Below, in pieces: positions 1 to 64,000 of a stretch of DNA of 64,000 nucleotides. The position numbers and the translations under genes were made by a program. Below the pieces are notes generated by a model that worked only from the letters and a program-made list of their open reading frames with translations, was not told the origin of the DNA and ran no database searches. Source of the DNA: Hymenobacter sp. H14-R3 (GTDB lineage Bacteria > Bacteroidota > Bacteroidia > Cytophagales > Hymenobacteraceae); NCBI RefSeq assembly GCF_030063445.1, contig NZ_JASITD010000004.1:62001-126000 (forward strand), in the 5' to 3' direction. How positions within the stretch are numbered: the stretch's first letter is position 1; each line of letters starts with the position of its first letter.

Positions 1-630
1 GGTGCGGATTTTAGTATTCAACGCTTCGTCGTTGGTCGTCACGGCCCCAGCGTCGCCCAGAGCCCCTAGGTTCTTGCCGGGGTAAAAGCTCGTGCCACTG
101 GCAGCGCCAAAGCTACCGGTGAGGCCACCCTCCCAGGCCGCGCCCTGCGCCTGGGCGTTGTCTTCCACCACCCACAGGCCATGTTTCTGTGCCACGGCCA
201 TTATCAGGCCCATCTCGCAGGCCTGCCCGTAGAGGTGGACTGGCATAATGCCCTTGGTGCGCGGCGTAATAGCCGCTTCAATCAGGGCCGGGTCGAGGTT
301 GTAGGTATGGAGATTGGGCTCGACGGGTACTGGCACGCCACCCACGTACGACACGGCCAGCCAAGTAGCAATATAAGTATTGCTGGGCACGATGACCTCG
401 TCGCCGGGCTGTACATTCAGGGCCAGCAGGGCCAAGTGCAGCGCATCCAGGCCATTGGCTACGCCAGTGGTATGCGCCACTTGGTTGAAGGCGCTGTATT
501 CGGATTCAAAAGTCTTAACTTGTTCCCCCAGTATATACCATTGCTTGTCATAAACATCAGCGATAACCGCCAATACTTCGGCGCGAATGGGGTCGTGCTG
601 GGGGGAAAAAGAGAGAAAAGGAACGTTCAT
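1..630 (-). CDS. DegT/DnrJ/EryC1 sugar aminotransferase, C-terminus beyond window
   Basis: The reading frame opens at the ATG at 630 and stays open to base 1, so 210 codons are visible and the gene continues off the left edge. The translation begins [20 protein letters not shown] and ends inside the PLP region [15 protein letters not shown]. The Lys of PGKNLG is the expected Schiff-base lysine of the DegT/DnrJ/EryC1/StrS family. These fold-type I enzymes put an amino group on keto-sugar nucleotides using glutamate. With the FdtA-like 3,4-ketoisomerase and the GNAT acetyltransferase further along the same strand, a role like FdtB/QdtB (dTDP-3-amino-3,6-dideoxyhexose synthesis) is likely. That assignment is inferred from context; the family call is firm. 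Confidence 0.9.
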
Positions 631-793
631 TTAGTAACTACGGCGACTAAAGTGGAGGATGCAAAGATACGCACCACCCGTTGGCAACCGCATAATTGCA
701 ACTCTTCCGCTATCTCTGGTGGCTCCCCTACTTGCCCACACGCCTGAGACCAGCAGGCTGAATTGTTCAGAAGCTGATAAAGTTATTCAAGCG

Positions 794-825
794 TAGAACA
801 GGTGCTTTACAAGGAACCTGTTCTA
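794..825. repeat. 10-bp perfect inverted repeat before the IS remnant
   Basis: TAGAACAGGT at 794-803 is matched by ACCTGTTCTA at 816-825 around a 12-nt loop. It lies just before the decayed transposase and could be a subterminal part of that element or a terminator. I see no matching copy at the far side of the remnant, so the boundary of the element is not established. Confidence 0.55.
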
Positions 826-844
826 GGTTTCTGGGAGCAGATGG

Positions 845-1747
845 GTGTCATGCACGAAGACTCCCAAAGAAGTCGGAAATTTGGGGTGCGACCCACTCAA
901 ATTCCTTCCTTCGATGGAAGTCCTGCGCAAAGATATTATTCGTACCTGGATACTGCCCTACCTGAGCATCGGCACCCACAGGCCAGCTTGTCAAGCCGAC
1001 CTGCTGGGGGTGGTGAAACTCATTTTGTACAAGCTTAAAACTGGCTGCCAGTGGCGACAACTACCACTTAAACAGTTTTTTAACGAGAATTTTCTGAGTT
1101 GGGAGAGCATGTATTACCGCTTTAATGAATAGCGCAAGGACGGCTCGTGGAAGAAGCGCTGGGTAATGCAGCTGCAGCTGCATAAGGCGCGCCTGGATTT
1201 GTCAAGCATTCAACCCGATGGTAGCCATACCCGCACCCACAACAGGGGGGCGGCCATCGGCTACCAGGGGCGTAAAGCCGCCCGCACGACCAACCTGCTT
1301 TTATGGCCGGTAGGACGGGCCAGCCCCTGGCCTGCGCCAGTCCGCAGGCCGGCAACTACCATAACCTGTTTGCCATCGAAACCTCGTCCGGGGAGTTGTG
1401 CGCGCTGGTGGAAGCAGCCCAGATTTCGCTCGAAGGTTTCTTTCTTAATGCGGATAGCGGCTTTGATGCTCAAGCATTACGCGATGATTGCTTCCGCCGG
1501 GGCATTGAAGCCAACATCGCCTTGAATCCAAGCTCCCGCACCAGTGAAGCCGCTCAGGACACTTATACTGACTGACCCCGAACTCTACCCCGAACGCACG
1601 GCCATTGAGCGCACCAATGCCTGGCTCGACAGCTTCAAAACCCTACTCGTCCGCTACGAAACCACCGTGGATAACTGGCTCGCTTTCCATTTTCTGGCGT
1701 TTACCGTCCTGCTACTCCGGAAAATACCCTTAGAACCCGAACTTTAA
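845..1747 (+). pseudogene. Decayed IS5-family (IS1031/ISL2-like) transposase
   Basis: Three consecutive fragments make up one transposase. The N-terminal piece (likely ATG 914, or GTG 845) contains LKTGCQWRQLP and ends at an in-frame TAG at 1130-1132. The same frame resumes with DLSSIQPDGSHT and GYQGRK (DDE region), shifts frame near 1300, and continues with GNYHNLFAIE and NADSGFDAQA. It shifts again near 1566 into IERTNAWLDSFKTLLVRYET. These motifs are typical of the IS1031/ISL2 group of IS5. One stop and two frameshifts mean the element is dead. It lies between the sugar aminotransferase and the membrane-protein genes of the polysaccharide cluster. Confidence 0.85.
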
Positions 1748-2047
1748 ACAGGCTCAAGTAAAAGCTTCGCTGAAGAACCGCCGTAAGTATCAGCCGTACG
1801 GTGTTAACTGTATGGGCACCTATTCATCGCTGGCCGGCTCACCAAGATTACAAATAACTTATTACCTGCTGTTATACAACTATGCTATACATCAAGCGGC
1901 AAGATGGCAGCATCATTTCGGGCTTGGCACCGCTCATTTAAAACAAGCGCCGATACTCTGCGAATCTGATTAGATTGTCAATTCTTTATAACCAACAGGC
2001 TACCGATTCGCAACTTTTTCGGCAGGCCAGATGCGTAATAGCAGTTG
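1748..2047. other. Non-coding gap after IS remnant
   Basis: About 300 bp more AT-rich than the flanks. I see no gene, clear terminator or second transposase end here. It may contain the right end of the decayed IS element and the 3' untranslated region of the minus-strand membrane-protein gene. Confidence 0.5.
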
Positions 2048-3268
2048 CTAATAAACACCCACGAATAATGCATTAATCATGTAAGTGACGCCGCACAATA
2101 CCTCAATTATCAACAGTGTAAGGAGCACCATTTTTTTGCGCCGCTGGCTTATATTCACAGGTATCCACGACAAAGTAGCCAGGAGAATAATCCAGTGCAG
2201 CACATGGTTGGCGGCTATTACCTGCCAGATAAAGTTACCGTGCATTGCCCTTGGCCCGGTTTCGTACACAAACAGAAAGACGCCGAACCCAACAAGTAAG
2301 CTTAGAAGCCCGAGCCGATGGGCCGGCAGCCGGAGCCAATCAGGCCGCAGCCCGTAGGCTACTATCGGCACCAGAAAGGAGCTGACTGCGCAGCCTAGCA
2401 CGTGCCAACTGCTGTAGTCGGGCACAAAGGTGTGCCAGCCAGCTAGAAAAGCGAAACCTACGTGAGAAGCGCCGCCCAGCGTGTCCTGTGGGTGGTGGTT
2501 GGTCCACATCAACTGGCCCAGAATTACTAATAAAACGGGGACTATCGCCAGGGCTAACCGCATTATTTGCACTACCTGTAACCGGGATTGCAGCAGAAAC
2601 AGCACCGCATATGCCGGCACGAAGGCAAAGGCGTAACTCGGTTTGAAAATGGCTCCTGTAGCCAACACCAGTGCCAGATACAAGTCTTTACACCAGTTTA
2701 CCGCGCCGCCCGCTGCCAAGCACTGCGTGCCCAACACAACCGCGGCGATGCTGAACGGCATAGCGGTAATGATGGTCGAATTATGGTAAACATTGGGGGG
2801 CAGGAGCCCGACATACCAGCTAGCCGTGCTGACTGGCAACGGAAACAGCAGGCACGAGCCTAGAGCCGCCACCAACGCCATACCCTTTACGTTTGCAGTT
2901 GTGCTGATGCGCTGAATTAATTCTCCCTGCTGCAATAGCCCAATTCCTCCATACGCGGAAACGCCCACCAACCCGCCCCAGGCCATTGCTACCACAATGA
3001 TGGCAATGATTAGCAGCCGCCCAGGATTACAGGTAAATCCACTGAGCAGGTGAACTACTTCGTAGAAACCGGCATTTGCCGGCACTGAGCCCTGCCCCAG
3101 GCAGACGTTATACAGCATGGAGACGTGGAGCTGAATATCCGTAATTCTATGCAGCACGCCGATGAGCAGCATATAGTACCCCATCGTGATAACAACCGTT
3201 AGTACTGACAGCAGAATGGCATTCCGTCGGAAACTGCTGGTCTTTTTCTGGTTCAGTACTTCTCCCAT
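2048..3268 (-). CDS. Polytopic membrane protein of polysaccharide cluster
   Basis: A 406-residue protein made almost entirely of hydrophobic helices, about ten. The loop VYHNSTIITAMPFSI resembles the W/Y-HN-P/S-T segment found in uncharacterised membrane proteins of bacterial surface-glycan loci, some of which resemble Wzy polymerases or GT-C transferases. No catalytic motif can be assigned with confidence. It lies between two other minus-strand genes of the cluster, downstream of the larger membrane protein. A role in glycan polymerisation or lipid-linked sugar transfer is plausible but inferred. Confidence 0.7.
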   Translation of the reverse strand: MGEVLNQKKTSSFRRNAILLSVLTVVITMGYYMLLIGVLHRITDIQLHVSMLYNVCLGQGSVPANAGFYEVVHLLSGFTCNPGRLLIIAIIVVAMAWGGLVGVSAYGGIGLLQQGELIQRISTTANVKGMALVAALGSCLLFPLPVSTASWYVGLLPPNVYHNSTIITAMPFSIAAVVLGTQCLAAGGAVNWCKDLYLALVLATGAIFKPSYAFAFVPAYAVLFLLQSRLQVVQIMRLALAIVPVLLVILGQLMWTNHHPQDTLGGASHVGFAFLAGWHTFVPDYSSWHVLGCAVSSFLVPIVAYGLRPDWLRLPAHRLGLLSLLVGFGVFLFVYETGPRAMHGNFIWQVIAANHVLHWIILLATLSWIPVNISQRRKKMVLLTLLIIEVLCGVTYMINALFVGVY

Positions 3269-3432
3269 GCGCAGCGATGTTGCGTAAGCAGTTAGGCCTA
3301 CTAATTTCAGTAAAAGTAACCGTTGCTGCTACAACGTGGCTAACAACGCGCAGGCTATTTGGCCGCTTGTGGCTATCATGGAGCCATCTGGAAATCATTG
3401 CAACCATGGGCTGCCACTTCTTACACAGCAGG

Positions 3433-5424
3433 TTACTGCTTGAGAATGTATACTTTTTCTCCCGACCGGGGGTCCATAATTTCCCTTGCTACTAAAGGAC
3501 GCAATATTTCGGGCAGCGTCGCTTTTGCCGACGCGCAAATAAAGGCTAACTCGTACTGTTTCACGAATTGGTACTGCAGGCTATCGGTGGGCATATGCCG
3601 TGAGGGCACCATTAGGCGCGCGTACCGGTACAAACTAGCACTATGCAAACGCTGCCGGGCCTGCACAGAATCGAGGCGGTAGCGCGGGTCAGTCGTCAGA
3701 CTGTCAACGGCGAAGATGGAGAGGCTCATCAGGTCATACCGATTACTCAGGCCGGCCAGATAAGTACCGGCCGAGTACGTATCCTCCGAAAGCATATAGG
3801 TGTTATCATAGTCTTTATCCCCGAACAGAAAGCCGCCGCGCACTTCCCTATCGGGCAGGGCCGCCTGCACTTGGCTTAGAAAGGCAGCTGAGTAAACTGT
3901 CGCGGTTTGCTTCTGGAATTTATCCTGAAGCAACGGGTAGCAGTTGACAACAGCTGCCCCCGCTAGCAACGTTAGCGCAGCCAGCCGCCTCCAGGTATTT
4001 ACCCCCCCAAATGCCGCTCCTAGTACCACGGCCAGCAGCGTGGGCACCAAGGCTCCCATTACATTGCCAGAAAACTGAAAGCCATCAATGAAATGCGTCG
4101 CCAACGTCCGGCCAGCCGCTGCCAGAACGGCGCAGGCTCCGGCCCATACCAGCACCGGAAGCAATTCTTTTCGTTGGCTCAGCCAAGCGCAACGGGTGGT
4201 TACGACGACGCAAGCCGCTAGTAATAATCCAAAGAACAATCCATACAGTATCAGCGACCCAATGAATATATTAAGCAGGGTCCGCGCCTCCACCAGCTTT
4301 GGCACCAGTTCATCTATTAGTTGCAGCCCCGGCTCGCGTAGTTGAAAGGAGGCTGGTTGCACGACGTAAAAAACGCCGAAATAGCCAATGGTTAGGAACA
4401 TAGGCAGCAGTAAGCGAGTTACTTGCGAATATGTAGCGCGGCGGCTTAACCACAGGTACCCGCCCAGCACTACGGTGCTGCCACCAATAGCCGGCCCAGT
4501 CGACACGTACACCAACGGAATACACGCTAGTACGAGCCCCGCTAAGTCGTAGCGGCGGCGCACTAAAAGCAGCACGCCCAAGGCAATAAAAACGGCGATG
4601 GCAGCCAATTTCGGCTCAAGTAGAACCTGGCTACCAGCCAATAAGCTGCCATTTTTCGTGAAATCGTAGTGTAGGAAGGCGGGCCATTTAACGCCGCCGC
4701 TTAACAGCAACAGCACGGTTAGCGGCCAGGCCCAGGTCGCCTTATGCCCAAAGTGTGCCACCAAGGCCCGCAGGCCTAGCGCCACTATCGTTAGCAGAAT
4801 AGTATATGTGCTCAGGCAAAGGCCCCACATCGCCGACAAACCTGTGCATCGAACAAGTAAAGCATTCAGCCACAGTTCATAATAGTGATAGGGTTGCGCA
4901 CCAATGAACTGCGGAAACACCGATTCGAGCACTGTGCTTTCGATGCCAGTTTTATTCAGGGCCAAGCTGACGCGGGCGTAAAAAACGTAATCTTGAAACG
5001 GGGTGGCCAGGAAAGTCGACTCAGAATCATAAAACAGCCAGAACCGGAACACATAGAGCACCACCGCTATAACCATCGCGTAACCTAGCGCGTGTGGTAA
5101 CCACAGCCCTTCCTTCACAACTGAACCCCGTTGCTTCCAGATTAGCCAACCCATCAACAAAGGCACGGGTAGCATTACAGTGTGGCCTCCCGTCTGCACG
5201 GCTGCGTACGTCCCCACCCATAGGCTCAAGCCCGTTACCATTGCCAAAAACACCCCAAAATAGGGCTCCGTCGCTTCCGCTGACTGGCCCAGCAGCAAAC
5301 GGCCGGTAACGTAAGCAATGGTCAAGCCCCCAATTGTCAGCAGCAGATATGGGAAAAACAAACTCATAAGTAACGCAGATAACAGACGAAGCGTGGAGCC
5401 ATTCGAGGCCTCGCACAACATCAT
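3433..5424 (-). CDS. Large polytopic membrane protein, GT-C-like
   Basis: A 663-residue protein with roughly a dozen transmembrane helices and a soluble C-terminal part of about 120 residues. Around residues 140-190 it has an extracytoplasmic-type loop (DSESTFLATPFQDYVFYARV and PYHYYELWLNALL), like the first loop of GT-C glycosyltransferases where catalytic acidic residues lie. I do not recognise a named family. The start is uncertain: the ATG pair at 5424/5421 gives a polar leader, while an internal ATG at MSLFFPYLL gives a more normal membrane N-terminus. Both initiation regions lack a clear ribosome-binding site. It sits in the surface-polysaccharide cluster. Confidence 0.7.
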   Translation of the reverse strand: MMLCEASNGSTLRLLSALLMSLFFPYLLLTIGGLTIAYVTGRLLLGQSAEATEPYFGVFLAMVTGLSLWVGTYAAVQTGGHTVMLPVPLLMGWLIWKQRGSVVKEGLWLPHALGYAMVIAVVLYVFRFWLFYDSESTFLATPFQDYVFYARVSLALNKTGIESTVLESVFPQFIGAQPYHYYELWLNALLVRCTGLSAMWGLCLSTYTILLTIVALGLRALVAHFGHKATWAWPLTVLLLLSGGVKWPAFLHYDFTKNGSLLAGSQVLLEPKLAAIAVFIALGVLLLVRRRYDLAGLVLACIPLVYVSTGPAIGGSTVVLGGYLWLSRRATYSQVTRLLLPMFLTIGYFGVFYVVQPASFQLREPGLQLIDELVPKLVEARTLLNIFIGSLILYGLFFGLLLAACVVVTTRCAWLSQRKELLPVLVWAGACAVLAAAGRTLATHFIDGFQFSGNVMGALVPTLLAVVLGAAFGGVNTWRRLAALTLLAGAAVVNCYPLLQDKFQKQTATVYSAAFLSQVQAALPDREVRGGFLFGDKDYDNTYMLSEDTYSAGTYLAGLSNRYDLMSLSIFAVDSLTTDPRYRLDSVQARQRLHSASLYRYARLMVPSRHMPTDSLQYQFVKQYELAFICASAKATLPEILRPLVAREIMDPRSGEKVYILKQ

Positions 5425-5627
5425 TTGGTGCGAATGGCTTGCGAAGATTGTGGAAGCGTGAGGCTGCTTGCGCTAATCCCGGCCGTATTTTCGAGATGGG
5501 TTTTCGATGTAGTAATCTATTTTATTTCTATTGAACCCGGAAGCGATGCTCCAGATAGTGGGCTGGCTCCAAGCGAAGCGACCGCAAATCTGTTTTTGAT
5601 TCCGTTATCAGCCGCGTTGCGGCTTTG

Positions 5628-6578
5628 CTATCCAAGCAACTCCCGTCCGATCTCATTCATCTGCTTCACTACGTATAGGGGCCGGTGCCGAGCCGCGTCC
5701 ATGCCGCGCCACACGTATTCTCCAATTACGCCTAAGGCAATCATCTGGAAAGCGGCAACGAAAAGCACCACTACCATCAGGGTCGTCCAGCCTTCGGGCT
5801 CGCCACTGCCAAACAACCGCAGGCCGATGAGGTATAGCCCATACAGCATGGCCACGCCCCCCAGCCCTAGCCCCAGCACCGAAATGGCCCGGATAGGAAA
5901 GTAGGAGAACGAGAGCAGCGAATCGATAAGCAGCTTGATTTTCTTTTGTAGCGTCCAACGCGACTTGCCGATTTCCCGCTTGCGGCGCACGTACGGGATG
6001 TTCACGTAGTCGTAGCCCAGCCATACCATCAGGTAGAACAGGTTGCTGTTGCGCTCCTGCATTCGTACCACGTCGTCGCACACCTGGCGGTCGAAAAACA
6101 CGAAATCGAAACCGCCATCGGGGATATTTTTTAGGGCCAGGTGCTTCATCAGCCAGTGAAACGTTTTGGCGAATACCTGGCTGAAGCCGGTTTCCTCGCG
6201 GTCCTGCCGGTTACCGATAACTAGCTTGAAGCCCTTTTTCCAATAGTCGTACATCTGCACCATCAGTTCCGGCGGGTCCTGCATATCGGCCGTGATAATG
6301 GCCATGCAGTCGCCAGTGGCATGGGCCATGCCGGCCACAATGGCGTTGTACGAGCCCACATTGGCCACCAACTCCACCACCCGCACCCGGTCGGGATACT
6401 GGGCCTGGGCGCGGCGCAGCGCAGCTACCGTATCATCACCCGAGCCATCGTCCACAAAAATGTACTCAAATTCAACCTCCGGCGGGAAATTCACCTCGTT
6501 CCCAATCAGCCCCGGTATCGTAACAGGAATATTGTCTTCGTTATAGTAGCAGGGAACGATGACGGATAGCTTGGGCAT
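5628..6578 (-). CDS. GT2 glycosyltransferase, GtrB/ArnC-like
   Basis: A 316-residue protein starting MPKLSVIVPCYYNEDNIP, a typical GT-A fold N-terminus. VDDGSGDDT and TADMQDPPELM supply the nucleotide and metal-binding acidic residues of the dolichyl-phosphate-mannose-synthase-like branch. Two C-terminal hydrophobic helices (about residues 228-255 and 262-288) anchor it in the membrane. Such enzymes move a sugar from a nucleotide donor to undecaprenyl phosphate for periplasmic transfer, which fits the neighbouring GT-C-like membrane proteins. The length is normal for the family. The donor sugar cannot be read from the sequence. Confidence 0.9.
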   Translation of the reverse strand: MPKLSVIVPCYYNEDNIPVTIPGLIGNEVNFPPEVEFEYIFVDDGSGDDTVAALRRAQAQYPDRVRVVELVANVGSYNAIVAGMAHATGDCMAIITADMQDPPELMVQMYDYWKKGFKLVIGNRQDREETGFSQVFAKTFHWLMKHLALKNIPDGGFDFVFFDRQVCDDVVRMQERNSNLFYLMVWLGYDYVNIPYVRRKREIGKSRWTLQKKIKLLIDSLLSFSYFPIRAISVLGLGLGGVAMLYGLYLIGLRLFGSGEPEGWTTLMVVVLFVAAFQMIALGVIGEYVWRGMDAARHRPLYVVKQMNEIGRELLG

Positions 6579-6637
6579 AGATTAATAGTGCAACTACTTG
6601 CGCAGTATTGCTGCGCGCTGACAAAGGTAAAGTTTAA

Positions 6638-7597
6638 TTAGCCGCTACAGGCCAGTACGTGGGTAGTGCTACCCAGTCGGAACCCTAGCTTCTCGCAGGT
6701 GCGAAATACGGCGCGGTTAGTGGCCTGCGTGGTCATCAGCACATAGGGTCGCTGTTTTTCAGCGGCTCGGCGCACAGTCTCAGCTACCAATTTCAGGTGC
6801 CAGCCCCGGTTTTGCGGCCCCACGGCCGTAAGCAATACCCGCGATGAACCGCTACCCGGCACCCCGGCCTCGGCCACCGCATCGCCAATGGCTAGGAATG
6901 AGTCGATAGGCAGGCCGGGCTCATTGGGCACCAGCACGGCATCGGCGTAGCTGCCTTCCGCGGCGGCTTCCGCGTAGCGAGCCAGCATAGCATCGGCCCG
7001 CGCGTCGCCGAACCATGGGTCGGCGTGGAAGCGGTCGAATACGTTGCGGGCGGCCGCCGAAATCCGGCCAATGTGCGCGGCTTCGTCGGGCCGGGCCAGG
7101 CGCACTAAAGCGGGCGGCGGCAGGGTAGCACTGGCCACTGAGCAATAGAAGTTCAGTCGGGTTTCCACCAGTCGCCAGCCACCGCCGGTCAGGGCTTGTA
7201 GCAAGGCCGTATCCTCGGCCGGTACCACACCAAAAGCATAGTATGGGCCTCGTCGGCCTAGTTCGGCCCGCAGGGCAGCGGCCGCCTGGGCCAGGTCGGC
7301 CGGGCTGATTTCCGCCCCGAATAGCCCCGTAAACAGGCGGTAGGTATCGGTACCAAAAAAGGCCGAATCCCAGGCCAGGTGCTGCACCAGCCACCGCCCA
7401 GCGGCATCCGGCATGGCCAGCACTTCCTCCCCGGCCAGGCTACCGAAGCGAGCGGCGGCCCCGGTGCCGTACTGCTCCTGTTGAGGGGCAAGCGGTAGCT
7501 CACGCAAAAAATGCGTGGGCGAATGCAGGACCAGCTTGTCGGCCCGCCCGGCAATCAGGCCGCTATCGGCCGCCGGCCCAATTACCGCGCCTGCCAT
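6638..7597 (-). CDS. GNAT acetyltransferase, WecD-like
   Basis: A 319-residue protein. The phrase LAWDSAFFGTDTYRL (about residue 72) is the hallmark N-terminal segment of WecD/RffC-type sugar-nucleotide N-acetyltransferases. The C-terminal half has the GNAT fold, with VGPQNRGWHLKLV as the acetyl-CoA loop and CEKLGFR as the closing strand. Its ATG overlaps the 3' end of the ketoisomerase gene by 16 bp, which suggests translational coupling. With the ketoisomerase and aminotransferase, the likely reaction is N-acetylation of a dTDP-3-amino-dideoxyhexose. The family is clear; the substrate is inferred. Classical Fdt/Qdt pathways often use a hexapeptide-repeat acetyltransferase instead, so this would be an alternative solution. 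Confidence 0.85.
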   Translation of the reverse strand: MAGAVIGPAADSGLIAGRADKLVLHSPTHFLRELPLAPQQEQYGTGAAARFGSLAGEEVLAMPDAAGRWLVQHLAWDSAFFGTDTYRLFTGLFGAEISPADLAQAAAALRAELGRRGPYYAFGVVPAEDTALLQALTGGGWRLVETRLNFYCSVASATLPPPALVRLARPDEAAHIGRISAAARNVFDRFHADPWFGDARADAMLARYAEAAAEGSYADAVLVPNEPGLPIDSFLAIGDAVAEAGVPGSGSSRVLLTAVGPQNRGWHLKLVAETVRRAAEKQRPYVLMTTQATNRAVFRTCEKLGFRLGSTTHVLACSG

Positions 7598-7998
7598 ACC
7601 CGTTTGAATTCGTCATACTCCCGGATATAATCGGCTTCCTGGTACGGTACCGATGCCAGCACCAATTGCACGGCCGAGTGTGAATACTGCATAGTGTGCC
7701 AGGCATGCGGTGGCACGTACAGGCCAACGTTCGGGTCCTCCAGCCGGAACAGTTCAATGCAACCGTCGGCTAGTTCAGTCGTGACAATGATGCGGCCGGC
7801 GGCGGCCACGAGCACCTGCTCCGTCACGTGGTGGGCGTGGCGGCCGCGCACGATGCTCTCAGGAGTGTAATAGGTCCAGAAAATACGCTGCACCTCAAAG
7901 GGCAATAATTTCTGTTGCTCCGTGACGGAAATGTAGCCGATGCTGGGGTCACCCAGCTTGGGAAAGCTAATGAGGTGCGGGTCGGCAAATTCAGCCAT
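7582..7998 (-). CDS. WxcM/FdtA-like dTDP-sugar 3,4-ketoisomerase
   Basis: 138 residues from the ATG at 7998. The frame is open to 8100, but the longer start would run into a palindromic repeat, and family members begin near DPHLISFPKLGDPSIGYIS. The protein is a single cupin domain with RGRHAHHVTEQVLV, the RGxHAH motif that binds the sugar-nucleotide, and LYVPPHAWHTMQ. FdtA-type enzymes convert dTDP-4-keto-6-deoxyglucose to the 3-keto isomer, the substrate for the aminotransferase at the left edge. It is the first gene of the minus-strand cluster and overlaps the acetyltransferase gene. Confidence 0.9.
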   Translation of the reverse strand: MAEFADPHLISFPKLGDPSIGYISVTEQQKLLPFEVQRIFWTYYTPESIVRGRHAHHVTEQVLVAAAGRIIVTTELADGCIELFRLEDPNVGLYVPPHAWHTMQYSHSAVQLVLASVPYQEADYIREYDEFKRVWQAR

Positions 7999-8089
7999 AA
8001 AATCAACAGAAACAGCCTCAGGCTTGAATTGCCCTGGTTCAGCAAAGATATACCCGTCACGAAATGAAATAAGAAAAGGACACGGAGAT

Positions 8090-8192
8090 AGAGATGCCAC
8101 ACTTGGCGTCTCGTCGTTGCTGATGTTGTATGACCGGGTAGTAATTCCCCAGTTCGACCGTCCAACGCCGAGACACCAGGTGTGGCGTCTCT
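8090..8192. repeat. Imperfect 30-bp inverted repeat
   Basis: Arms at 8090-8119 and 8163-8192 match at 26 of 30 positions when one is reverse-complemented; each contains a GCCACAC...GTCTCG core. The hairpin is upstream of the ketoisomerase start. It looks like one of the mobile or REP-type palindromes common in this window rather than a terminator, because no T-tract follows. Confidence 0.7.
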
Positions 8193-8231
8193 ACCTCGTT
8201 CTCGCAACTCCATTCGTGATAAGGACAGCGC

Positions 8232-8370
8232 CTAGAGCGGTTTTCAGGTCAGTGTACGTTTTACTGCTTAGTTAAAAGTTAAAAGTGGAGAGTTAAAATG
8301 CAGACTTACTTACTTTTAAGTCTTCACTTTTAACTTTTAACTAAGTACATAGACCCGAAAACCGCTCTAG
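8232..8370. repeat. MITE-like long hairpin, 139 bp
   Basis: Nested inverted repeats make almost the whole segment self-complementary. The outer arms are CTAGAGCGGTTTTC (8232-8245) and GAAAACCGCTCTAG (8357-8370). The inner arms of 21 bp (8267-8287 and 8325-8345) are perfect, and a further 15 bp inward pair with two mismatches. No coding capacity is visible. The rest of the gap to 8628 shows nothing I can name. The outer CTAGAGCG resembles the outer bases of the intact IS5-type element at 21351, but only over these few bases. Confidence 0.75.
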
Positions 8371-8628
8371 TAGGGAGTAGACCACATTCCAGGTCCAAGC
8401 ATTCGGTCAGTGTGCCGGCCAAAACCCGCCCACCGGCCTTGTGAGCCATCACAGTATTCTCCACCTGGCGGCATACCATTCGGCCACTTTGCCCCTTTCC
8501 CCAGCAAATAGCACATTTCTCCCATACCTCTTTCCACCTAAGGCCGTAGCGTACATAGGTTCCGCATAGGCTGGTTATAGGCTTCTTGGTTATATAACCT
8601 CCCTCTTATGGTCTTTGCAGATTTAGCA

Positions 8629-9201
8629 TTATTCCAGCATAATGGCCAGTTCCGCCGTTTTGCCCGGACGGTCCCAGGCGATAGCCTGCACCTGCCAGGC
8701 GGCAGCTTCCGGGTGCGTTGCCCTGGTTGCGCAGGTCCACCAGTCGCCCGCTTCGTGGGTGGCCTCCCCGTGCTCCAGCACCTGCCCGGCCTTGTCCAGT
8801 ACTCGTACTTGCACCGCTACCACCCCGCAGGGCTTGTGCGCCCGCACGCGCAGAACCGCCCCGGCCTGCCCCCGGTACCCGTCGGCCTCCACCACCAATA
8901 GCTGTGGCGGTTTGGAAAAGTCCGACAGGGCCATGCTGTACACGCTGCCAAAGCGGGCCGGCTGCACGTAGGGTTGGTAGTAAGCCCGTCCCTCTGCACT
9001 GCCCTGCTGCTCACGCCCGTACGCCGCGGCCGCTTTAAAGTCGGTCTGGTGCTGCTGTTGCGCTGCGGAAGGAGGACCCTTTTTGCCCGCCGCCTGTTGG
9101 GCGTAGGTGACGCCATCGGCACTCATCCTGAACACCAAGTTCCCGATGCGCCCGCTGATGCCCGCAATGCCCGAGCCCTCCACCATTTTAACTCTTGCCA
9201 T
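8629..9201 (-). CDS. Hypothetical protein with GxSGRIGNLVFR N-terminus
   Basis: 190 residues from the ATG at 9201; an upstream in-frame ATG at 9237 would add 12 residues. The N-terminus reads MARVKMVEGSGIAGISGRIG followed by NLVFR and a DGVTYAQQ stretch. This is a pattern I associate with uncharacterised Bacteroidota proteins that begin G-SGK-GN-V. The C-terminal half (from about residue 95) alternates beta-rich segments like an immunoglobulin or fibronectin fold. There is no signal peptide and no recognised catalytic motif. It stands alone between the palindromes and the UDP-sugar genes. Function unknown. Confidence 0.65.
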   Translation of the reverse strand: MARVKMVEGSGIAGISGRIGNLVFRMSADGVTYAQQAAGKKGPPSAAQQQHQTDFKAAAAYGREQQGSAEGRAYYQPYVQPARFGSVYSMALSDFSKPPQLLVVEADGYRGQAGAVLRVRAHKPCGVVAVQVRVLDKAGQVLEHGEATHEAGDWWTCATRATHPEAAAWQVQAIAWDRPGKTAELAIMLE

Positions 9202-9335
9202 ACCGCTGGTTTTTCGCAGGCCCAAATGCTTTGCCAACCACTGTCGAGTCGCCCATTACCCCCGCTAAATTACGGGGTAATAGTCGCCCCAATGGTAGCC
9301 TGCACAAATTAATACGCTCCATACGAAGTGAATAC

Positions 9336-9383
9336 AAAAAGCCGGGCCACTAGCAGCAACTATCAATTGCTACCAGTGGCCCG
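9336..9383 (-). terminator. Terminator of the UDP-sugar gene block
   Basis: Arms 9343-9359 and 9367-9383 pair with two mismatches around a short AT-rich loop. Read on the minus strand, the stem is followed by GCTTTTTG. It lies about 110 bp downstream of the UDP-xylose synthase stop. Confidence 0.7.
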
Positions 9384-9491
9384 ATTTGTTACCCGATAAA
9401 AGAATTTGATGTGCTCCCAAGAAGCAAACCAAACGCAATCAGGCATTATTCTACCCGTTAACCTTTATCAATCAAAACATAAGCTAACCAC

Positions 9492-10481
9492 TTAGAAGCT
9501 GCGCGGCGCATTGTCCACCTTGCCAGCCATCACCTCGTCTACGTGCTCCTTGAAGTATTCCAGCGTGCGCTTCAACCCTTCGGCGCGGTCCACTTTGGGT
9601 TCCCAGCCCAGAATTTCTTTAGCCAGCGTGATATCCGGCTTACGCTTCATCGGGTCGTTTTCGGGCAGCGCCTGGTAGGTCGGCTTAAACTCGACACCAG
9701 TTAATTTGGCGATTTCCTCACCAAATTGTTTGATAGTGATTTCGGCCGGGTTGCCAACGTTCACTGGTAGCGCATAATCGCTGAGTAGCAGGCGATAAAT
9801 GCCTTCTACTAAGTCATCGACGTAGCAGAACGAGCGCGTTTGCGAGCCGTCGCCGAATACGGTCAGGTTCTCGCCGCGCAAGGCTTGGCTCAGGAAGGCT
9901 GGTAGTACGCGGCCATCATTGAGGCGCATGCGGGGGCCATAGGTATTAAAAATGCGGATAATGCGCGTTTCCAGGCCGTGGTGGGTGTGGTAGGCCATAG
10001 TAATGGCTTCCTGGAAGCGCTTGGCTTCGTCGTAGCAGCCGCGAGGCCCTACGGGATTTACGTTGCCGAAATAGGTTTCAACCTGCGGGTGCACCTCGGG
10101 GTCGCCGTACACTTCGGACGTGCTGGCAATCAGCATACGCGCGCCTTTTACCCGCGCCAGGCCCAGCAGGTTGTGGGTGCCCAGTGAACCTACCTTCAGC
10201 GTCTGAATCGGGATTTTGAGGTAGTCGATGGGCGAGGCCGGCGAGGCGAAGTGCAGAATATAGTCCAGCTTGCCCGGCACGAACACGAATTTGCTCACAT
10301 CGTGGTGATGAAACTCGAAATCTTCGCGCTTGAACAAGTGCTCGATGTTAGCGAGATTGCCCGTTATCAGGTTATCCATCGCGATAACGTGGTAGCCTTC
10401 AGCCAGAAACCGGTCGCAGAGGTGCGAGCCCAGGAAACCGGCCCCACCGGTGATAAGAACGCGCTTTTTTTCTTCAGCCAT
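9492..10481 (-). CDS. uxs: UDP-glucuronate decarboxylase (UDP-xylose synthase)
   Basis: 329 residues with an extended-SDR fold. The NAD-binding loop [16 protein letters not shown] is at the N-terminus, [11 protein letters not shown] follows, and the catalytic pair is in CYDEAKR (YxxxK). [20 protein letters not shown] is characteristic of UXS enzymes, which convert UDP-glucuronate to UDP-xylose through an NAD+-bound 4-keto intermediate. The gene lies 78 bp downstream of UDP-glucose dehydrogenase on the same strand, which makes its substrate. The two probably form an operon supplying pentose for surface glycan. Confidence 0.93.
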
Positions 10482-10559
10482 TTTGTTAAGCTGTTAGCTA
10501 CTAGCTGCTAGCCATTAGATTTTTTAAGGAATAATTTAATATGTCGTCAAACCAACGAC

Positions 10560-11900
10560 TTAGGAAACTGGCTCTTTGTGAGCCGTGCGAATACCTATGC
10601 AGTGATAAGCAAAGCCAGCTTCTTTCATCTCGGCTGGGTCGTAGATGTTACGGCCGTCGAAAATAACTTTTTGTTTGAGCAAGCGGCCCACTACTTCGAA
10701 CGAAGGCGAACGAAACTCGGGCCACTCGGTCACGACAAGCAACGCATCGGCATCAACCAACGCCTCAAACTGGTCTTTGGCGTAGGTGATGGTATCACCC
10801 AGCGTGTGCTTGGCTTCTTTCACGGCTACCGGGTCGTAGGCTGATACCGTGGCCCCTTCGGCCAGGAGCTTCTCGATGATAACCAGCGACGGCGCTTCGC
10901 GCATGTCGTCGGTTTTGGGCTTGAAGGAGAGGCCCCATATGGCAAACTTCTTGCCTTTCAAGTCGTTACCAAAATGCTTGCGCACTTTATTGAACAATAC
11001 CTCTTTCTGCGCCTCGTTCACGCCTTCCACGGCTTGCAGCACCTGCATTTGGTAGCCGTTTTCCTGGGCGGTTTTGATGAGGGCTTTTACATCCTTGGGG
11101 AAACAAGAGCCGCCGTAACCAATGCCGGGATAAATGAACTTGGTGCCAATGCGGGCGTCGGAACCAATACCACGCCGCACCATATTTACATCGGCCCCCA
11201 TGATTTCGCACAGGTTGGCGATGTCGTTCATAAACGATATCTTGGTGGCTAACATCGAGTTAGCGGCGTATTTTGTCATTTCAGCCGACGGAATATCCAT
11301 GAAAATAATCGGGTGGCCGTTGAGCAGGAAGGGCTTGTACAGGCGGCTCATTACTTCCTCGGCCCGCTCGGAGCTGATGCCCACTACAATACGGTCGGGC
11401 TTGAGAAAGTCATCGATGGCCGCGCCTTCTTTCAGGAATTCCGGGTTGGACGCTACGTCGAAGTCGATAGTTTCGCCGCGCTTGCTGAGCGCCTGCTCGA
11501 TTTCAGCGCGCACTTTAGCAGCTGTACCAACGGGCACAGTGCTCTTGGTAACGACTACGCCGTAGCTGTTCATATTTTCGCCGATGCCACGGGCCACGGC
11601 CAACACGTATTTTAGGTCGGCCGAACCGTCTTCGCCGGGCGGGGTACCCACGGCAATAAAGGCCACATCGCAGTCCTTAATGGCTTCGCTCAGGTTGGTA
11701 GAAAAGTGCAGCCGCTCTGCCTTCACGTTGCGGGTTACCATTTCTTCTAATCCTGGCTCATAGATAGGCAGGATGCCGTTACGCAGGTTGGTAATCTTTT
11801 TTTCGTCGATGTCAACGCAGGTAACCGTAATGCCGACCTCGGCGAAACATGTTCCGGTGACTAGTCCGACGTAGCCGGTGCCTACAACTGCGACTTTCAT
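10560..11900 (-). CDS. ugd: UDP-glucose 6-dehydrogenase
   Basis: 446 residues starting MKVAVVGTGYVGLVTGTCFA, the Rossmann NAD-binding loop. The catalytic cysteine is in GYGGSCFPKD (about Cys266), and the C-terminal UDP-binding domain has IWGLSFKPKTDDMREAPS. The enzyme oxidises UDP-glucose twice to UDP-glucuronate. It lies upstream of and on the same strand as the UXS gene. The length is normal for bacterial Ugd and there are no oddities. Confidence 0.95.
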   Translation of the reverse strand: MKVAVVGTGYVGLVTGTCFAEVGITVTCVDIDEKKITNLRNGILPIYEPGLEEMVTRNVKAERLHFSTNLSEAIKDCDVAFIAVGTPPGEDGSADLKYVLAVARGIGENMNSYGVVVTKSTVPVGTAAKVRAEIEQALSKRGETIDFDVASNPEFLKEGAAIDDFLKPDRIVVGISSERAEEVMSRLYKPFLLNGHPIIFMDIPSAEMTKYAANSMLATKISFMNDIANLCEIMGADVNMVRRGIGSDARIGTKFIYPGIGYGGSCFPKDVKALIKTAQENGYQMQVLQAVEGVNEAQKEVLFNKVRKHFGNDLKGKKFAIWGLSFKPKTDDMREAPSLVIIEKLLAEGATVSAYDPVAVKEAKHTLGDTITYAKDQFEALVDADALLVVTEWPEFRSPSFEVVGRLLKQKVIFDGRNIYDPAEMKEAGFAYHCIGIRTAHKEPVS

Positions 11901-11968
11901 AGTGAGAGCTAGGTGTTTTTAAGAAGTAAGAGCGAGGTAATAATAGCAAAAACAATCCTAGCCTGACA

Positions 11969-13873
11969 CTAAGCCATGTAGTGCTTCCACCAATACTGAA
12001 AAACTATCAGGCCCCAAATTCGGGCGTGGGCATCGCCGGGGCTATTGGAGAACAGCTGCTTTTTTAGTTTTTGCACGGCGGCCACGTCGAAGATGCCCTG
12101 GCCAGCTACAAAATCATCGGCCAGCAGGTCTTGCTCAATGAGGGGGCGCAGTTCGCCGCGCATCCACTTGAGCAGGGGTACTTCGAAGCCGTGCTTGGGG
12201 CGGTCGTAGAGTTCGGGCGGCAGCATGGGGCGGAAGGCATCCTGCACGATTTTTTTCTTCATCTTGCCGTCTACCTTACTGCTAACGGGTAGCGAAAAGG
12301 CGAAGTCCACCACCTTGTAGTCGAGAAATGGCGTTCTGACTTCCAGCGAGTTAGCCATGCTCATCAAGTCTACCTTGGTGAGCATGTCGTAGGGTAGTAC
12401 CAACTGCATGTCGGTGAGCAGCACCTCGTTGAGGTCACCGTCGGCGTGGATATTTTCGAGGATATCCTTGCGGCGCTTGGCGGCAATCTTCTTATCAACT
12501 TTGCGGCGGCTGGCGGGACTCAGCAGGTCGGCGGCCTGCTTTTCGGAGGCGAAGCTGGCCCAGTCCAGGTAGCGGTCCTTGGGGCCGCTGAGCATGCCGC
12601 GCGAGAAGCGCTGGAGCTGCCGGACTTTATTGCCAAAGTAGGAGTTGCGCGACTTGGGCAGAATGTCCCACAGCAGGTTCAGGCCCGTGACGGCTTCGGC
12701 CTTGAAGCCGCCCTGCCGCACCTGGAAGTCGCCCATATGCTTGTTGTAGCCGCCGAAAATCTCGTCGGCCCCGTCACCGCTCAGCGCCACCGTTACGTGC
12801 TGGCGAGTGCGCTGGCTGAGAATGTGCACGGCCAGCGCCGACGAATCGGCAAAGGGCTCGTCGAAGTAATCGAGCATCTGAAAGATGTGCTCGTATAAGT
12901 CATTGTTGCTCAGCGAGAAAACCGTGTGATTGGTTTTATGCATCTTCGCCACCAGGTTGGCATACTTGGTTTCGTCGAAAAAGGGCTCGTCGCGAAAACC
13001 GATGCTGAACGTGTTGAGGTGCGGCGTGTGGCGGGTAGCCAGCGCCGTAATCACGCTGGAGTCGATGCCGCCACTCAAGAAAGAGCCCAGCGGCACATCG
13101 GCTACGAGGCGGCGCTCCACGGCCTCGTCCATGAGCGACACCAGCTTTTTCTGCTGCTCGTCGTAGGTGAGCTTGTTTTTGGCGACCTTTTTGGGGTCGT
13201 AGGGGATTTTGTACCAGCGCTTGCGCACCACCTTGTTACCCTGAATAAACAGGTAATGACCAGGTAGTAATTTCTTGATACCCTTGAAGATAGTGGCGGG
13301 GCCGGGAATGTAGTTGAGCTGCAAGTACTGGCTCAAGGCTACGTAATCGAGCTTGCGGGGCACGCCCAGGGCCAGTAGCGACTTGAGCTCGGAGCCGAAC
13401 AGCAACTGGTCTTCATCGCGGTATACGTGCAGAGGCTTTACGCCGTAGCGGTCGCGGGCAATGAAGAGTGAATTCTCCTCTTTATCGAAAATGGCGAAAC
13501 CGAAAAAACCGTTGAGCTTTTTGATAAAGCTCCGGCCTTCGCTGATGTACAGGTTCAGAATAACTTCCGTATCAGTTTGGGAATTAAACTGATAGCCTTT
13601 TTTCACCAGCTTCTCCCGCAGCTCGCGGAAATTGAATATTTCCCCGTTGAAGACGATGGTGTAGCGCCCCGAGGCGTCGGTCATGGGTTGGTTGCCATCG
13701 GCCGACAAGTCGAGGATGGCTAAGCGCCGAAAGCCCAGGCCGCATTGGTCGTAAATAAAATGACCTTGCGAATCGGGGCCGCGGCGCACAATGGCGTCCG
13801 TAGCCGCCTGCAAGCGGGTCAGGGCCAAGCGACCCAAATCGGAGAAGGCGTAAGCGCCGGTTATTCCACACAT
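11969..13873 (-). CDS. asnB: Glutamine-dependent asparagine synthetase
   Basis: 634 residues. It begins MCGITGAYAF; Cys2 is the nucleophile of the class II glutamine amidotransferase domain (residues 1 to about 210). The synthetase domain carries the PP-loop motif SFLSGGIDSSVITAL and ALSGDGADEIFGGYNKHM. It makes asparagine, or in polysaccharide clusters often amidates a uronic acid or another carboxylate. It lies 68 bp upstream of ugd on the same strand, so an amidation role in glycan synthesis is possible. Sequence alone does not separate the two roles. Confidence 0.92.
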   Translation of the reverse strand: MCGITGAYAFSDLGRLALTRLQAATDAIVRRGPDSQGHFIYDQCGLGFRRLAILDLSADGNQPMTDASGRYTIVFNGEIFNFRELREKLVKKGYQFNSQTDTEVILNLYISEGRSFIKKLNGFFGFAIFDKEENSLFIARDRYGVKPLHVYRDEDQLLFGSELKSLLALGVPRKLDYVALSQYLQLNYIPGPATIFKGIKKLLPGHYLFIQGNKVVRKRWYKIPYDPKKVAKNKLTYDEQQKKLVSLMDEAVERRLVADVPLGSFLSGGIDSSVITALATRHTPHLNTFSIGFRDEPFFDETKYANLVAKMHKTNHTVFSLSNNDLYEHIFQMLDYFDEPFADSSALAVHILSQRTRQHVTVALSGDGADEIFGGYNKHMGDFQVRQGGFKAEAVTGLNLLWDILPKSRNSYFGNKVRQLQRFSRGMLSGPKDRYLDWASFASEKQAADLLSPASRRKVDKKIAAKRRKDILENIHADGDLNEVLLTDMQLVLPYDMLTKVDLMSMANSLEVRTPFLDYKVVDFAFSLPVSSKVDGKMKKKIVQDAFRPMLPPELYDRPKHGFEVPLLKWMRGELRPLIEQDLLADDFVAGQGIFDVAAVQKLKKQLFSNSPGDAHARIWGLIVFQYWWKHYMA

Positions 13874-14046
13874 AGCTAGTGGGCAAAGATAGGGCGTAGC
13901 CCAGTGTCATGGGCCGGAAAAATGAAGTAAACTACCCAATTACAACCCGCAAGATGCAACCCCGGCCGACCTGAACTAGTAAAGCCTACCGAGCCGCAGC
14001 CCGGTTGCAGGCTCTTCTTTACGTAAATCCTCCCCCACCCTCCTTT

Positions 14047-14547
14047 ATGAGCTTGCAACAAGAATTTGAAGCTGCCGTGCAGCAAGTCAACAACTTACCA
14101 GCCGAAACCGCTCCCAAACACATGACCGAACTTTATGGCCTGTACAAGCAAGCCACTGAGGGTGACGTGAATATGAAAAGCGGGGAAGTGGATGCCGCTG
14201 GTGCTGACCAGGCCAGCGGGCCTGGTGGTCTTTCGCAGGGCCAATGGGACTCTTGGGATAAGTACAAGGGTATTTCGGAGGAAGATGCCAAGCGCCAGTA
14301 CGTGGCCAAGGCAACCGAAATAATGGGTAGCAACCAGAATGGCGGCTCCGAGGCCGGACAGGTACCAACCGATGCGCTCACCAACGCCCCGATAGCACCT
14401 GATGCGCCGCTGCCTACTGGCACGGAGAACGACACGACTGCGCCGCAGCCTGGCTTTGGCCCCGGCCAAAGCACCGGAGGTCTGCGCGGCGACATCACGG
14501 CCGGCGCGCCCTATGGTGGCGAAGACAAGCTGAAAGGCGCGCAATAG
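14047..14547 (+). CDS. Acyl-CoA-binding protein with disordered tail
   Basis: 166 residues from the ATG at 14047. The first 90 residues form an ACBP domain: LQQEFEAAVQQVNNLP, LYGLYKQATEGDVN (binding-site Tyr and Lys), then WDSWDKYKGISEEDAKRQYV. Such proteins bind long-chain acyl-CoA in the cytoplasm. The remaining roughly 75 residues are Pro/Gly/Ala/Thr-rich and look disordered, longer than the usual 86-90-residue ACBP. It is divergent from asnB and followed by a strong hairpin. Its role in a bacterium is probably acyl-CoA buffering. Confidence 0.88.
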   Translation: MSLQQEFEAAVQQVNNLPAETAPKHMTELYGLYKQATEGDVNMKSGEVDAAGADQASGPGGLSQGQWDSWDKYKGISEEDAKRQYVAKATEIMGSNQNGGSEAGQVPTDALTNAPIAPDAPLPTGTENDTTAPQPGFGPGQSTGGLRGDITAGAPYGGEDKLKGAQ

Positions 14548-14555
14548 CTCCCGGC

Positions 14556-14623
14556 ATAAACGAGACAATGGGTGTTGAAACTGAGCTTAATGCCGCCGTT
14601 TCAACACCCACTGTCTCGTTTAT
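14556..14623. terminator. Bidirectional terminator hairpin
   Basis: Arms at 14556-14581 and 14598-14623 are complementary over 26 bp with one mismatch. The element lies between the convergent ACBP and amidase genes. The AT-rich bases at both outer ends suit termination in either direction. Confidence 0.8.
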
Positions 14624-14634
14624 AAGTATTTTAT

Positions 14635-15492
14635 TTATAAGTACTTACGATAGATATTATACAAAATACGTCGGTCGGTTTCGGTGAGAAGTGGGCTGGG
14701 GTCGGTGGGCACGAAGTGGCGCTTGAACGCTTTGGTAGCGGCGGGCAGGTCCTGGGTGTCGTAGCCGATGATGCGCAGGGCTTCGCGGGGCGTGAGGCCG
14801 GGCAGGAACTGGCCTAGCGAATCGGTGGCGAAGGGTGCGGCGGTGGTATCAGTCAGCACTGTGGTATCGTACCACAGCCCAAAACCGCGCTGCGCCAGCT
14901 TTTGCCAGGGAAACAGGGCGCTGGGGTCGCTTTTGCGGGTGGGCGCAATGTCGCCGTGGCCGATAAAGTTGGTTGCCGGGATGTTGTAGGTGCGCTTGAG
15001 GGCCGCCAGCACCTTCAGCAAGCTGACCACCTGGGCTTCCTGAAAGGGCTCGGTGCCATTGTTATCCAGCTCAATACCAATGGAGACTGAGTTGATGTCG
15101 GTGATGCCGCCCCATCGGGCGACGCCACCGTGCCAGGCCCGCAGGTAGTCGCTGAGCATATGGTAGGTTTGGCCGTCGCGGCCAATCACGTAGTGCGCGC
15201 TCACCTGGGGCTTCACCAGGGTGAAGGTCTTGAGCGTCTGGGCCGTACTGCTTTGCGCCGTGTGGTGAATGATAACGTAGTTGGGCTTGCGCAGGTTGAA
15301 ATTGACGGTGCCCACCCAGTAGGGCACAGCGGGCAGACTATCAGTAGGCTGCGCGGGCTGGACCTGAATTTGGCGCGCCAATGCTTTGGCTTGCTGGCGA
15401 TACACCTTATTGGTAGCCGCGTAGGGGTTGCGCACGCAGGCAGTGGCAGCGAGAATAGCGGCTACTATTAATGCAGCAGAAAATTTAGTCAT
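14635..15492 (-). CDS. N-acetylmuramoyl-L-alanine amidase lipoprotein
   Basis: 285 residues from the ATG at 15492 (MTKFSAALIVAAILAATAC). The lipobox LAATAC places Cys19 as the lipidated residue, so the protein is membrane-anchored outside the cytoplasm. A longer in-frame start would destroy this signal. The Amidase_2 fold shows VIIHHTAQSS, SAHYVIGRDGQTYHM and FIGHGDIAPTRKSDPSALFP, which supply the zinc-binding histidines and the catalytic region. It should cleave the amide bond between muramic acid and the stem peptide in peptidoglycan turnover. The gene is minus strand and convergent with ACBP. Confidence 0.9.
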   Translation of the reverse strand: MTKFSAALIVAAILAATACVRNPYAATNKVYRQQAKALARQIQVQPAQPTDSLPAVPYWVGTVNFNLRKPNYVIIHHTAQSSTAQTLKTFTLVKPQVSAHYVIGRDGQTYHMLSDYLRAWHGGVARWGGITDINSVSIGIELDNNGTEPFQEAQVVSLLKVLAALKRTYNIPATNFIGHGDIAPTRKSDPSALFPWQKLAQRGFGLWYDTTVLTDTTAAPFATDSLGQFLPGLTPREALRIIGYDTQDLPAATKAFKRHFVPTDPSPLLTETDRRILYNIYRKYL

Positions 15493-15530
15493 GCGATAAT
15501 CAGTTGTCTGACAACTAGTTAAAATGAAGA

Positions 15531-15626
15531 ACGTCATACTGAGCTTACCGAAGCAGCGCGCTCGCATCGTTGGGGCTAGTTATCCAACGGCGCGGGCGCG
15601 CTGCTTCAGTAAGCTCAGTATGACGT
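15531..15626. repeat. REP-like palindrome, 31-bp arms
   Basis: Arms 15531-15561 and 15596-15626 pair with one mismatch. Each outer end reads ACGTCATACTGAGCTTAC. A related palindrome with ACGTCATGCTGA ends occurs at 32335-32431, so this is a repeat family within the window. It lies between the RNase Y end and the amidase start. Confidence 0.8.
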
Positions 15627-15649
15627 GCTTGCTTATCCAGCGAGGCTGC

Positions 15650-17350
15650 TTACTTGGCGTAGGCCACCGAGCGCATTTCGCGAATTACGGTCACCTTAAT
15701 CTGGCCGGGATACTGCATTTCCTTCTCAATTTTTTGCGAAATCTCGAAGCTCAGCTCGGCGGCGCGGTCGTCGCTCACGTTTTCGGCATCGACGATAACG
15801 CGCAGCTCGCGGCCGGCCTGGATGGCGTAGGTCTGGTTCACGCCTTTGAAGGCCGAGGCCGTTTCTTCGAGCTGGCGGAGGCGCTTGATGTAGCTCTCCA
15901 TCATTTCGCGGCGGGCGCCGGGGCGCGAGCCCGAAATAGCGTCGCAGGCCTGCACGATGGGCGAGATGAGGGCTGTCATCTCCATCTCATCGTGGTGGGC
16001 ACCGATGGCATTCACTACGTCGGGGTGCTCCTTGTATTTCTTGGCCATTTCCATGCCCAGGATGGCGTGGGGCAGCTCGGGCTCCTCGGTGGTCACCTTA
16101 CCGATGTCGTGGAGCAGGCCGGCGCGGCGGGCGTGCTTCACGTTGAGGCCCAGCTCGGCGGCCATAGTAGCGCAGAGGTTGGCCACTTCGCGGCTGTGCT
16201 GCAGCAGGTTTTGGCCGTAGGACGAGCGGAAGCGCATCCGGCCCACCATCCGAATCAGCTCGGGGTGCAGGCCGTGAATGCCAAGGTCGATGACCGTGCG
16301 CTCGCCGATTTCGATGATTTCCTCCTCGATTTTCTTGGTCGTTTTGGCCACGATTTCCTCCACGCGGGCGGGGTGAATGCGGCCGTCCTTCACCAGCAAG
16401 TGCAGCGAGAGGCGGGCTATTTCGCGGCGCACCGGGTCGAAGCCCGAAATAATGATGGCCTCGGGGGTGTCGTCCACAATGACTTCGACGCCCGTGGCGG
16501 CTTCGAGCGCCCGGATGTTGCGGCCCTCGCGGCCGATGATTTTGCCCTTTACATCGTCGCTTTCGATGTTGAACACCGACACGCAGTTCTCAATGGCGTG
16601 CTCCGATGCGGTGCGCTGAATGGTTTCGAGCACCACCTTTTTGGCATCCTTGGTGGCCGTGAGCTTGGCCTGCGCCACGGTATCCTTGATGTAGGACGAA
16701 GCCTGTAACTGGGCCTCGTTCTTGAGACTTTCCACGAGCTGCTCGCGGGCCTCGGCGGCGGTGAGGCCGGCTACTTTTTCGAGCTGGCTCTGCACGTCGT
16801 GCAGTTGGGCTTCGGCTTCCTGTTGCTTGGCTTGCAACTCGGCCAGAGCGGCCTCGTGCTTGGCCTGGCGCTTTTCCTCCTGCTGCTCGGCCCGGGTGCG
16901 CAGGTTATCGCTGTCAGCCTGGAGCTTCTCGCGGGTACCATCGAACTCCTTTTCCTTCTGTTGAATGGTTTCGAGCTGCTTTTGGGTAGTATCGGTGAGG
17001 TGCTTGATGCTCTGCTCCTGGGCCAATACGCCCTGGCGACGCTCAGTCAGCTCCTGGTCGAGGGCGGCTTTGAGGCGCTGGCTCTCGGTTTCGAATTCGC
17101 GGCGCAGGCGCTTTTGCTCCTGCTCGTGCTCATTTTTGAGGTTGCGAAACTTGTCTTTCGACTGCTGAATGCGTTCGTCGCGGGTGCGGGTAGCCTGGGT
17201 TTCGGCTTCGTCGAGGAGTTGCTGGGCTTTGGTGCGGGCCTCGCCTTCGAGGTCTTGCCGGGCTTTGCCGGCAAGCTGCCGCCCCACCAGCACGCCCGCC
17301 ACCAGGGCAATGACGGCCGCGACGGCGACATATAAAATAATGAGTGACAT
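15650..17350 (-). CDS. rny: Ribonuclease Y
   Basis: 566 residues from the ATG at 17350, giving the expected N-terminal membrane anchor [20 protein letters not shown] longer open frame exists upstream but would bury this helix. A long charged coiled coil follows (about residues 30-230), then a KH domain ([15 protein letters not shown]) and an HD domain ([24 protein letters not shown]). RNase Y is the membrane-bound endoribonuclease that starts mRNA decay in many bacteria lacking RNase E. ZapA and a coiled-coil gene lie upstream on the same strand, a common Bacteroidota arrangement. Confidence 0.95.
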
Positions 17351-17481
17351 GGAGTTATGGAATTGAAGTGGAGTCAAAACCATAGCAACGGCAAAAACCC
17401 GGAACCGGAGCGCTACGAGAAGGCCACTTGCCTTCGGTGCGCCCGGCCGGGCCAACGAACATCACGGGGGCTGCACTGCCG

Positions 17482-17775
17482 CTAGGCGGCCAGCACCACG
17501 CCAGTCAGCAGCTCATCGAGGCGCGCCAGGCGCTCGGTGAGGGCTGCATCGGTTCCATCCTTTTCTTTGCTAACTTTCAAAGAGTCAGCCATGGTAGCAA
17601 GGGCCACCATCGCCAGCAGGTCTTGTTTGTCCTGAATACCGTATTTCTCCCGGAACTCACGTAGCTGTTCGCTGAGCTGCCGGCCGGCCAGGCGCAGGCG
17701 CTCTTCGTCGGCCACGGCTACCCGCATGGGGTAATCGCGCTCGGCAATGCGAATTTTAATAGCCAGTTCGTTCAT
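17482..17775 (-). CDS. zapA: Cell division protein ZapA
   Basis: 97 residues from the ATG at 17775 (MNELAIKIRIAERDYPMRV). A start 9 bp upstream is possible but less likely. The N-terminal beta segment with ERDYPMRV and the C-terminal helix with KQDLLAMVALATMADSLK match ZapA, which binds FtsZ and bundles its filaments at the Z ring. It lies 131 bp upstream of rny and just downstream of a coiled-coil gene, probably in one operon. Confidence 0.88.
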   Translation of the reverse strand: MNELAIKIRIAERDYPMRVAVADEERLRLAGRQLSEQLREFREKYGIQDKQDLLAMVALATMADSLKVSKEKDGTDAALTERLARLDELLTGVVLAA

Positions 17776-17811
17776 AGAGAGCAAGATAGGGCATTCAAAT
17801 GAGGAGGCTCG

Positions 17812-18111
17812 TTATTCCCTCAGATAGGCAAGGCATTTATCTATTTCGCGGATGTATTCGTTGAGGCGTTGTTTCAGCTCGTTGGCCTGGGTGGGTTCCC
17901 CGCCGGCTATGGTCTGGACAAGTTTAACAATGTTTTCCTGGTTTTGGTACTCGCGCAGCTGTTTTTCTCGGTCGCGCTCGTCGGCCTGCAGGTGTTGAAT
18001 CGTGGTATGGGCATCGGCCAGTTCTTCGCGCATCTGCTGATAGGCAGCCACTAAGGTGGTTACCTGCCGCTCCAGGCGGTCGAGCTGAGCAAGTTGTTGA
18101 GACGAAGCCAC
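17812..18111 (-). CDS. Small coiled-coil protein next to zapA
   Basis: 99 residues if started at the GTG at 18111 (reads MASSQQLAQLDRLERQVTTL). Upstream codons in the frame look non-coding. Residues 5-65 form a heptad-rich coiled coil, followed by a short segment with LKQRLNEYIREIDKCLAYL. A coiled-coil gene in this position before zapA recurs in Bacteroidota, and a ZapB-like partner role is an attractive guess. No catalytic motif. The gap to the zapA start is only 36 bp. Confidence 0.75.
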   Translation of the reverse strand: MASSQQLAQLDRLERQVTTLVAAYQQMREELADAHTTIQHLQADERDREKQLREYQNQENIVKLVQTIAGGEPTQANELKQRLNEYIREIDKCLAYLRE

Positions 18112-18172
18112 AAAAAGAGGTGATTTAGCCCGCGAAGGTAGGGCGCGAACGCACGCTGCCCTAACGGGCCAC

Positions 18173-18200
18173 AAAAAAGCCCGCCGGTGGGCGGGCTTTT
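18173..18200 (-). terminator. Intrinsic terminator of the M16 protease gene
   Basis: AAAAGCCCGCC (18175-18185), loop GGTG, GGCGGGCTTTT (18190-18200). On the minus strand the stem is followed by six T residues. It lies 24 bp downstream of the M16 protease stop. Confidence 0.9.
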
Positions 18201-18223
18201 CACGCGTTATTTAACAGAGCCGG

Positions 18224-21200
18224 TTATTCACCGCCCTTCTTCTTGGTCTTTACTTTGGTACCGTTGGGCTTATCGGTTTTGGTTTTGCCGTCGGGCATGG
18301 CGGGCATGGCAGGAGCGCTGAGCGTGGTAGCTGGCGCAGCGGCCGTTACGGGCCCACCGTTGAGGTCCAGCTCCTGCACGTCGTAGCCGAGCTCCGAGAG
18401 GCCGGGAAAGGCCTTGGCGCGGTCGCCCACCACCACGATGTACATCTTGTCGGCGGGCAGGTATTTCTGCACCGAGGCCTGCACGTCTTCCTTCTTCAGG
18501 TTCTTGAGAATGTCGGCCTGCTGGCTCACGTAGTCGGGCTTGAGGTCGTACTCGGCGAGGCGTGAGAGGAAACCGGCTTTCTGCTGGCCGGTTTCGTACT
18601 TGAGCGCATCGCTCTGGCCCACTGATGATTGCAGAAAAGCCAGCTCCTCATCCGAAATACCATTGCGGTAGTTCTGGATTTCGCTCATAAACTCCTTCAC
18701 CGAGGCGGCGGTGGCATCGGCGCGCACGCCGGCCTGGGCCGTGTAGGGGCCGAAGTAGCGCGTGCCGCGGTAGCCCGAGCTAGCGCCGTAGGTATAGCCC
18801 TTGTTCTCGCGCAGGTTGAGGTTGATGCGCGAGTTGAAGGCGCCGCCGAGCAGGTAGTTACTGAGGTAGGCGCGGTAGTAGTCGCCGGTGGCGTCGTAGG
18901 CCAGCGGCGTGAGGTAGCCCACCCGAATCTCGGACTGCGCTGCGCCGGGCTTATCAATGAAGTAAATTTTGGTTTTGTCGGGCTGCACGGCGGCCGTGGC
19001 CACGGGCAGCGTTACGGGCTTGGCGGGCCAGGCTTTGAGGAAGGCCAGCGCGGGCTCCACGGTGGCCTGGTCCTGGTCGCCCACGATGGTGAGGTTGCTC
19101 ACGCTGGGCGAGTAGTACTGCTGGTAAAACTGCTTCACGTCGTCGAGCGTGAGGCTCGTGACGCTGGCGGTGGTGCCGCTGTTGGGCACGCCCATGATGT
19201 CGGTTGGGCCATACAACAGCTTGGCATAGGCGTTGTTAGCAATTACCACCGGCTGGGTTACCTGGTTGGCAATGCCTTGCAGGGTTTGCTTTTTAAGGCG
19301 GTCGAAGTCGGCCGGGTCGAAGCGCGGGTGCAGCAGGCGCTGGTCGAGCAAGGCCAGAGTGGCGGGCAGGTTTTTGGTAAGCGACTGCACGTACACCGTC
19401 GTATTGTCGTCGCCCGAGAATACCTGAATAGTGCTACCCAGGCGGTCGAGCGCCGCCGAAAACTCTTCACCGGTGTACTGCGTCGAGCCCTCATTCAGCA
19501 TTTGGGCCGTGAGCGCGGCCACGCCGGCTTTGCCGGGGCTGGCCTGCTCCAGCCGGTGGCCACCCTGAACGGTGAGCAGCATGGTGGTGGTGGGCAGCTC
19601 GGTGTTCCTGGTACCGATGACTTTCAGGCCATTACCAAATTTATCCTGCCAGATGGCGGGCACTTTCACCACCGGGTTGGGCCCCGATTTGGGCTGTTTC
19701 GCACGGTCGAAGGTATCGGTGGCCTTCACGTATTTCAGGCCGTCGTAGCCGTAGGTAGGGGCCTTGTAGCCGAGGGCGGAGGCCGTGTAGTTGTCCTTGG
19801 CGGCCTGCTCGTCGGTTTTGCCCTTAGGCACCACGCTCAGAATAACGGCGTGCTTGCCGCTAATATATTTATCGAACACGCGCTGCACGTCGGCCTTGGT
19901 GAGGCTGCGCAACTGGCGCAGCTCGATGGGCAGGCGGTTGGGGTTGTTGAAATAGGTCTGGTTAGCAGCCAGTTGGCTCACTTTGCCGCTCACGCTACTA
20001 AGGCCGTTGATGAGCTGGGCCTCGGTGCTGGCTTTGTAGCGGGCCACCTGCTCGTCGCTGATGCCGGTTGTTGCAAGCTCTTTCAGCGTGTTGCGCATGA
20101 TAACCTCGGTGCTGTCCAGGCCTTTGCCAGGAAGGCTGAGGGCCACCATGGCAAACTCGCCGCTCAGCTCCGAGTTGCGCTGGTAGGCCTGGGCCTGCAC
20201 GGCTTTCTGGTTCTTTACCAGGTTCTTATAGAGCAAAGAGGTTTTGCCGCTGCCGATGATGTCGGCCAGCGCGTCGAGGGGCACTTCGTCGGGGTTACCG
20301 TGGGCTACCGTCGGGAATACCATTTGCAGCATCGGGAAGCGCACGTTGTCCTCGTAGCTCACGTAGCGGTCGGCGGTGAGCACGGGCTCAGGCAGCTTTT
20401 GCACCGGCACGGCGGGGCCGCGCTTGATGGGGCCAAAGTACTTCTCGGCCAGCTTAAGGACCTGGGCGGTGTTCACGTCGCCGCCCACGGTGAGGGTGGC
20501 GTTGTTGGGGCCGTACCAGCGCAGGAAGAAGTTTTTCAGGTCGTCGACGCTCGACTTATCGAGGTCCTTGAGGTAGCCGATGGTCAGCCACGAATACGGG
20601 TGGCCGTAGGGGTACAGCGTTTTAGAGATGTACTCGCTGGCCAGGCCGTAGGGGCGGTTGTCGTAGTTCTGGCCGCGCTCGTTTTTGACGGTAGCGCGCT
20701 GAATCTCAAACTTTTTCTGGCTCACGGCATCCAGCAGAAAGCCCATGCGGTCGGCTTCGAGCCAGAGGCCGGTTTCGAGCTGGTTGCTCGGCAGGGTTTC
20801 GTAGTAGTTGGTGCGGTCTTGGTTGGTGCTGCCGTTGAGGGTGCCGCCGGCGGCGGTTACGAGCTTGAAGTGCTGCTGGTCGCCCACGTGGTCGGAGCCC
20901 TGAAACATCATGTGCTCAAAGAAGTGCGCGAAGCCCGACTTGCCAATTTGCTCGCGGGCCGAGCCCACGTGGTAGGTCACGTCCACGTGCACCAGCGGGT
21001 CGGAGTGGTCTTCGGTCACGACAACCGTTAAGCCGTTGGGCAGCACGTACTTCTCGTACGGAATCACCAGCTCGCCGGGCTTGGCCGCTACCTTCTCAAT
21101 GAGGCGAGCGCCGCCAATTATAGGTGAGGCCGCCATCTTGTTGGCGGCCGGGGTTTTGGCGGCTTTGGGCGCGGGCTTCTGGGCCACGGCGGGCACCGCG

Positions 21201-21241
21201 AGCAGGGTCATTCCGAACAGCCAGGGGTAGGCAAAACGCAT
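18224..21241 (-). CDS. Secreted M16 zinc peptidase, two-domain
   Basis: 1005 residues. A signal peptide (MRFAYPWLFGMTLLAVPAVA) is followed by a basic linker. The first M16 domain carries the inverted zinc motif HFFEH (H106, E109, H110), and KNERGQNYD about 70 residues later supplies the third ligand. A second, inactive M16 unit starts near residue 530. The last 30 residues are lysine-rich. Such pitrilysin-like proteins degrade peptides in the periplasm as a clamshell. The start codon is only 19 bp from the divergent ATG of the GH43 gene, so the promoters must overlap coding sequence if both starts are right. Confidence 0.93.
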   Translation of the reverse strand: MRFAYPWLFGMTLLAVPAVAQKPAPKAAKTPAANKMAASPIIGGARLIEKVAAKPGELVIPYEKYVLPNGLTVVVTEDHSDPLVHVDVTYHVGSAREQIGKSGFAHFFEHMMFQGSDHVGDQQHFKLVTAAGGTLNGSTNQDRTNYYETLPSNQLETGLWLEADRMGFLLDAVSQKKFEIQRATVKNERGQNYDNRPYGLASEYISKTLYPYGHPYSWLTIGYLKDLDKSSVDDLKNFFLRWYGPNNATLTVGGDVNTAQVLKLAEKYFGPIKRGPAVPVQKLPEPVLTADRYVSYEDNVRFPMLQMVFPTVAHGNPDEVPLDALADIIGSGKTSLLYKNLVKNQKAVQAQAYQRNSELSGEFAMVALSLPGKGLDSTEVIMRNTLKELATTGISDEQVARYKASTEAQLINGLSSVSGKVSQLAANQTYFNNPNRLPIELRQLRSLTKADVQRVFDKYISGKHAVILSVVPKGKTDEQAAKDNYTASALGYKAPTYGYDGLKYVKATDTFDRAKQPKSGPNPVVKVPAIWQDKFGNGLKVIGTRNTELPTTTMLLTVQGGHRLEQASPGKAGVAALTAQMLNEGSTQYTGEEFSAALDRLGSTIQVFSGDDNTTVYVQSLTKNLPATLALLDQRLLHPRFDPADFDRLKKQTLQGIANQVTQPVVIANNAYAKLLYGPTDIMGVPNSGTTASVTSLTLDDVKQFYQQYYSPSVSNLTIVGDQDQATVEPALAFLKAWPAKPVTLPVATAAVQPDKTKIYFIDKPGAAQSEIRVGYLTPLAYDATGDYYRAYLSNYLLGGAFNSRINLNLRENKGYTYGASSGYRGTRYFGPYTAQAGVRADATAASVKEFMSEIQNYRNGISDEELAFLQSSVGQSDALKYETGQQKAGFLSRLAEYDLKPDYVSQQADILKNLKKEDVQASVQKYLPADKMYIVVVGDRAKAFPGLSELGYDVQELDLNGGPVTAAAPATTLSAPAMPAMPDGKTKTDKPNGTKVKTKKKGGE

Positions 21242-21245
21242 TTTC

Positions 21246-21260
21246 AGAGGAGGAGAAAGG
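21246..21260 (+). promoter_or_regulatory. Strong Shine-Dalgarno before original GH43 start
   Basis: AGAGGAGGAGAAAGG directly precedes the ATG at 21261. Few other starts here have such a signal, and the AGGAGG core favours this ATG as the original GH43 initiation site before the IS insertion. Confidence 0.55.
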
Positions 21261-21353
21261 ATGAGAAAAAGCCGGCCGGGCGGGGAAGCCGCAGCTTACC
21301 CCGTCCGGCCGGCCCACAATGTTACTCGCCACTCCGCGCTTGGCGTTACACTA

Positions 21354-22200
21354 GAGCGTGAGGACAATTAGAGTCAAGTTTATTTATCTAAGCCAATCTA
21401 ACATTGCCCCAATGTGCCAGAAGGCCAGGAAAGAAACGACGGTTTTTTCGTAGCGTGTGGCTAAGCGCCGGTACTGCTTAAGGCGGCCGAAAAAGCGCTC
21501 GATTTTGTTGCGGTCCCGATAGGTTTCCGCGTCCATATCGAGGGGTTTCACCCGATTGGGGTGGCTGGGAATAACGGCTTCGATGTGGTGCTGGGCACAG
21601 TAAGCGCGGTTTTCATCGCTGTCATAGGCGGTATCGGCCACCACCTTGCCCGGTTGCAGGCCAGCCAGCAGGAGCTGGGTTTGCGGGCAGTCGCCGGCCT
21701 GTCCGCCGGTGGCAATCAGGCGCACGGCGTTGCCTAAAGCCTCGGTGCAGGCGTGAATCTTGGTGCCGATACCCCCGCGGCTGCGGCCAAGGCACTCGGT
21801 TTCGGGGTCACTTTTTTTTGGCCGGCCGAATGCTGGTGCGCCCGCACGACGGTCGAATCGAGCATGACCCATTCCAATTCCGGCGCTTGCAAGGCCAAAA
21901 AGGCGCGTTCCCACACACCTTTTTGGGCCAGCCGGCGGAAGCGGCGGCAGACCGAATTAGCCTTGCCGAAACGCTCGGGCAGGTCGGCCCAGGGGCAGCC
22001 GGTCCGCATTATCCAAATGATAGCGTTGAAAAACAGGCGGTTATCTTTGGCCGTTACGCCGCAATCGGTGGCTTTACCGGATAAGAGCGGGGATACGGCC
22101 TCCCATTGGCGGTCGGTTATTTCATGACGGCGCATATAATTTAATGCTTAACTTATTTGATATAACCTGAAGCTAGGCAAAGGTAATTGTCCTCACGCTC
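21354..22200 (-). mobile_element. Intact IS5-family element (IS427-like), 847 bp
   Basis: It is bounded by 17-bp perfect inverted repeats, GAGCGTGAGGACAATTA at 21354-21370 and its complement at 22184-22200. A TA at 21352-21353 and another at 22201-22202 look like the 2-bp target duplication typical of the IS427 group. It encodes one transposase in two overlapping frames on the minus strand. It sits in the signal-peptide region of the GH43 gene. Intact ends and frames suggest recent insertion. Confidence 0.9.
21384..22135 (-). CDS. IS5-family transposase made by -1 frameshift
   Basis: The first frame runs from the ATG at 22135 (MRRHEITDRQWEAVSPLL) with WIMRTGCPWADLP and the first DDE Asp in VMLDSTVVRAHQHSAG. 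The second frame ends at 21384 and carries GRSRGGIGTKIHA, VVADTAYDSDENR (second Asp) and IERFFGRLKQYRRLATRYEKT (Glu). The two overlap at a run of eight A residues (minus strand, 21819-21812). A -1 slip there joins the frames, the known expression mode of the IS427 group. Full activity is plausible. Confidence 0.88.
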
Positions 22201-23299
22201 TAGCCGCCCCGCTGGCCCTGGCCGCCTGCCAAAGCCAGCCCACCCAACCCACCGGCCAGCCGGCCGCCGCTACTGCGCCGGCCCCGCCCGCCGACTCGGC
22301 CGGCACCAAGTACCTCTCGCAGCCGCTGCTGAGCACTATTTACACCGCCGACCCCTCGGCGCACGTCTTCAACGGCAAGCTTTACATCTATCCCTCGCAC
22401 GACATTGAGGCGGGTATTCCGGAGAACGACAAGGGCGACCACTTCGCCATGCGCGACTACCACGTGCTGTCCATGGACAGCGTGGGCGGCAAGGTAACCG
22501 ACCACGGCGTGGCCCTCGATGTGAAGGAGGTGCCCTGGGCCGGCCGCCAGCTGTGGGCTCCTGATGTGGCCTTCAAAAACGGCACCTACTACCTCTACTT
22601 CCCGGTAAAGGACAAGCAGGACGTGTTTCGCATGGGCGTGGCTACCAGCTCGTCGCCCACCGGCCCATTCAAGGCCGAGGCCACGCCCATCGCGGGCAGC
22701 TACAGCATCGACCCGGCCGTGTTTACCAACACCGATGGCAAGGCGTATATGTACCTGGGTGGCCTCTGGGGCGGGCAGCTTCAGCGCTGGGCCACTGGCA
22801 CTTACAACGCCAATACCCCCGAGAAAAAGCCCGACGGCAACGAGCCCGCCATCAGCCCCCGCGTGGCCCTTATGAGCCCCGACATGAAGCACTTCGCCGG
22901 CCCGGTGCAGGAGCTCAAAATAGTGGATGAAGCTGGCAAGCCCCTGCTGGCCAGCGACACCAAACGACGCTTTTTTGAGGGCGGCTGGCTGCACAAGTAC
23001 CAGGGCAAGTACTACTTCTCGTACTCGACCGGCGACACGCACTTGCTGGTGTACGCGGTGGGCGACTCGCCTACCGGCCCCTTCACCTATAAAGGCGTGG
23101 TAATGAGCCCCGTGCAGGGCTGGACCACCCACCATTCCATCGTCGAGTTCAAGGGCAAGTGGTACATCTTCTACCACGATACCCAGCTGAGCAATAAAAC
23201 CTGGCTACGCAACGTGAAAATGACCGAGCTAAAGCGCAACCCCGACGGCAGCATCGTGACGATTAACCCGTAAATAGTTATTATCAGGCAAAAGCCTGC

Positions 23300-23911
23300 T
23301 TACGCCAGCACCTCGCCCGCCCGCGCAAAGCGCACGCCCTGCGCCAGCAGGTCGGCCTTGGCGGCGGCGATGCCTTCGGCCGAAATGCCGCGGGTGGCAT
23401 CTTCCAGCACGGTCACTTCGAAGCCTTCGCCGCGGGCGTCCTTGGCGCTGAAATACACGCAGTAATCAGCGGCCAGGCCGGCCACAAATACCTGCTTGAT
23501 GCCCCGCGCCCGCAGGTAGGCCGTGAGGCCGGTGGCGCGGCGGTGGCCGTTATCAAAAAAAGCGCTGTAGCTATCCAGCTCAGGGTCAGTACCTTTGCGA
23601 AAGATGGCTTCCACGCGGTCCAGGCTCAGGCCGGGGTGCAGGGCCGCGCCCGGCGAGCCCTGCACGCAGTGGTCGGGCCAGAGGCGCTGGGGCAGGCCCT
23701 GCCACGTAATCTCACTAAACAGCTCCTGCCCGGGGTGGGCGCTGGCAAAGCTGCGGTGCCCGGCCGGGTGCCAGTCCTGGGTAGCCACCACCAGGTCGAA
23801 ATGTGGCTGCAACTCATTGATTGATTGTAGGATGGCATCGCCATCGGCCACAGCCAGTGCGCCGCCGGGTAAGAAATCGAGTTGAAAGTCGATGAGCAGG
23901 AGACAAGTCAT
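23300..23911 (-). CDS. pncA: Nicotinamidase
   Basis: 203 residues of the cysteine-hydrolase fold. The triad is visible: Asp8 in LLLIDFQLDF, Lys106 in IFRKGTDPELDSYSAF, and Cys151 in GLAADYCVYFSA. The metal site is Asp46-His48-His52 in TQDWHPAGH. PncA converts nicotinamide to nicotinate in NAD salvage. It is a single gene transcribed towards the GH43 remnant. A palindrome separates it from mqo upstream. Confidence 0.95.
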   Translation of the reverse strand: MTCLLLIDFQLDFLPGGALAVADGDAILQSINELQPHFDLVVATQDWHPAGHRSFASAHPGQELFSEITWQGLPQRLWPDHCVQGSPGAALHPGLSLDRVEAIFRKGTDPELDSYSAFFDNGHRRATGLTAYLRARGIKQVFVAGLAADYCVYFSAKDARGEGFEVTVLEDATRGISAEGIAAAKADLLAQGVRFARAGEVLA

Positions 23912-23923
23912 AAAAGAAGTGCA

Positions 23924-24031
23924 GGGTAAGCTTTAGCTTGCCGCTGGTAGGTGAAAAAATGTGCGCTCAGCTTTAGCTTGCCGGGGTAATTGCCTTCGGG
24001 CGGCGTTACCGCGGCAAGCTAAAGCTTACCC
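23924..24031. repeat. 21-bp perfect inverted repeat overlapping mqo stop
   Basis: The left arm is 23924-23944 and the right arm 24011-24031, both built on AAGCTTTAGCTTGCCG. An extra direct copy of the core lies at 23969-23983. The right arm covers the TAA stop of mqo (24026-24028), so the repeat may double as its transcript-end structure. Confidence 0.75.
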
Positions 24032-25537
24032 TACACCGTTCAGCCCCAACACATTGGCCGAGTGCGCCCGCACGCTGGCCGTCAGGGCCGGGTTATCAGC
24101 CAAGTGCTGGCCAAACGACGGCACCAACCGCCGGAACGTAGCCTGCCACTCGGGCGTAGCCGCGTGCTCGGGGAAGCAGCGCTGCACCAAATCCAGCATG
24201 ATGCTCACGGCCGTGCTTGCGCCCGGCGACGCGCCGAGCAGCGCCGCAATGGAACCATCGGCCGCCGTAACTACCTCGGTGCCAAACTCCAGCACGCCGC
24301 CCTGTTTCTTGTCTTTTTTGATGACCTGCACGCGCTGGCCGGCCATTTCCAGCTCCCAGTCCTGGGGCCGGGCCTCGGGGTAGTACTCGCGCAGGGCCGC
24401 AATGCGCTGCTCGGGCGTTTGCATCACCTGGCCGATGAGGTACTTGGTAAGCGGAATATTGCGCGCCCCGGCGTAGAGCAGCGGCCGGATGTTGCCCAGC
24501 TCAATCGAGCGGAACAGGTCGGTGTACGACCCGCTTTTCAAAAACTTGGTGCTGAAGCCGGCGTAGGGGCCAAACAGCAGCTCCTGGCGGCCGTCTATCT
24601 GGCGGGTGTCGAGGTGGGGCACCGACATGGGCGGCGAGCCCACGGCGGCCTTGCCGTACACCTTGGCGTTGTGCCGGGCAATCACCTCGGGCTGGGTGCA
24701 CTTCAGCCACTGCCCGCTCACGGGGAAGCCGCCAAAGCCGTTGGCCTCCGGAATATCCGATTTTTCGAGCAGCGTGAGCGAGCCGCCGCCCGCCCCAATA
24801 AATACGAAGCGCGTGTACACCTTGCGGCTGTCGCCGGTGGCCCGGTCACGGATTTTTACGCGCCACAGGTTGCCTTCCTGGCGCTTCAGGTCCTCAATTT
24901 CCTGGCCTAGCTCGAAGGCCACGCCCGGCTGCTGGCGCAGCTGGGCGAAGAGTGCGCGGGTGAGCGCGCCGAAGTTGACGTCGGTGCCAATGGCCATGCG
25001 CGTGGCGGCCACCGGCTGGGCGGGGTCGCGGCCACTCATTACCAGCGGCATCCACTGCGCCAGCCGGGCGGGGTCGGTGCTAAACTCCATGCCCGCAAAC
25101 AGCGGCGAGCCTAGCATGGTCTCGTAGCGCGTGCGCAGGTAGGCCACGTTGGCCGCGCCCCACACAAAGCTCATGTGCGGAATGCTGTGGATGAAGGACC
25201 CCGGCTCGGGCAAGTCGCCGGCCTCCACCAGGCTCGCCCACAGCTGCTTACTCAGCTCAAACTGCTCGGCAATCTTGTCGGCCTTCGAGATATCCACGCT
25301 GCCATCGGGCAGCTGGGGCGTGTAGTTGAGCTCGCAAAAGGCCGAGTGGCCGGTGCCGGCGTTGTTCCAGGCATCGGAGCTTTCGGCGGCTACCGCGTCG
25401 AGGCGCTCATACACGGCAATGGTCAGGCTGGGGTCAAGCTTTTTGAGTAGTACGCCCAGCGTGGCACTCATGATGCCCGCCCCAATGAGCACCACATCAG
25501 CGGTGAGTGGCTGCACCGGTGGAGTTTTCAAATTCAT
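24026..25537 (-). CDS. mqo: Malate:quinone oxidoreductase
   Basis: 503 residues. The N-terminal FAD-binding loop is ADVVLIGAGIMSATLGVLLK. WNNAGTGHSAFCELNYTP and the C-terminal LLGASPGASTAVSIMLDL are signature Mqo segments. It is a membrane-associated flavoprotein that oxidises malate to oxaloacetate and passes electrons to quinone, replacing or supplementing soluble malate dehydrogenase in the TCA cycle. Length is normal. It is a single-gene unit whose 3' end overlaps the palindrome. Confidence 0.95.
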   Translation of the reverse strand: MNLKTPPVQPLTADVVLIGAGIMSATLGVLLKKLDPSLTIAVYERLDAVAAESSDAWNNAGTGHSAFCELNYTPQLPDGSVDISKADKIAEQFELSKQLWASLVEAGDLPEPGSFIHSIPHMSFVWGAANVAYLRTRYETMLGSPLFAGMEFSTDPARLAQWMPLVMSGRDPAQPVAATRMAIGTDVNFGALTRALFAQLRQQPGVAFELGQEIEDLKRQEGNLWRVKIRDRATGDSRKVYTRFVFIGAGGGSLTLLEKSDIPEANGFGGFPVSGQWLKCTQPEVIARHNAKVYGKAAVGSPPMSVPHLDTRQIDGRQELLFGPYAGFSTKFLKSGSYTDLFRSIELGNIRPLLYAGARNIPLTKYLIGQVMQTPEQRIAALREYYPEARPQDWELEMAGQRVQVIKKDKKQGGVLEFGTEVVTAADGSIAALLGASPGASTAVSIMLDLVQRCFPEHAATPEWQATFRRLVPSFGQHLADNPALTASVRAHSANVLGLNGVG

Positions 25538-25679
25538 ATGTAAAAAGAAGGGATTAGCGCTGCGGAAGGTAACTTTGTGAGCTTTACCTTACTATGGGCA
25601 AACATTGGCCAGCAGCAGAAGTAAAGCGGAACCAACAGAATTAACCAGTAGCGCCGGGGCGTAGAGAGAAGAGTTGAGT

Positions 25680-26114
25680 ATGAATAGCGAGCCAGCGGGT
25701 TGTTACAGCATCGTTTACAGTAGTACGGTCATTGTCGATTTTACGGAGGAAAGCTTGCTGCGGCTATTGCGCCGCGCACGCGTATTTAATGCGCAGGCCG
25801 GCATCACGGGCGTGCTGATGTACGGCGGCGGCCGGTTTATGCAAGTGCTGGAGGGCTGCCCGGCGGCCGTGCGCTGCCTCTACGCCCGCATTGCCACCGA
25901 CCCCCGCCACGGCCGCCTCGAAAAGCTGGCCGACGGCCTGGTAGCCCGTCGCGAATTTACGGAATGGCACATGAGCTTTGCGCCGCTGCCCGCCGGGTTT
26001 CCGCTGCCGGGCTACCTCACGCCGCCGCAGCTGGTGATAGCCAGCGCCGGCACCCTGGTGCAACCGCTACTGAGCGAGTTCATGGCGTCGTGCTTTGAGC
26101 AAGTGGCCGCCTAA
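25680..26114 (+). CDS. BLUF-domain blue-light photoreceptor
   Basis: 144 residues from the ATG at 25680. One BLUF domain fills most of the protein. The flavin-site residues align with AppA: Tyr13 (IVYSSTV), Asn37 (VFNAQAGITG), Gln55 (RFMQVLEG), Trp96 and Met98 (FTEWHMSF). The Tyr-Gln-flavin network should give the standard red-shifted signalling state. There is no output domain, so it must act through a partner protein. Its stop codon overlaps that of the convergent RNA-ligase-like gene. A photoproduct-lyase-like gene lies close by, which suggests a light response. Confidence 0.93.
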   Translation: MNSEPAGCYSIVYSSTVIVDFTEESLLRLLRRARVFNAQAGITGVLMYGGGRFMQVLEGCPAAVRCLYARIATDPRHGRLEKLADGLVARREFTEWHMSFAPLPAGFPLPGYLTPPQLVIASAGTLVQPLLSEFMASCFEQVAA

Positions 26115-26629
26115 GCCCCGCCGCGAAACGCGAAGCGTTGCCGCAGCTCCCAGGGCCCGCCCTTGTACGCCCACAGCGCCAGCCCCGTGCCCTGTGCCTC
26201 AAATGGTTGAAAGCCAGCCGTTAGCTCTTCGTACAAAGCGCGCGCTACGGCCGGGTCCACCTTGTTTTGCGCCGTAATGTGGGGGCGCAGGCCCTGCTGG
26301 TCCTGGGGCGATAGCCAGGCCTGCCACTGCCGCTGCAAGCCGCGGTGCAGGGCTGGCAGGTTGGGGTTGTCGAGGGTATACATTACGCCCCGGCCCATAA
26401 ACTTGAGGCCCGTCACTTGCAAGGGCAGCGGGCCGGGCTGGGCGGCGGCCATTTTAGCAAGGTGCTGTGTGATAGCGCTTTCCTCTGCGCCCGGCAGGGC
26501 GTGAAACAGCGTGAGGTGGGCACTGAGGTAATTGATTTTGGGCGGAAAATAGCGGCGGCGCTGCTCGTCAAAAAACGCCTGGCTGGCCGCGTCGAGCGTC
26601 AGCGTCAGGATAAGGGGGGCATTGGTCAT
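26111..26629 (-). CDS. 2'-5' RNA ligase/phosphodiesterase-like protein
   Basis: 172 residues from the ATG at 26629 (MTNAPLILTLTLDAASQAFF). Two HxT/S motifs of the 2H phosphoesterase superfamily are present: HLTLFHALPG near residue 38 and HITAQNKV near residue 120. Such enzymes act on 2',3'-cyclic phosphates or 2'-5' RNA linkages. In bacteria their natural substrates are mostly unknown. The gene converges on the BLUF gene, sharing 4 bp at the stop codons. Confidence 0.85.
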   Translation of the reverse strand: MTNAPLILTLTLDAASQAFFDEQRRRYFPPKINYLSAHLTLFHALPGAEESAITQHLAKMAAAQPGPLPLQVTGLKFMGRGVMYTLDNPNLPALHRGLQRQWQAWLSPQDQQGLRPHITAQNKVDPAVARALYEELTAGFQPFEAQGTGLALWAYKGGPWELRQRFAFRGGA

Positions 26630-26708
26630 AGTGCGGGCTATACGCAAAACAGGCCCGGCCGGTGCGGTAACCAAAAGGAAGATAGGAAGAAAGATTTATT
26701 TTTTATCT

Positions 26709-26726
26709 ACTTGTAAATCAACAAGT
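26709..26726. promoter_or_regulatory. Candidate operator palindrome before SPL-like gene
   Basis: ACTTGT (26709-26714) and ACAAGT (26721-26726) form a 6-bp inverted repeat with a 6-bp spacer in the AT-rich gap between divergent genes, 62 bp upstream of the SPL-like ATG. It has the shape of a dimeric regulator site. No regulator is encoded beside it, so assignment is tentative. Confidence 0.3.
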
Positions 26727-26788
26727 TAAATACATGGTGTAAATGTGCAAAAACGACCTAATCCGGGCCGGTTGGCGTTTACCAGGTA

Positions 26789-27916
26789 ATGCAGACTGAC
26801 TTATTTTTGCCCGTTCTCAATGCCCCCGCGCCGGCCCAGCCGCTGGCACCCGCCGCCGATGCTGCCCGCACTCACGGCGCAAAACTATGGCTGCCCAAGC
26901 GCGTGCTTTTTACGCCCGCCGCCCTCGACGAGCCCTACGGCCAGCAGATGCTGGCCCGCGCCACGGCCCTCAACCTCGACATTGAGCTGCTCAAAAGCAA
27001 CCGCCTCACCGGCCTGCGCGGCGACGACGAGCGCGCCACCTACCGCACCGCCAAAACCACGCTGGCCGTGGTAAATGCGCCCGCCGGGGCGCTGCGCCTG
27101 CAACCCACGCCCCCCTCAGCCGACTACCAGCTCAACCTGGCCGAGGGCTGCCCCGCCCACTGCCAGTACTGCTACCTGGCTGGCAGCCTCAGCGGCCCGC
27201 CCGTGGTGCGCGCCTTCGCCAACCTGCCTAAGCTGCTGGAAAACACCCAGGTATACGAGCAAGCCGGCCGCTTCGTAAGCTTCGAGGCCAGCTGCTACAC
27301 CGACGTTTTGGGCATCGAGCACCTCACCGGGGCGCTCGGCGAGGCCGTAAAATACTTTGCCGGCCGCGAAGGAGCCCGCCTGCGCTTCGTGAGCAAATAT
27401 GACCACGTAGAAACCCTGCTGGGCCTGCCGCACCAGGGCCACACCCGCGCCCGCGCCTCGCTCAATGCCGAGCCACTGGCCCGGCAGCTGGAGGGCGGCA
27501 CAGCCAGCATTGAGGCGCGCATTCAGGGGCTGCGGCGGCTGGCGCTGCCGGTGGCGCAGGGCGGCGGCGGCGGCTACCCGGTGGGCGTGCTGCTAGCCCC
27601 CATTATGCCCATGCCCGACTGGCAGCGGCACTACGGCGAGCTGTTCGACCGCTTGCAGGCGGCCTTCGACTTCGACTGCGACCTTACCGTGGAGTTCGTT
27701 ACCCACCGCTTCACACCCGGCTCGAAGGAGGTGCTGCTGGGCTGGTACCCCAACACGTCGCTCGACCTCGACGAGAGCACCCGCGCCGTGAAGCGCAACA
27801 AGTTTGGCGGCCTCAAGTACGTGTATGACCAGCCCACCATGAAAGAGCTAAAAGCCTGGTTCTATGCCGAGTGGCAGCGCCGCTTCCCCCACGCGCCAGT
27901 GCAGTACTGGACGTAG
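26789..27916 (+). CDS. Spore photoproduct lyase-like radical SAM enzyme
   Basis: 375 residues. The radical-SAM cluster motif is CPAHCQYCYL (Cys121, 125, 128), with the C-x3-C-x2-C spacing and flanks of SplB. FEASCYTDVLGIEHLTG contains Cys169, matching the hydrogen-donor cysteine of known spore photoproduct lyases (their FEAAC segment). EFVTHRFTPGSKEVLLGWYP is the conserved C-terminal part. SplB repairs 5-thyminyl-dihydrothymine. The organism inferred here does not sporulate, so the substrate may be the same lesion formed in dry or condensed DNA, or another photoproduct. The family is firm; the activity is inferred. Confidence 0.88.
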   Translation: MQTDLFLPVLNAPAPAQPLAPAADAARTHGAKLWLPKRVLFTPAALDEPYGQQMLARATALNLDIELLKSNRLTGLRGDDERATYRTAKTTLAVVNAPAGALRLQPTPPSADYQLNLAEGCPAHCQYCYLAGSLSGPPVVRAFANLPKLLENTQVYEQAGRFVSFEASCYTDVLGIEHLTGALGEAVKYFAGREGARLRFVSKYDHVETLLGLPHQGHTRARASLNAEPLARQLEGGTASIEARIQGLRRLALPVAQGGGGGYPVGVLLAPIMPMPDWQRHYGELFDRLQAAFDFDCDLTVEFVTHRFTPGSKEVLLGWYPNTSLDLDESTRAVKRNKFGGLKYVYDQPTMKELKAWFYAEWQRRFPHAPVQYWT

Positions 27917-27951
27917 CCAGTAGCTTCGCGCCGCATTAAAACGTATGTATA

Positions 27952-28488
27952 ATGACAGTGGGCGAGTTTTGGAACGAGCAGGATTTTGCTTACCTGGTAA
28001 CGTATTCTTTCAACCACGGGCCAAAGCTGTTGGCTCTAAAAGAAGCAGCGAAAGCACAATTTTAGTTAATCAGAAAGCAGTTATTAACCTCTTCTTCAAC
28101 TCAGTTGCCAGTATTGAGAGAAAAGCTGCGTTTATTGGAAAGAACGTTTGACCTTGATCTACTGAATTTGACTCAAGAAAATGCTGCTTTCCATATTACT
28201 GCCTCGCCAGTCGCCAGAATTGAAAGAAATAGCGTAGCTGCCCAAGCGTTTGCCGCAATCATGCGCAAGCCAATGGTCAGCCCAATGCCTTTCATGTGCG
28301 GGCCAGTTTATAGAGATGCATTGGCCATTTATGATGCACAACATAACTTATTGAACGTCCTTAATATCTGCTTTGATTGTGACCGATTGGTAACGGCTAC
28401 CGGGAAAGAAATTCAAGCTGATGCTGCTACTTATGAAGCGTTGTGTGACTTTCTGACGCGGCTCGGTCACCCAATCGGTACGCTGTAA
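27952..28488 (+). pseudogene. Hypothetical gene interrupted by an amber codon
   Basis: From the ATG at 27952 the frame encodes 37 residues (MTVGEFWNEQDFAYLVTYSF...) and meets TAG at 28063-28065. The same frame then stays open to 28488 and ends with a well-formed domain, YDAQHNLLNVLNICFDCDRL and ADAATYEALCDFLTRLGHPIG. One lesion explains the break. Alternatively, only the downstream part is made, from a TTG at 28105. I know similar short hypothetical proteins in Hymenobacter but no function. Confidence 0.55.
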
Positions 28489-28505
28489 ATTGCCATGTCG
28501 CTTAC

Positions 28506-28778
28506 TCAACAGCCACTTCGAAAATCGGGATAATCGTCGAAGCCCGGCGCGGCTAGGTCACCAACCCGGATAATATGATCGAGGCGCACTTCTTCGCCCG
28601 AGGTTAGCTGGGCATATTCCACGTGGTCGCGCACGAAGAAGGTTTTGAACACTACCGAACCCTGGCAAAGCTGCCGCAAGTCGTTGAAATACTGCAAGTA
28701 AACTTGCTGCTTGCGGGTGGCAATGGCTTCCAGCTCGTCGTAAAAGCCACAGGCAATGGGTTGATAATCAGTAGCCAT
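28506..28778 (-). CDS. Rho-binding antiterminator (Rof) family protein
   Basis: 90 residues from the ATG at 28778. YQPIACGFYDELEAIATRK matches the Y-PI-C-FYD-LE-A opening of the Rof family. The rest is a small beta barrel ending VRLDHIIRVGDL. Rof binds the Rho factor and can inhibit termination. A longer frame runs upstream but looks like random translation of the intergenic region. Stands alone, convergent with the pseudogene. Confidence 0.85.
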   Translation of the reverse strand: MATDYQPIACGFYDELEAIATRKQQVYLQYFNDLRQLCQGSVVFKTFFVRDHVEYAQLTSGEEVRLDHIIRVGDLAAPGFDDYPDFRSGC

Positions 28779-29109
28779 GAGGGTAGTAAATAGTTGTGAG
28801 GTTGGGCTGATGTGCGGCGCTACCCGGCGAAACAATCGCCTTGGGTAGCCTATAATGGGCCCCGATGGCCCGGTTTTGTTTACGCTATTTGCCCACCGCT
28901 GGCCAGTTTTAGCGTGGTGTTGCGCCTGTTTAGGTCGGGTTGCCCATCTTTTACCCAACTGGTTTTGCTCCCGTTTACCAATTGGGACGTACCTTTAGAG
29001 CACAAAAGGCAAATCGCCACGTTTCAGTACCATTACGTAGCTCACACTACGTTAATAGATAGGTTCGCTGCTGCTTGCTTTATCACAACCCCATTTTTTC
29101 CCTAGCATT

Positions 29110-29301
29110 ATGCAGACAGGAACCGTAAAATTCTTCAACGAAACCAAAGGCTTCGGCTTCATCAAAGTAGACAGCACCGGCGAGGACGTATTCGTTCACG
29201 TAACGGACCTCGTTAACGAGATTCGTGAAAACGACAAAGTGCAGTTTGAAATTGCCCAGGGCAAAAAAGGCCCGAACGCAGTTAAGGTGTCGCTCGTTTA
29301 G
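29110..29301 (+). CDS. Cold-shock protein
   Basis: 63 residues, one cold-shock domain with RNP1 KGFGFIKV and RNP2 DVFVHVTDL. These proteins bind single-stranded RNA and melt secondary structure. A perfect intrinsic terminator follows 20 bp after the stop. The upstream gap of about 330 bp to the Rof start has no gene and probably holds divergent promoters and a long csp leader. Paralogues are common, so no specific Csp letter is given. Confidence 0.95.
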   Translation: MQTGTVKFFNETKGFGFIKVDSTGEDVFVHVTDLVNEIRENDKVQFEIAQGKKGPNAVKVSLV

Positions 29302-29320
29302 TTCGCCACTCCAGCTTAGA

Positions 29321-29356
29321 AAAGCGGCATCCCCCCTGGGATGCCGCTTTTTTTTT
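29321..29356 (+). terminator. Intrinsic terminator after cold-shock gene
   Basis: AAGCGGCATCCC (29322-29333), loop CCCT, GGGATGCCGCTT (29338-29349), followed by a run of T residues to 29356. A perfect stem with a T-tract on the plus strand. Confidence 0.95.
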
Positions 29357-29451
29357 GGCCCTGTCGCGCGGGTAGCGAAAAAAAATAACCCGCTAAAAGG
29401 AGCCGGTAGCCAGTCGCGCCGCATCTTTGCGCCTTCCACTTGCCCTTTGCC

Positions 29452-30264
29452 ATGACCATTCCCATTTATCAAGTCGATGCCTTTGCGCGCCGGCCCTTCA
29501 CCGGCAACCCCGCCGCCGTGTGCCCCCTCGACGAGTGGCTGCCCGCCGAAACCATGCAGCTGATTGCAGCCGAAAACAACTTGGCCGAAACCGCTTTCTT
29601 CGTGCCTCTCAGCGGGGAAGAGGCTGATTTTCACCTGCGCTGGTTCACGCCCACCTTCGAGATTGACCTGTGCGGGCACGCCACGCTGGCCAGTGCCCAC
29701 GTGCTGTGGAACGAGCGCGGCTATGCCAAAGACAAGGTTACGTTCCAGAGCAAAAGCGGCCTGCTGCACGTGCGCCGCGAAGCCGACGGCAAGCTGGTGC
29801 TGGACTTTCCGAGCCGCCCGCCCCAGCCGCTGGCTCCCAGTGAGCACCCGGCGGTGCTTATGCGCTCGCTAGGGCCCGGGGCAGCTACGCCGCTGGCCGT
29901 GCTGGCCTCCCGCGATTTGGTGGTTGAGTTTGCCCACGCCGACGAGGTGCTGGCCCTGAAGCCCGATTTCGTGGCGCTCATCGACCTGGGCTACCTCGGC
30001 CTCATTACCACCGCGCCGGGCAGCGGCGACGTCGATTTTGTGTCGCGCTTTTTTGCGCCCGAGGTGGGCGTGCCCGAAGACCCGGTTACTGGCTCAGCGC
30101 ATAGCACGCTCATCCCGTTCTGGGCCGCGAAGCTGGGCAAAACCGAGCTGTTTGCCCGCCAGGAATCGGCGCGGGGCGGCGAGCTGTGGTGCCGCCTACG
30201 CGATGGCCGCGTGGATATTGGCGGCTACGCCGTCACGTTTTTGCGCGGCGACGTGCAGCTGTAG
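29452..30264 (+). CDS. PhzF-family isomerase
   Basis: 270 residues from the ATG at 29452 (MTIPIYQVDAFARRPFTGNP). NNLAETAFFVP carries the catalytic Glu of the PhzF/diaminopimelate-epimerase fold. LRWFTPTFEIDLCGHATLASAH and GVPEDPVTGSAHSTLIPFW are the two paired motifs around the active site. Housekeeping members of this family have poorly known substrates; phenazine synthesis is not implied, because no other phz gene is present. A terminator follows. Confidence 0.9.
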   Translation: MTIPIYQVDAFARRPFTGNPAAVCPLDEWLPAETMQLIAAENNLAETAFFVPLSGEEADFHLRWFTPTFEIDLCGHATLASAHVLWNERGYAKDKVTFQSKSGLLHVRREADGKLVLDFPSRPPQPLAPSEHPAVLMRSLGPGAATPLAVLASRDLVVEFAHADEVLALKPDFVALIDLGYLGLITTAPGSGDVDFVSRFFAPEVGVPEDPVTGSAHSTLIPFWAAKLGKTELFARQESARGGELWCRLRDGRVDIGGYAVTFLRGDVQL

Positions 30265-30283
30265 CTAAGCCGAATGAACATCA

Positions 30284-30318
30284 AAAAAACACCCGGCGCA
30301 ACGCGTCGGGCGTTTTTT
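30284..30318. terminator. Bidirectional terminator between PhzF and GH5 genes
   Basis: The stem of 30284-30299 with 30303-30318 has A-run and T-run ends and two G-T pairs. It lies between two convergent genes. Confidence 0.85.
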
Positions 30319-30366
30319 AGCCTGTGCAGGGGCGTGGGCCTTGGTTAGCCGGCGCCCATATCCCTT

Positions 30367-31326
30367 CTACAACAGGTTATACACCTGGCTGAAGTACGAG
30401 CTGAGCGTGAAGGAAGTGGCGCTGCCGTTGGAGGCCCACGAAGGGTTTACCATGTTCATGCCGCCGCCGTCGCCGTTCCAGCACCAGCCCAGCACGGTCC
30501 AGCCCTTGCCTTTGGCGTGGTTGACCACATCTTGCCAATAAACGGGGCCGGCCGGCGTATTGCCAAACTCGCCGATGATGCAGGGCCGCCCAGCCGAGGC
30601 CAGGTCGTCGAGGTCGGCGTTTTGCAGGCTGTGGTTCTTGCCCTGGTTGTAGCCGTTGGGGTACACGTGCACCGACAAGATGATGTTGGTATCGTTGATT
30701 TTGGTGCCGCTGGTGCCCTTTACAGCGGCGGCCGCCGTGGCCGTTTCCTGGCCATAGCCGGCGCAGTCGATGATAATGGGCCCGCCATACACCTGCCGCA
30801 CCGAGCTGATGGCCGTGTTGTAGGCTGCCGCGTAGGCATTGGCCGAGATGTTGTGGCTGCCCCACTCGTTCATCAGGTTGATGGTGAAGCCGCCGCCGAG
30901 CGTGTTGTAGTTGGCTTTCCACCAGTTGCCGGCCGCCGTTAGTTCGGCCGTGTTGTCGGAGCCCAGCACCGACGACTTGTGGTAGGTGGCAATTACGGCG
31001 TAGCCATTGGCCTTGGCCTGCGAAATCCAGCTTTTGGCCTGCGTCACGTAGCCGGGCTCAATCTCGATGCGCACCGTTTTGATTTTGGTTTGCTGCTTCA
31101 TTAGCGCCCAGCCGAAGTTGGGGTTGCCCCCGTTGTAGTACGACGGCTGCAAATTGACGCCGTTGCCGAGGTTCGCCGTGAGGTCGGCCGTGGTGGGGGC
31201 GGCGGCCTGGGGGGCCGGGGCTACCTCGTGGGAGGCGCAGCCACCGAGCAGGGCACTGGCCCCTAGGAGCAGGCCGGCCAGGCGGGCCGGGCGGGGAGTG
31301 GAGGAAAAGGTGGGAAAAAGACCCAT
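30367..31326 (-). CDS. GH5-family endo-glycanase lipoprotein
   Basis: 319 residues from the ATG at 31326. The signal ends in LLGGC with Cys30 as the lipidated residue; the longer upstream frame would spoil it. The TIM barrel shows INLMNEWGSH (general acid Glu after Asn) and IIGEFGNTP (nucleophile Glu), the paired Glu of clan GH-A. The overall spacing is closest to GH5 mannanase/cellulase types such as GH5_8. It would hydrolyse beta-mannan or beta-glucan at the cell surface. Substrate specificity cannot be settled by eye. Confidence 0.85.
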   Translation of the reverse strand: MGLFPTFSSTPRPARLAGLLLGASALLGGCASHEVAPAPQAAAPTTADLTANLGNGVNLQPSYYNGGNPNFGWALMKQQTKIKTVRIEIEPGYVTQAKSWISQAKANGYAVIATYHKSSVLGSDNTAELTAAGNWWKANYNTLGGGFTINLMNEWGSHNISANAYAAAYNTAISSVRQVYGGPIIIDCAGYGQETATAAAAVKGTSGTKINDTNIILSVHVYPNGYNQGKNHSLQNADLDDLASAGRPCIIGEFGNTPAGPVYWQDVVNHAKGKGWTVLGWCWNGDGGGMNMVNPSWASNGSATSFTLSSYFSQVYNLL

Positions 31327-31574
31327 GTGAAAAAGGAAAAAAGGGTGGGAAAAGAGAAACTTTGCGGCTGCAAGGTATAATCTACCAAAACTCCTTATGT
31401 AATAGGCTTTTACCATTTAATAACCTGTAAAAACAGGCGCGCCAAAGGGCAGCGCCGGGCCTGGTGCGCCCTGGGCTGTTTAGGACAATTCTACTTCTTT
31501 ATCCGCGGGCGATAAGCCCGCTGCTAGTAGCTTGCAACTTCGTTTCCACAAGCCTTGCTCTGCCTCTACCAGCT

Positions 31575-32312
31575 ATGACGACTACTGCTACCAATCGCCT
31601 CGCCTGTATTATCGTCGATGATAATGAAATTAACCGGCTGACGCTGGAACACCTCGTGGACCTCACGCCCGAGCTGGAGCTGGTGGCGTCGCTGCCGGGT
31701 GGCCTCGAAGCCCTGAATTTTTTTCGCAATGGCGGGCAGTGCGGCCTGGTTTTGCTCGACGTAGAAATGCCCACCATCACGGGCCTGGAGCTAACCAAAC
31801 TGCTGCCCAAGCCCGCCCCCGCCATTGTGCTGGTAACCACGCACCGCGATTTTGCCGTGGCGGCCTTTGAGCTGCAAGTAGTTGACTACCTGGTAAAGCC
31901 AGTGGAGTTTGTTCGCTTCAGCCAGGCGATAGCGAAGGTGCTGGCCCTGCGTCCGCCCGCCCCAGTAACCCCGCCCCCCGCCCCCAAGGCGGTCGAAGCG
32001 GCCAACGACTTATTCGTGAAAGTCGGGACCAAAACTATCAAAGTCAACTTCGCCGAAGTGCTCTATATCGAGGCCTTATCTACCTACTCGGTGCTGGTAA
32101 CGGCTACCCAAAAGCATATTGTGTACCTCACCCTCAAGGCGCTGAGCGAGCGGCTGCCCTTTGCCCATTTTGTGCGGGTGCACCGTTCCTACATCGTTAA
32201 TGTGCGCCGCATCGAGGCCATTGAGGACAACATGATTAAGCTCGGCACCCACGAGGTGCCGGTTGGCAAGTCTTACCAGGAAGAGTTTATCCGCCACCTG
32301 AGAAATTTGTAA
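31575..32312 (+). CDS. LytTR-family response regulator
   Basis: 245 residues from the ATG at 31575. The receiver domain has CIIVDDNEIN and the phospho-acceptor Asp62 (VLLDVEMP), with the switch Lys in YLVKPVEF. A Pro-rich linker leads to a LytTR DNA-binding domain (about residues 145-245: KTIKVNFAEVLYIEAL, FVRVHRSYIVNV). Such regulators bind paired direct repeats upstream of their targets. No sensor gene of the LytS/YehU type is adjacent; the hybrid kinase on the opposite strand could be a partner but has its own receiver and HPt. Confidence 0.93.
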   Translation: MTTTATNRLACIIVDDNEINRLTLEHLVDLTPELELVASLPGGLEALNFFRNGGQCGLVLLDVEMPTITGLELTKLLPKPAPAIVLVTTHRDFAVAAFELQVVDYLVKPVEFVRFSQAIAKVLALRPPAPVTPPPAPKAVEAANDLFVKVGTKTIKVNFAEVLYIEALSTYSVLVTATQKHIVYLTLKALSERLPFAHFVRVHRSYIVNVRRIEAIEDNMIKLGTHEVPVGKSYQEEFIRHLRNL

Positions 32313-32334
32313 GTGGTTGGCAATGGGTAGTGGA

Positions 32335-32431
32335 ACGTCATGCTGAACGCAGTAAAGCAGCTCGCGGGCAGCAGTAAAATTAATTCCTGCAACGATGCGA
32401 ACGAGATACTTCACCGCGTTCAGCATGACGT
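32335..32431. repeat. REP-like palindrome related to 15531-15626
   Basis: Arms 32335-32357 and 32409-32431 pair over 23 bp with two mismatches and share ACGTCATGCTGA ends with the palindrome at 15531. It lies between two convergent genes and may assist termination. Confidence 0.75.
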
Positions 32432-32460
32432 CTCTTTATTCCATTACACATTACCCACTG

Positions 32461-35076
32461 CTAAGCCGGTAGTTCGCGGGGGAGTTCGGTGAGCACACGC
32501 TGCACCTGGGCGGCGAGCTGAGCGGCGGCGGTGGGTAGGCGTGAGTAGTCGGCCACGGCAGCGGTTTCGAGCTGCCGCACGGCATCGGCCACGTAGTGCA
32601 CGCCTACCGATTCGAGGCTGGGCTTGATGTGATGGGTGATTTTGGCGGCCTCGTCCCAATTGCCGGCGGCGGCGGCGGCGCGCAGCTGGTTCAGGCTTTC
32701 GGGGATGTTGCGCAAAAACGAGTCAATTATTTTCAGCACAAATTCCTCGCGGCCCCGCGCCAGCGCCCGCAGGCGGGTGAGGTCGTAGGCGGCCGCGGTG
32801 GCCGGGTCGGGCAGCAGTTGCACCAGGGTTTGGTACACTTGCTCTTCCTCGAAGGGCTTGGCCAGGCAGGCGTTCATGCCGGCGGCCAGGTAGCGGTCGC
32901 GGTCGGCCCGAAATGCATTGGCCGTGAGGGCGATAATGGGTAGGTTGGCCCGGGCGGGGTCGGGCAGCGCCCGAATGGCCGTCGTGGCATCGAGGCCATT
33001 GAGGCCGGGCAGCTGAATGTCCATCAGCACCACATCGTAGGGCAGGGCCGCGTCGCGCACCCGGTGCACGCCGGCCAGGCCATCCTCGGCTTCGTCCACC
33101 ACCGCGCCCCAGCCCTCAAACAGCAGGCGGGCCACGGTGCGGTTTATTTCATTGTCCTCTACCACCAGCAGCCGGCGGCCGTGCAGGGCCCCGGTATCGT
33201 AGGCGTCGGTGGGGTGCCCGGCACCCAGCGGCGCATCTGCTTTGGGCAAGGTGAGGGTGAAGCCGAAGGTGCTGCCCACGCCCAACTCGCTGCTGATGGT
33301 GAGCTGCCCACCCAGCTGCTCTACCAGCGCCCGCGAAATGCTTAGGCCCAGGCCCGTGCCGCCAAAGCGCCGGGTGGTGTCAGAGTAGGCCTGGGTGAAG
33401 CCCTCAAAAATCATCTCCTGCTTGTCGGGGGTAATGCCGATGCCGGTATCTTCTACCGTGAAGCGCACGGTGAGGTCGGTAGCCGTTTCGGCCAGCTGCT
33501 CGCCAATAACGATGATGCGTCCGCCCGGCTCGGTAAATTTTATCGCATTGGCTACCAGGTTAATAAGAATCTGATTGAGGCGGTGCGGGTCGCCCAGCAC
33601 CCAGGGGTAGGCGCAGGTGGTGCGCAGCGGCGTGCCGGCAAAGTGCAGGCCTTTTTCCTGCGCCTGGGTGGCTAACGGCCGAATAGCCTCGCCCATCGAG
33701 TCGCAGAGGTTGAAGAGCACAGCCTCCATCTCCAACTTGCCCGAGGTAATCTTGGCCATGTCGAGCACGTCGTTGATGACGTGCAGCAGGTGTTGCCCCG
33801 CGTGCCGGATGGTGCGCACAAAGTCCTGCTGGCGGGCGTTGAGCGTGGTTTTGCCCAGCTGGCTGGCCATGCCCAGCACCCCATTGAGGGGCGTGCGAAT
33901 TTCGTGGCTCACGTTGGCCAGAAAGTTTTCGCGGGCCAGCACGGCGGCCTCGGCGGCGGTTTTGGCCCGGCGCAGCTCCTGCTCGGCCTGAATGCGCTCG
34001 GTAATATCCTGGCCGTACCCAATAACGTAGGGCGGCTGGCCAGCTTCGCGCACCAAGTGGTTGTCGTAGAGCAAGTAGCGCGGACCGTTGGGGATATCAA
34101 TGGCCAATACCCCGCGCTGATTATCGGTGGTGTCGAACTGTTGCAAGTACTTCTGCACCCTGGCTTGGTGCGCGGGGGGCACCAGCTCGTGCAGCTGGCA
34201 GCCGGGCTCCAAGGGGAAAGCGCGTTGCAATAGACTGGTAGCCATGGGGTTGGCCGTGAGTACGTTGCCCTGCAAGTCGTGGGTGCAGATGAGCGCCTGC
34301 GAGTGCGTCATCAGGTCGCGGTACTGCTTTTCGCGCTCGGCCAGGGCTTGGCCAGCCAGCTTTTTATCGGTAATGTCGGTGCTTACGCCTAGTACCTGGC
34401 GGGTGCCATCGGGCCGCAGCAGCGGGCGCTTGATGGTGTAGAGGTAGCGCGTTTCGCCCGAGTTCAGGGTTATTTGTTGCTCGTAGCCCATCTGCTCGCC
34501 GCTGGCCATTACCTGCGCGTGCGTGGCGCGGTACGAGTCTACTTCGGCGGCCTGGCCCGTGGTGGGTTCGGGGCTACGGGCTCCGTGCAAGTGGGTGGCC
34601 TGGCTGCTGAGTTCGGCGGCCACCCGGTTTTGAAAGATAAGCTCGCCCTCCGTATCGCGCACAAAGATGGAGCTGGGAATGGTATCCAGAATATTGTTAA
34701 TAAATATCTGTTGCTCAGCTAGTTCTTGCTCGGCCTTGACGCGAGCCGTAGTTTCGGCCAGGTAGAGGGTAATACTACCCTCGGGGGGGGAGATGGCCGC
34801 CTTTTGCAGCAAAAAATACCGTTTACCCACGCGTATTTCGGCGGCGTGGTCGTGGGTGAGCACCGCCGCCCGCAGCTGCTGGCGCACCCACACCTGCTCG
34901 GCCCGGCTCAGGCCCTGGCGCAGAGCCAGGGCGGCGGGGTTGGCATACAGCTGCCGGCCCGTGCTGTCGAGGCGCACGATGGGATTGGGGTTTTGCTCCG
35001 ACAAGCTGGCTAGCGCCTGAATTTCGGCCAGAAGCAAGGGCGTAAGCTCGGCGGCTGGGGCGGGTTGGGAAGGCAT
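32461..35076 (-). CDS. Hybrid histidine kinase with PAS, REC and HPt
   Basis: 871 residues from the ATG at 35076; a 38-residue upstream extension is unlikely. Three PAS-like domains (roughly residues 10-100, 120-240, 250-370; QVLGVSTDITDKK and YVIGYGQDITERIQ end two of them) are followed by HisKA (NVSHEIRTPLNGVLG, His near 391). Next come HATPase (NLVANAIKFT, GTGLGLSIS), a receiver (VVLMDIQLPGLNG, Asp near 685) and an HPt domain (ITHHIKPSLES, His near 815). No transmembrane segment is seen, so it is a cytoplasmic phosphorelay sensor like BarA/ArcB types. The final response regulator is not obvious locally. Confidence 0.93.
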   Translation of the reverse strand: MPSQPAPAAELTPLLLAEIQALASLSEQNPNPIVRLDSTGRQLYANPAALALRQGLSRAEQVWVRQQLRAAVLTHDHAAEIRVGKRYFLLQKAAISPPEGSITLYLAETTARVKAEQELAEQQIFINNILDTIPSSIFVRDTEGELIFQNRVAAELSSQATHLHGARSPEPTTGQAAEVDSYRATHAQVMASGEQMGYEQQITLNSGETRYLYTIKRPLLRPDGTRQVLGVSTDITDKKLAGQALAEREKQYRDLMTHSQALICTHDLQGNVLTANPMATSLLQRAFPLEPGCQLHELVPPAHQARVQKYLQQFDTTDNQRGVLAIDIPNGPRYLLYDNHLVREAGQPPYVIGYGQDITERIQAEQELRRAKTAAEAAVLARENFLANVSHEIRTPLNGVLGMASQLGKTTLNARQQDFVRTIRHAGQHLLHVINDVLDMAKITSGKLEMEAVLFNLCDSMGEAIRPLATQAQEKGLHFAGTPLRTTCAYPWVLGDPHRLNQILINLVANAIKFTEPGGRIIVIGEQLAETATDLTVRFTVEDTGIGITPDKQEMIFEGFTQAYSDTTRRFGGTGLGLSISRALVEQLGGQLTISSELGVGSTFGFTLTLPKADAPLGAGHPTDAYDTGALHGRRLLVVEDNEINRTVARLLFEGWGAVVDEAEDGLAGVHRVRDAALPYDVVLMDIQLPGLNGLDATTAIRALPDPARANLPIIALTANAFRADRDRYLAAGMNACLAKPFEEEQVYQTLVQLLPDPATAAAYDLTRLRALARGREEFVLKIIDSFLRNIPESLNQLRAAAAAGNWDEAAKITHHIKPSLESVGVHYVADAVRQLETAAVADYSRLPTAAAQLAAQVQRVLTELPRELPA

Positions 35077-35246
35077 AAGGGCGAGGAAGCGACAGGGCTG
35101 GCGAAGCGAATAGCAGCGAAAATAACGTAGGCAACCGGAAAAACGGGGTGCCTGGCCGCCGGCCTCCTGAGCCAACCGAGCTTGGCTCACGCAGTAAAGG
35201 CTTTCTGACCGCTAAAAAAAGGTCTCAGGACTTACGAAAAGAACTG

Positions 35247-35435
35247 TTTTTTAGCCCCGGCGGCGGTCGTACCCGGTAGGGCGATAGGTCACTGGTAACT
35301 ACCTGTGCGAGAAGCAACAAAGCCCCGGCGGGGTAGCACGCGTCCCGCGCAGTATGCAAGTGTCTCCCCTACGGGGCTTTGGTTCTGCTTTCCAGAGCCT
35401 TGTTGTTGATGTATTACCCCGCCGGGGCTAAAAAA
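35247..35435. repeat. Nested palindromes in a 490-bp gap
   Basis: The gap 35191-35684 has no gene. Perfect 17-bp outer arms occur at 35247-35263 and 35419-35435 (TAGCCCCGGCGG core). Inside, the AAAGCCCCGGCGGGGTA segment near 35319 is another copy of the same core, and CTACGGGGCTTT near 35369 is inverted relative to it. Several alternative hairpins are therefore possible. It looks like stacked REP-type elements. Confidence 0.65.
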
Positions 35436-35625
35436 GGGTCTTCTGCGTAAGCAGTAGGTCTTTGAAACTAGTAAACTCAGCTATCACAAGTAATTAGTGG
35501 CTTGGTACAGTGAGCACTAGCTGACCCAAACAACCGGGCAGTGCTACCCGGCTGCTGCCTGGCCCCACGTGCTCGGCTTGCAGGCGTATGCGTGGCGTGC
35601 ACGCATGGGCGGCAAAGCGGACATA

Positions 35626-35660
35626 AAAAAACCTCTCCCAAGTACTGAGAAGAGGTTTTG
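35626..35660 (-). terminator. Terminator of the CarboxypepD_reg-like gene
   Basis: On the minus strand AAAACCTCT and AGAGGTTTT flank a loop and a T-run follows. It lies 25 bp downstream of the stop at 35685. Confidence 0.85.
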
Positions 35661-35684
35661 AAAAGGAAATTCTGGACCCGGTAA

Positions 35685-36185
35685 TTATTGGCCCAAGGTG
35701 ATGTGCAGCACATCGGTCGAAGGAGCGGCAACCTCTACTCGGCTGCTGCCCACCCCAAAATACTCAACCCGCAGCGACACGGGCCCGCCCGCAGGTACGG
35801 GCAGCGCAAAGGCTCCGTTGGCATCGGTAATAACAAGCTGGCGCGGCGCACCGGCGGGGTACACGCTGGCCCCGGGGCAGGGCTGGCCGTTGGCATTGAG
35901 CACAATACCCTTCAGCTTTATCACGTGCGGAGCGGTGGGGGCGGCATCTGGCTGCTCGGTAGCCACCGCTACGAGGGTGGTAGCTGGGCTGGCGGGCTGG
36001 GCAGCCGGCGTTTTTTTAGCGGCCGAGGTGGCAGCCGGTGCTTTAATTACCGTGTCAAGCACCTGGTGGGTGCGGTGGGGCGCGGCCGGGCGCTTGCTGA
36101 TGGGGTCATTGCCAGCCAGCGCGGGCCCAGCCAGTGCCAAAGTGGAAACAACAGCGGCGAAAAGGCGAGTAGCGAAGGATAGCAT
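35685..36185 (-). CDS. Secreted protein with carboxypeptidase-regulatory-like domain
   Basis: 166 residues. Signal peptide MLSFATRLFAAVVSTLALAG ending ALAG is followed by an Ala/Pro/Thr-rich linker to about residue 85. One beta-sandwich of the CarboxypepD_reg type then appears (LKGIVLNANGQPCPGASVYP, ITDANGAFALPVPAGGPVSL, VEYFGVG). In Bacteroidota such domains usually open TonB-dependent receptors, but here the protein ends after the domain. Likely a small periplasmic protein; function unknown. Confidence 0.8.
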   Translation of the reverse strand: MLSFATRLFAAVVSTLALAGPALAGNDPISKRPAAPHRTHQVLDTVIKAPAATSAAKKTPAAQPASPATTLVAVATEQPDAAPTAPHVIKLKGIVLNANGQPCPGASVYPAGAPRQLVITDANGAFALPVPAGGPVSLRVEYFGVGSSRVEVAAPSTDVLHITLGQ

Positions 36186-36362
36186 AGGAGAGCGAGGTGG
36201 CCGGCGGCTGAAGAGGGTTTGGATATTAGTGGGAATTAGTATCCTTTAACAAAGCTACCTGGGCGAAATGTTTTGACAAGGCTCCGCTATCCGAATGAGC
36301 CGCTTTTGTGGCTCAATTGGTATTTTCAAGCGATTAAATTTACCTGGTTCTCAGCTCGGCGG

Positions 36363-37007
36363 CTATTTGGCGCGGCCGGGCTTGCGCGCTACGGTGGTGG
36401 TAGCCAGGGTACGGGCGGGGTTATCCTCCAGAAATTTGCCCCAGCTTTTAGCACCGGCTTTCACGTTGTTGCCCTGCTGGTAGTGGTGGCACAGGGCCAC
36501 GGCCAGCGCATCGGTGGCGTCCAAAAACTTGGGGGCCTCCTCAATGGGCGGCAGCTCCAGGGTTTGGCGCAACATGCGGGCTACCTGCTCTTTATCGGCC
36601 GCGCCCGAGCCGGTTACGGCCTGCTTTACCTTGGTAGGGGCGTACTCCACAAACGGAATATCGCGCGACAAAGCGGCGGCAATGGCCACGCCCTGCGCCC
36701 GGCCCAGCTTGAGCATACTCTGCACATTTACGCCGTAGAAGGGGGCCTCAATGGCCAGCTCATCGGGCAGAAACTCGTCGATGAGCTCCAGCATACGGGT
36801 GAAAATCCGCTTTAGCTTTACGGCGTGATTCGTCCCGAGCGCCTTCATATTAATAACGTCGTATTGCAGTACCTTCACGTGCTGCCCGCGCACCTCGATG
36901 ATGGCGTAGCCCATAATCTGGGTGCCGGGGTCGACGCCCATAATGACCTTCTCGGCCGGGGGCAGCCGTTGAATGGGGGCGGGGGGCAAATTGCGGGAAA
37001 CGGCCAT
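36363..37007 (-). CDS. ruvC: Holliday junction resolvase RuvC
   Basis: 214 residues from the ATG at 37007. The RNase-H-like fold has its first acidic residue in IMGVDPGTQIMGYA (Asp26), the second in LAIEAPFYGVNVQSMLKLG, and the C-terminal pair in DATDALAVALCHH. RuvC cleaves Holliday junctions symmetrically with RuvAB. About 40 residues follow the core domain, more than in E. coli, rich in basic and small residues. The frame continues upstream, but that part is antisense to the flippase gene. Confidence 0.93.
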   Translation of the reverse strand: MAVSRNLPPAPIQRLPPAEKVIMGVDPGTQIMGYAIIEVRGQHVKVLQYDVINMKALGTNHAVKLKRIFTRMLELIDEFLPDELAIEAPFYGVNVQSMLKLGRAQGVAIAAALSRDIPFVEYAPTKVKQAVTGSGAADKEQVARMLRQTLELPPIEEAPKFLDATDALAVALCHHYQQGNNVKAGAKSWGKFLEDNPARTLATTTVARKPGRAK

Positions 37008-37079
37008 GTTGGTCAAAGTTACGCCCCGCCGCCCCCCGGCCCACCCCGCCGTGGCCCGCGCTGGGTACTGCTGGCCAAG

Positions 37080-38027
37080 GTGGGCATTACGCTGCTCACG
37101 CTGGGGCTGCTGTACCACTCGGTATTTGCCGCGCCCGACACGGCCGCGGCCTGGCGGCAGCTGGTGGCCGCCACGCTCAGCGGCGCGGGCCGGGGGCCAG
37201 TGCTGGCTGCCCTGGCCCTGGTGCCCCTCAACTGGGGCCTGGAGGCTTGGAAGTGGCAGCTGCTGGCCCGCCACCTCGAGCCCGGCCACTCGTTTGGGCG
37301 CAGCCTGCGGGCGGTGCTGCTGGGCCTCACGCTGGGCTTTGCCACGCCCAACCGGGTGGGCGACTACGCCGCCCGCATTCTGGAATTACACAGTCGGCGG
37401 CGGCTCGACGCGGTGGGGGCGGTGTTTCTGGGCCGCTACGCGCAGCTGGTGGCTACGGTGCTGGCGGGTGGGGCGGGGCTGCTGTATTTTCTGGTGAAAT
37501 TTTACCTGGGTGGCTACCCGGCGGCGCAGGCGGGCGTGGTGGTAGCGGCCGGGCTGGCGAGCGCGGCGGTGCTGCTGCCGCTCTACCGCTCGCGCCTGCT
37601 GCTGGCGGCGCTGGCGCTGGTGCGGCCACTGCGGCGCTTCCGGCGCTACCTGGCCATAATGCCTACCTACCGCGCTGCCGAGCTGCACGTGGTGCTGGGC
37701 ATTTCGGGGCTACGCTACGCCGTGTTTTGCAGCCAGTTTTTGCTGCTGCTGTATGCCTATGGGGTGCGTACTCCGCTGGGGCCGGCTACGGCGGCGGTGG
37801 CGGGCACGTTCCTGTTTAAGTCGCTGGTGCCCTCGCTCAATGCCCTGGCCGATGTGGGGGTGCGCGAGCTGTCGGCCACGCATTTGTTTGGGCTGCTGGG
37901 CCAGCCGGCGCTGCCCGTGCTGAGCGCCAGCCTGAGTTTGTGGGTCATTAATATCGCGCTGCCCAGCGCGCTGGGGCTGCTGCTGCTGCCTGGCTTGCGG
38001 GTGCTGCGCGAGCGCCGGGCCCGATGA
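37080..38027 (+). CDS. YbhN/AglD-like (UPF0104) membrane protein
   Basis: About 315 residues if started at the GTG at 37080. The frame is open further left, and some of that (PPRRGPRWVLLAKVG) looks like a genuine N-terminal segment, so a non-standard earlier start is possible. Seven or so transmembrane helices are seen. LGLTLGFATPNRVGDYAARI, GRYAQLVATVLAGG and FKSLVPSLNALADVGVRE match the lysylphosphatidylglycerol-synthase-TM/UPF0104 family, often linked to lipid or glycolipid transport. It is divergent from ruvC and overlaps the next gene by ATGA, so the two are translationally coupled. Confidence 0.82.
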   Translation: MGITLLTLGLLYHSVFAAPDTAAAWRQLVAATLSGAGRGPVLAALALVPLNWGLEAWKWQLLARHLEPGHSFGRSLRAVLLGLTLGFATPNRVGDYAARILELHSRRRLDAVGAVFLGRYAQLVATVLAGGAGLLYFLVKFYLGGYPAAQAGVVVAAGLASAAVLLPLYRSRLLLAALALVRPLRRFRRYLAIMPTYRAAELHVVLGISGLRYAVFCSQFLLLLYAYGVRTPLGPATAAVAGTFLFKSLVPSLNALADVGVRELSATHLFGLLGQPALPVLSASLSLWVINIALPSALGLLLLPGLRVLRERRAR

Positions 38028-39232
38028 TGGCGCTGCTGGGAGCGCTCCTGCTGCTGGGGCCGGCAGGGTATGCGGCGGCGTGGGTTTGGCTGGCAGCCCC
38101 ACCCCTGCGGGGGAGGGGAGCCACGGCGGCGCAGTCACTCACTAGTGCCAGCGTCAGGCTCCCCTCCCCCGCAGGGGTGGGGCCGGGGATGGGGCTGGAC
38201 GCGGGCGTGGGGCTACCCTTTTTCTCCGTGCTCATCGCCGCCCGCGACGAAGCTGCCGCACTGCCGCAGCTGCTGCAAGCCCTTGCAAATCAGGGGCTAG
38301 CCCCGCAGCTGTTTGAAGTGCTCGTGGCCGACGACCACTCCACCGATGGCACGGCCGCGCTGCTGGCGGCCGCTGCCTCCACCGTGTCCTTTGCCCTGCG
38401 GCGCATTGCGCTGCCGCCCGGCACCACCGGCAAAAAAGCCGCCCTGGCCGCCGCCGAGGCGCAGGCCCGCGCCCCCTGGGTGGTGTGCACCGATGCCGAC
38501 TGCCGCCCCGGCCCCGGCTGGCTGCAGGCCTATGCGGCGCTCCTTCACGCAGTTGCGCCCGCGCCCCTTCACTTCATCAGTGGGCCGGTGCGGCTCACGC
38601 CGGGCGGGGCGTGGTTTGATGGGCTGCTGGGGCTGGAGTTTGCCGGGCTGGTGGGGGTGGGGGCGGGGTGTATCGCCCGGGGCCGGCCCACCATGTGCAA
38701 CGGTGCCAACCTGGCCTACCGCCGCGCCACGTTTCACGAAGTAGGCGGCTACCTTGATAACCAAGGAATTGCCAGCGGCGACGACGAGTTTTTGCTGCAT
38801 AAAATCCATCGGCGCTACCCGGCCGGCGTGCGGTTTCTGGCCGCGGCCGCGGCCGTGGTCGATACGCCCGCGCCGGGCACGTTGCGGGCGCTGCTGCGGC
38901 AGCGGGTGCGCTGGGCCAGCAAGTACCCGCACTACCGCACGGCCGCCCCGCGCCAGCTGGCGCTGCTGGTAGTGGGGGCCAATGTGAGCCTGGCGCTGGG
39001 CCTGGCGCTGGCGGTAAGCTGGCCGGCGCTGGGGCCGTGGGTGGCCGCCGGCTGGGCGCTCAAGCTGGGGGCCGATGGCTGGCTGCTGTGGCCCATGCTA
39101 GGCTTGTTGCGGCGGCGGCGCTGGCTGGGGTGGCTGCTGCCCTTGCAGCTGCTGTACGCGCCCTACGCGCTGGCCGTGGGCCTGGCCGCGCGGCGCGGCA
39201 GCTACGCCTGGAAGGGCCGGCAGGTGCGGTAG
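38024..39232 (+). CDS. Membrane GT2 glycosyltransferase
   Basis: 402 residues. An N-terminal helix, then a GT-A domain from about residue 65 (FFSVLIAARDEAAALPQLLQ) with VADDHSTDGT, CTDADCRPGPGWL, NGANLAYRR, GDDEFLLHK and QRVRWASKYPHY (the QxxRW-type motif). Three C-terminal helices follow. This layout resembles carotenoid or lipid glycosyltransferases of the CrtQ/HpnI type. ATGA overlap with the YbhN-like gene suggests a joint role in glycolipid synthesis and transport. A perfect 27-bp inverted repeat lies inside the coding sequence at residues about 25-54, translated in frame. Confidence 0.87.
   Translation: MMALLGALLLLGPAGYAAAWVWLAAPPLRGRGATAAQSLTSASVRLPSPAGVGPGMGLDAGVGLPFFSVLIAARDEAAALPQLLQALANQGLAPQLFEVLVADDHSTDGTAALLAAAASTVSFALRRIALPPGTTGKKAALAAAEAQARAPWVVCTDADCRPGPGWLQAYAALLHAVAPAPLHFISGPVRLTPGGAWFDGLLGLEFAGLVGVGAGCIARGRPTMCNGANLAYRRATFHEVGGYLDNQGIASGDDEFLLHKIHRRYPAGVRFLAAAAAVVDTPAPGTLRALLRQRVRWASKYPHYRTAAPRQLALLVVGANVSLALGLALAVSWPALGPWVAAGWALKLGADGWLLWPMLGLLRRRRWLGWLLPLQLLYAPYALAVGLAARRGSYAWKGRQVR
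38096..38183. repeat. REP-like palindrome inside the GT2 coding sequence
   Basis: The arms 38096-38122 and 38157-38183 are perfectly complementary (27 bp). The segment is read through in frame as a Gly/Pro/Arg/Ser-rich linker between the membrane helix and the catalytic domain. The GGCTCCCCTC and GGGGTGGGG pieces resemble the repeats at 50620-51340. Confidence 0.85.
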
Positions 39233-39350
39233 CTTACCCACCCCGGTATTAGATGAATATTTTCTGAAATAGTCAGTTTTTCAGTAAGCAAAAGCTGAAC
39301 GGTAAGGTTGTAGTAAAGGACTTGTTCTTTCACCTAACACTGTTGCCGTT

Positions 39351-39884
39351 ATGCGCACTAACCCAGCTGGCTTGGCCATTGCCTTTAGCATGGGATTAAT
39401 TGTTTTGTTGATAGGTTTTCTGGCGCTGAGCGCGGGCGGGTTGATAAGCCTCGCGCCAGCGGAGGAGCAGCTAGCGAATATGCCGGCCGACAGCCTGGGC
39501 CAGCGCCCGCAGGCAATGCCCGTATCTGCCTACGTGCCAGCCTCAGCTGAGGAAGCGGATGCTATAAAAACTGGTGACCCGCTCTTCAGGGCTAACTGTG
39601 CTCAGTGCCACGCGGTGCACGATAAAGTGATTGGCCCGGCGCTGGCTGGCATTGGCAAGCGGCGCCCTATTTCCTGGATTACGCGCTGGGTCCGCAATTC
39701 GGCCAAAGTCATTGCCAGCGGCGACGAGTACGCCGTGAAGCTATACGACGACAATGGTAAGCAGCAAATGCCTTCTTTCCCGAGCCTTACGGATAAGGAA
39801 ATAGCCGGTATTATGGCTTGGGTCGCTTCGGAAGAAGGAAACAATGCCCAGCCCCGAGCTACCGGCGCCGTAGTCGTTAACTAA
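39351..39884 (+). CDS. Membrane-anchored c-type cytochrome
   Basis: 177 residues. One N-terminal helix (residues 8-34) acts as anchor or uncleaved signal. The haem site is CAQCH (Cys83, Cys86, His87) and the likely distal ligand is Met140 (KQQMPSFPSLTDKEI). It is a mono-haem class I cytochrome in the periplasm, like those feeding oxidases in Bacteroidota. It stands alone between the GT2 and pullulanase genes. Confidence 0.92.
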   Translation: MRTNPAGLAIAFSMGLIVLLIGFLALSAGGLISLAPAEEQLANMPADSLGQRPQAMPVSAYVPASAEEADAIKTGDPLFRANCAQCHAVHDKVIGPALAGIGKRRPISWITRWVRNSAKVIASGDEYAVKLYDDNGKQQMPSFPSLTDKEIAGIMAWVASEEGNNAQPRATGAVVVN

Positions 39885-39890
39885 CCCGCG

Positions 39891-41909
39891 CTACTGCACC
39901 AGCACCAGCGCCGTGCTGCCTGGCACCGCCAGGCCGCTTGCGCCAACGCTCAGTGTTTCCAACCCGCTTTGCTTAAGGTCGAGGCCGCGCAGCACTACCC
40001 GGTAGCTGCCGGCCGGCACGGGCACCGTGGCGGCCTGGCGCTGGCCGTTGAACAGCACGGTAATCGTCTGCCAGGCGTCGCCGCCCGCGTGGTTGGTGAG
40101 CTGGTAGCCGATGGTGCCGGCTGGCACGTTGGGTAAAAATATAAGATGCTGTGCAATAAGCTCTTGTGTGGGGAGGCGAAAAGCCGGGTGCGCCCGGCGC
40201 AGGGCCAGCAGCTGGCGGTAGAACGTGGCCACGGCCGGGTACGTTGCCTTACGGCCCCAATCAAGCTGGTTGATGCTGTCGGGCAGGTTGTAGGAGTTGG
40301 ACGCGCCTTTTTTGGTGCGTAAAAAGTCGTCGCCGATGGGTAGGAAGGGCACGCCCTGCGACGTGAAGACGATGGTGTTGCAGAGGGCATCCATGCGGAT
40401 TAATTCCTCCTCGCTGGCCGTGGGGTTGGCAATGCGCAGCTTGTCCCAGAGGGTGCGGTCGTCGTGGCAGGCCACGTAGTTGAGGGCCTGGCCGGGCTGG
40501 CTGGCCCAGGGCGCTTTGCTGTAGTTAACCTTTTGGTAATCAAGCTGCGGGTGCCGGGTCGCGGCCACAATGCCGAACTTCACGCTCTCCTCCAAACCCG
40601 GCTGGCCGCCCACGAAGCCCGGCTCCGCCTGGTGCGCATAGTGGCCCTTTACCCCGTCGCGCAGCTCATCGCCGAAGGCGGCAATGCGGCTGAGGCGGGG
40701 CAGATTGGCCTTCACGGCGCGCAGGGCTTCGGGCAGGGGGCTGGGGCCGGCCGCCCAGCCCTCGCCATACATAAAAATGCGGTGGTTTTGCTGGTCGAGG
40801 GCCACGCGCACGGCCCGCATGGTTTCAATATCGAGCACACCCATGAGGTCGAAGCGAAAGCCATCGACGTGGTAGGCGCGGGCCCAGTGGTTGGTGGCGT
40901 CCACGATGAGCTTGCGCACCATGGGCCGCTCGGAGGCGATTTCGTTGCCGCAGGCCGTGGCGTTGGCGAGCGTGCCATCGGCATTGTGCCGGAAATAATA
41001 GCCCGGCACCAGCTGCTCAAACGCGCTCGTGCCGGCATCGGCCACGTGGTTGAACACTACATCGACCACCACGGCCAGCCCGCGCTGGTGCAGTACCTGC
41101 ACCAACTGCCGAAACTCGCGGATGCGCCCGGCCGGGTCCGTGGCACTGGTGGCATACGAGCCCTCGGGCACGAAGTAGTTGAGCGGGTCGTAGCCCCAGC
41201 TATAGCGCGTCGAAGCAGGGGGCAGGCTTTCGTCGATGGCCGCAAAGTCGTTGACGGGTAGCAGGTGCACGTGCGTAATGCCCAGCTCCTGCAGGTGTTG
41301 CAAGCCGGTGCTCACGCCCTGCGGCCCGGCGGTGCCAGCCTCGGCCAGACCCAAGTACTGGCCCTTGTGCACGATACCCGATTGCGGGTCGCTGGAAAGG
41401 TCGCGCACGCTCACCTCGCCCACCACAATATCGGTGGGGTGGAGGGGGCGCGGGCGGCGGTCGTCGGCCCAGTCGGGCGGGGCGGCGGTGGCCGGGTCGA
41501 GCCAGGCGCCGCGGTGGCCGTTCACGCCCACGGCGCGGGCGTAGGGCTCGGCTACCTCGGCCAGCGTGCGCCCTTTTATAGTGGCCTGCACGGTGTAGAA
41601 GCCGGTGGTGCCGGCCGGTAAGCTTATTGCCCAAGTGCCACTGGTGCTGCGGCTTAGCTCATGGGTAGCGGTGGCCGCGCCGCCTGTGCCGGCTGCGTAG
41701 AGGCGCAGGCGCAGGGCCTCGGCGGTGGGGGCCCACACGCGCAGGGTGCCCTGGCCGGTGCGCGCGTCAAACGTGAGGCCCAGGTCCGGGCCTTGGTAAA
41801 ACGGGTATTGGCCGAGCGGGTAGCGGGCGGCATCGGGGTAGGGCGCCTGGGCCAGCGCGGTGGCGGGAAGGGAAAGCACGAGGAGCAGGCGAAGCAAACG
41901 GCGAATCAT
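39891..41909 (-). CDS. Type I pullulanase, secreted
   Basis: 672 residues from the ATG at 41909. Signal peptide MIRRLLRLLLVLSLPATALA, then a CBM48-like domain (about residues 45-150; LRVWAPTAEALRLRLYAAG) and a GH13 barrel. YSWGYDPLNYFVPEGSYA is the type I pullulanase signature. VVDVVFNHVAD, GFRFDLMGVLD (nucleophile Asp) and MYGEGW (acid/base Glu) are the conserved GH13 regions. It cleaves alpha-1,6 branches of pullulan, starch or glycogen outside the cytoplasm. Convergent with the cytochrome gene, 6 bp apart. Confidence 0.93.
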   Translation of the reverse strand: MIRRLLRLLLVLSLPATALAQAPYPDAARYPLGQYPFYQGPDLGLTFDARTGQGTLRVWAPTAEALRLRLYAAGTGGAATATHELSRSTSGTWAISLPAGTTGFYTVQATIKGRTLAEVAEPYARAVGVNGHRGAWLDPATAAPPDWADDRRPRPLHPTDIVVGEVSVRDLSSDPQSGIVHKGQYLGLAEAGTAGPQGVSTGLQHLQELGITHVHLLPVNDFAAIDESLPPASTRYSWGYDPLNYFVPEGSYATSATDPAGRIREFRQLVQVLHQRGLAVVVDVVFNHVADAGTSAFEQLVPGYYFRHNADGTLANATACGNEIASERPMVRKLIVDATNHWARAYHVDGFRFDLMGVLDIETMRAVRVALDQQNHRIFMYGEGWAAGPSPLPEALRAVKANLPRLSRIAAFGDELRDGVKGHYAHQAEPGFVGGQPGLEESVKFGIVAATRHPQLDYQKVNYSKAPWASQPGQALNYVACHDDRTLWDKLRIANPTASEEELIRMDALCNTIVFTSQGVPFLPIGDDFLRTKKGASNSYNLPDSINQLDWGRKATYPAVATFYRQLLALRRAHPAFRLPTQELIAQHLIFLPNVPAGTIGYQLTNHAGGDAWQTITVLFNGQRQAATVPVPAGSYRVVLRGLDLKQSGLETLSVGASGLAVPGSTALVLVQ

Positions 41910-42077
41910 GCGGGCAAAGTAAGGCCCGCCCGGGGCCCGCGCCGCCACTGGGCGAAAACGGCCCGTTGGTCTGGAAAGCCCCGCCCCCGGCCGAACAAAC
42001 TGCTGTTTCGACTAAACCCTTGGCAACCTTCGCCGTCGAAACGAGCATCCTCCCGTTGGTTACCATTCCCTTTTGCC

Positions 42078-42503
42078 ATGACCACCGTGCCCTCATCTGC
42101 CCGCCTCTGCCCCGAGGCCGATTTTCCGGAGCTGCGCTACCGCGCCGACCTGCAGCTGGTGGTGGCGCGCTGGCGCCGGCCCGTGTCGGCGGCCGAGCTG
42201 CGGCAGGGCTACCGCGCCACCCTGCGGCTGGCCCGCGAAGTAGGCTGCCCGTTCTGGCAGGTTGATTTGCGCAGCCGCAACGCCCCCGACGCCGCCGACC
42301 AGCAGTGGCTCGCCACCGAGTTTCTGGTGCGGGCGGCGCAGCGCCTGGCGGGGCCAGTGTGCCTGGGCTATTTGCTTAGCCCTAAGCTACTTGCGCAAAT
42401 AGGTGGCCCCGCAGCGGGCAGCAACCAAGTGGCATTTTTTGCGGAGGAAGGCCCACTCAGGGCGTGGCTCACGCAGTGCCAGGGAGCGCGTGCTATGGCG
42501 TAA
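42078..42503 (+). CDS. Hypothetical STAS-like protein
   Basis: 141 residues from the ATG at 42078. LRYRADLQLVVARWRRPVSA starts an alpha/beta fold, and GCPFWQVDLRSRNAPDAADQQWL follows. The pattern is like small SpoIIAA/STAS-type proteins that are numerous in Hymenobacter, with no catalytic residues. Function unknown. Divergent from the pullulanase gene, convergent with a histidine kinase. Confidence 0.65.
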   Translation: MTTVPSSARLCPEADFPELRYRADLQLVVARWRRPVSAAELRQGYRATLRLAREVGCPFWQVDLRSRNAPDAADQQWLATEFLVRAAQRLAGPVCLGYLLSPKLLAQIGGPAAGSNQVAFFAEEGPLRAWLTQCQGARAMA

Positions 42504-42559
42504 AAGCCTCTCCATTTGTCATGGCAAGCGCTTTTGCGTAAGCCTCAGTAGTAAGGGCT

Positions 42560-44041
42560 TTACCCCGCTGCCGGCAGCGTAAACGTGAAGCAACTGCCCG
42601 CGCCGGGCTGGCTCTCGACCCACAGCTGCCCGCCCTGCGCCGTAATAAATTCCCGCGAAATACTCAGGCCCAGCCCCGAGCTGCCGCGCGCCTGCCCGGC
42701 CGGCCCCACCACCCCACCGAAGCGCTGAAAAATGCGTTGGTGGTGCTCTTTGGCAATGCCGGGCCCCTCGTCTTCCACGCTCAGCTGCACCATTTCGCCC
42801 CAGGGCACCGCCCGAATGGTGAGCGCCGCGCCGTGCGGCGAATAACGTATCGCATTGGCTAGCAAGTTGATAAGTACCCAGGTGGTTTTCTCCACGTCGG
42901 CCAGGGCGCGGGGCAGGGGCTCGGCCAGCAGCACGGCCAGGCGTAGGTTTTTGTCGGTGAGCTGGGCGCGCACAATGTCGGTGGCGTAGCGCACCACCTC
43001 GGGCAGCGGCACGGGGGCCAGGTTGAGGCGAATTTCCTTGCCCGCGTCGAGCCGCGACACCTCAATGAGCTGGCCCACCATGCCCAGCAGCCGCTGCGTT
43101 TCGGAGCGGATGCCGCCCGCTATCTCCTGCCGCCGCGCCGCGTCGAGGCGCTCGTCCTGCATCAGCATCAGGCTTAGGTTGATACTGGCCAGCGGCGTTT
43201 TTAACTCGTGCGAAATAGTGGCCAGGAACTCCGACTTCACCTGGTCGAGGTTTTTGAAGGCCGACACGTCGCGCAGGCAAAAGACGTGGCCCGCGGGCAC
43301 GGCCTTTTTTAGCTCCTCGCTCAGCTCCGTCACTTCGCTCACCGTGAGTTGATAATGCAGATTTTCGCCGTGCGGCCGCACCTTAAATACGGGGCCGGCG
43401 GGCCGGCCGGCCTCGGGTGCATTAGGGGCGGGCGGGCCGGCCGCGGGCGCGTCGAGCGCGCGCAGCCACTCGCACAGCATCTCGTTCTGGCTGGCCACGG
43501 CCGCGGCGGGCTGGTCGAGCAGCTCCCGGGCGGGCTGGCCCAGCAACAGGCAGGCTACGGGGTTGGCCAGCACGATAACGCCGTGCTGGTCAATAAGTAG
43601 CAGGCCCTCGTCGAGGCCACGCACCAGGCTGTCGGTGCGGTTGCGCTGGGTGATGAGCTCGGCCAGGGTGGCGCGGCGCTCGTCCTCGGCTTGGCGCAGC
43701 ACCCGGTTCACGGCTGCCGCCACCGAGCCCACCTCGTTGTTGCGCGTCACGGCCACGCGCGTAACGGGGCCGGGCGCGGCCACGCGCTCCACGTCGGCGG
43801 TGAGGCGCGTGAGCGGGCGCACCACCAGGCGGGGCAGGCGCACCATTAATATTATTCCCAATAAAGTACTGATAATCAGAAACAACCACACAGCTTGCTG
43901 CGCCGCCAGCGCGTTGGCCTGCTGCACGCCGGGCGTTTCCAGCTCCAGCTGGTGAATGGTGAAAATAACGTAGCTGCCCAAGCTCAGCAGCAGCCCCAGC
44001 ATAATAAAAACCCCCAGGCGAATTTGTATTTTTAACGACAT
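42560..44041 (-). CDS. Membrane sensor histidine kinase
   Basis: 493 residues from the ATG at 44041. Two transmembrane helices (about residues 8-30 and 52-70) enclose a very short external loop. They are followed by HAMP (LVVRPLTRLTADVERVA), a PAS-like region, HisKA (ATISHELKTPLASINL, His near 276) and HATPase (NLLANAIRYS, DEGPGIAKEH, GLGLSIS). The tiny sensor loop suggests it reads membrane state or an internal signal. The NtrC-type regulator lies 110 bp upstream on the same strand, so they form a two-component pair. Confidence 0.92.
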   Translation of the reverse strand: MSLKIQIRLGVFIMLGLLLSLGSYVIFTIHQLELETPGVQQANALAAQQAVWLFLIISTLLGIILMVRLPRLVVRPLTRLTADVERVAAPGPVTRVAVTRNNEVGSVAAAVNRVLRQAEDERRATLAELITQRNRTDSLVRGLDEGLLLIDQHGVIVLANPVACLLLGQPARELLDQPAAAVASQNEMLCEWLRALDAPAAGPPAPNAPEAGRPAGPVFKVRPHGENLHYQLTVSEVTELSEELKKAVPAGHVFCLRDVSAFKNLDQVKSEFLATISHELKTPLASINLSLMLMQDERLDAARRQEIAGGIRSETQRLLGMVGQLIEVSRLDAGKEIRLNLAPVPLPEVVRYATDIVRAQLTDKNLRLAVLLAEPLPRALADVEKTTWVLINLLANAIRYSPHGAALTIRAVPWGEMVQLSVEDEGPGIAKEHHQRIFQRFGGVVGPAGQARGSSGLGLSISREFITAQGGQLWVESQPGAGSCFTFTLPAAG

Positions 44042-44151
44042 AGTGCAAAGCAAAAGCTGCCGAAAGCTGGGCAAAGTTGAACAAAGCTGGCCCGAGGTTA
44101 CGCTGCGCTAAACCCGCGTTGCTGCTACGCAACACGCAGATATTCAGTAAT

Positions 44152-45507
44152 TTAATCTTCTAGTCCGTATTCTTGCAGCTTGCGGTAGAGCGTCGTCAGG
44201 CCAATGCCCAGGCGCTTGGCTACTTCCGGCTTGTTGCCCGCTAAGTCGCTCATTAGCCGCCTGATATGGCGAGCCTCCAGCGCCCGCAGGCTCTCGTCAT
44301 CGGGGGCCAGCGTGGGCCGCGCGCCGCTTTGAAATTCTTCGGGCAGGTAATCGGGGGCCAGCAATTCGCCGGCCGGAGCCAGGATGGCGGCGCGCTCCAG
44401 CACGTTTTTTAGCTCGCGCACATTGCCGGGCCAGGCATAGGCTTGCAGCCGGGCCAGCGTATCGGGCTCGAAGCCGGGCAGGCGCCTGGCCAGCCGGGCG
44501 GCAAAGTGCTGCAAGAAAAATGCGGCCAGCAGCGGCACATCGGTAGCCCGCTCTTGCAGCGAGGGCACCAGGATGGTAAATACCGAGAGCCGGTAGTACA
44601 AGTCGAGCCGGAAGCGCCCTTCGGCCGCCTCCTGCTTAAGGTTGCGGTTGGTGGCGGCAACCAGGCGCACATTCACACTAGTGGGCTTCGTGTCGCCGAG
44701 CTTGGTAAACTGCTGCATCTCCAGTACCCGCAGAAATTTGGCCTGCACATTAAGCTCCAACTCGCCGATTTCATCCAGAAATAACGTGCCGCCATTCGCT
44801 TCTTCCAGCAGGCCCTTCTTATCGGTGAGCGCCCCGGTGAAGGCCCCTTTCTTGTAGCCAAACAGCTCGCTTTCCAGCAAATCCTTGGGAAAGGCGCTGC
44901 AATTGACGGCCACAAACGGCTTGGTTTTGCGGCCCCCCGCCTCGTGCAATGCCTGCGCAAACAGCTCCTTGCCCGCGCCGGTGGGGCCTTCGAGCAGCAC
45001 GGTGCTGTCGGTGGGTGCTACCTGCCGGGCCAGGTGCTGGGCGCGGCGCAGCGCCGGCGATTCGCCAATCATGCTCTCGAAGCTATGGCGCTGGCCCACG
45101 CGCTTTTCCAGCTCGTGCACGCGGCGCTGGAGGCGCGCTTTTTCGGCGGCCCGCTCCACCACCACCACCAATTGCTGCTCAAAATCGCCCTTGGTGAGGT
45201 AGTCAAATGCCCCCAGCTTCATGGCCTTCACCCCGTCGGGGATGGTGCCAAAGGCGGTGAGCAGCACCACCTCGGCCAGCGGCGCGGCGGCCCGGTAGCG
45301 GGGCAGCAGGTCCACGCCGTGGCCGTCGGGCAGCTTCACGTCGCTGAGTACTACCAGCACCTCGGCGGCGTGCTCGGTTAGCAGCGCCAGGCCCCGGTAG
45401 GCGTCGGGGGCTTGCAACACCACGTAGCCTTCCAGCTCCAATACTTGCGCCAGGAGCTGGCGCAGGCGCGCTTCGTCGTCGATGAGGAGCAGGGTTCCGG
45501 TGGGCAT
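44152..45507 (-). CDS. Sigma-54-dependent response regulator (NtrC family)
   Basis: 451 residues. The receiver has LLLIDDEARLR and Asp56 (VLSDVKLPDGHG). The AAA+ domain has Walker A LEGPTGAGKELFAQ, the sigma-54 contact loop GAFTGA in YKKGAFTGALTD, and LFLDEIGEL. The C-terminal Fis-type helix-turn-helix reads NKPEVAKRLGIGLTTLYRKL. It activates RpoN promoters on phosphorylation by the neighbouring kinase. Targets are unknown; the nearby membrane-stress operon is a candidate, but I did not find a clear -24/-12 site. Confidence 0.94.
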   Translation of the reverse strand: MPTGTLLLIDDEARLRQLLAQVLELEGYVVLQAPDAYRGLALLTEHAAEVLVVLSDVKLPDGHGVDLLPRYRAAAPLAEVVLLTAFGTIPDGVKAMKLGAFDYLTKGDFEQQLVVVVERAAEKARLQRRVHELEKRVGQRHSFESMIGESPALRRAQHLARQVAPTDSTVLLEGPTGAGKELFAQALHEAGGRKTKPFVAVNCSAFPKDLLESELFGYKKGAFTGALTDKKGLLEEANGGTLFLDEIGELELNVQAKFLRVLEMQQFTKLGDTKPTSVNVRLVAATNRNLKQEAAEGRFRLDLYYRLSVFTILVPSLQERATDVPLLAAFFLQHFAARLARRLPGFEPDTLARLQAYAWPGNVRELKNVLERAAILAPAGELLAPDYLPEEFQSGARPTLAPDDESLRALEARHIRRLMSDLAGNKPEVAKRLGIGLTTLYRKLQEYGLED

Positions 45508-45556
45508 AGGGAGCGGTTATGGTAACAACTGGGCAAAGAACGGCAGGCGCGAAGGT

Positions 45557-46372
45557 CTATGCTGGGCCACTACTGCCCGCTTCCTGGCCCGCCACCCGCG
45601 CCAGCAACTCCGCTACCTGCTGCTCCAGCGTAGCCACGCGCTCATCGAGCCGGGCCGGGGTGCGCAGGTGCAACGTGAATACACCCTTCACCTCCCATAT
45701 TTCCAGTGCCTGCGTTAGCTCCAACTCCTGGGGGCTGTAGTCGGTATTGTCGGCGCGGAGTTGCAGGCGCTGGCCATCGGCTAGCTTGCCAGCCACGCGG
45801 CGCACCAGAATTTTGCCCGGCGTCACAAATACATAGATGCTGCCTATCAAGATGTTAGGCTGGGCCGGGTTGACGCGGCTGCACAGCACGGTGTCTTTGT
45901 GGTGCAGGCCTTGCTGCTTAGGTAGTTGCATTTCGGCCCCCCGGATTTCGAAGGCCCGCGTGGGGCCGCTGAGCTGGTGCGGTAGCTTCAGCCACGGCAG
46001 GCCGTCGAGGTAGGCAGGGTCGTGGTGCTGCACAATGTATTCGAGGCTGCGGCTGCCGGGCACGTAGGGTGTGGTGCCGGCCAACCGGGCCGCGGCTGGC
46101 GGCGCGCTTAGTGCCGCGGCGGTGGGCGCGTTCTCCCGAAAAATATCGAAGTTATACAGCTCATTTACCGTTAGCTCTTTCGTAAGTAGCAAGTCGACTG
46201 ACAAGCCAAAATACTGAGCAATCTGAATGAGCGTTTCCATTTTAGGTTCCGAGCGGCCTTCTTCGTAAGCCCCCACGCTGGGCCGCGCCAGCCCAAATAA
46301 CTCGGCGAAAGAGGCCTGGCTCAGCTTTTTAACGGTGCGCAGCTTACGAATATTCTTTCCTACGAACGACAT
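45557..46372 (-). CDS. XRE-family transcriptional regulator
   Basis: 271 residues. An HTH_XRE domain fills residues 5-62 (IRKLRTVKKLSQASFAELFG, SVGAYEEGRSEPKMETLIQI). The middle (about 110-230) is beta-rich, with DTVLCSRVNPAQPNILIGSIY resembling a LexA/S24-like fold, but I see no Ser-Lys protease pair. The end is a coiled coil (VATLEQQVAELLARVAG). Its start is divergent from the YbjN-PspA cluster, so it may control that cluster and itself. A TGCTC/GAGCA palindrome lies just before its ATG. Confidence 0.85.
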   Translation of the reverse strand: MSFVGKNIRKLRTVKKLSQASFAELFGLARPSVGAYEEGRSEPKMETLIQIAQYFGLSVDLLLTKELTVNELYNFDIFRENAPTAAALSAPPAAARLAGTTPYVPGSRSLEYIVQHHDPAYLDGLPWLKLPHQLSGPTRAFEIRGAEMQLPKQQGLHHKDTVLCSRVNPAQPNILIGSIYVFVTPGKILVRRVAGKLADGQRLQLRADNTDYSPQELELTQALEIWEVKGVFTLHLRTPARLDERVATLEQQVAELLARVAGQEAGSSGPA

Positions 46373-46388
46373 GTTAAAAAATAATTTG

Positions 46389-46405
46389 TGCTCATAAAAA
46401 GAGCA
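46389..46405. promoter_or_regulatory. Candidate operator in divergent intergenic region
   Basis: TGCTC (46389-46393) and GAGCA (46401-46405) form an inverted repeat with a 7-bp spacer, 17 bp upstream of the XRE regulator ATG and within the 172-bp gap shared with the YbjN-like gene. TACTATTG at about 46421 resembles a Bacteroidota -7 box. Assignment is by shape and position only. Confidence 0.35.
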
Positions 46406-46544
46406 TATCAGAAATTTTGTGTACTATTGTAGCGTAAAGCTAGCACCGGTATTATAACGAGGGCCGGCCGGCCGCTAGTTTTTTGAGCAAGCCGCTACCC
46501 GTTGGCTTGTCGAGGTATAGAGCACTACATTTAGCCCCGTGCTT

Positions 46545-46952
46545 ATGACCCATGACTACTTCCTGAAAATCAACGCCTACCTGCTGGAACTGGGCTTTGA
46601 CATCCGCCACGCCGACGAGCAGGCGCACCTGCTGGTGGTTGATAAGCCCGAGCTGGGCATTCGCAACCTGGTTATTGGCTGCGGCGACCCGCTGCTGATA
46701 CTGGAGCAATACCTGCTGGAGCTGCCCGCGCCCTCCCTCGACATCTACCGGCAGCTACTGCAAAAGAACCGCGACATCATCCACGGAGCCTTTGCCCTGG
46801 ACGATACCGGCCGCCGGCTCATCTTCCGCGATACGCTCCAAATCGACTCGCTCACCCTGCCCGAGCTGGAGGCGTGCATCAACTCCCTGGGCCTGCTGCT
46901 CAGCGAGTTTGCCGACGAATTGATTCAGTTTTCTAAACCCCTCACCGCCTAA
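46545..46952 (+). CDS. YbjN-like / secretion-chaperone-fold protein
   Basis: 135 residues from the ATG at 46545 (MTHDYFLKINAYLLELGFDI). Alternating helix and strand pattern, with LVVDKPELGIRNLVIGCGDP and FRDTLQIDSLTLPELEACINSL, of the YbjN/type III chaperone-like fold. Proteins of this fold usually bind a partner rather than catalyse. It is the first gene of a plus-strand run, 11 bp before pspA, so a role as a PspA or flotillin accessory factor is likely but inferred. Confidence 0.75.
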   Translation: MTHDYFLKINAYLLELGFDIRHADEQAHLLVVDKPELGIRNLVIGCGDPLLILEQYLLELPAPSLDIYRQLLQKNRDIIHGAFALDDTGRRLIFRDTLQIDSLTLPELEACINSLGLLLSEFADELIQFSKPLTA

Positions 46953-46963
46953 TTTTTCGCGTC

Positions 46964-47671
46964 ATGAATATCTTGCAGCGTCTCTTCAAAATCGGGCAGT
47001 CGGAGGCCCACTCCGCCGTCAACCAGCTCGAAGACCCCATTAAGCTGACCGAGCAGGGCCTGCGCGACCTGCGCCAGGACCTCGATAAAAGCCTCCACGG
47101 CCTGGCCGAGGTGAAGGCAATGGTAATCCGGGCGCGCAACGAAGGTGAGGGCTACCGCGCCAAGGCGGCCGACTACGAAAATAAGGCCGTGCTGCTGCTG
47201 CAACGCGCCCACAAAGGTGACCTCGACCGCGCCGAAGCCGACCGCCTCGCCACCGAAGCCCTCCTGAAAAAGACCGAAAACGAGGCCCACGCCACCCGTT
47301 CGGCCACCGACCAGGAGCGGTTTGGCAAGTCGGCCACGCAACTCGACCAAAGCGTGCAGTCCCTCAAATCGACCATCAGCCAGTGGGAAAACGAGCTGAA
47401 AACCCTCAAGGCCCGCGTGACGGTGAGCACGGCCACCGTGAATATCAATAAGCAGCTGGCGCAGCTCGACTCGTCGGGCACGGTGACGCTGCTGGAGCGC
47501 ATGAAAGAAAAAGTAGCCGTGCAGGAAGCCCTGGCCGAATCGTACGGTGAAATTGCCCAGGAAAGCAAAAGTATTGATGCTGAGATTGATAAGGCTATCG
47601 GCAAAGCTGGGGCCGGGCAGGCTGCCGAAGACTTGCAGGCCCTCAAAGCCAAGCTGGGCCTAGCTGAGTAG
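46964..47671 (+). CDS. pspA: PspA/IM30 membrane-stress protein
   Basis: 235 residues, almost entirely helical coiled coil, beginning MNILQRLFKIGQSEAHSAVN with the amphipathic N-terminal helix that contacts lipid. EDPIKLTEQGLRDLRQDLDK is the signature of PspA/Vipp1 (ESCRT-III superfamily). It polymerises on damaged membrane and limits proton leak. It lies between the YbjN-like and YqiJ-like genes. No PspF is present, although a sigma-54 activator lies upstream on the other strand. Confidence 0.92.
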   Translation: MNILQRLFKIGQSEAHSAVNQLEDPIKLTEQGLRDLRQDLDKSLHGLAEVKAMVIRARNEGEGYRAKAADYENKAVLLLQRAHKGDLDRAEADRLATEALLKKTENEAHATRSATDQERFGKSATQLDQSVQSLKSTISQWENELKTLKARVTVSTATVNINKQLAQLDSSGTVTLLERMKEKVAVQEALAESYGEIAQESKSIDAEIDKAIGKAGAGQAAEDLQALKAKLGLAE

Positions 47672-47758
47672 TTTGGCAGCTATGGCCGCGTTGTAATGAA
47701 TGGCGATAGCCGACGATATTTACCCCGTCCAAAACCTGTGCACTCTTTGTCATAATTT

Positions 47759-48400
47759 ATGACCGAACTTCTACAAGCCGCCGTGCTCCCGCCCAACCTG
47801 GTGGCTACCGGGCTGCTGGTGTTCGTGCTGCTGTACTGGCTCACGGTAATTGTGGGGCTGCTGGACTTTAAAACCGTTGATTTTCACCTGGATGCGCAGG
47901 CTGATTTTCACGTCGATGGCGGGCACCTGCCCACCGCCGACTCCGACTGGCTCAACGGGGCGCTGGCTTTTTTCAACCTCGGGCGCATCCCGCTGATGGT
48001 GTTTATCAGCTTCGTGGCGCTGCCGCTGTGGGTGGGCAGCATCCTCGTTAATTACTATACCGGCAACACGGCGCTGCTACCAGGGCTGTTGTTTTTGGTG
48101 CCGTTGCTGGTGGGCAGCATTTTCCTGGCCAAGTTCCTGACGCTGCCCTTCGTGCGGCTGTTTGCGGCGCTCGAAAAAGACCACGATGGCGGGGCCGTGG
48201 CCCTGGGCAAGGTATGCACCGTGCTGCTGCCCGCCACCGCCGACCAACTCGGCCAGGCCACCGTGCACATCGACGGCGCACCACTTCGGCTCAACGTGCG
48301 CACCACCGGCCGCGCCATTGGTAAAGGCGAAACGGCTTTGGTCATTGACTACGACACGGCGCGGCGCTGCCATTTAATTGAACCATATTCAACACACTGA
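47759..48400 (+). CDS. YqiJ-like (DUF1449) membrane protein with OB domain
   Basis: 213 residues. Two or three membrane helices (about residues 14-36, 78-98 and 104-126) precede a C-terminal OB-like domain with ALGKVCTVLLPATADQLGQA and GETALVIDYD. This matches YqiJ, whose gene is usually beside the flotillin YqiK; the OB domain resembles NfeD. It probably builds membrane microdomains with the flotillin. The gap to the flotillin gene is 50 bp. Confidence 0.85.
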   Translation: MTELLQAAVLPPNLVATGLLVFVLLYWLTVIVGLLDFKTVDFHLDAQADFHVDGGHLPTADSDWLNGALAFFNLGRIPLMVFISFVALPLWVGSILVNYYTGNTALLPGLLFLVPLLVGSIFLAKFLTLPFVRLFAALEKDHDGGAVALGKVCTVLLPATADQLGQATVHIDGAPLRLNVRTTGRAIGKGETALVIDYDTARRCHLIEPYSTH

Positions 48401-48450
48401 CGCGGTATTATTTTAATCACTTTTTTATTCTGCACTTCAACTCATTTCAC

Positions 48451-50619
48451 ATGGTTGCACAAATTTCCTGGGCCGTTTTGGTGGTGCTCGGCGTTTTAGT
48501 AATTGGTTTCCTGGCCATTGTGGCCCGGATGTACCAAAAGGCCGTGCAGGGGGAAGCCCTGGTGCGCACCGGCATGGGTGACACGAAAGTATCGTTTTCG
48601 GGCATCCTCATCGTACCAATTCTCCACAAGATGGAGGTGATGGATATTAAGCTGAAAACCATCATTATAGCTCGCGCTGGCGCGGAAGGCCTGGTGTGCA
48701 AAGACAACATGCGCGCCGACGTGAAAGTGAATTTCTTTGTGCGCGTGAATAAAACGCACGACGACGTGGTGAACGTGGCGCAAAGTATTGGCGCCCACCG
48801 GGCTTCTGACCCGCTGGCGCTCGAAGCGCTGTTTGATGCCAAGTTTTCGGAAGCCCTGAAAACGGTGGGTAAACACTTCGATTTTATCGAATTGTATAAT
48901 TCCCGCGAGCAGTTCAAACAGGAAATTCTGCGCATTATCGGTACCGACTTAAACGGCTATGTACTAGATGATTGTGCTATTGATTATCTGGAACAAACGC
49001 CGCTAAATGCGCTCAATCAGGATAATATTCTGGATGCCGAGGGTATTAAGAAAATAATTGCCCTTACCTCAGAGCAAAAAATTCAGGCCAACCAGATTCA
49101 GCGTGACCAGCAGAAAACTATTAAAAAACAGGATGTAGAGGCGCAGGAAACCATTTTGCAGCTCGAAAAACAATTGGCGGAAACCCAGGAAAAGCAATTC
49201 CGCGAAATTGCCAGCATCAAGGCCCGCGAAGCTGCCGAAACCGAGAAAGTGCGCCAGGAGGAGCGCCTGAAAGGGGAGAAGGCCCGCATCACAACCGAGG
49301 AAGAAGTGAAAGTGGCCGAGCAAAACCGCGACCGCCAAGTACTGGTGGCCGAGCGCAACAAGGAGCGCACCGACGCCATCGAAACTGAGCGCGTGGCCCA
49401 GGCTAAAGCGCTGGAAGCCAATGAGCGCGAGCGTATCGTGGCCCTGGCCCAGATTGAAAAGGAGAAGGCGCTGGAAGAAGAGCGTAAGAATATTCAAGTG
49501 ATTATCCGCGAGCGCATTACAGTAGAGAAGGCGACTGTGCAGGAGGAGGAGCGCATCAAGGATACCCGCGCCCAGGCCCTGGCCGAACGTGAAAAATCGG
49601 TGGCTGTAACCGCCGCGCAGCAGCGCAACGAAACGAATTCCATCAGCATGGTGGGCTCGGCCGATATGGAGCGCCAAGCCGCCGAATTCCGCGCGAAGCA
49701 GGTGATAATCGACGCCGAGGGCGACCGCACCGCCGCCGACCACCGCGCCGCCGCTGTGCGCATTATGGCTGACGCAGAGGCTAGCAAAGCCGCCGCCGTG
49801 GGCCTGGCCGAAGCGCAAGTGATGCAGGCCAAAGCCACCGCCCACCAGAAAGAGGGCGAAACGCAGGCCGCCGTGATGCAACTCACGTCCTCGGCCGAGG
49901 CCCAGGCCATCCAAGTGAAAGCCACCGCCCAGGCCGAAGCCGACGAAAAAATTGGTTTCGTGGCCGCTAAAGTCAACCGCGAAAAGGGCTTGGCCGAAGC
50001 CGATGTGGTAGAGGCCCGCGCCTCCGCCGACCAGAAGAAAGGCCTCGCCGAAGTGGCCGTAAACGAGCAGCGCTTTGCCGTAGAAGCCAAAGGCATTGAG
50101 GCCAAGGCCGACGCCATGAAAAAGCTCGACGGCGTGGGCAAAGACCACGAAGAATTTAAGCTGCGCCTCGACAAAGAAAAGTCGGTGGAGCTGGCCCAAA
50201 TCAACATCCAGAAGGATATTGCGGCCTCGCAAGCCGAGGTTATCGGCGCGGCTCTTAAAGCGGCCAAAATCGATATCGTGGGTGGCGAAACCATGTTCTT
50301 CGACCAGATTATTGGCTCGATTACCAAGGGTAAGTCCATCGACCGCGCCGTGCACAACAGCGAGGTGCTGAGCACGGTGAAAAACGCCTTTTTTGACCAC
50401 AACGGCGGCGGCGACTTCAAAACCAACCTGCGCAAGTTTGTCGACCAGTTTGGCATCAGCAGCGAGGACATGAAAAACCTGAGTGTGTCGGCGCTGCTAG
50501 TAAAATTGATGAACAAGGCCGGCGATGAGCAGACGCGCAGTACCATTTCGCAGCTCGCCAGCACGGCCGCAGCCCTGGGGATTAGCGATAAATCGGTGAA
50601 ATCAATTGATTTGAAGTAG
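48451..50619 (+). CDS. YqiK-like flotillin / band 7 protein
   Basis: 722 residues. One N-terminal helix (AVLVVLGVLVIGFLAIVA), then an SPFH/band 7 domain (about residues 40-200; VRTGMGDTKVSFSGILIVPI, LNGYVLDDCAIDYLEQTPLN) and a very long Ala/Glu/Lys/Gln coiled coil to about residue 590. A C-terminal domain contains GGETMFFDQIIGSITKGKS. Flotillins assemble into membrane cages and organise lipid domains. It follows the YqiJ-like gene as expected and precedes the giant ATPase. Confidence 0.93.
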   Translation: MVAQISWAVLVVLGVLVIGFLAIVARMYQKAVQGEALVRTGMGDTKVSFSGILIVPILHKMEVMDIKLKTIIIARAGAEGLVCKDNMRADVKVNFFVRVNKTHDDVVNVAQSIGAHRASDPLALEALFDAKFSEALKTVGKHFDFIELYNSREQFKQEILRIIGTDLNGYVLDDCAIDYLEQTPLNALNQDNILDAEGIKKIIALTSEQKIQANQIQRDQQKTIKKQDVEAQETILQLEKQLAETQEKQFREIASIKAREAAETEKVRQEERLKGEKARITTEEEVKVAEQNRDRQVLVAERNKERTDAIETERVAQAKALEANERERIVALAQIEKEKALEEERKNIQVIIRERITVEKATVQEEERIKDTRAQALAEREKSVAVTAAQQRNETNSISMVGSADMERQAAEFRAKQVIIDAEGDRTAADHRAAAVRIMADAEASKAAAVGLAEAQVMQAKATAHQKEGETQAAVMQLTSSAEAQAIQVKATAQAEADEKIGFVAAKVNREKGLAEADVVEARASADQKKGLAEVAVNEQRFAVEAKGIEAKADAMKKLDGVGKDHEEFKLRLDKEKSVELAQINIQKDIAASQAEVIGAALKAAKIDIVGGETMFFDQIIGSITKGKSIDRAVHNSEVLSTVKNAFFDHNGGGDFKTNLRKFVDQFGISSEDMKNLSVSALLVKLMNKAGDEQTRSTISQLASTAAALGISDKSVKSIDLK

Positions 50620-50680
50620 CCGTTCACCCCACCCCCCGGCCTCCTCTCCGAAAAGGAGAGGGGGAGCCTGATGATTTTTT
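50620..50680 (-). repeat. REP-type palindrome, copy A (inverted)
   Basis: Directly after the flotillin stop. Read on the minus strand it gives GGCTCCCCCTCTCC, then GGAGAGGAGG, then CCGGGGGGTGGGGTGAAC. It is homologous to copies at 50781-50851 and 51275-51339 but opposite in direction. Confidence 0.8.
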
Positions 50681-50780
50681 GTCTGTAGCCTTTAAGTAGG
50701 TTTATAGCTTGATTTAGTCAATTTTAGCACTAGCTGGAACATGAGTTTCGACGAAAATCTATTGCAAGACTCATTCGAAA

Positions 50781-50851
50781 ATCGTCAGGCTCCCCCTTTC
50801 CCGGAGGATTCTCCGCATCAAGCGGAGAAGGGGCCGGGGGGTGGGATGAAC
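50781..50851 (+). repeat. REP-type palindrome, copy B
   Basis: GGCTCCCCCTTTCC, a CGGAGGATTCTCCG hairpin, then GGGGCCGGGGGGTGGGATG. About 100 bp from copy A in opposite orientation, with matching AAAATC(A/G)TCAGGCT outer ends. Translation through it gives only a Pro/Gly filler. Confidence 0.8.
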
Positions 50852-50860
50852 GGTTGCGGC

Positions 50861-51248
50861 ATGTACACCACCGACGCACAGCGCTGGAAAAAGTCTCTCA
50901 AAGGCTACGCCCGGACCAATCGCAAAACCCAACTCCCGCCGAAAATCACCTTTGGCAAGAATTACGAGGTAACAAGCTAAACGCTTCACTTCGCCGCCAG
51001 CACGCAATTACCCAATTTCCGTTGATTTTGTGTGTCTGACTGCTTGGTTAATTATCGAGGTAGCTTGCAGCGTACACGGCGACCCGAGCGAAGCGGAGTA
51101 TGATGGTGGCCGCACCCACGAGCTACAGAAATGCGGTTTTTCAGTGCTGCGTTTCCCCAATTAGCAAGTGCTCTATGATACTGCCAGCGTATTGGAAGCC
51201 ATCAAAGAGCAGTTAACCTTGCTTCACCCGAGTTACCCAAATAAGTAG
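50861..51248 (+). pseudogene. Broken DUF559 endonuclease-like gene
   Basis: The ATG at 50861 starts MYTTDAQRWKKSLKGYARTN. A frame change follows, giving NPTPAENHLWQELRGNKLNA then SLRRQHAI, and another change gives VDFVCLTAWLIIEVACSVHG with later GGRTHELQKCGFSVLRFPN, TAG, and VLEAIKEQLTLL to 51248. In order these are the conserved parts of DUF559 (a PD-(D/E)xK, Vsr-like nuclease domain). Two frameshifts and one stop kill it. It lies between REP copies B and C, inside the flotillin-ATPase cluster. Confidence 0.75.
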
Positions 51249-51274
51249 CACTAAAAAGCAAGCCTATGCCGCCG

Positions 51275-51339
51275 TGGCTCCCCCTCTTCCAGAGGATTCT
51301 CCGCATTAAGGAGAGTGGGGCCGGGGGGTGGGGTGAACC
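51275..51339 (+). repeat. REP-type palindrome, copy C
   Basis: GGCTCCCCCTCTTCC, AGAGGATTCTCCGC, then GGGGCCGGGGGGTGGGGTGAAC, ending 2 bp before the ATPase ATG. Same orientation as copy B. It may affect translation of the ATPase, since the start codon directly follows the structured repeat. Confidence 0.8.
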
Positions 51340-51341
51340 AT

Positions 51342-54300
51342 ATGGAAGCAAATCCCCAACTCGAAGGCGGTACGTACGAAATTCTGCGCACACGCCTGCA
51401 AAAAAGCGGTACCGACCTGCAAGCGCGCCTCGAAAAACTCAACGTCGAGCGCAAAACCGTATTTGGGGCCATCGATACGCGCCTGCTGGGCACGGGCCGC
51501 ATCACCACCACCAATAATTGCGTGCCCTGGGATATGGTGCCGGTGGGCAATCAGTTCGTTTTCGGCTTCAACGTTGTGATTGGCCTGAAAACGGAAACGG
51601 ATTTGGCCGACGTGTTTGGCGTGTATAACTACGTTAACCATGAATTTCAGCCGCTGGGGCTGGAGCTACTGGAAAATGCGCAGTTTCTGGAGGAATTTCG
51701 CAACCTCTATAAGTATTACAAAAATACGCAGTTTGTAAAATTCGCGGTGTTGGGGCCGCACTTGTTCATGGTGTTTCGGGTGGGCAAAACGCCCAACGAT
51801 ACCAAGACGTTTAAGTGGCTGCTCAAGGACGATACGCTCACGTACCTCGATAACCGGAGCGACCACGAATACGGGTTTCCGTCGCAGCAGGAGTTTGTGT
51901 GGAAGCGGGCCACGCGCGACATGCAGGTGGCCGGTAAATACCCGCACATCAGCATTGAGAACAAGGTTTTTGTCGAAACTATCGGCGGTGACCTTACCAT
52001 TAAGGTAGAGAATAACACCGAATCTGGCCGCGGAATTCTGGCCGAGCCGGTGGCCGATAAAGACCAGACGCTTGACGACTCGGAAGTTTATTTTGCCAGC
52101 ATTGATAATTTGATTCTGCTGAAAATAAAGCCGTATCAGGAGCCAGCTTATCGGTATTTTTTATTCAATACCAAGCTGCGCACTGCCCAGCGGCTCGACG
52201 CGCTGGCCGAGGCTTGCATTTTGCTGCCCGATGGCCAGGGCTTAATTTTTCCGCACGGCTTTTATTTGCAAACCGGCGAGGGAAAATTATTTGAAAGCGG
52301 GCTGCGCGACATGCTGTTTGAGAAGCGGCTGGCGTCGCCCAACGGCGAGGATTTTCTCTACGTATTTTACAACAAGGAAAGTGGCACGTATTTATTGCTG
52401 TCGTATAATTTAATTGCGCAGCGGGTTGATAATCCCATCATCTGCGGCGGCTATGCCTTATTTGACGACGGAGAATTGTGCTATTTGCGGCCCGATGAGG
52501 AAGCCAAGAAGCACCATGCCGTGCAAATCTGGCAAACGCCCTACGTGGCGGCCGATTTTGAGCTGCCCGTCACCCAGGAATCGACGCTTTATAAGCTAGG
52601 CAACAAGGAGATAGTGCGGGCGATGGCCGAAGTACAGGAAGTGCTGACGCTGGTAGGCAAGGAGGACAGCTACGCGGGCCTCTACCTCGACCTTATCCGG
52701 CGTACCACCACCCTGGCCGACACCTACCATTGGCTGCGCGACCCGGCCGCCCAGGCCCTGGCCGAGCCGCTGGCCGACATCCAGCAGGCCGCCACGGCGG
52801 CGGTGGAAGAGTTTGATAAAGTGCGCAGTATCCGCAAAAGCACGGCTGAGGCGGTGCAGCGCGCCTTGGGCCAGGCCGACGAGTTGCGCGCCCGCATCAG
52901 CCGCATGGCCGACGTGACGGAGGTGAACGAATACGTGGGGCTGCTGGCCGAGTTGCGCGCCACGCGGGGGGCGGTAATTTCGCTGAAAGAGTTGCGTTAC
53001 GTGGACGTGCCCGCCGTGGAAAAAGCCGCCACCGACCTAGCCGAAGTAAGTCAGCAGGTGGCCGGCCAAACCGTGGAATTTCTGCTGCGGCCCGACGCGC
53101 TGAAACCCTACGCCACCCGCGTGCAGACCATTGCCGACGGGGTGGAGAAAGTGCAAAAAACCACCGAGGCCAACGAGCGCGAAAAGGAAGCCAACGCGGT
53201 ATCGGGCGAGCTGGAATTATTGATTGAAGTGGTGGGCAGCCTGCCGATGGATGACCCCACGCAGACCACGCAGATTATTGATACTATTTCCACTATTTAC
53301 GCGGGCTTCAACCAGATTCGGGCGGCGCTGAAGCGGCGGCGGCAGGCGCTGGCCGGTACCGAGGCCCAGGCCGAATTCACGGCCCAGCTCAAGCTGCTGG
53401 AGCAGGCGCTGGTCAATTACCTCGACCTGAGCGACACGCCCGCCAAGTGCGACGAATACAGTACCAAGCTGCTGGTGCAGCTGGAAGAGTTGGAGGGTAA
53501 ATTTCCTGATTTTGACCAGTTTATAACCCAGATTGCCGAGCGCCGCGAAACGGTGTACGAGGCGTTTGAGTCGCGCAAGGTGAGCCTCATTGCGGCCCGC
53601 AACCAGCGGGCCTCGGCCCTGGCGCAGTCGGCCGAGCGCATTATCAAGGCGGTGCAAAACCGGCTCACGCGCCTCGACACGCTGGACGCCATCAACGGTT
53701 ATTTTGCCGCCGATATGCTGGTGGAAAAAGTGCGCCAGACCGTGCAGGAATTGCTCGACCTCGGTGACCCCGTGAAGGCCGACGAGCTGCAAAGCCGCCT
53801 CAAAACGGTGAAGGAAGATGCCGTGCGCCAGCTAAAAGACCGCGCCGAATTATTTACCGACGGCGGGCAGGCGCTCAAATTCGGCCCCTACGCTTTCACC
53901 GTCAATACCCAGGCGCTCGACCTCACCATTGTGCTGCGCGAGGGCGAGCTGAATTACCACCTCACGGGCACCAATTTCTTCCGGCAACTAACCGACCCCG
54001 CCGTGCTCAGCGCCCGCCCGGTGTGGGACCAGGCCCTGGCCTCCGAAAGCGCCGACGTGTACCGCGGCGAGTACCTGGCCTGGCTGGTGCTGCAAGCCGC
54101 CGCTCACCCCGCACCCGCCCACGCCGACGCGCCCGCCGTGTTAGGTATCAGCGAGTTATCTAAGCTAAATCTCACAGAGTTAACCGCTTACGTGCAGCAG
54201 TTTATGGCCCCGCGCTTTGCCGAGGGCTACCTAAAGGGCGTGCATGATGCCGATGCCGCCGTGCTGCTGGCGGCGCTCGTGCGCCTCACCCAAACCGCCG

Positions 54301-56234
54301 ATTTGCTGCGCTACCCGGCCCCGGTGCGGGCCGCCGCCGCGCTCTACTGGCACCGCTTCGCGCCCGAAGCCCGGCGCGCCAGCTGGCAGCGGCAGCTGCA
54401 CGGCATCGGGGTGCTGCTCCAGGTTTTTCCCGATGCCCGCGAGTTTCGGCCCCTCATGCTGGAATTGCAGCTGGCGGTGGAAGAATTTGCCCTGGCGACC
54501 GGCCTATTTAAAACGGAAGCGGTAGCCGAGGCGGGCGAATATTTATTCTACGAATTAACCCGCGGCGAAACATTTATTATTGCCGCCGAGGCCGGCGAAT
54601 TAATTACCCAATTTCAAGCATCCTTACAAGAGCGCCAAGCTACCGAACAGTACGAAACCTCCGTGGCCGCGCTGGCCGACCAGCCCGCCGCGCAGTTTCA
54701 GTTGGTGCGGCAGTGGCTGCGCTCGTTCGGGCAGCAGGCGGGGTCTGATGCGCAATTACTTGATTTCCAAGACGAAGCCGCGCAGCTGCTCGCTACCGAT
54801 ACCTTCGACGCGGCCCGCGTGGTGCGCGCCGCGCTGCGCGAAACGCTCGGCGGCCTGCAAGGCAGCCACCCGCGCATTGAAAACCAGCAGTATAACCTGA
54901 ATTTCCCGGAGTTTCGGCAGCGGCAGCGGCATTATGCGCAGGTGGTGGTGCCGCAGTTTGAGGCGTTTGGGGCGCTGAAAAAAACGCTGCTGGCCCGCAC
55001 CACCGACACGCTGCGGCTGGGTGAGTTCCGGCCCCGCGTGCTGGCCTCGTTCGTGCGCAACAAGCTGATTGATGAGGTGTATCTGCCGCTCATCGGGGCC
55101 AACCTGGCCAAGCAAATCGGCACGGCCGGGGCCGATAAGCGCACCGACCTCATGGGCCTGCTGCTGCTGGTGTCGCCGCCCGGCTACGGCAAAACCACGC
55201 TCATGGAGTACGTGGCCAACCGCCTGGGGCTGATTTTTATGAAAATCAACGGGCCTGCCATCGGCCACGCCGTGACCAGCGTAGACCCCACCCAGGCCCC
55301 CAACGCCGGGGCCCGCGAGGAGCTGCTGAAGCTTAATCTGGCTTTCGAGATGGGTGACAACGTGATGATATATCTGGATGATATTCAACACTGTAACCCC
55401 GAGTTTTTGCAGAAATTCATTTCCCTCTGCGATGCCCAGCGCAAGATGGAGGGCGTGTACGAGGGCCGCGCCAAAACCTACGATTTCCGGGGCCGCAAGG
55501 TGGCCGTGGTGATGGCCGGCAACCCCTACACCGAGTCGGGCGAGCAGTTCCGCATCCCCGACATGCTCGCCAACCGCGCCGACATCTACAACCTCGGCGA
55601 TATTATCGGCGATACCCGGCCGGCGTTTTTGCTCAGCTACATCGAGAACGCGCTGGTGGCCAACCCCGTGCTGGCCCGCCTCGCCGCCAAAAGCCAGGCC
55701 GACGTGTACCCGCTGCTGCGCCTGGCTGCCACCGGCGACAGCACCGGCCTCACCTTCGAGGCCACCCACTCGCCCGAGGAAATCAACGAGTACGTGGCCG
55801 TGCTGCAAAAGCTGCTGGCCCTGCGCGACGTGGTGTTTCGGGTCAATGAGGAGTACATCCGCTCGGCGGCCCAGGCCCACGACTACCGCACCGAGCCGCC
55901 CTTCAAGCTCCAGGGCTCGTACCGCAACATGAGCAAGCTCGCCGAAAAGGTGCGCCCCATTATGAACGAGGCCGAAATCCAGGCCCTGCTCGACACCCAC
56001 TACACCAACGAGGCCCAGACGCTCACCAGCGGCACCGAGGCTAACCTGCTCAAGCTTCGTGAGTTGCTGGGCCGCCTCACCCCCGAAGAAGCCGCCCGCT
56101 GGGCCGACATCAAAGCCACCTTCACCCGCAACCTGCGTACCAGCAGCGGCGGCCAGCTGCTCCAGGTGCTCACCCAGTTAGAGAATATCTCCGGTGGTAT
56201 TGGGGGGATTCGGGAGGCGTTGGGAAGGGAGTAA
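51342..56234 (+). CDS. Giant AAA ATPase, DUF3686 / 'DNA repair ATPase' type
   Basis: 1630 residues from the ATG at 51342. The N-terminal 420 residues are beta-rich and propeller-like (LLGTGRITTTNNCVPWDMVP is typical of the DUF3686 start). Residues about 420-860 are long coiled coils. The C-terminal AAA+ module has Walker A VSPPGYGKTTLM (near 1276), Walker B VMIYLDDIQH (near 1341) and MAGNPYTESGEQFRIPDMLA with sensor residues. Family members co-occur with YqiJ, YqiK and PspA; despite the name, a DNA repair role is unproven. Remodelling of a membrane or flotillin assembly is my inference. The last 37 codons are duplicated at 57370. Confidence 0.88.
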   Translation: MEANPQLEGGTYEILRTRLQKSGTDLQARLEKLNVERKTVFGAIDTRLLGTGRITTTNNCVPWDMVPVGNQFVFGFNVVIGLKTETDLADVFGVYNYVNHEFQPLGLELLENAQFLEEFRNLYKYYKNTQFVKFAVLGPHLFMVFRVGKTPNDTKTFKWLLKDDTLTYLDNRSDHEYGFPSQQEFVWKRATRDMQVAGKYPHISIENKVFVETIGGDLTIKVENNTESGRGILAEPVADKDQTLDDSEVYFASIDNLILLKIKPYQEPAYRYFLFNTKLRTAQRLDALAEACILLPDGQGLIFPHGFYLQTGEGKLFESGLRDMLFEKRLASPNGEDFLYVFYNKESGTYLLLSYNLIAQRVDNPIICGGYALFDDGELCYLRPDEEAKKHHAVQIWQTPYVAADFELPVTQESTLYKLGNKEIVRAMAEVQEVLTLVGKEDSYAGLYLDLIRRTTTLADTYHWLRDPAAQALAEPLADIQQAATAAVEEFDKVRSIRKSTAEAVQRALGQADELRARISRMADVTEVNEYVGLLAELRATRGAVISLKELRYVDVPAVEKAATDLAEVSQQVAGQTVEFLLRPDALKPYATRVQTIADGVEKVQKTTEANEREKEANAVSGELELLIEVVGSLPMDDPTQTTQIIDTISTIYAGFNQIRAALKRRRQALAGTEAQAEFTAQLKLLEQALVNYLDLSDTPAKCDEYSTKLLVQLEELEGKFPDFDQFITQIAERRETVYEAFESRKVSLIAARNQRASALAQSAERIIKAVQNRLTRLDTLDAINGYFAADMLVEKVRQTVQELLDLGDPVKADELQSRLKTVKEDAVRQLKDRAELFTDGGQALKFGPYAFTVNTQALDLTIVLREGELNYHLTGTNFFRQLTDPAVLSARPVWDQALASESADVYRGEYLAWLVLQAAAHPAPAHADAPAVLGISELSKLNLTELTAYVQQFMAPRFAEGYLKGVHDADAAVLLAALVRLTQTADLLRYPAPVRAAAALYWHRFAPEARRASWQRQLHGIGVLLQVFPDAREFRPLMLELQLAVEEFALATGLFKTEAVAEAGEYLFYELTRGETFIIAAEAGELITQFQASLQERQATEQYETSVAALADQPAAQFQLVRQWLRSFGQQAGSDAQLLDFQDEAAQLLATDTFDAARVVRAALRETLGGLQGSHPRIENQQYNLNFPEFRQRQRHYAQVVVPQFEAFGALKKTLLARTTDTLRLGEFRPRVLASFVRNKLIDEVYLPLIGANLAKQIGTAGADKRTDLMGLLLLVSPPGYGKTTLMEYVANRLGLIFMKINGPAIGHAVTSVDPTQAPNAGAREELLKLNLAFEMGDNVMIYLDDIQHCNPEFLQKFISLCDAQRKMEGVYEGRAKTYDFRGRKVAVVMAGNPYTESGEQFRIPDMLANRADIYNLGDIIGDTRPAFLLSYIENALVANPVLARLAAKSQADVYPLLRLAATGDSTGLTFEATHSPEEINEYVAVLQKLLALRDVVFRVNEEYIRSAAQAHDYRTEPPFKLQGSYRNMSKLAEKVRPIMNEAEIQALLDTHYTNEAQTLTSGTEANLLKLRELLGRLTPEEAARWADIKATFTRNLRTSSGGQLLQVLTQLENISGGIGGIREALGRE
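56121..56231 (+). repeat. Direct repeat copy 1: 3' end of the ATPase gene
   Basis: These are the last 37 sense codons of the ATPase gene (FTRNLRTSSGGQLLQ...). The same stretch occurs at 57370-57480 with 10 differences in 111 bp, nine of them synonymous in the shared frame. Confidence 0.92.
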
Positions 56235-56286
56235 AGCTATTTTTCGGCACGAAATACTGCCTTCGTAACGATGAAATCAGCAGTTG

Positions 56287-56688
56287 ATGGTTACTATTTT
56301 TGAGCTTTTACTACCCCGTCGTCCGCTGTCTTTGCAGGCGACGAAGCTGCAACGCTGGAAAGAGTACGTTCGGCAGGAGGCAGCCAGGGTTTGGATTGGC
56401 CCGCCGTCGGATGCGCCCGCTTTTCGGCTTACCTTGGTTTACCTCTGCAACACCTATCCGGTCGATATCGACAATATTATCAAGCCCATTCAGGATTCGC
56501 TGGAAACCATTGTGTATCCAGCCGACGGCTTGGTTACCGATGTTGATAGCCACCGACGATTATTCACCGACTCCTTCAACCTGGCTACGCTACCGCCCCT
56601 GCTCATTCAGGGAATTGTCCTCCAAGCAGAATGCGTTTACGTGAAGGTGCAAGCAGGTTCTGTCAATCCAATCTCCTTATATTTATGA
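56287..56688 (+). CDS. RusA-like endonuclease
   Basis: 133 residues from the ATG at 56287. The segment LVYLCNTYPVDIDNIIKPIQ followed by DSLETIVYPADGLVTDVDSH has the RusA pattern: acidic DxDN, then K, a following Asp, and a second acidic pair. RusA proteins are usually phage-derived and cut Holliday junctions. Its stop overlaps the next ATG by 4 bp (ATGA at 56685), so both are one unit. Base composition is less GC-rich at the start than in the flanks. The unit is enclosed by the two ATPase-tail repeats. Confidence 0.78.
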   Translation: MVTIFELLLPRRPLSLQATKLQRWKEYVRQEAARVWIGPPSDAPAFRLTLVYLCNTYPVDIDNIIKPIQDSLETIVYPADGLVTDVDSHRRLFTDSFNLATLPPLLIQGIVLQAECVYVKVQAGSVNPISLYL

Positions 56689-57362
56689 GTATCGCTGCAA
56701 ATCTGAGTATCGACCAGAAACTCCACGAGGTAATCCGTAGCTATACGGAACAGGGCTTTACCGTGAAGCGAGCGCCCGGCCCCAAAGAGGTGCCCTTTGA
56801 CCTAGACGGCTACATTCCCGACCTGTTGCTTGAAAAGCTTGACCAGCATATTATTGTCGAAGTAAAATTGGTGGGCGTTCCCCTTTCGGTTGACCGCCTA
56901 CAGACGCTGGCAGCTGCTATCCGCCAGCACCCGGGATGGCAGTTTCTCCTGGTTACGGCCGATGATGTAGTGGCTGACACGCTCACCACTGACAAGGGTG
57001 CTCCGGCACCCTGGCAAATTGCCGTTGAGCGCACGCAACGGGCCGCGCATTTGCTCCATCTCGGCGAAACCGACGCGGCTTTCCTCCTGCTGTGGTCGGC
57101 GCTGGAAGCCCTGCTCCGGCACCACGCCGCGCAAATAGGACTTCCTATTGAACGCTTGCCCACCACCGCCCTGCTCGATTACCTGTACTCGCAAGGTGAA
57201 TTGACTTTTGAGCAATTCGAACAAGCTCGCACGGCCCTCCAGGTGCGCAATCGGCTGGCCCACGGCTACGCAGCCACTGAAACCAACCAAGAAGCCCAGC
57301 CTATGCACACGCTCGTCGCCGATTTGCTTCAGGAGTGGCAGCCCATTCGCAACGCCGCGTAA
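56685..57362 (+). CDS. PD-(D/E)xK nuclease joined to HEPN-like domain
   Basis: 225 residues from the ATG at 56685. The N-terminal half is a restriction-endonuclease-like fold: PFDLDGYIPDLLLEK then HIIVEVKLVG, giving Asp46 and Glu59-x-Lys61. The C-terminal half is helical (AAFLLLWSALEALLRHHAAQ) with QVRNRLAHGY, an R-x4-H motif typical of HEPN domains, which are often ribonucleases or nucleotide-transferase targets. It is translated with the RusA-like gene. The combination suggests a nucleic-acid-targeting defence or toxin function. I do not recognise a named system. The stop is 7 bp before the repeated ATPase tail. Confidence 0.72.
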   Translation: MSIAANLSIDQKLHEVIRSYTEQGFTVKRAPGPKEVPFDLDGYIPDLLLEKLDQHIIVEVKLVGVPLSVDRLQTLAAAIRQHPGWQFLLVTADDVVADTLTTDKGAPAPWQIAVERTQRAAHLLHLGETDAAFLLLWSALEALLRHHAAQIGLPIERLPTTALLDYLYSQGELTFEQFEQARTALQVRNRLAHGYAATETNQEAQPMHTLVADLLQEWQPIRNAA

Positions 57363-57369
57363 CCCTGTC

Positions 57370-57480
57370 TTCGCCCGCAACCTGCGCACCAGCAGCGGCG
57401 GCCAGCTGCTCCAGGTGCTCACGCAATTGGAGAATATCTCCGGCGGCATTGGGGGGATTCGGGAGGCGCTGGGGCGGGAG
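57370..57480 (+). repeat. Direct repeat copy 2: orphan ATPase 3' end
   Basis: An orphan copy of the ATPase tail with no upstream ATPase sequence, running on to a TAG at 57499-57501 after GREGVKNDY. The differences from copy 1 are mostly silent, so it seems to derive from a functional homologous allele rather than from local drift. Confidence 0.92.
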
Positions 57481-57601
57481 GGGGTAAAGAACGATTACTA
57501 GTCGTCTTATCTTTATCTTGCTTCAGCGTAGAGTAGGGGAAAAGCGGTCTCCGTTAACTATGTTTGTTCATAATACGGATAAGTACAATAATAACTTCAA
57601 G

Positions 57602-59887
57602 ATGGCTAATTACGATTTTCTAAGTTTATCTGCTGACGAATTTGAGGAACTTTCAGGTGATTTGCTACAGAAGAAATTCTCAATTGAATTAGAGTCCTTC
57701 ACAAGTGGTAGAGATGGGGGTATCGATTTGCGCCATTCAACAGATAGGGGAAAGACGTTAATAGTGCAGTGCAAGAGATATAAAGATTACTCATCACTGC
57801 TTTCAGTACTGGCCAATAAGGAGCTTGATAAAATTAAGCTTCTAAAACCATCTAGGTACGTATTAGTGACTTCAGTTGGTCTGACTCCGCATCAAAAGAA
57901 GGAGATTAAGAGAATATTAAGTCCGTTTATTAAGAGGCAATCTGATATACTTGGTAAAAGTGATATAAACGCTTTGTTGAGGCAGTTTCCAGATGTAGAG
58001 AAAGTGCATTTTAAGTTGTGGATGTCTAGTGTATCTGTATTAGAACGTATCATACATAGCAAGGTGTACAACCAAACTATGATTGAAAAAGAATCTATTA
58101 AACAAACGGTTAAGCTTTATGTAAGAAATAGGAGTCTTGATGAAGCTTTTGAAATAATAAAAGAAAACAAATACGTTGTAGTGTCAGGTATACCAGGTAT
58201 TGGTAAAACTACACTAGCTCGAATTCTTGTTTGTCAATTGCTTTCTAGTGGATATGATGAATTAATAGTAATTTCTAATTCTATAGATGAAGCTTATGCT
58301 GTTTTGCGTGAAGAAGCAAAACAGGTTTTCCTTTTTGATGACTTCTTAGGGTCAAACTTTCTGAATAATACGCTCACTACTAATGAAGAACAGCGAATAG
58401 TTTCGTTTATTGAATATGTAAAAAAATCAAGTAACAAAATATTTATTTTCACTACTCGCGAATACATTTTAACTCAAGCAAAACAAAGGTATGATATTTT
58501 TGATATAACTAATTTTGCTAAATGCATAGTAGATGTTTCTAAGTATTCGCAAGGAGTGCGTGCTAAAATATTATACAATCACATATTTTTTTCTGATTTG
58601 AGTGAGCCCTATGTCGATGCATTATTGAAAGATGATGGCTACTTAAAAATCCTTGAGCATCCCAATTTCAATCCTAGAACTATCGAAATAGCACTCCGCC
58701 CATCAGCTTGGCGTGGGATAGAGCCTGATGAATTTCCTGCTAAATTTATAACTTATTTGAAAAACTCTAATGAAATTTGGCGGCACGTCTTTACACAACA
58801 AATTTCTTCTTTATCACAGGTTTTGCTCGCTAATTTAATGTCAGCTGGTGCGCCTATTATGCTCGATGATTTGAAGCAGCTTGTTCAGAATTTTGCTAAT
58901 AAGTACAGTGCAAAATATGGTGTAAAATACGGAGAACATGATTTTCAGAATTCTATAAGAGAAATAAGCGATACATTTATTAATTTAGATAAAGATGATA
59001 AAAATAATTTTTTAGTTTCTTACCATAATCCTTCTGTACAGGATTTTTTAGTTAGCCACTTTTCAGGACTTAATGACTATGTTTTGGACGTTATCAATGG
59101 AGCGATTTTCTTTAATCAATTATTTACAATTTTCACTTTTGATAGCAGTTATAAATACTTAAATAAAATTATTCTAAATAGCCTTCAAAAAATTGCTTTA
59201 ATAAGTCGCCTGAAGAGCAGTGTTGATGAACTCGGATATTCTGTAGTTAGAAGCTCAAAAAATACACTAGGTCAATTGAACTGGTATAGTCCAAAGCTTA
59301 GTAGTTATGAGAGGTTACTTACGATTAAAAATAACATAGAACTGTCTAAAAATAAATCGTTAAGAAATATTATCAAAGAAAAATTTGATGCATTAGCTAT
59401 GCCTTCTAATTTAGCTAGTTGGAATGCAGAGTATTATATTGAACTCATGCAGGAATTCAAAGATGATTTTGAATGGGAGGCATTCGATATTTTAGAAACA
59501 TATTCTGACAAAATATCAAGTTTAGATGACATTTATAGTTTTGAAAAGCTGAAACAAGTTTTCCCAAATGATTTTTCTAGCTATGTGTTGGGTAATAATG
59601 TTTTATATGATAACCTAACTGATATATTTAAATCAGAAATAAAAGATGCTGACGACGAATTAGCTCTTGATAATATATCGCAATCACTAAAATCCATTAT
59701 TGCGGAGTTTTCAATAAATTATGATGATTTTGAAGATGAAATAAATGAGCGTATTGAGAGTATTCAGCAACAGCAGGATGACACCATTGAGTCTTGGATA
59801 GACGATGGTGCTCCTGGTCTCAGAGATGCACCAGATTCGGATTCTTATCATGATTTATTTGATGGATTAAAGGAGAAATTCATTTAA
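57602..59887 (+). CDS. Mrr-like nuclease fused to STAND-type NTPase
   Basis: 761 residues from the ATG at 57602 (MANYDFLSLSADEFEELSGD). The N-terminal domain is Mrr-like: SGRDGGIDLR (Asp42) and IVQCKRYK (Gln56-x-Lys58). An NTPase follows with Walker A SGIPGIGKTTLA (near 196), Walker B VFLFDDFLG (near 246) and IFTTREYI, resembling novel-STAND (nSTAND3-like) proteins. The C-terminal 400 residues are helical with no clear repeat, as in sensor regions of Avs-like proteins, ending in an acidic tail. It is strikingly AT-rich: one sampled line (58441-58500) has 16 G/C of 60 against 42 of 60 at 55141-55200. Likely a horizontally acquired antiphage effector. Confidence 0.85.
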   Translation: MANYDFLSLSADEFEELSGDLLQKKFSIELESFTSGRDGGIDLRHSTDRGKTLIVQCKRYKDYSSLLSVLANKELDKIKLLKPSRYVLVTSVGLTPHQKKEIKRILSPFIKRQSDILGKSDINALLRQFPDVEKVHFKLWMSSVSVLERIIHSKVYNQTMIEKESIKQTVKLYVRNRSLDEAFEIIKENKYVVVSGIPGIGKTTLARILVCQLLSSGYDELIVISNSIDEAYAVLREEAKQVFLFDDFLGSNFLNNTLTTNEEQRIVSFIEYVKKSSNKIFIFTTREYILTQAKQRYDIFDITNFAKCIVDVSKYSQGVRAKILYNHIFFSDLSEPYVDALLKDDGYLKILEHPNFNPRTIEIALRPSAWRGIEPDEFPAKFITYLKNSNEIWRHVFTQQISSLSQVLLANLMSAGAPIMLDDLKQLVQNFANKYSAKYGVKYGEHDFQNSIREISDTFINLDKDDKNNFLVSYHNPSVQDFLVSHFSGLNDYVLDVINGAIFFNQLFTIFTFDSSYKYLNKIILNSLQKIALISRLKSSVDELGYSVVRSSKNTLGQLNWYSPKLSSYERLLTIKNNIELSKNKSLRNIIKEKFDALAMPSNLASWNAEYYIELMQEFKDDFEWEAFDILETYSDKISSLDDIYSFEKLKQVFPNDFSSYVLGNNVLYDNLTDIFKSEIKDADDELALDNISQSLKSIIAEFSINYDDFEDEINERIESIQQQQDDTIESWIDDGAPGLRDAPDSDSYHDLFDGLKEKFI

Positions 59888-60024
59888 GAAATATTTGTCA
59901 AAACTAGTTGGTTTAAAGGTTAATCATGTAGTTCTTTCGGGTCTTTCTTAAAGCTAACCTAACACTACTATTACTTTCGCGGTGCATAATCACGAATTAG
60001 ACAAATAAATCTTTAGGTTCCGCG

Positions 60025-60858
60025 CTAATTCCCTCGAATCTCCGCCTTCAATCCCTCCACAAACTGCGTGAACTCGGGTTCGGCTTCTACGTCGGGGTGC
60101 CAGGCCAGGCCGAGCTGGGCCAGGTTGTACTGGTGGCGGGGGCTGATGGTGGCACCGGGCAGCAGCTGGCCGGTGGCGGGGTCGCGCTCGGGGGCGAGCA
60201 GCCAGAGCTGGTCGGCGAGGGCGGTGGTGGTGGCAATGTCGTGCGAGATAATGAGGACGGTATTCAGCTCGTGCAGCGTGGTGACTTCCAGAATGAGCTT
60301 TTTCACCTCGTCAATCATGGCCACGTCGAGGCCCGAGAAGGGCTCATCGAGCAAAATGAGGTGCTCGGAGCACAGCAGCTGCTGCGCGATGGCCGCCCGC
60401 TGGCGCTGCCCACCCGAGAGTAGGGCCGGGTACTTGCGGGCGTGGGCGGCCAGCCCGAAGCGGCTGAGGTAGGCTTCGGTGCGGGCCTGGGCCTCGGCGG
60501 GGGCGTGCTTGCGGCGGGCGGCCAGCAGCAGGTTGTCGAGCAGGCTGAGGTGATTGAACAGGGGGTAGCGCTGCTGCACGTAGCCCACGGCCCCAGGTTG
60601 CACGGGCTGCTGGGCCTCGCCCACGCGCACGGTGCCGGTGCTGGGGGCCGCCAGCCCCGCCAGCAGCCGGCACAGCACCGACTTGCCAATGCCCGAGCGC
60701 CCATAAATGCCCACCACCTGCCCCTGATTGATGCCGGGCCGGATAACGTCGAGCACCTGCACGTTGAGGTCGCGCAGGATGATTTCGTTGCCGAAACTCA
60801 TGGACACGTCTTGCAGCGTGAGCAGCGGGTCTTTGTAGGAGTGGGGGAGGGCGGTCAT
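60025..60858 (-). CDS. ABC transporter ATP-binding protein, NitT/TauT type
   Basis: 277 residues. Walker A GIYGRSGIGKSVLCRLLAG (near 48-66), signature LSGGQRQRAAIAQQL, Walker B LILLDEPFSGLD, and the switch His in IISHDIATT. Closest in style to SsuB/TauB/NrtD importers, with a C-terminal extension of about 50 residues. The permease and binding-protein genes lie upstream on the same strand, but a REP transposase remnant of about 800 bp now separates them. Confidence 0.9.
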   Translation of the reverse strand: MTALPHSYKDPLLTLQDVSMSFGNEIILRDLNVQVLDVIRPGINQGQVVGIYGRSGIGKSVLCRLLAGLAAPSTGTVRVGEAQQPVQPGAVGYVQQRYPLFNHLSLLDNLLLAARRKHAPAEAQARTEAYLSRFGLAAHARKYPALLSGGQRQRAAIAQQLLCSEHLILLDEPFSGLDVAMIDEVKKLILEVTTLHELNTVLIISHDIATTTALADQLWLLAPERDPATGQLLPGATISPRHQYNLAQLGLAWHPDVEAEPEFTQFVEGLKAEIRGN

Positions 60859-60861
60859 AAT

Positions 60862-60927
60862 GTAGCGCGGACTTTCAGTCCGCGAGTAGAGAGTATGTTA
60901 GCGCCGCGGACTGAAAGTCCGCGCTAC
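60862..60927. repeat. REP pair upstream of the RAYT remnant
   Basis: Two copies of the REP unit in inverted arrangement: TAGCGCGGACTTTCAGTCC continuing GCG (60863-60884) and its reverse complement (60905-60926). Each unit is itself a hairpin, CGCGGACT-TTC-AGTCCGCG. The first copy starts 5 bp before the ATPase ATG (minus strand). Confidence 0.9.
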
Positions 60928-60931
60928 GGGA

Positions 60932-61538
60932 ATGTCGAACCTTATTTACTATGAGCGGAATCTGCCGCACCGCCTGCCACCGGGGGAGACAATTTTTATC
61001 ACTTTCCGGCTAGCGGGCAGCCTGCCGCGCGAAGCCTTAGTACGCTTGCAAGCCGAAGCTCAACAAGCCCAGCAGCGCGCTGAGTCCGATGATGGGCAGC
61101 GCTACGTCGAGCAGCGGCGCTATTTTGGGCGCTTCGATGCGCTTCGATGCGCTGCTGAACGGTGCGGATGGTGGCCCGACTTGGCTCCGGCAACCCAGCG
61201 TAGCAGCCATTGTGCAACAAGCCATTCAGTACCCGGCTGGTAAAAGCTACGACCTGCTTTGCTACTGCATCATGCCCAATCACGTGCATCTGGTAGTAGC
61301 TCTGCCGGATAATGCCCCGCCACTAGCCAAAACGCTGCAACTGCTAAAAGGCTATTCCAGCTTCCAGATTAACAAGCTATTGGCGTTGAGTGGCACATTT
61401 TGGCAAGCCGAAAGCTATGACCACGTAGTGCGGCCTGGTGAGCTAGAACGCATCATTAGCTACGTACTTGAAAACCCGGTGAAGGCAGGCTTGGTGGACG
61501 AATGGCAAAAATGGCCATACAGCTACCTAGCCCCGTAG
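60932..61538 (+). pseudogene. REP-associated tyrosine transposase (RAYT), frameshifted
   Basis: The ATG at 60932 starts a Y1/IS200-like transposase (YYERNLPHRLPPGETIFITF, RLAGSLP). After YFGRFDA the frame breaks at a 10-bp tandem duplication (61131-61150). Dropping one copy restores FGRFDALLNGADGG and leads into YCIMPNHVHLVVALP (the HUH metal motif), WQAESYDHVVR, and YVLENPVKAGLVDEW with the catalytic Tyr region. The reconstructed protein would be about 200 residues, normal for RAYTs. It is flanked on both sides by REP palindromes. Confidence 0.88.
61131..61150 (+). repeat. 10-bp tandem duplication that breaks the RAYT
   Basis: GCTTCGATGC occurs twice in succession. Ten extra bases shift the frame by one; with a single copy the conserved protein is continuous. 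Confidence 0.9.
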
Positions 61539-61653
61539 TAGCGCGGACTTTTAGTCCGCGAGTGGGCAGGAAAGGAAGAGCCTACTCACTCGCGGACTGA
61601 AAGTCCGCGCTACATTTCTAGCCCCTGGTAGCGCGGACTTTTAGTCCGCGCTA
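61536..61653. repeat. Three REP copies downstream of the RAYT remnant
   Basis: Units at about 61538-61560 (direct), 61591-61613 (inverted) and 61628-61653 (direct, extended to GCTA at both ends), each with the CGCGGACT/AGTCCGCG hairpin. The middle copy has the TTC loop and the other two TTT, showing small divergence. Confidence 0.9.
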
Positions 61654-61661
61654 CACCCACA

Positions 61662-62378
61662 CTACATTTCTCCCAGCCCTGCGTAAGGGAAAAATGCTTT
61701 CCGCAGCGCCTCAAAGCCGTAGTCCTGGGCCACGCCCACGGCCAGAATCACCAGCTGAATGGCCACCACGCCATCGAGATGCAGGTAGCGGTTTTGCTTG
61801 TAAAGCAGCAGCCCGATGCCGCCTTCGCTTTGGTAGAGCGTTTCGACCAGCGTAATCAGCGTCCAGATGATGGCGAAGTTTTGGCGCACTACTTCGAGCA
61901 TGTCGGCGAGCTTGCCGCGCACCATCACTTCCCAGAAGCTGCCCCACTCGCCCAGGCCCAGGGTGCGGGCGTGGTCCAGCTCCTCCTGCGTGGTGCCCAG
62001 GATAACGCGCGTCATGCCCGTAACGAGGTACACCGTGGCCCCGAATACCAGCACCGAGAGCTTCACCTGGTGCCCCGAGCTGAGCAGCAGGGCCATAAAA
62101 AACGTGAGCCCCGTGAGCGTGAGATAGCGCAGCTTGGAGGCCGCAAACGCCAGCGGCCGGAAAAACGGCAGCGCCGTGAGGTACGAAATCAGCAGGGCCA
62201 GCACCGTGGCAATGCCCAGCGCTTGGAAGGCCGTGAGCAGGCTGGCCCACAGCTCTTGCAGCAAGCCCTGGCCCGTGATGAGGTCGCCGAGCGCCCGCAT
62301 TACCTCGCCCAGGCTGGGGAATAATTGGAGCGGGAAGAAGAGCCACAGCGCGAGCAGGGCCAGCACCTGGCCCGCCAT
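61662..62378 (-). CDS. ABC transporter permease, NitT/TauT type
   Basis: 238 residues from the ATG at 62378; the frame is open for 20 codons upstream (with RRATLAAL before the Met), so an earlier non-ATG start is possible. Five or six transmembrane helices. The coupling loop is ELDHARTLGLGEWGSFWEVM, which matches the EAA motif of binding-protein-dependent permeases. The gene follows the OmpA-fused binding protein after 49 bp. Confidence 0.88.
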   Translation of the reverse strand: MAGQVLALLALWLFFPLQLFPSLGEVMRALGDLITGQGLLQELWASLLTAFQALGIATVLALLISYLTALPFFRPLAFAASKLRYLTLTGLTFFMALLLSSGHQVKLSVLVFGATVYLVTGMTRVILGTTQEELDHARTLGLGEWGSFWEVMVRGKLADMLEVVRQNFAIIWTLITLVETLYQSEGGIGLLLYKQNRYLHLDGVVAIQLVILAVGVAQDYGFEALRKAFFPYAGLGEM

Positions 62379-62427
62379 GAGGGCGGCCAGCGTGGCGCGG
62401 CGCGGGTGGGCGTTGGGGGTGGGGCTG

Positions 62428-64000
62428 CTAGTTGCCCAGCACCACTTCCACGCGGCGGTTCTGCGCTTTGCCGGCTTCCGTGGCGTTGGTGGCTACCGGC
62501 TCGGCGGCACCGTGAGCGTACACCTGCACGCGGCCCTGGGGGAAGGCGCTGGCACTTTTAGCTTGCAGCCAGTGGGCCACGGCTTCGGCGCGCGACTCGC
62601 TGAGCTGCTGGTTCTTAGTGGCGTCGCCGGTGTTGTCGGTGTAGCCGTGCACGGCCACTTTGAGGCGGCCGGCTACCACGAGGTCGTCGAAGAGCTGGCT
62701 GAGCTCGCGCTGGGCGGCGGGCGTGAAGGTGCTCTGGCCGGTGGTGAACTCGATGTTCCAGGCGCGCTTGCTCACGCTGCGGCGGATTTCATCGTCGGCG
62801 GCGAATTGCGGGGTTTCGGCCGGGGCCAGGCTCTTACCTTTATACTGGGCTTGCAGCTTACGCAAGGGGCTCAGGTCAAGCATTTTGGCCAGGGGCACGT
62901 AGCTGGGTAGCTCCTTGGGGTAGAGCTTGCTCTGCACGTCGCCGAAGGTTTTGTACACGGCGGCGTAGATGTTGGTGCCGCCCTCGTCAAGACCAAACAA
63001 GCTCAGGTTGTCGCTGAAATTGAAGGCTTTGCTGCCGCCCAATTCCACCACCTGGCCGGTGCGGTCGGCCTCGCTAGTGCCCTTGTAGTACTTTAGCCAG
63101 TAGGCGCCGGGCTTGTCCTGGTCGCCGTAAACCTGGGCCGAGATGTCGGCGGCGCGGGTCAGGGCTTCGGGATGGCTTTTTACCTGGTCGCCGGCTACGG
63201 CGAAGGCGGTCATCAGGCTCAGCACGGCGGGCTGGTGGGCATCGTACCAACGCTTGGTGGTCACCATGATGTTGGGCATCTGGTTGGAGTAGTCTTTGGT
63301 GCTCACGATGTTAACCAAGCCGCCCTTTTGCTTGGCGATGTTCACGTCGCCGGGCGTCCAGGTGGCCACGGCGTCGGCTACCACGTCCACGCTCACGCCG
63401 GTGCGGTGGCCGCCCACCACTTTCACGCGGCTCTCGGGCTTGCCCACGATGTACTTTTCGGCGGCCACCAGGAAGTCGCTGGCCGCCATGAAGTTAACGG
63501 CTTCGGGGTCGTAGGTGGTTTCGTCGGGGTTCACTTTTAGGCCGTTGTCGGCGCACCATTTCAGGGCAATATTGTGGTCGCCATCGCGCAGGTAGCAGGC
63601 CACCGTTTTGCCGAGGGCCGCCTTGGGGTTTTCGAGCCACTCCTTGGGGCCCATCAGCTTATCTTCGCCAAAGCTTTTACCTACCGAGTAAGGAATAATC
63701 TGGAGCTGAGTACCAGCCTTTTGCAGCTGGGCTTGCACGGCTGAGAAAGCCGGCAGGCCATCGCCCATGATGCTCACAATCAGGCCCGGCGTCTGCGGGT
63801 CGCTTTGCAGGTCGAGGGCGTTTTTCACCAGGTCAGCCTGCATTTTCGACACGTCGTCCTGGCGGTTTATCTGCATGTCGATTTTGTTGGCGGCCAGGGC
63901 CGAGCCCTGAGTGGTGCGGGGGCCGCCGTTGGCGAGCATCCCGGCCATCTGGGAGTTCCAGGCCATCACTTCCCACACCACGGGCGTGCCGTTTTCGGCG
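62428..64000 (-). CDS. Substrate-binding protein fused to OmpA domain, N-terminus beyond window
   Basis: The frame is open to the right edge (AENGTPVVWEVMAWNSQ before any credible start), so the N-terminus is missing. About 524 residues are visible. The first 370 resemble periplasmic solute-binding proteins of the NitT/TauT group (VDVVADAVATWTPGDVNIAK, MPNIMVTTKRWYDAHQ). After a linker, an OmpA-like peptidoglycan-binding domain follows (IEFTTGQSTFTPAAQREL, VHGYTDNTGDATKNQQLSE, SRAEAVAHWL, AQNRRVEVVL). The protein should be tethered to peptidoglycan while delivering ligand to the permease. The ligand is unknown; similar fusions are sometimes labelled phosphate-binding/OmpA proteins. Confidence 0.88.
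   Translation of the reverse strand, partial: AENGTPVVWEVMAWNSQMAGMLANGGPRTTQGSALAANKIDMQINRQDDVSKMQADLVKNALDLQSDPQTPGLIVSIMGDGLPAFSAVQAQLQKAGTQLQIIPYSVGKSFGEDKLMGPKEWLENPKAALGKTVACYLRDGDHNIALKWCADNGLKVNPDETTYDPEAVNFMAASDFLVAAEKYIVGKPESRVKVVGGHRTGVSVDVVADAVATWTPGDVNIAKQKGGLVNIVSTKDYSNQMPNIMVTTKRWYDAHQPAVLSLMTAFAVAGDQVKSHPEALTRAADISAQVYGDQDKPGAYWLKYYKGTSEADRTGQVVELGGSKAFNFSDNLSLFGLDEGGTNIYAAVYKTFGDVQSKLYPKELPSYVPLAKMLDLSPLRKLQAQYKGKSLAPAETPQFAADDEIRRSVSKRAWNIEFTTGQSTFTPAAQRELSQLFDDLVVAGRLKVAVHGYTDNTGDATKNQQLSESRAEAVAHWLQAKSASAFPQGRVQVYAHGAAEPVATNATEAGKAQNRRVEVVLGN

Follow-up and report, generated by a model that had tools for sequence, protein, structure and literature searches.

A putative spore photoproduct lyase with its own promoter-like element in a BLUF-rich neighbourhood of Hymenobacter sp. 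H14-R3

Gene content of the locus

The window, i.e. the whole 64,000-nucleotide stretch of the Hymenobacter sp. H14-R3 genome which was analysed here, contains a homologue of spore photoproduct lyase (SPL) close to a gene for a predicted BLUF photoreceptor. The following features were identified at this locus:

23300-23911, minus strand: nicotinamidase-like gene, a member of the conserved neighbourhood (NF008623, 212 bits vs a cut-off of 174)
24026-25537, minus strand: malate:quinone oxidoreductase (MQO) gene, divergent from the BLUF gene (PF06039, 782.8 bits)
25674-26114 (in-frame ATG at 25680), plus strand: gene for a short single-domain BLUF protein (PF04940)
26111-26674, minus strand: 2H phosphoesterase gene (2'-5' RNA ligase superfamily), between the BLUF and SPL genes (PF13563, 77.1 bits)
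26754-26779, plus strand: bipartite element CGACCTA-N14-GCGTT before the SPL gene, ending 9 bp before the ATG; putatively ECF-sigma-promoter-like
26789-27916, plus strand: radical SAM SPL homologue of 375 aa, assigned by PF20903, PDB 4fhc, catalytic residues and a structure model

The BLUF domain spans residues 11–100 of 146 (PF04940: 90.6 bits, cut-off 25) and a Pfam scan of the 146 aa found no second domain. The residues which we take to match AppA Y21, N45, Q63, W104 and M106 are all present, so the predicted protein has the flavin-site Tyr, Asn, Gln, Trp and Met of a BLUF photoreceptor. An earlier, sequence-only reading of this DNA had described the protein in just these terms, with all flavin-site residues and no output domain, and we agree. 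The short PixD-type BLUF proteins Tll0078 and Slr1694 likewise consist of one domain followed by a short tail at the C-terminus, with the flavin-site residues present; unlike that comparison set, the BLUF gene of the window is one of 8 in its genome (5.26 Mb). BLUF genes were present in 118 of the 120 genomes of the genus.

The same reading placed the BLUF gene beside the lyase gene. Both genes are real and near each other, but the 2H phosphoesterase gene lies between them on the opposite strand, and the BLUF and SPL genes therefore do not form an operon. Downstream, at 28506-28958 on the minus strand, is a gene whose 150-aa product weakly matches the Rho-binding antiterminator PRK11625 (25 bits against a cut-off of 117); it recurs near SPL genes within the window's own clade.

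The spore photoproduct lyase homologue

The SPL protein of the window matched the full length of PF20903 (profile positions 1–338 of 338) with 279.8 bits against a cut-off of 27, and its residues 32–375 matched PDB 4fhc with 240 bits. We found the cluster cysteines Cys121, Cys125 and Cys128 (CxxxCxxC), the relay tyrosines Tyr127 and Tyr129 and the hydrogen donor Cys169, which is the alignment partner of the residue mutated in the C140A entry 4fhe; the claim that this SplB-like enzyme keeps its cluster cysteines and donor Cys169 was thus confirmed. The roles of the cluster cysteines, relay tyrosines and donor cysteine are taken from the available parts of PMC5368176 and PMC3742179, where the donor of the known enzymes is C140 (Gt, Geobacillus) or C141 (Bs, Bacillus). 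Each catalytic position is kept in 77–79 of 80 SPL loci, the exceptions including split genes, and all of these residues were also present in 30 of 30 further SPLs. The window SPL and Gt SPL have conserved stretches in common, e.g. HRFT and KYVY, and mean column identity among 18 Hymenobacter SPL sequences was 80%.

A structure model built from these 18 sequences had a middling mean pLDDT of 69, with loops of low confidence (pLDDT < 50) at residues 122–135 near the cluster and 170–179 after Cys169. It resembled 4fhc with TM-scores of 0.80/0.87, the next structures, those of the radical-SAM enzyme DesII, reaching 0.38. With the CxxxCxxC motif, donor cysteine, pair of relay tyrosines and SPL fold all found in sequence or model, the protein very likely works like spore photoproduct lyase.

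In full length, cluster motif, relay tyrosines, donor cysteine and fold the window SPL is like SplB of Bacillus and Geobacillus (PF20903; TIGR04070; 4FHC series). It differs from Bacillus SplB in its identity of only about 35%, its different upstream element, its presumed non-spore-forming host (Hymenobacter is not known to form spores) and its score on the NCBIfam equivalog TIGR04070, where it reached 285.9 against a cut-off of 400. Two SPLs from sister genera also missed this cut-off (319.9 and 314.9). Because the cut-off was missed, we treat the window SPL as a distinct branch of PF20903 without an equivalog name. The gene splA, found beside splB in B. velezensis, was not seen beside the SPL gene of the window.

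Distribution and phylogeny

PF20903 matches were found in 106 of 204 genomes of the family and in 78 of 120 of the genus; the gene is absent from the other 42 and is therefore dispensable. Close relatives in named genomes numbered 37 loci, all in Hymenobacter. Across a sample of the phylum 25 of 395 genomes matched, 6 of them scoring at least 279.8 bits, of which 3 are in the genus. In four genomes (L104, L111, L114 and L134) the SPL gene is split across more than one ORF, by decay or by assembly error.

Identity to the window SPL was 61% for Nostoc, 60.5% for Kovacikia, 57% for Gloeothece, 50% for Granulicella, 45–46% for Roseomonas and Aureimonas and 35.5% for Bacillus velezensis. In a tree of 48 proteins (midpoint root, with Bacillus a long branch), Hymenobacteraceae SPLs grouped with cyanobacterial, Acidobacteria and Alphaproteobacteria SPLs, apart from Bacillus (95/92), and all SPLs split from TIGR03886-type proteins (100/100). 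The donor cysteine was present in 35 of 36 SPL rows (the remaining row, G450, is gapped at this position); 11 of the 12 TIGR03886-type rows, all but that of Roseomonas, have it too. These SPLs of the window's clade, at 45–61% identity and with the donor cysteine kept, have other neighbours in cyanobacteria and on plasmids; no BLUF gene is annotated in the stretches viewed (the Kovacikia record carries no annotation). Plasmid records gave 14 PF20903 matches, and large plasmids in cyanobacteria, Granulicella and Alphaproteobacteria carry members of the clade (L253-L257, L259); plasmid carriage could explain the patchy distribution of the gene.

TIGR03886, the "spore photoproduct lyase family protein" which includes alpha- and beta-proteobacterial splB and proteins of Deinococcus and others, is radical-SAM lyase kin of the window SPL with a similar upstream element. 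It is a separate family, on whose profile the window SPL scores just 67.5 bits (one scanned TIGR03886 copy scored 493.6 bits), and a cysteine was present at the donor position in 17 of 17 Hymenobacteraceae copies. TIGR03886 genes often adjoin SPL genes in the genera g2, g4 and g5; the two types were direct neighbours in several of the sister genera (L260, L262-L264, L266, L268-L271), and on a Roseomonas plasmid (L257) they overlap with a common orientation, which hints at joint action of the two lyases.

BLUF genes in the neighbourhood of the lyase

We compared 80 SPL loci, namely the window, 74 from other members of the genus and 5 from g6, with about 9.5 kb of flank on each side; the set does not include G101, G105 and G117, whose contigs are short, or the 23 genomes of g2, g4 and g5 that carry SPL. 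Of the 80 stretches, 53 contained a BLUF gene no more than about 9.5 kb away and 27 had none, and all 62 BLUF ORFs shared the strand of the SPL gene. It should be noted that 8 of the 79 fetched stretches were shorter than 19 kb, all 8 of which contain BLUF. With 8 BLUF genes per 5.26 Mb, a 20-kb stretch would contain one in about 3% of cases by chance, and the proximity of BLUF and SPL genes is therefore not due to random placement. Within 2 kb of the SPL gene we found the 2H gene in 51 of the 80 loci, MQO in 36, BLUF in 24 and nicotinamidase in 21.

The proximity reflects a BLUF-rich neighbourhood, anchored by MQO, which also occurs without SPL. Among MQO stretches from 40 of the 42 SPL-less genomes (G107 and G108 left out; three stretches ≤ 11 kb), 19 contained BLUF, with 25 of 26 BLUF ORFs in the same relative strand. 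Setting this 19/40 against 53/80 (p = 0.075) is not like for like and was replaced by a comparison of MQO-bearing loci, in which BLUF was present in 44/57 with SPL vs 19/40 without (p = 0.005, raw), or 32/37 vs 17/40 when restricted to BLUF within 5 kb of MQO (p = 0.0001, raw). When stratified by clades of the MQO tree the excess was gone (p = 0.17–1.0 at four cut-offs, with 4–7 informative clades and hence low power).

In the sister genomes G020 (one contig, 99% complete, listed without SPL) and G093 (4 contigs, 94%, not among the matches listed) the segment comprising the 2H and SPL genes is missing and the BLUF ortholog is kept. Their alignment to the window ends at 26084, just inside the BLUF end, and restarts at 28508 or 28976; the retained BLUF proteins are 74% or 71% identical to that of the window and have all five flavin-site residues. 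BLUF proteins encoded near SPL genes were scattered over several groups of a tree of 92 BLUFs (134 columns, many forks open), and one conserved BLUF–SPL pair was rejected on this basis. An antisense gene intervenes in 17 of the 21 cases in which BLUF lies within 2.5 kb upstream of SPL. Since BLUF genes cluster here with or without SPL, the data do not require a functional pair. The SPL gene is preceded by a conserved element of its own and has been lost without loss of BLUF; the BLUF gene is hence probably no more than a neighbour.

The upstream element

Regions upstream of SPL genes have two blocks in common, GGA(C/G)(C/T)TA and (T/C)GTT. The two-block pattern matched 60 of the 80 loci, all 60 with one spacing though gaps of 13–15 were allowed. 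With a weight matrix the element was found in 75 of 76 intact SPL loci (the 80 minus L104, L111, L114 and L134), the single miss, L091, having a frame extended upstream which displaced the scanned stretch. Among neighbouring genes of eight kinds it was found in 1 of 342 upstream regions, and BLUF genes did not have it. The matrix was trained on the same loci, so its count for SPL (79 of 84 ORFs) is partly by construction; this does not apply to the constant spacing or to the control with neighbouring genes. A simple pattern matched 44 of 84 SPL ORFs, 2 of 342 neighbour genes, 9 of the 30 SPLs in L059-L088 and 11 of 17 TIGR03886 genes.

Promoters of ECF sigma factors have the consensus GGAAC/CGTT. 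Having a pair of conserved blocks with constant spacing just before the gene, the element appears to resemble such a promoter, and its closeness to the ATG would suggest an almost leaderless transcript. The distance to the ATG varies between lineages, in some of which the first ATG is farther downstream.

A perfect inverted repeat at 26709-26726, ACTTGT-N6-ACAAGT, recurs without mismatch once more in the genome. It was rejected as an operator as it is not conserved: it was found in 0 of 37 related loci, where a search at the site allowing ≤ 3 mismatches and gaps of 4–8 gave scattered weak matches only. Photolyases were also considered as genes under the element; the two PF03441 loci (L057, L058) do not have it, a result which holds for those two genes.

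Within the genome itself the strict pattern occurred twice, and the copy at SPL is the one directly before a plausible start. There was no excess in the own genome over a reversed-pattern control (2 vs 3, 13 vs 23 and 4 vs 6 matches) that would mark a regulon. Two of the four matches to the third pattern precede msrA and msrB: an ECF-promoter-like sequence, GAACC-N16-YGTTNTA, was observed before both genes (L274, L275/L276; G000 contigs 27 and 33). Of 30 msrB loci examined, from a search of 61 genomes, 1 had the exact SPL spacing, and nine others had GAACC or GAACT, a 15-nt gap and then CGTTTTA or CGTTCTA. It is possible that the msrA and msrB elements belong to a photo-oxidative stress regulon.

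In 14 genomes of sister genera a stricter pattern gave 12 matches, 9 of which end exactly 7 bp before the start codon of a TIGR03886 gene. The reversed-pattern control also gave 12 in these genomes, so the evidence here lies in the positions of the matches and not in their number. This lyase-associated element, common to two families, is a new lead.

Proposed function and alternative explanations

On balance we favour the reading that the SPL protein carries out light-independent, radical-SAM reversal of the spore photoproduct, or of a very similar thymine adduct, in dry or frozen vegetative cells, and that the gene is served by its own promoter-like element with BLUF a mere neighbour. The sequence-only reading had proposed light-dependent control of a radical-SAM DNA repair route. 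Its repair part is likely, given the catalytic residues, fold and clade of the enzyme; its light-control part is unlikely, with no operon, BLUF uncoupled and a separate element before SPL. UV on such cells would form the spore photoproduct (5-thyminyl-5,6-dihydrothymine) or a close relative in DNA. The [4Fe-4S] cluster held by Cys121, Cys125 and Cys128 would cleave SAM, the resulting 5'-deoxyadenosyl radical would take a hydrogen from the lesion, the thymine radical would receive one from Cys169, and Tyr129 with Tyr127 would hand the radical back to regenerate SAM. Expression would come from the promoter-like element, most likely via an ECF-type sigma factor, on an almost leaderless mRNA. Residues, alignment, fold and clade were observed, and we infer reaction and lesion by homology.

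It seems very improbable that the BLUF protein, as a blue-light sensor, governs the expression or activity of SPL through a partner. The 53 of 80 stretches with BLUF, the common strand of all 62 ORFs and the raw excess near MQO would fit such control, but the excess vanishes within clades, BLUF is kept where the 2H–SPL segment is missing and is lacking from 27 stretches, and several BLUF lineages, the intervening antisense genes and SPL's own element also speak against it. A laterally acquired, decaying passenger without present role is improbable too: the gene is absent from 42 of 120 genomes, split at 4 of 80 loci (perhaps through assembly errors) and plasmid-borne elsewhere, but in intact loci the residues and the upstream element are kept, and the 80% mean column identity among 18 sequences likewise argues against decay. 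It is rather unlikely that the enzyme applies SPL fold and chemistry mainly to another thymine or nucleic-acid adduct. The 35% identity to Bacillus SplB vs 61% to Nostoc, the missed TIGR04070 cut-off and the sequence around the donor cysteine (FEASCYTD vs FEASCTSD) would agree with a different substrate; against this, all catalytic residues are kept, as are HRFT, KYVY and other long stretches of Gt SPL.

The element itself might instead be an operator or an RNA or translation signal, which we think possible though somewhat unlikely. The lack of any own-genome pattern above control would fit this, as would the 9 of 12 sister-genus matches before a single gene, which is odd for a sigma regulon (the total again equalling the control's 12). 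An ECF promoter is favoured by the two blocks at one spacing, whose sequence is like the GGAAC/CGTT promoters, and by the promoter-like blocks before msrB, although the spacing there is different. Returning to the promoter reading, we suggest, only tentatively, that a dedicated, nearly leaderless promoter type in Hymenobacteraceae serves both lyase families, driving SPL in Hymenobacter and in one sister genus and TIGR03886 in further genera, that its regulator would act mainly in UV repair in dry cells which do not sporulate, and that repair of the "spore" photoproduct may be a vegetative trait of bacteria exposed to desiccation across phyla.

SPL homologues in non-spore-formers have already been published. 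In the available parts of the sources these include splB genes with predicted LexA control in alpha- and beta-Proteobacteria (PMC3323433), homologues in Deinococcus gobiensis and D. deserti (PMC3314630) and in Ramlibacter (PMC3164672), and, in Curtobacterium, a member of the family induced by UVC (PMC12029717); earlier literature on A-form DNA and the spore photoproduct in desiccated non-spore-formers is also cited there. Within the open-licence literature, as far as its text was available, we found no link of a photoproduct lyase with Hymenobacter or with BLUF. The open-licence literature likewise gave no report of a photoproduct lyase together with an ECF sigma factor and, among the matches listed for sigma factors and leaderless promoters, none on Hymenobacter. 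If SPL does repair the spore photoproduct in vegetative Hymenobacter, the lesion would threaten UV-exposed dry cells in general rather than spores in particular, and the conserved element could be used to learn when cells make ready for such damage. For this locus, the tempting story of light control is weakened.

Other features of the window

An IS4/5-type transposase is encoded in two overlapping frames at 21384-22135 on the minus strand. At 57518-59887 on the plus strand, a gene for a 789-aa protein with an Mrr nuclease and an nSTAND3 NTPase (PADLOC PDC-S73, 507.9 bits) sits in an island of 31% GC within a window of about 60% GC, and is a candidate anti-phage defence gene.
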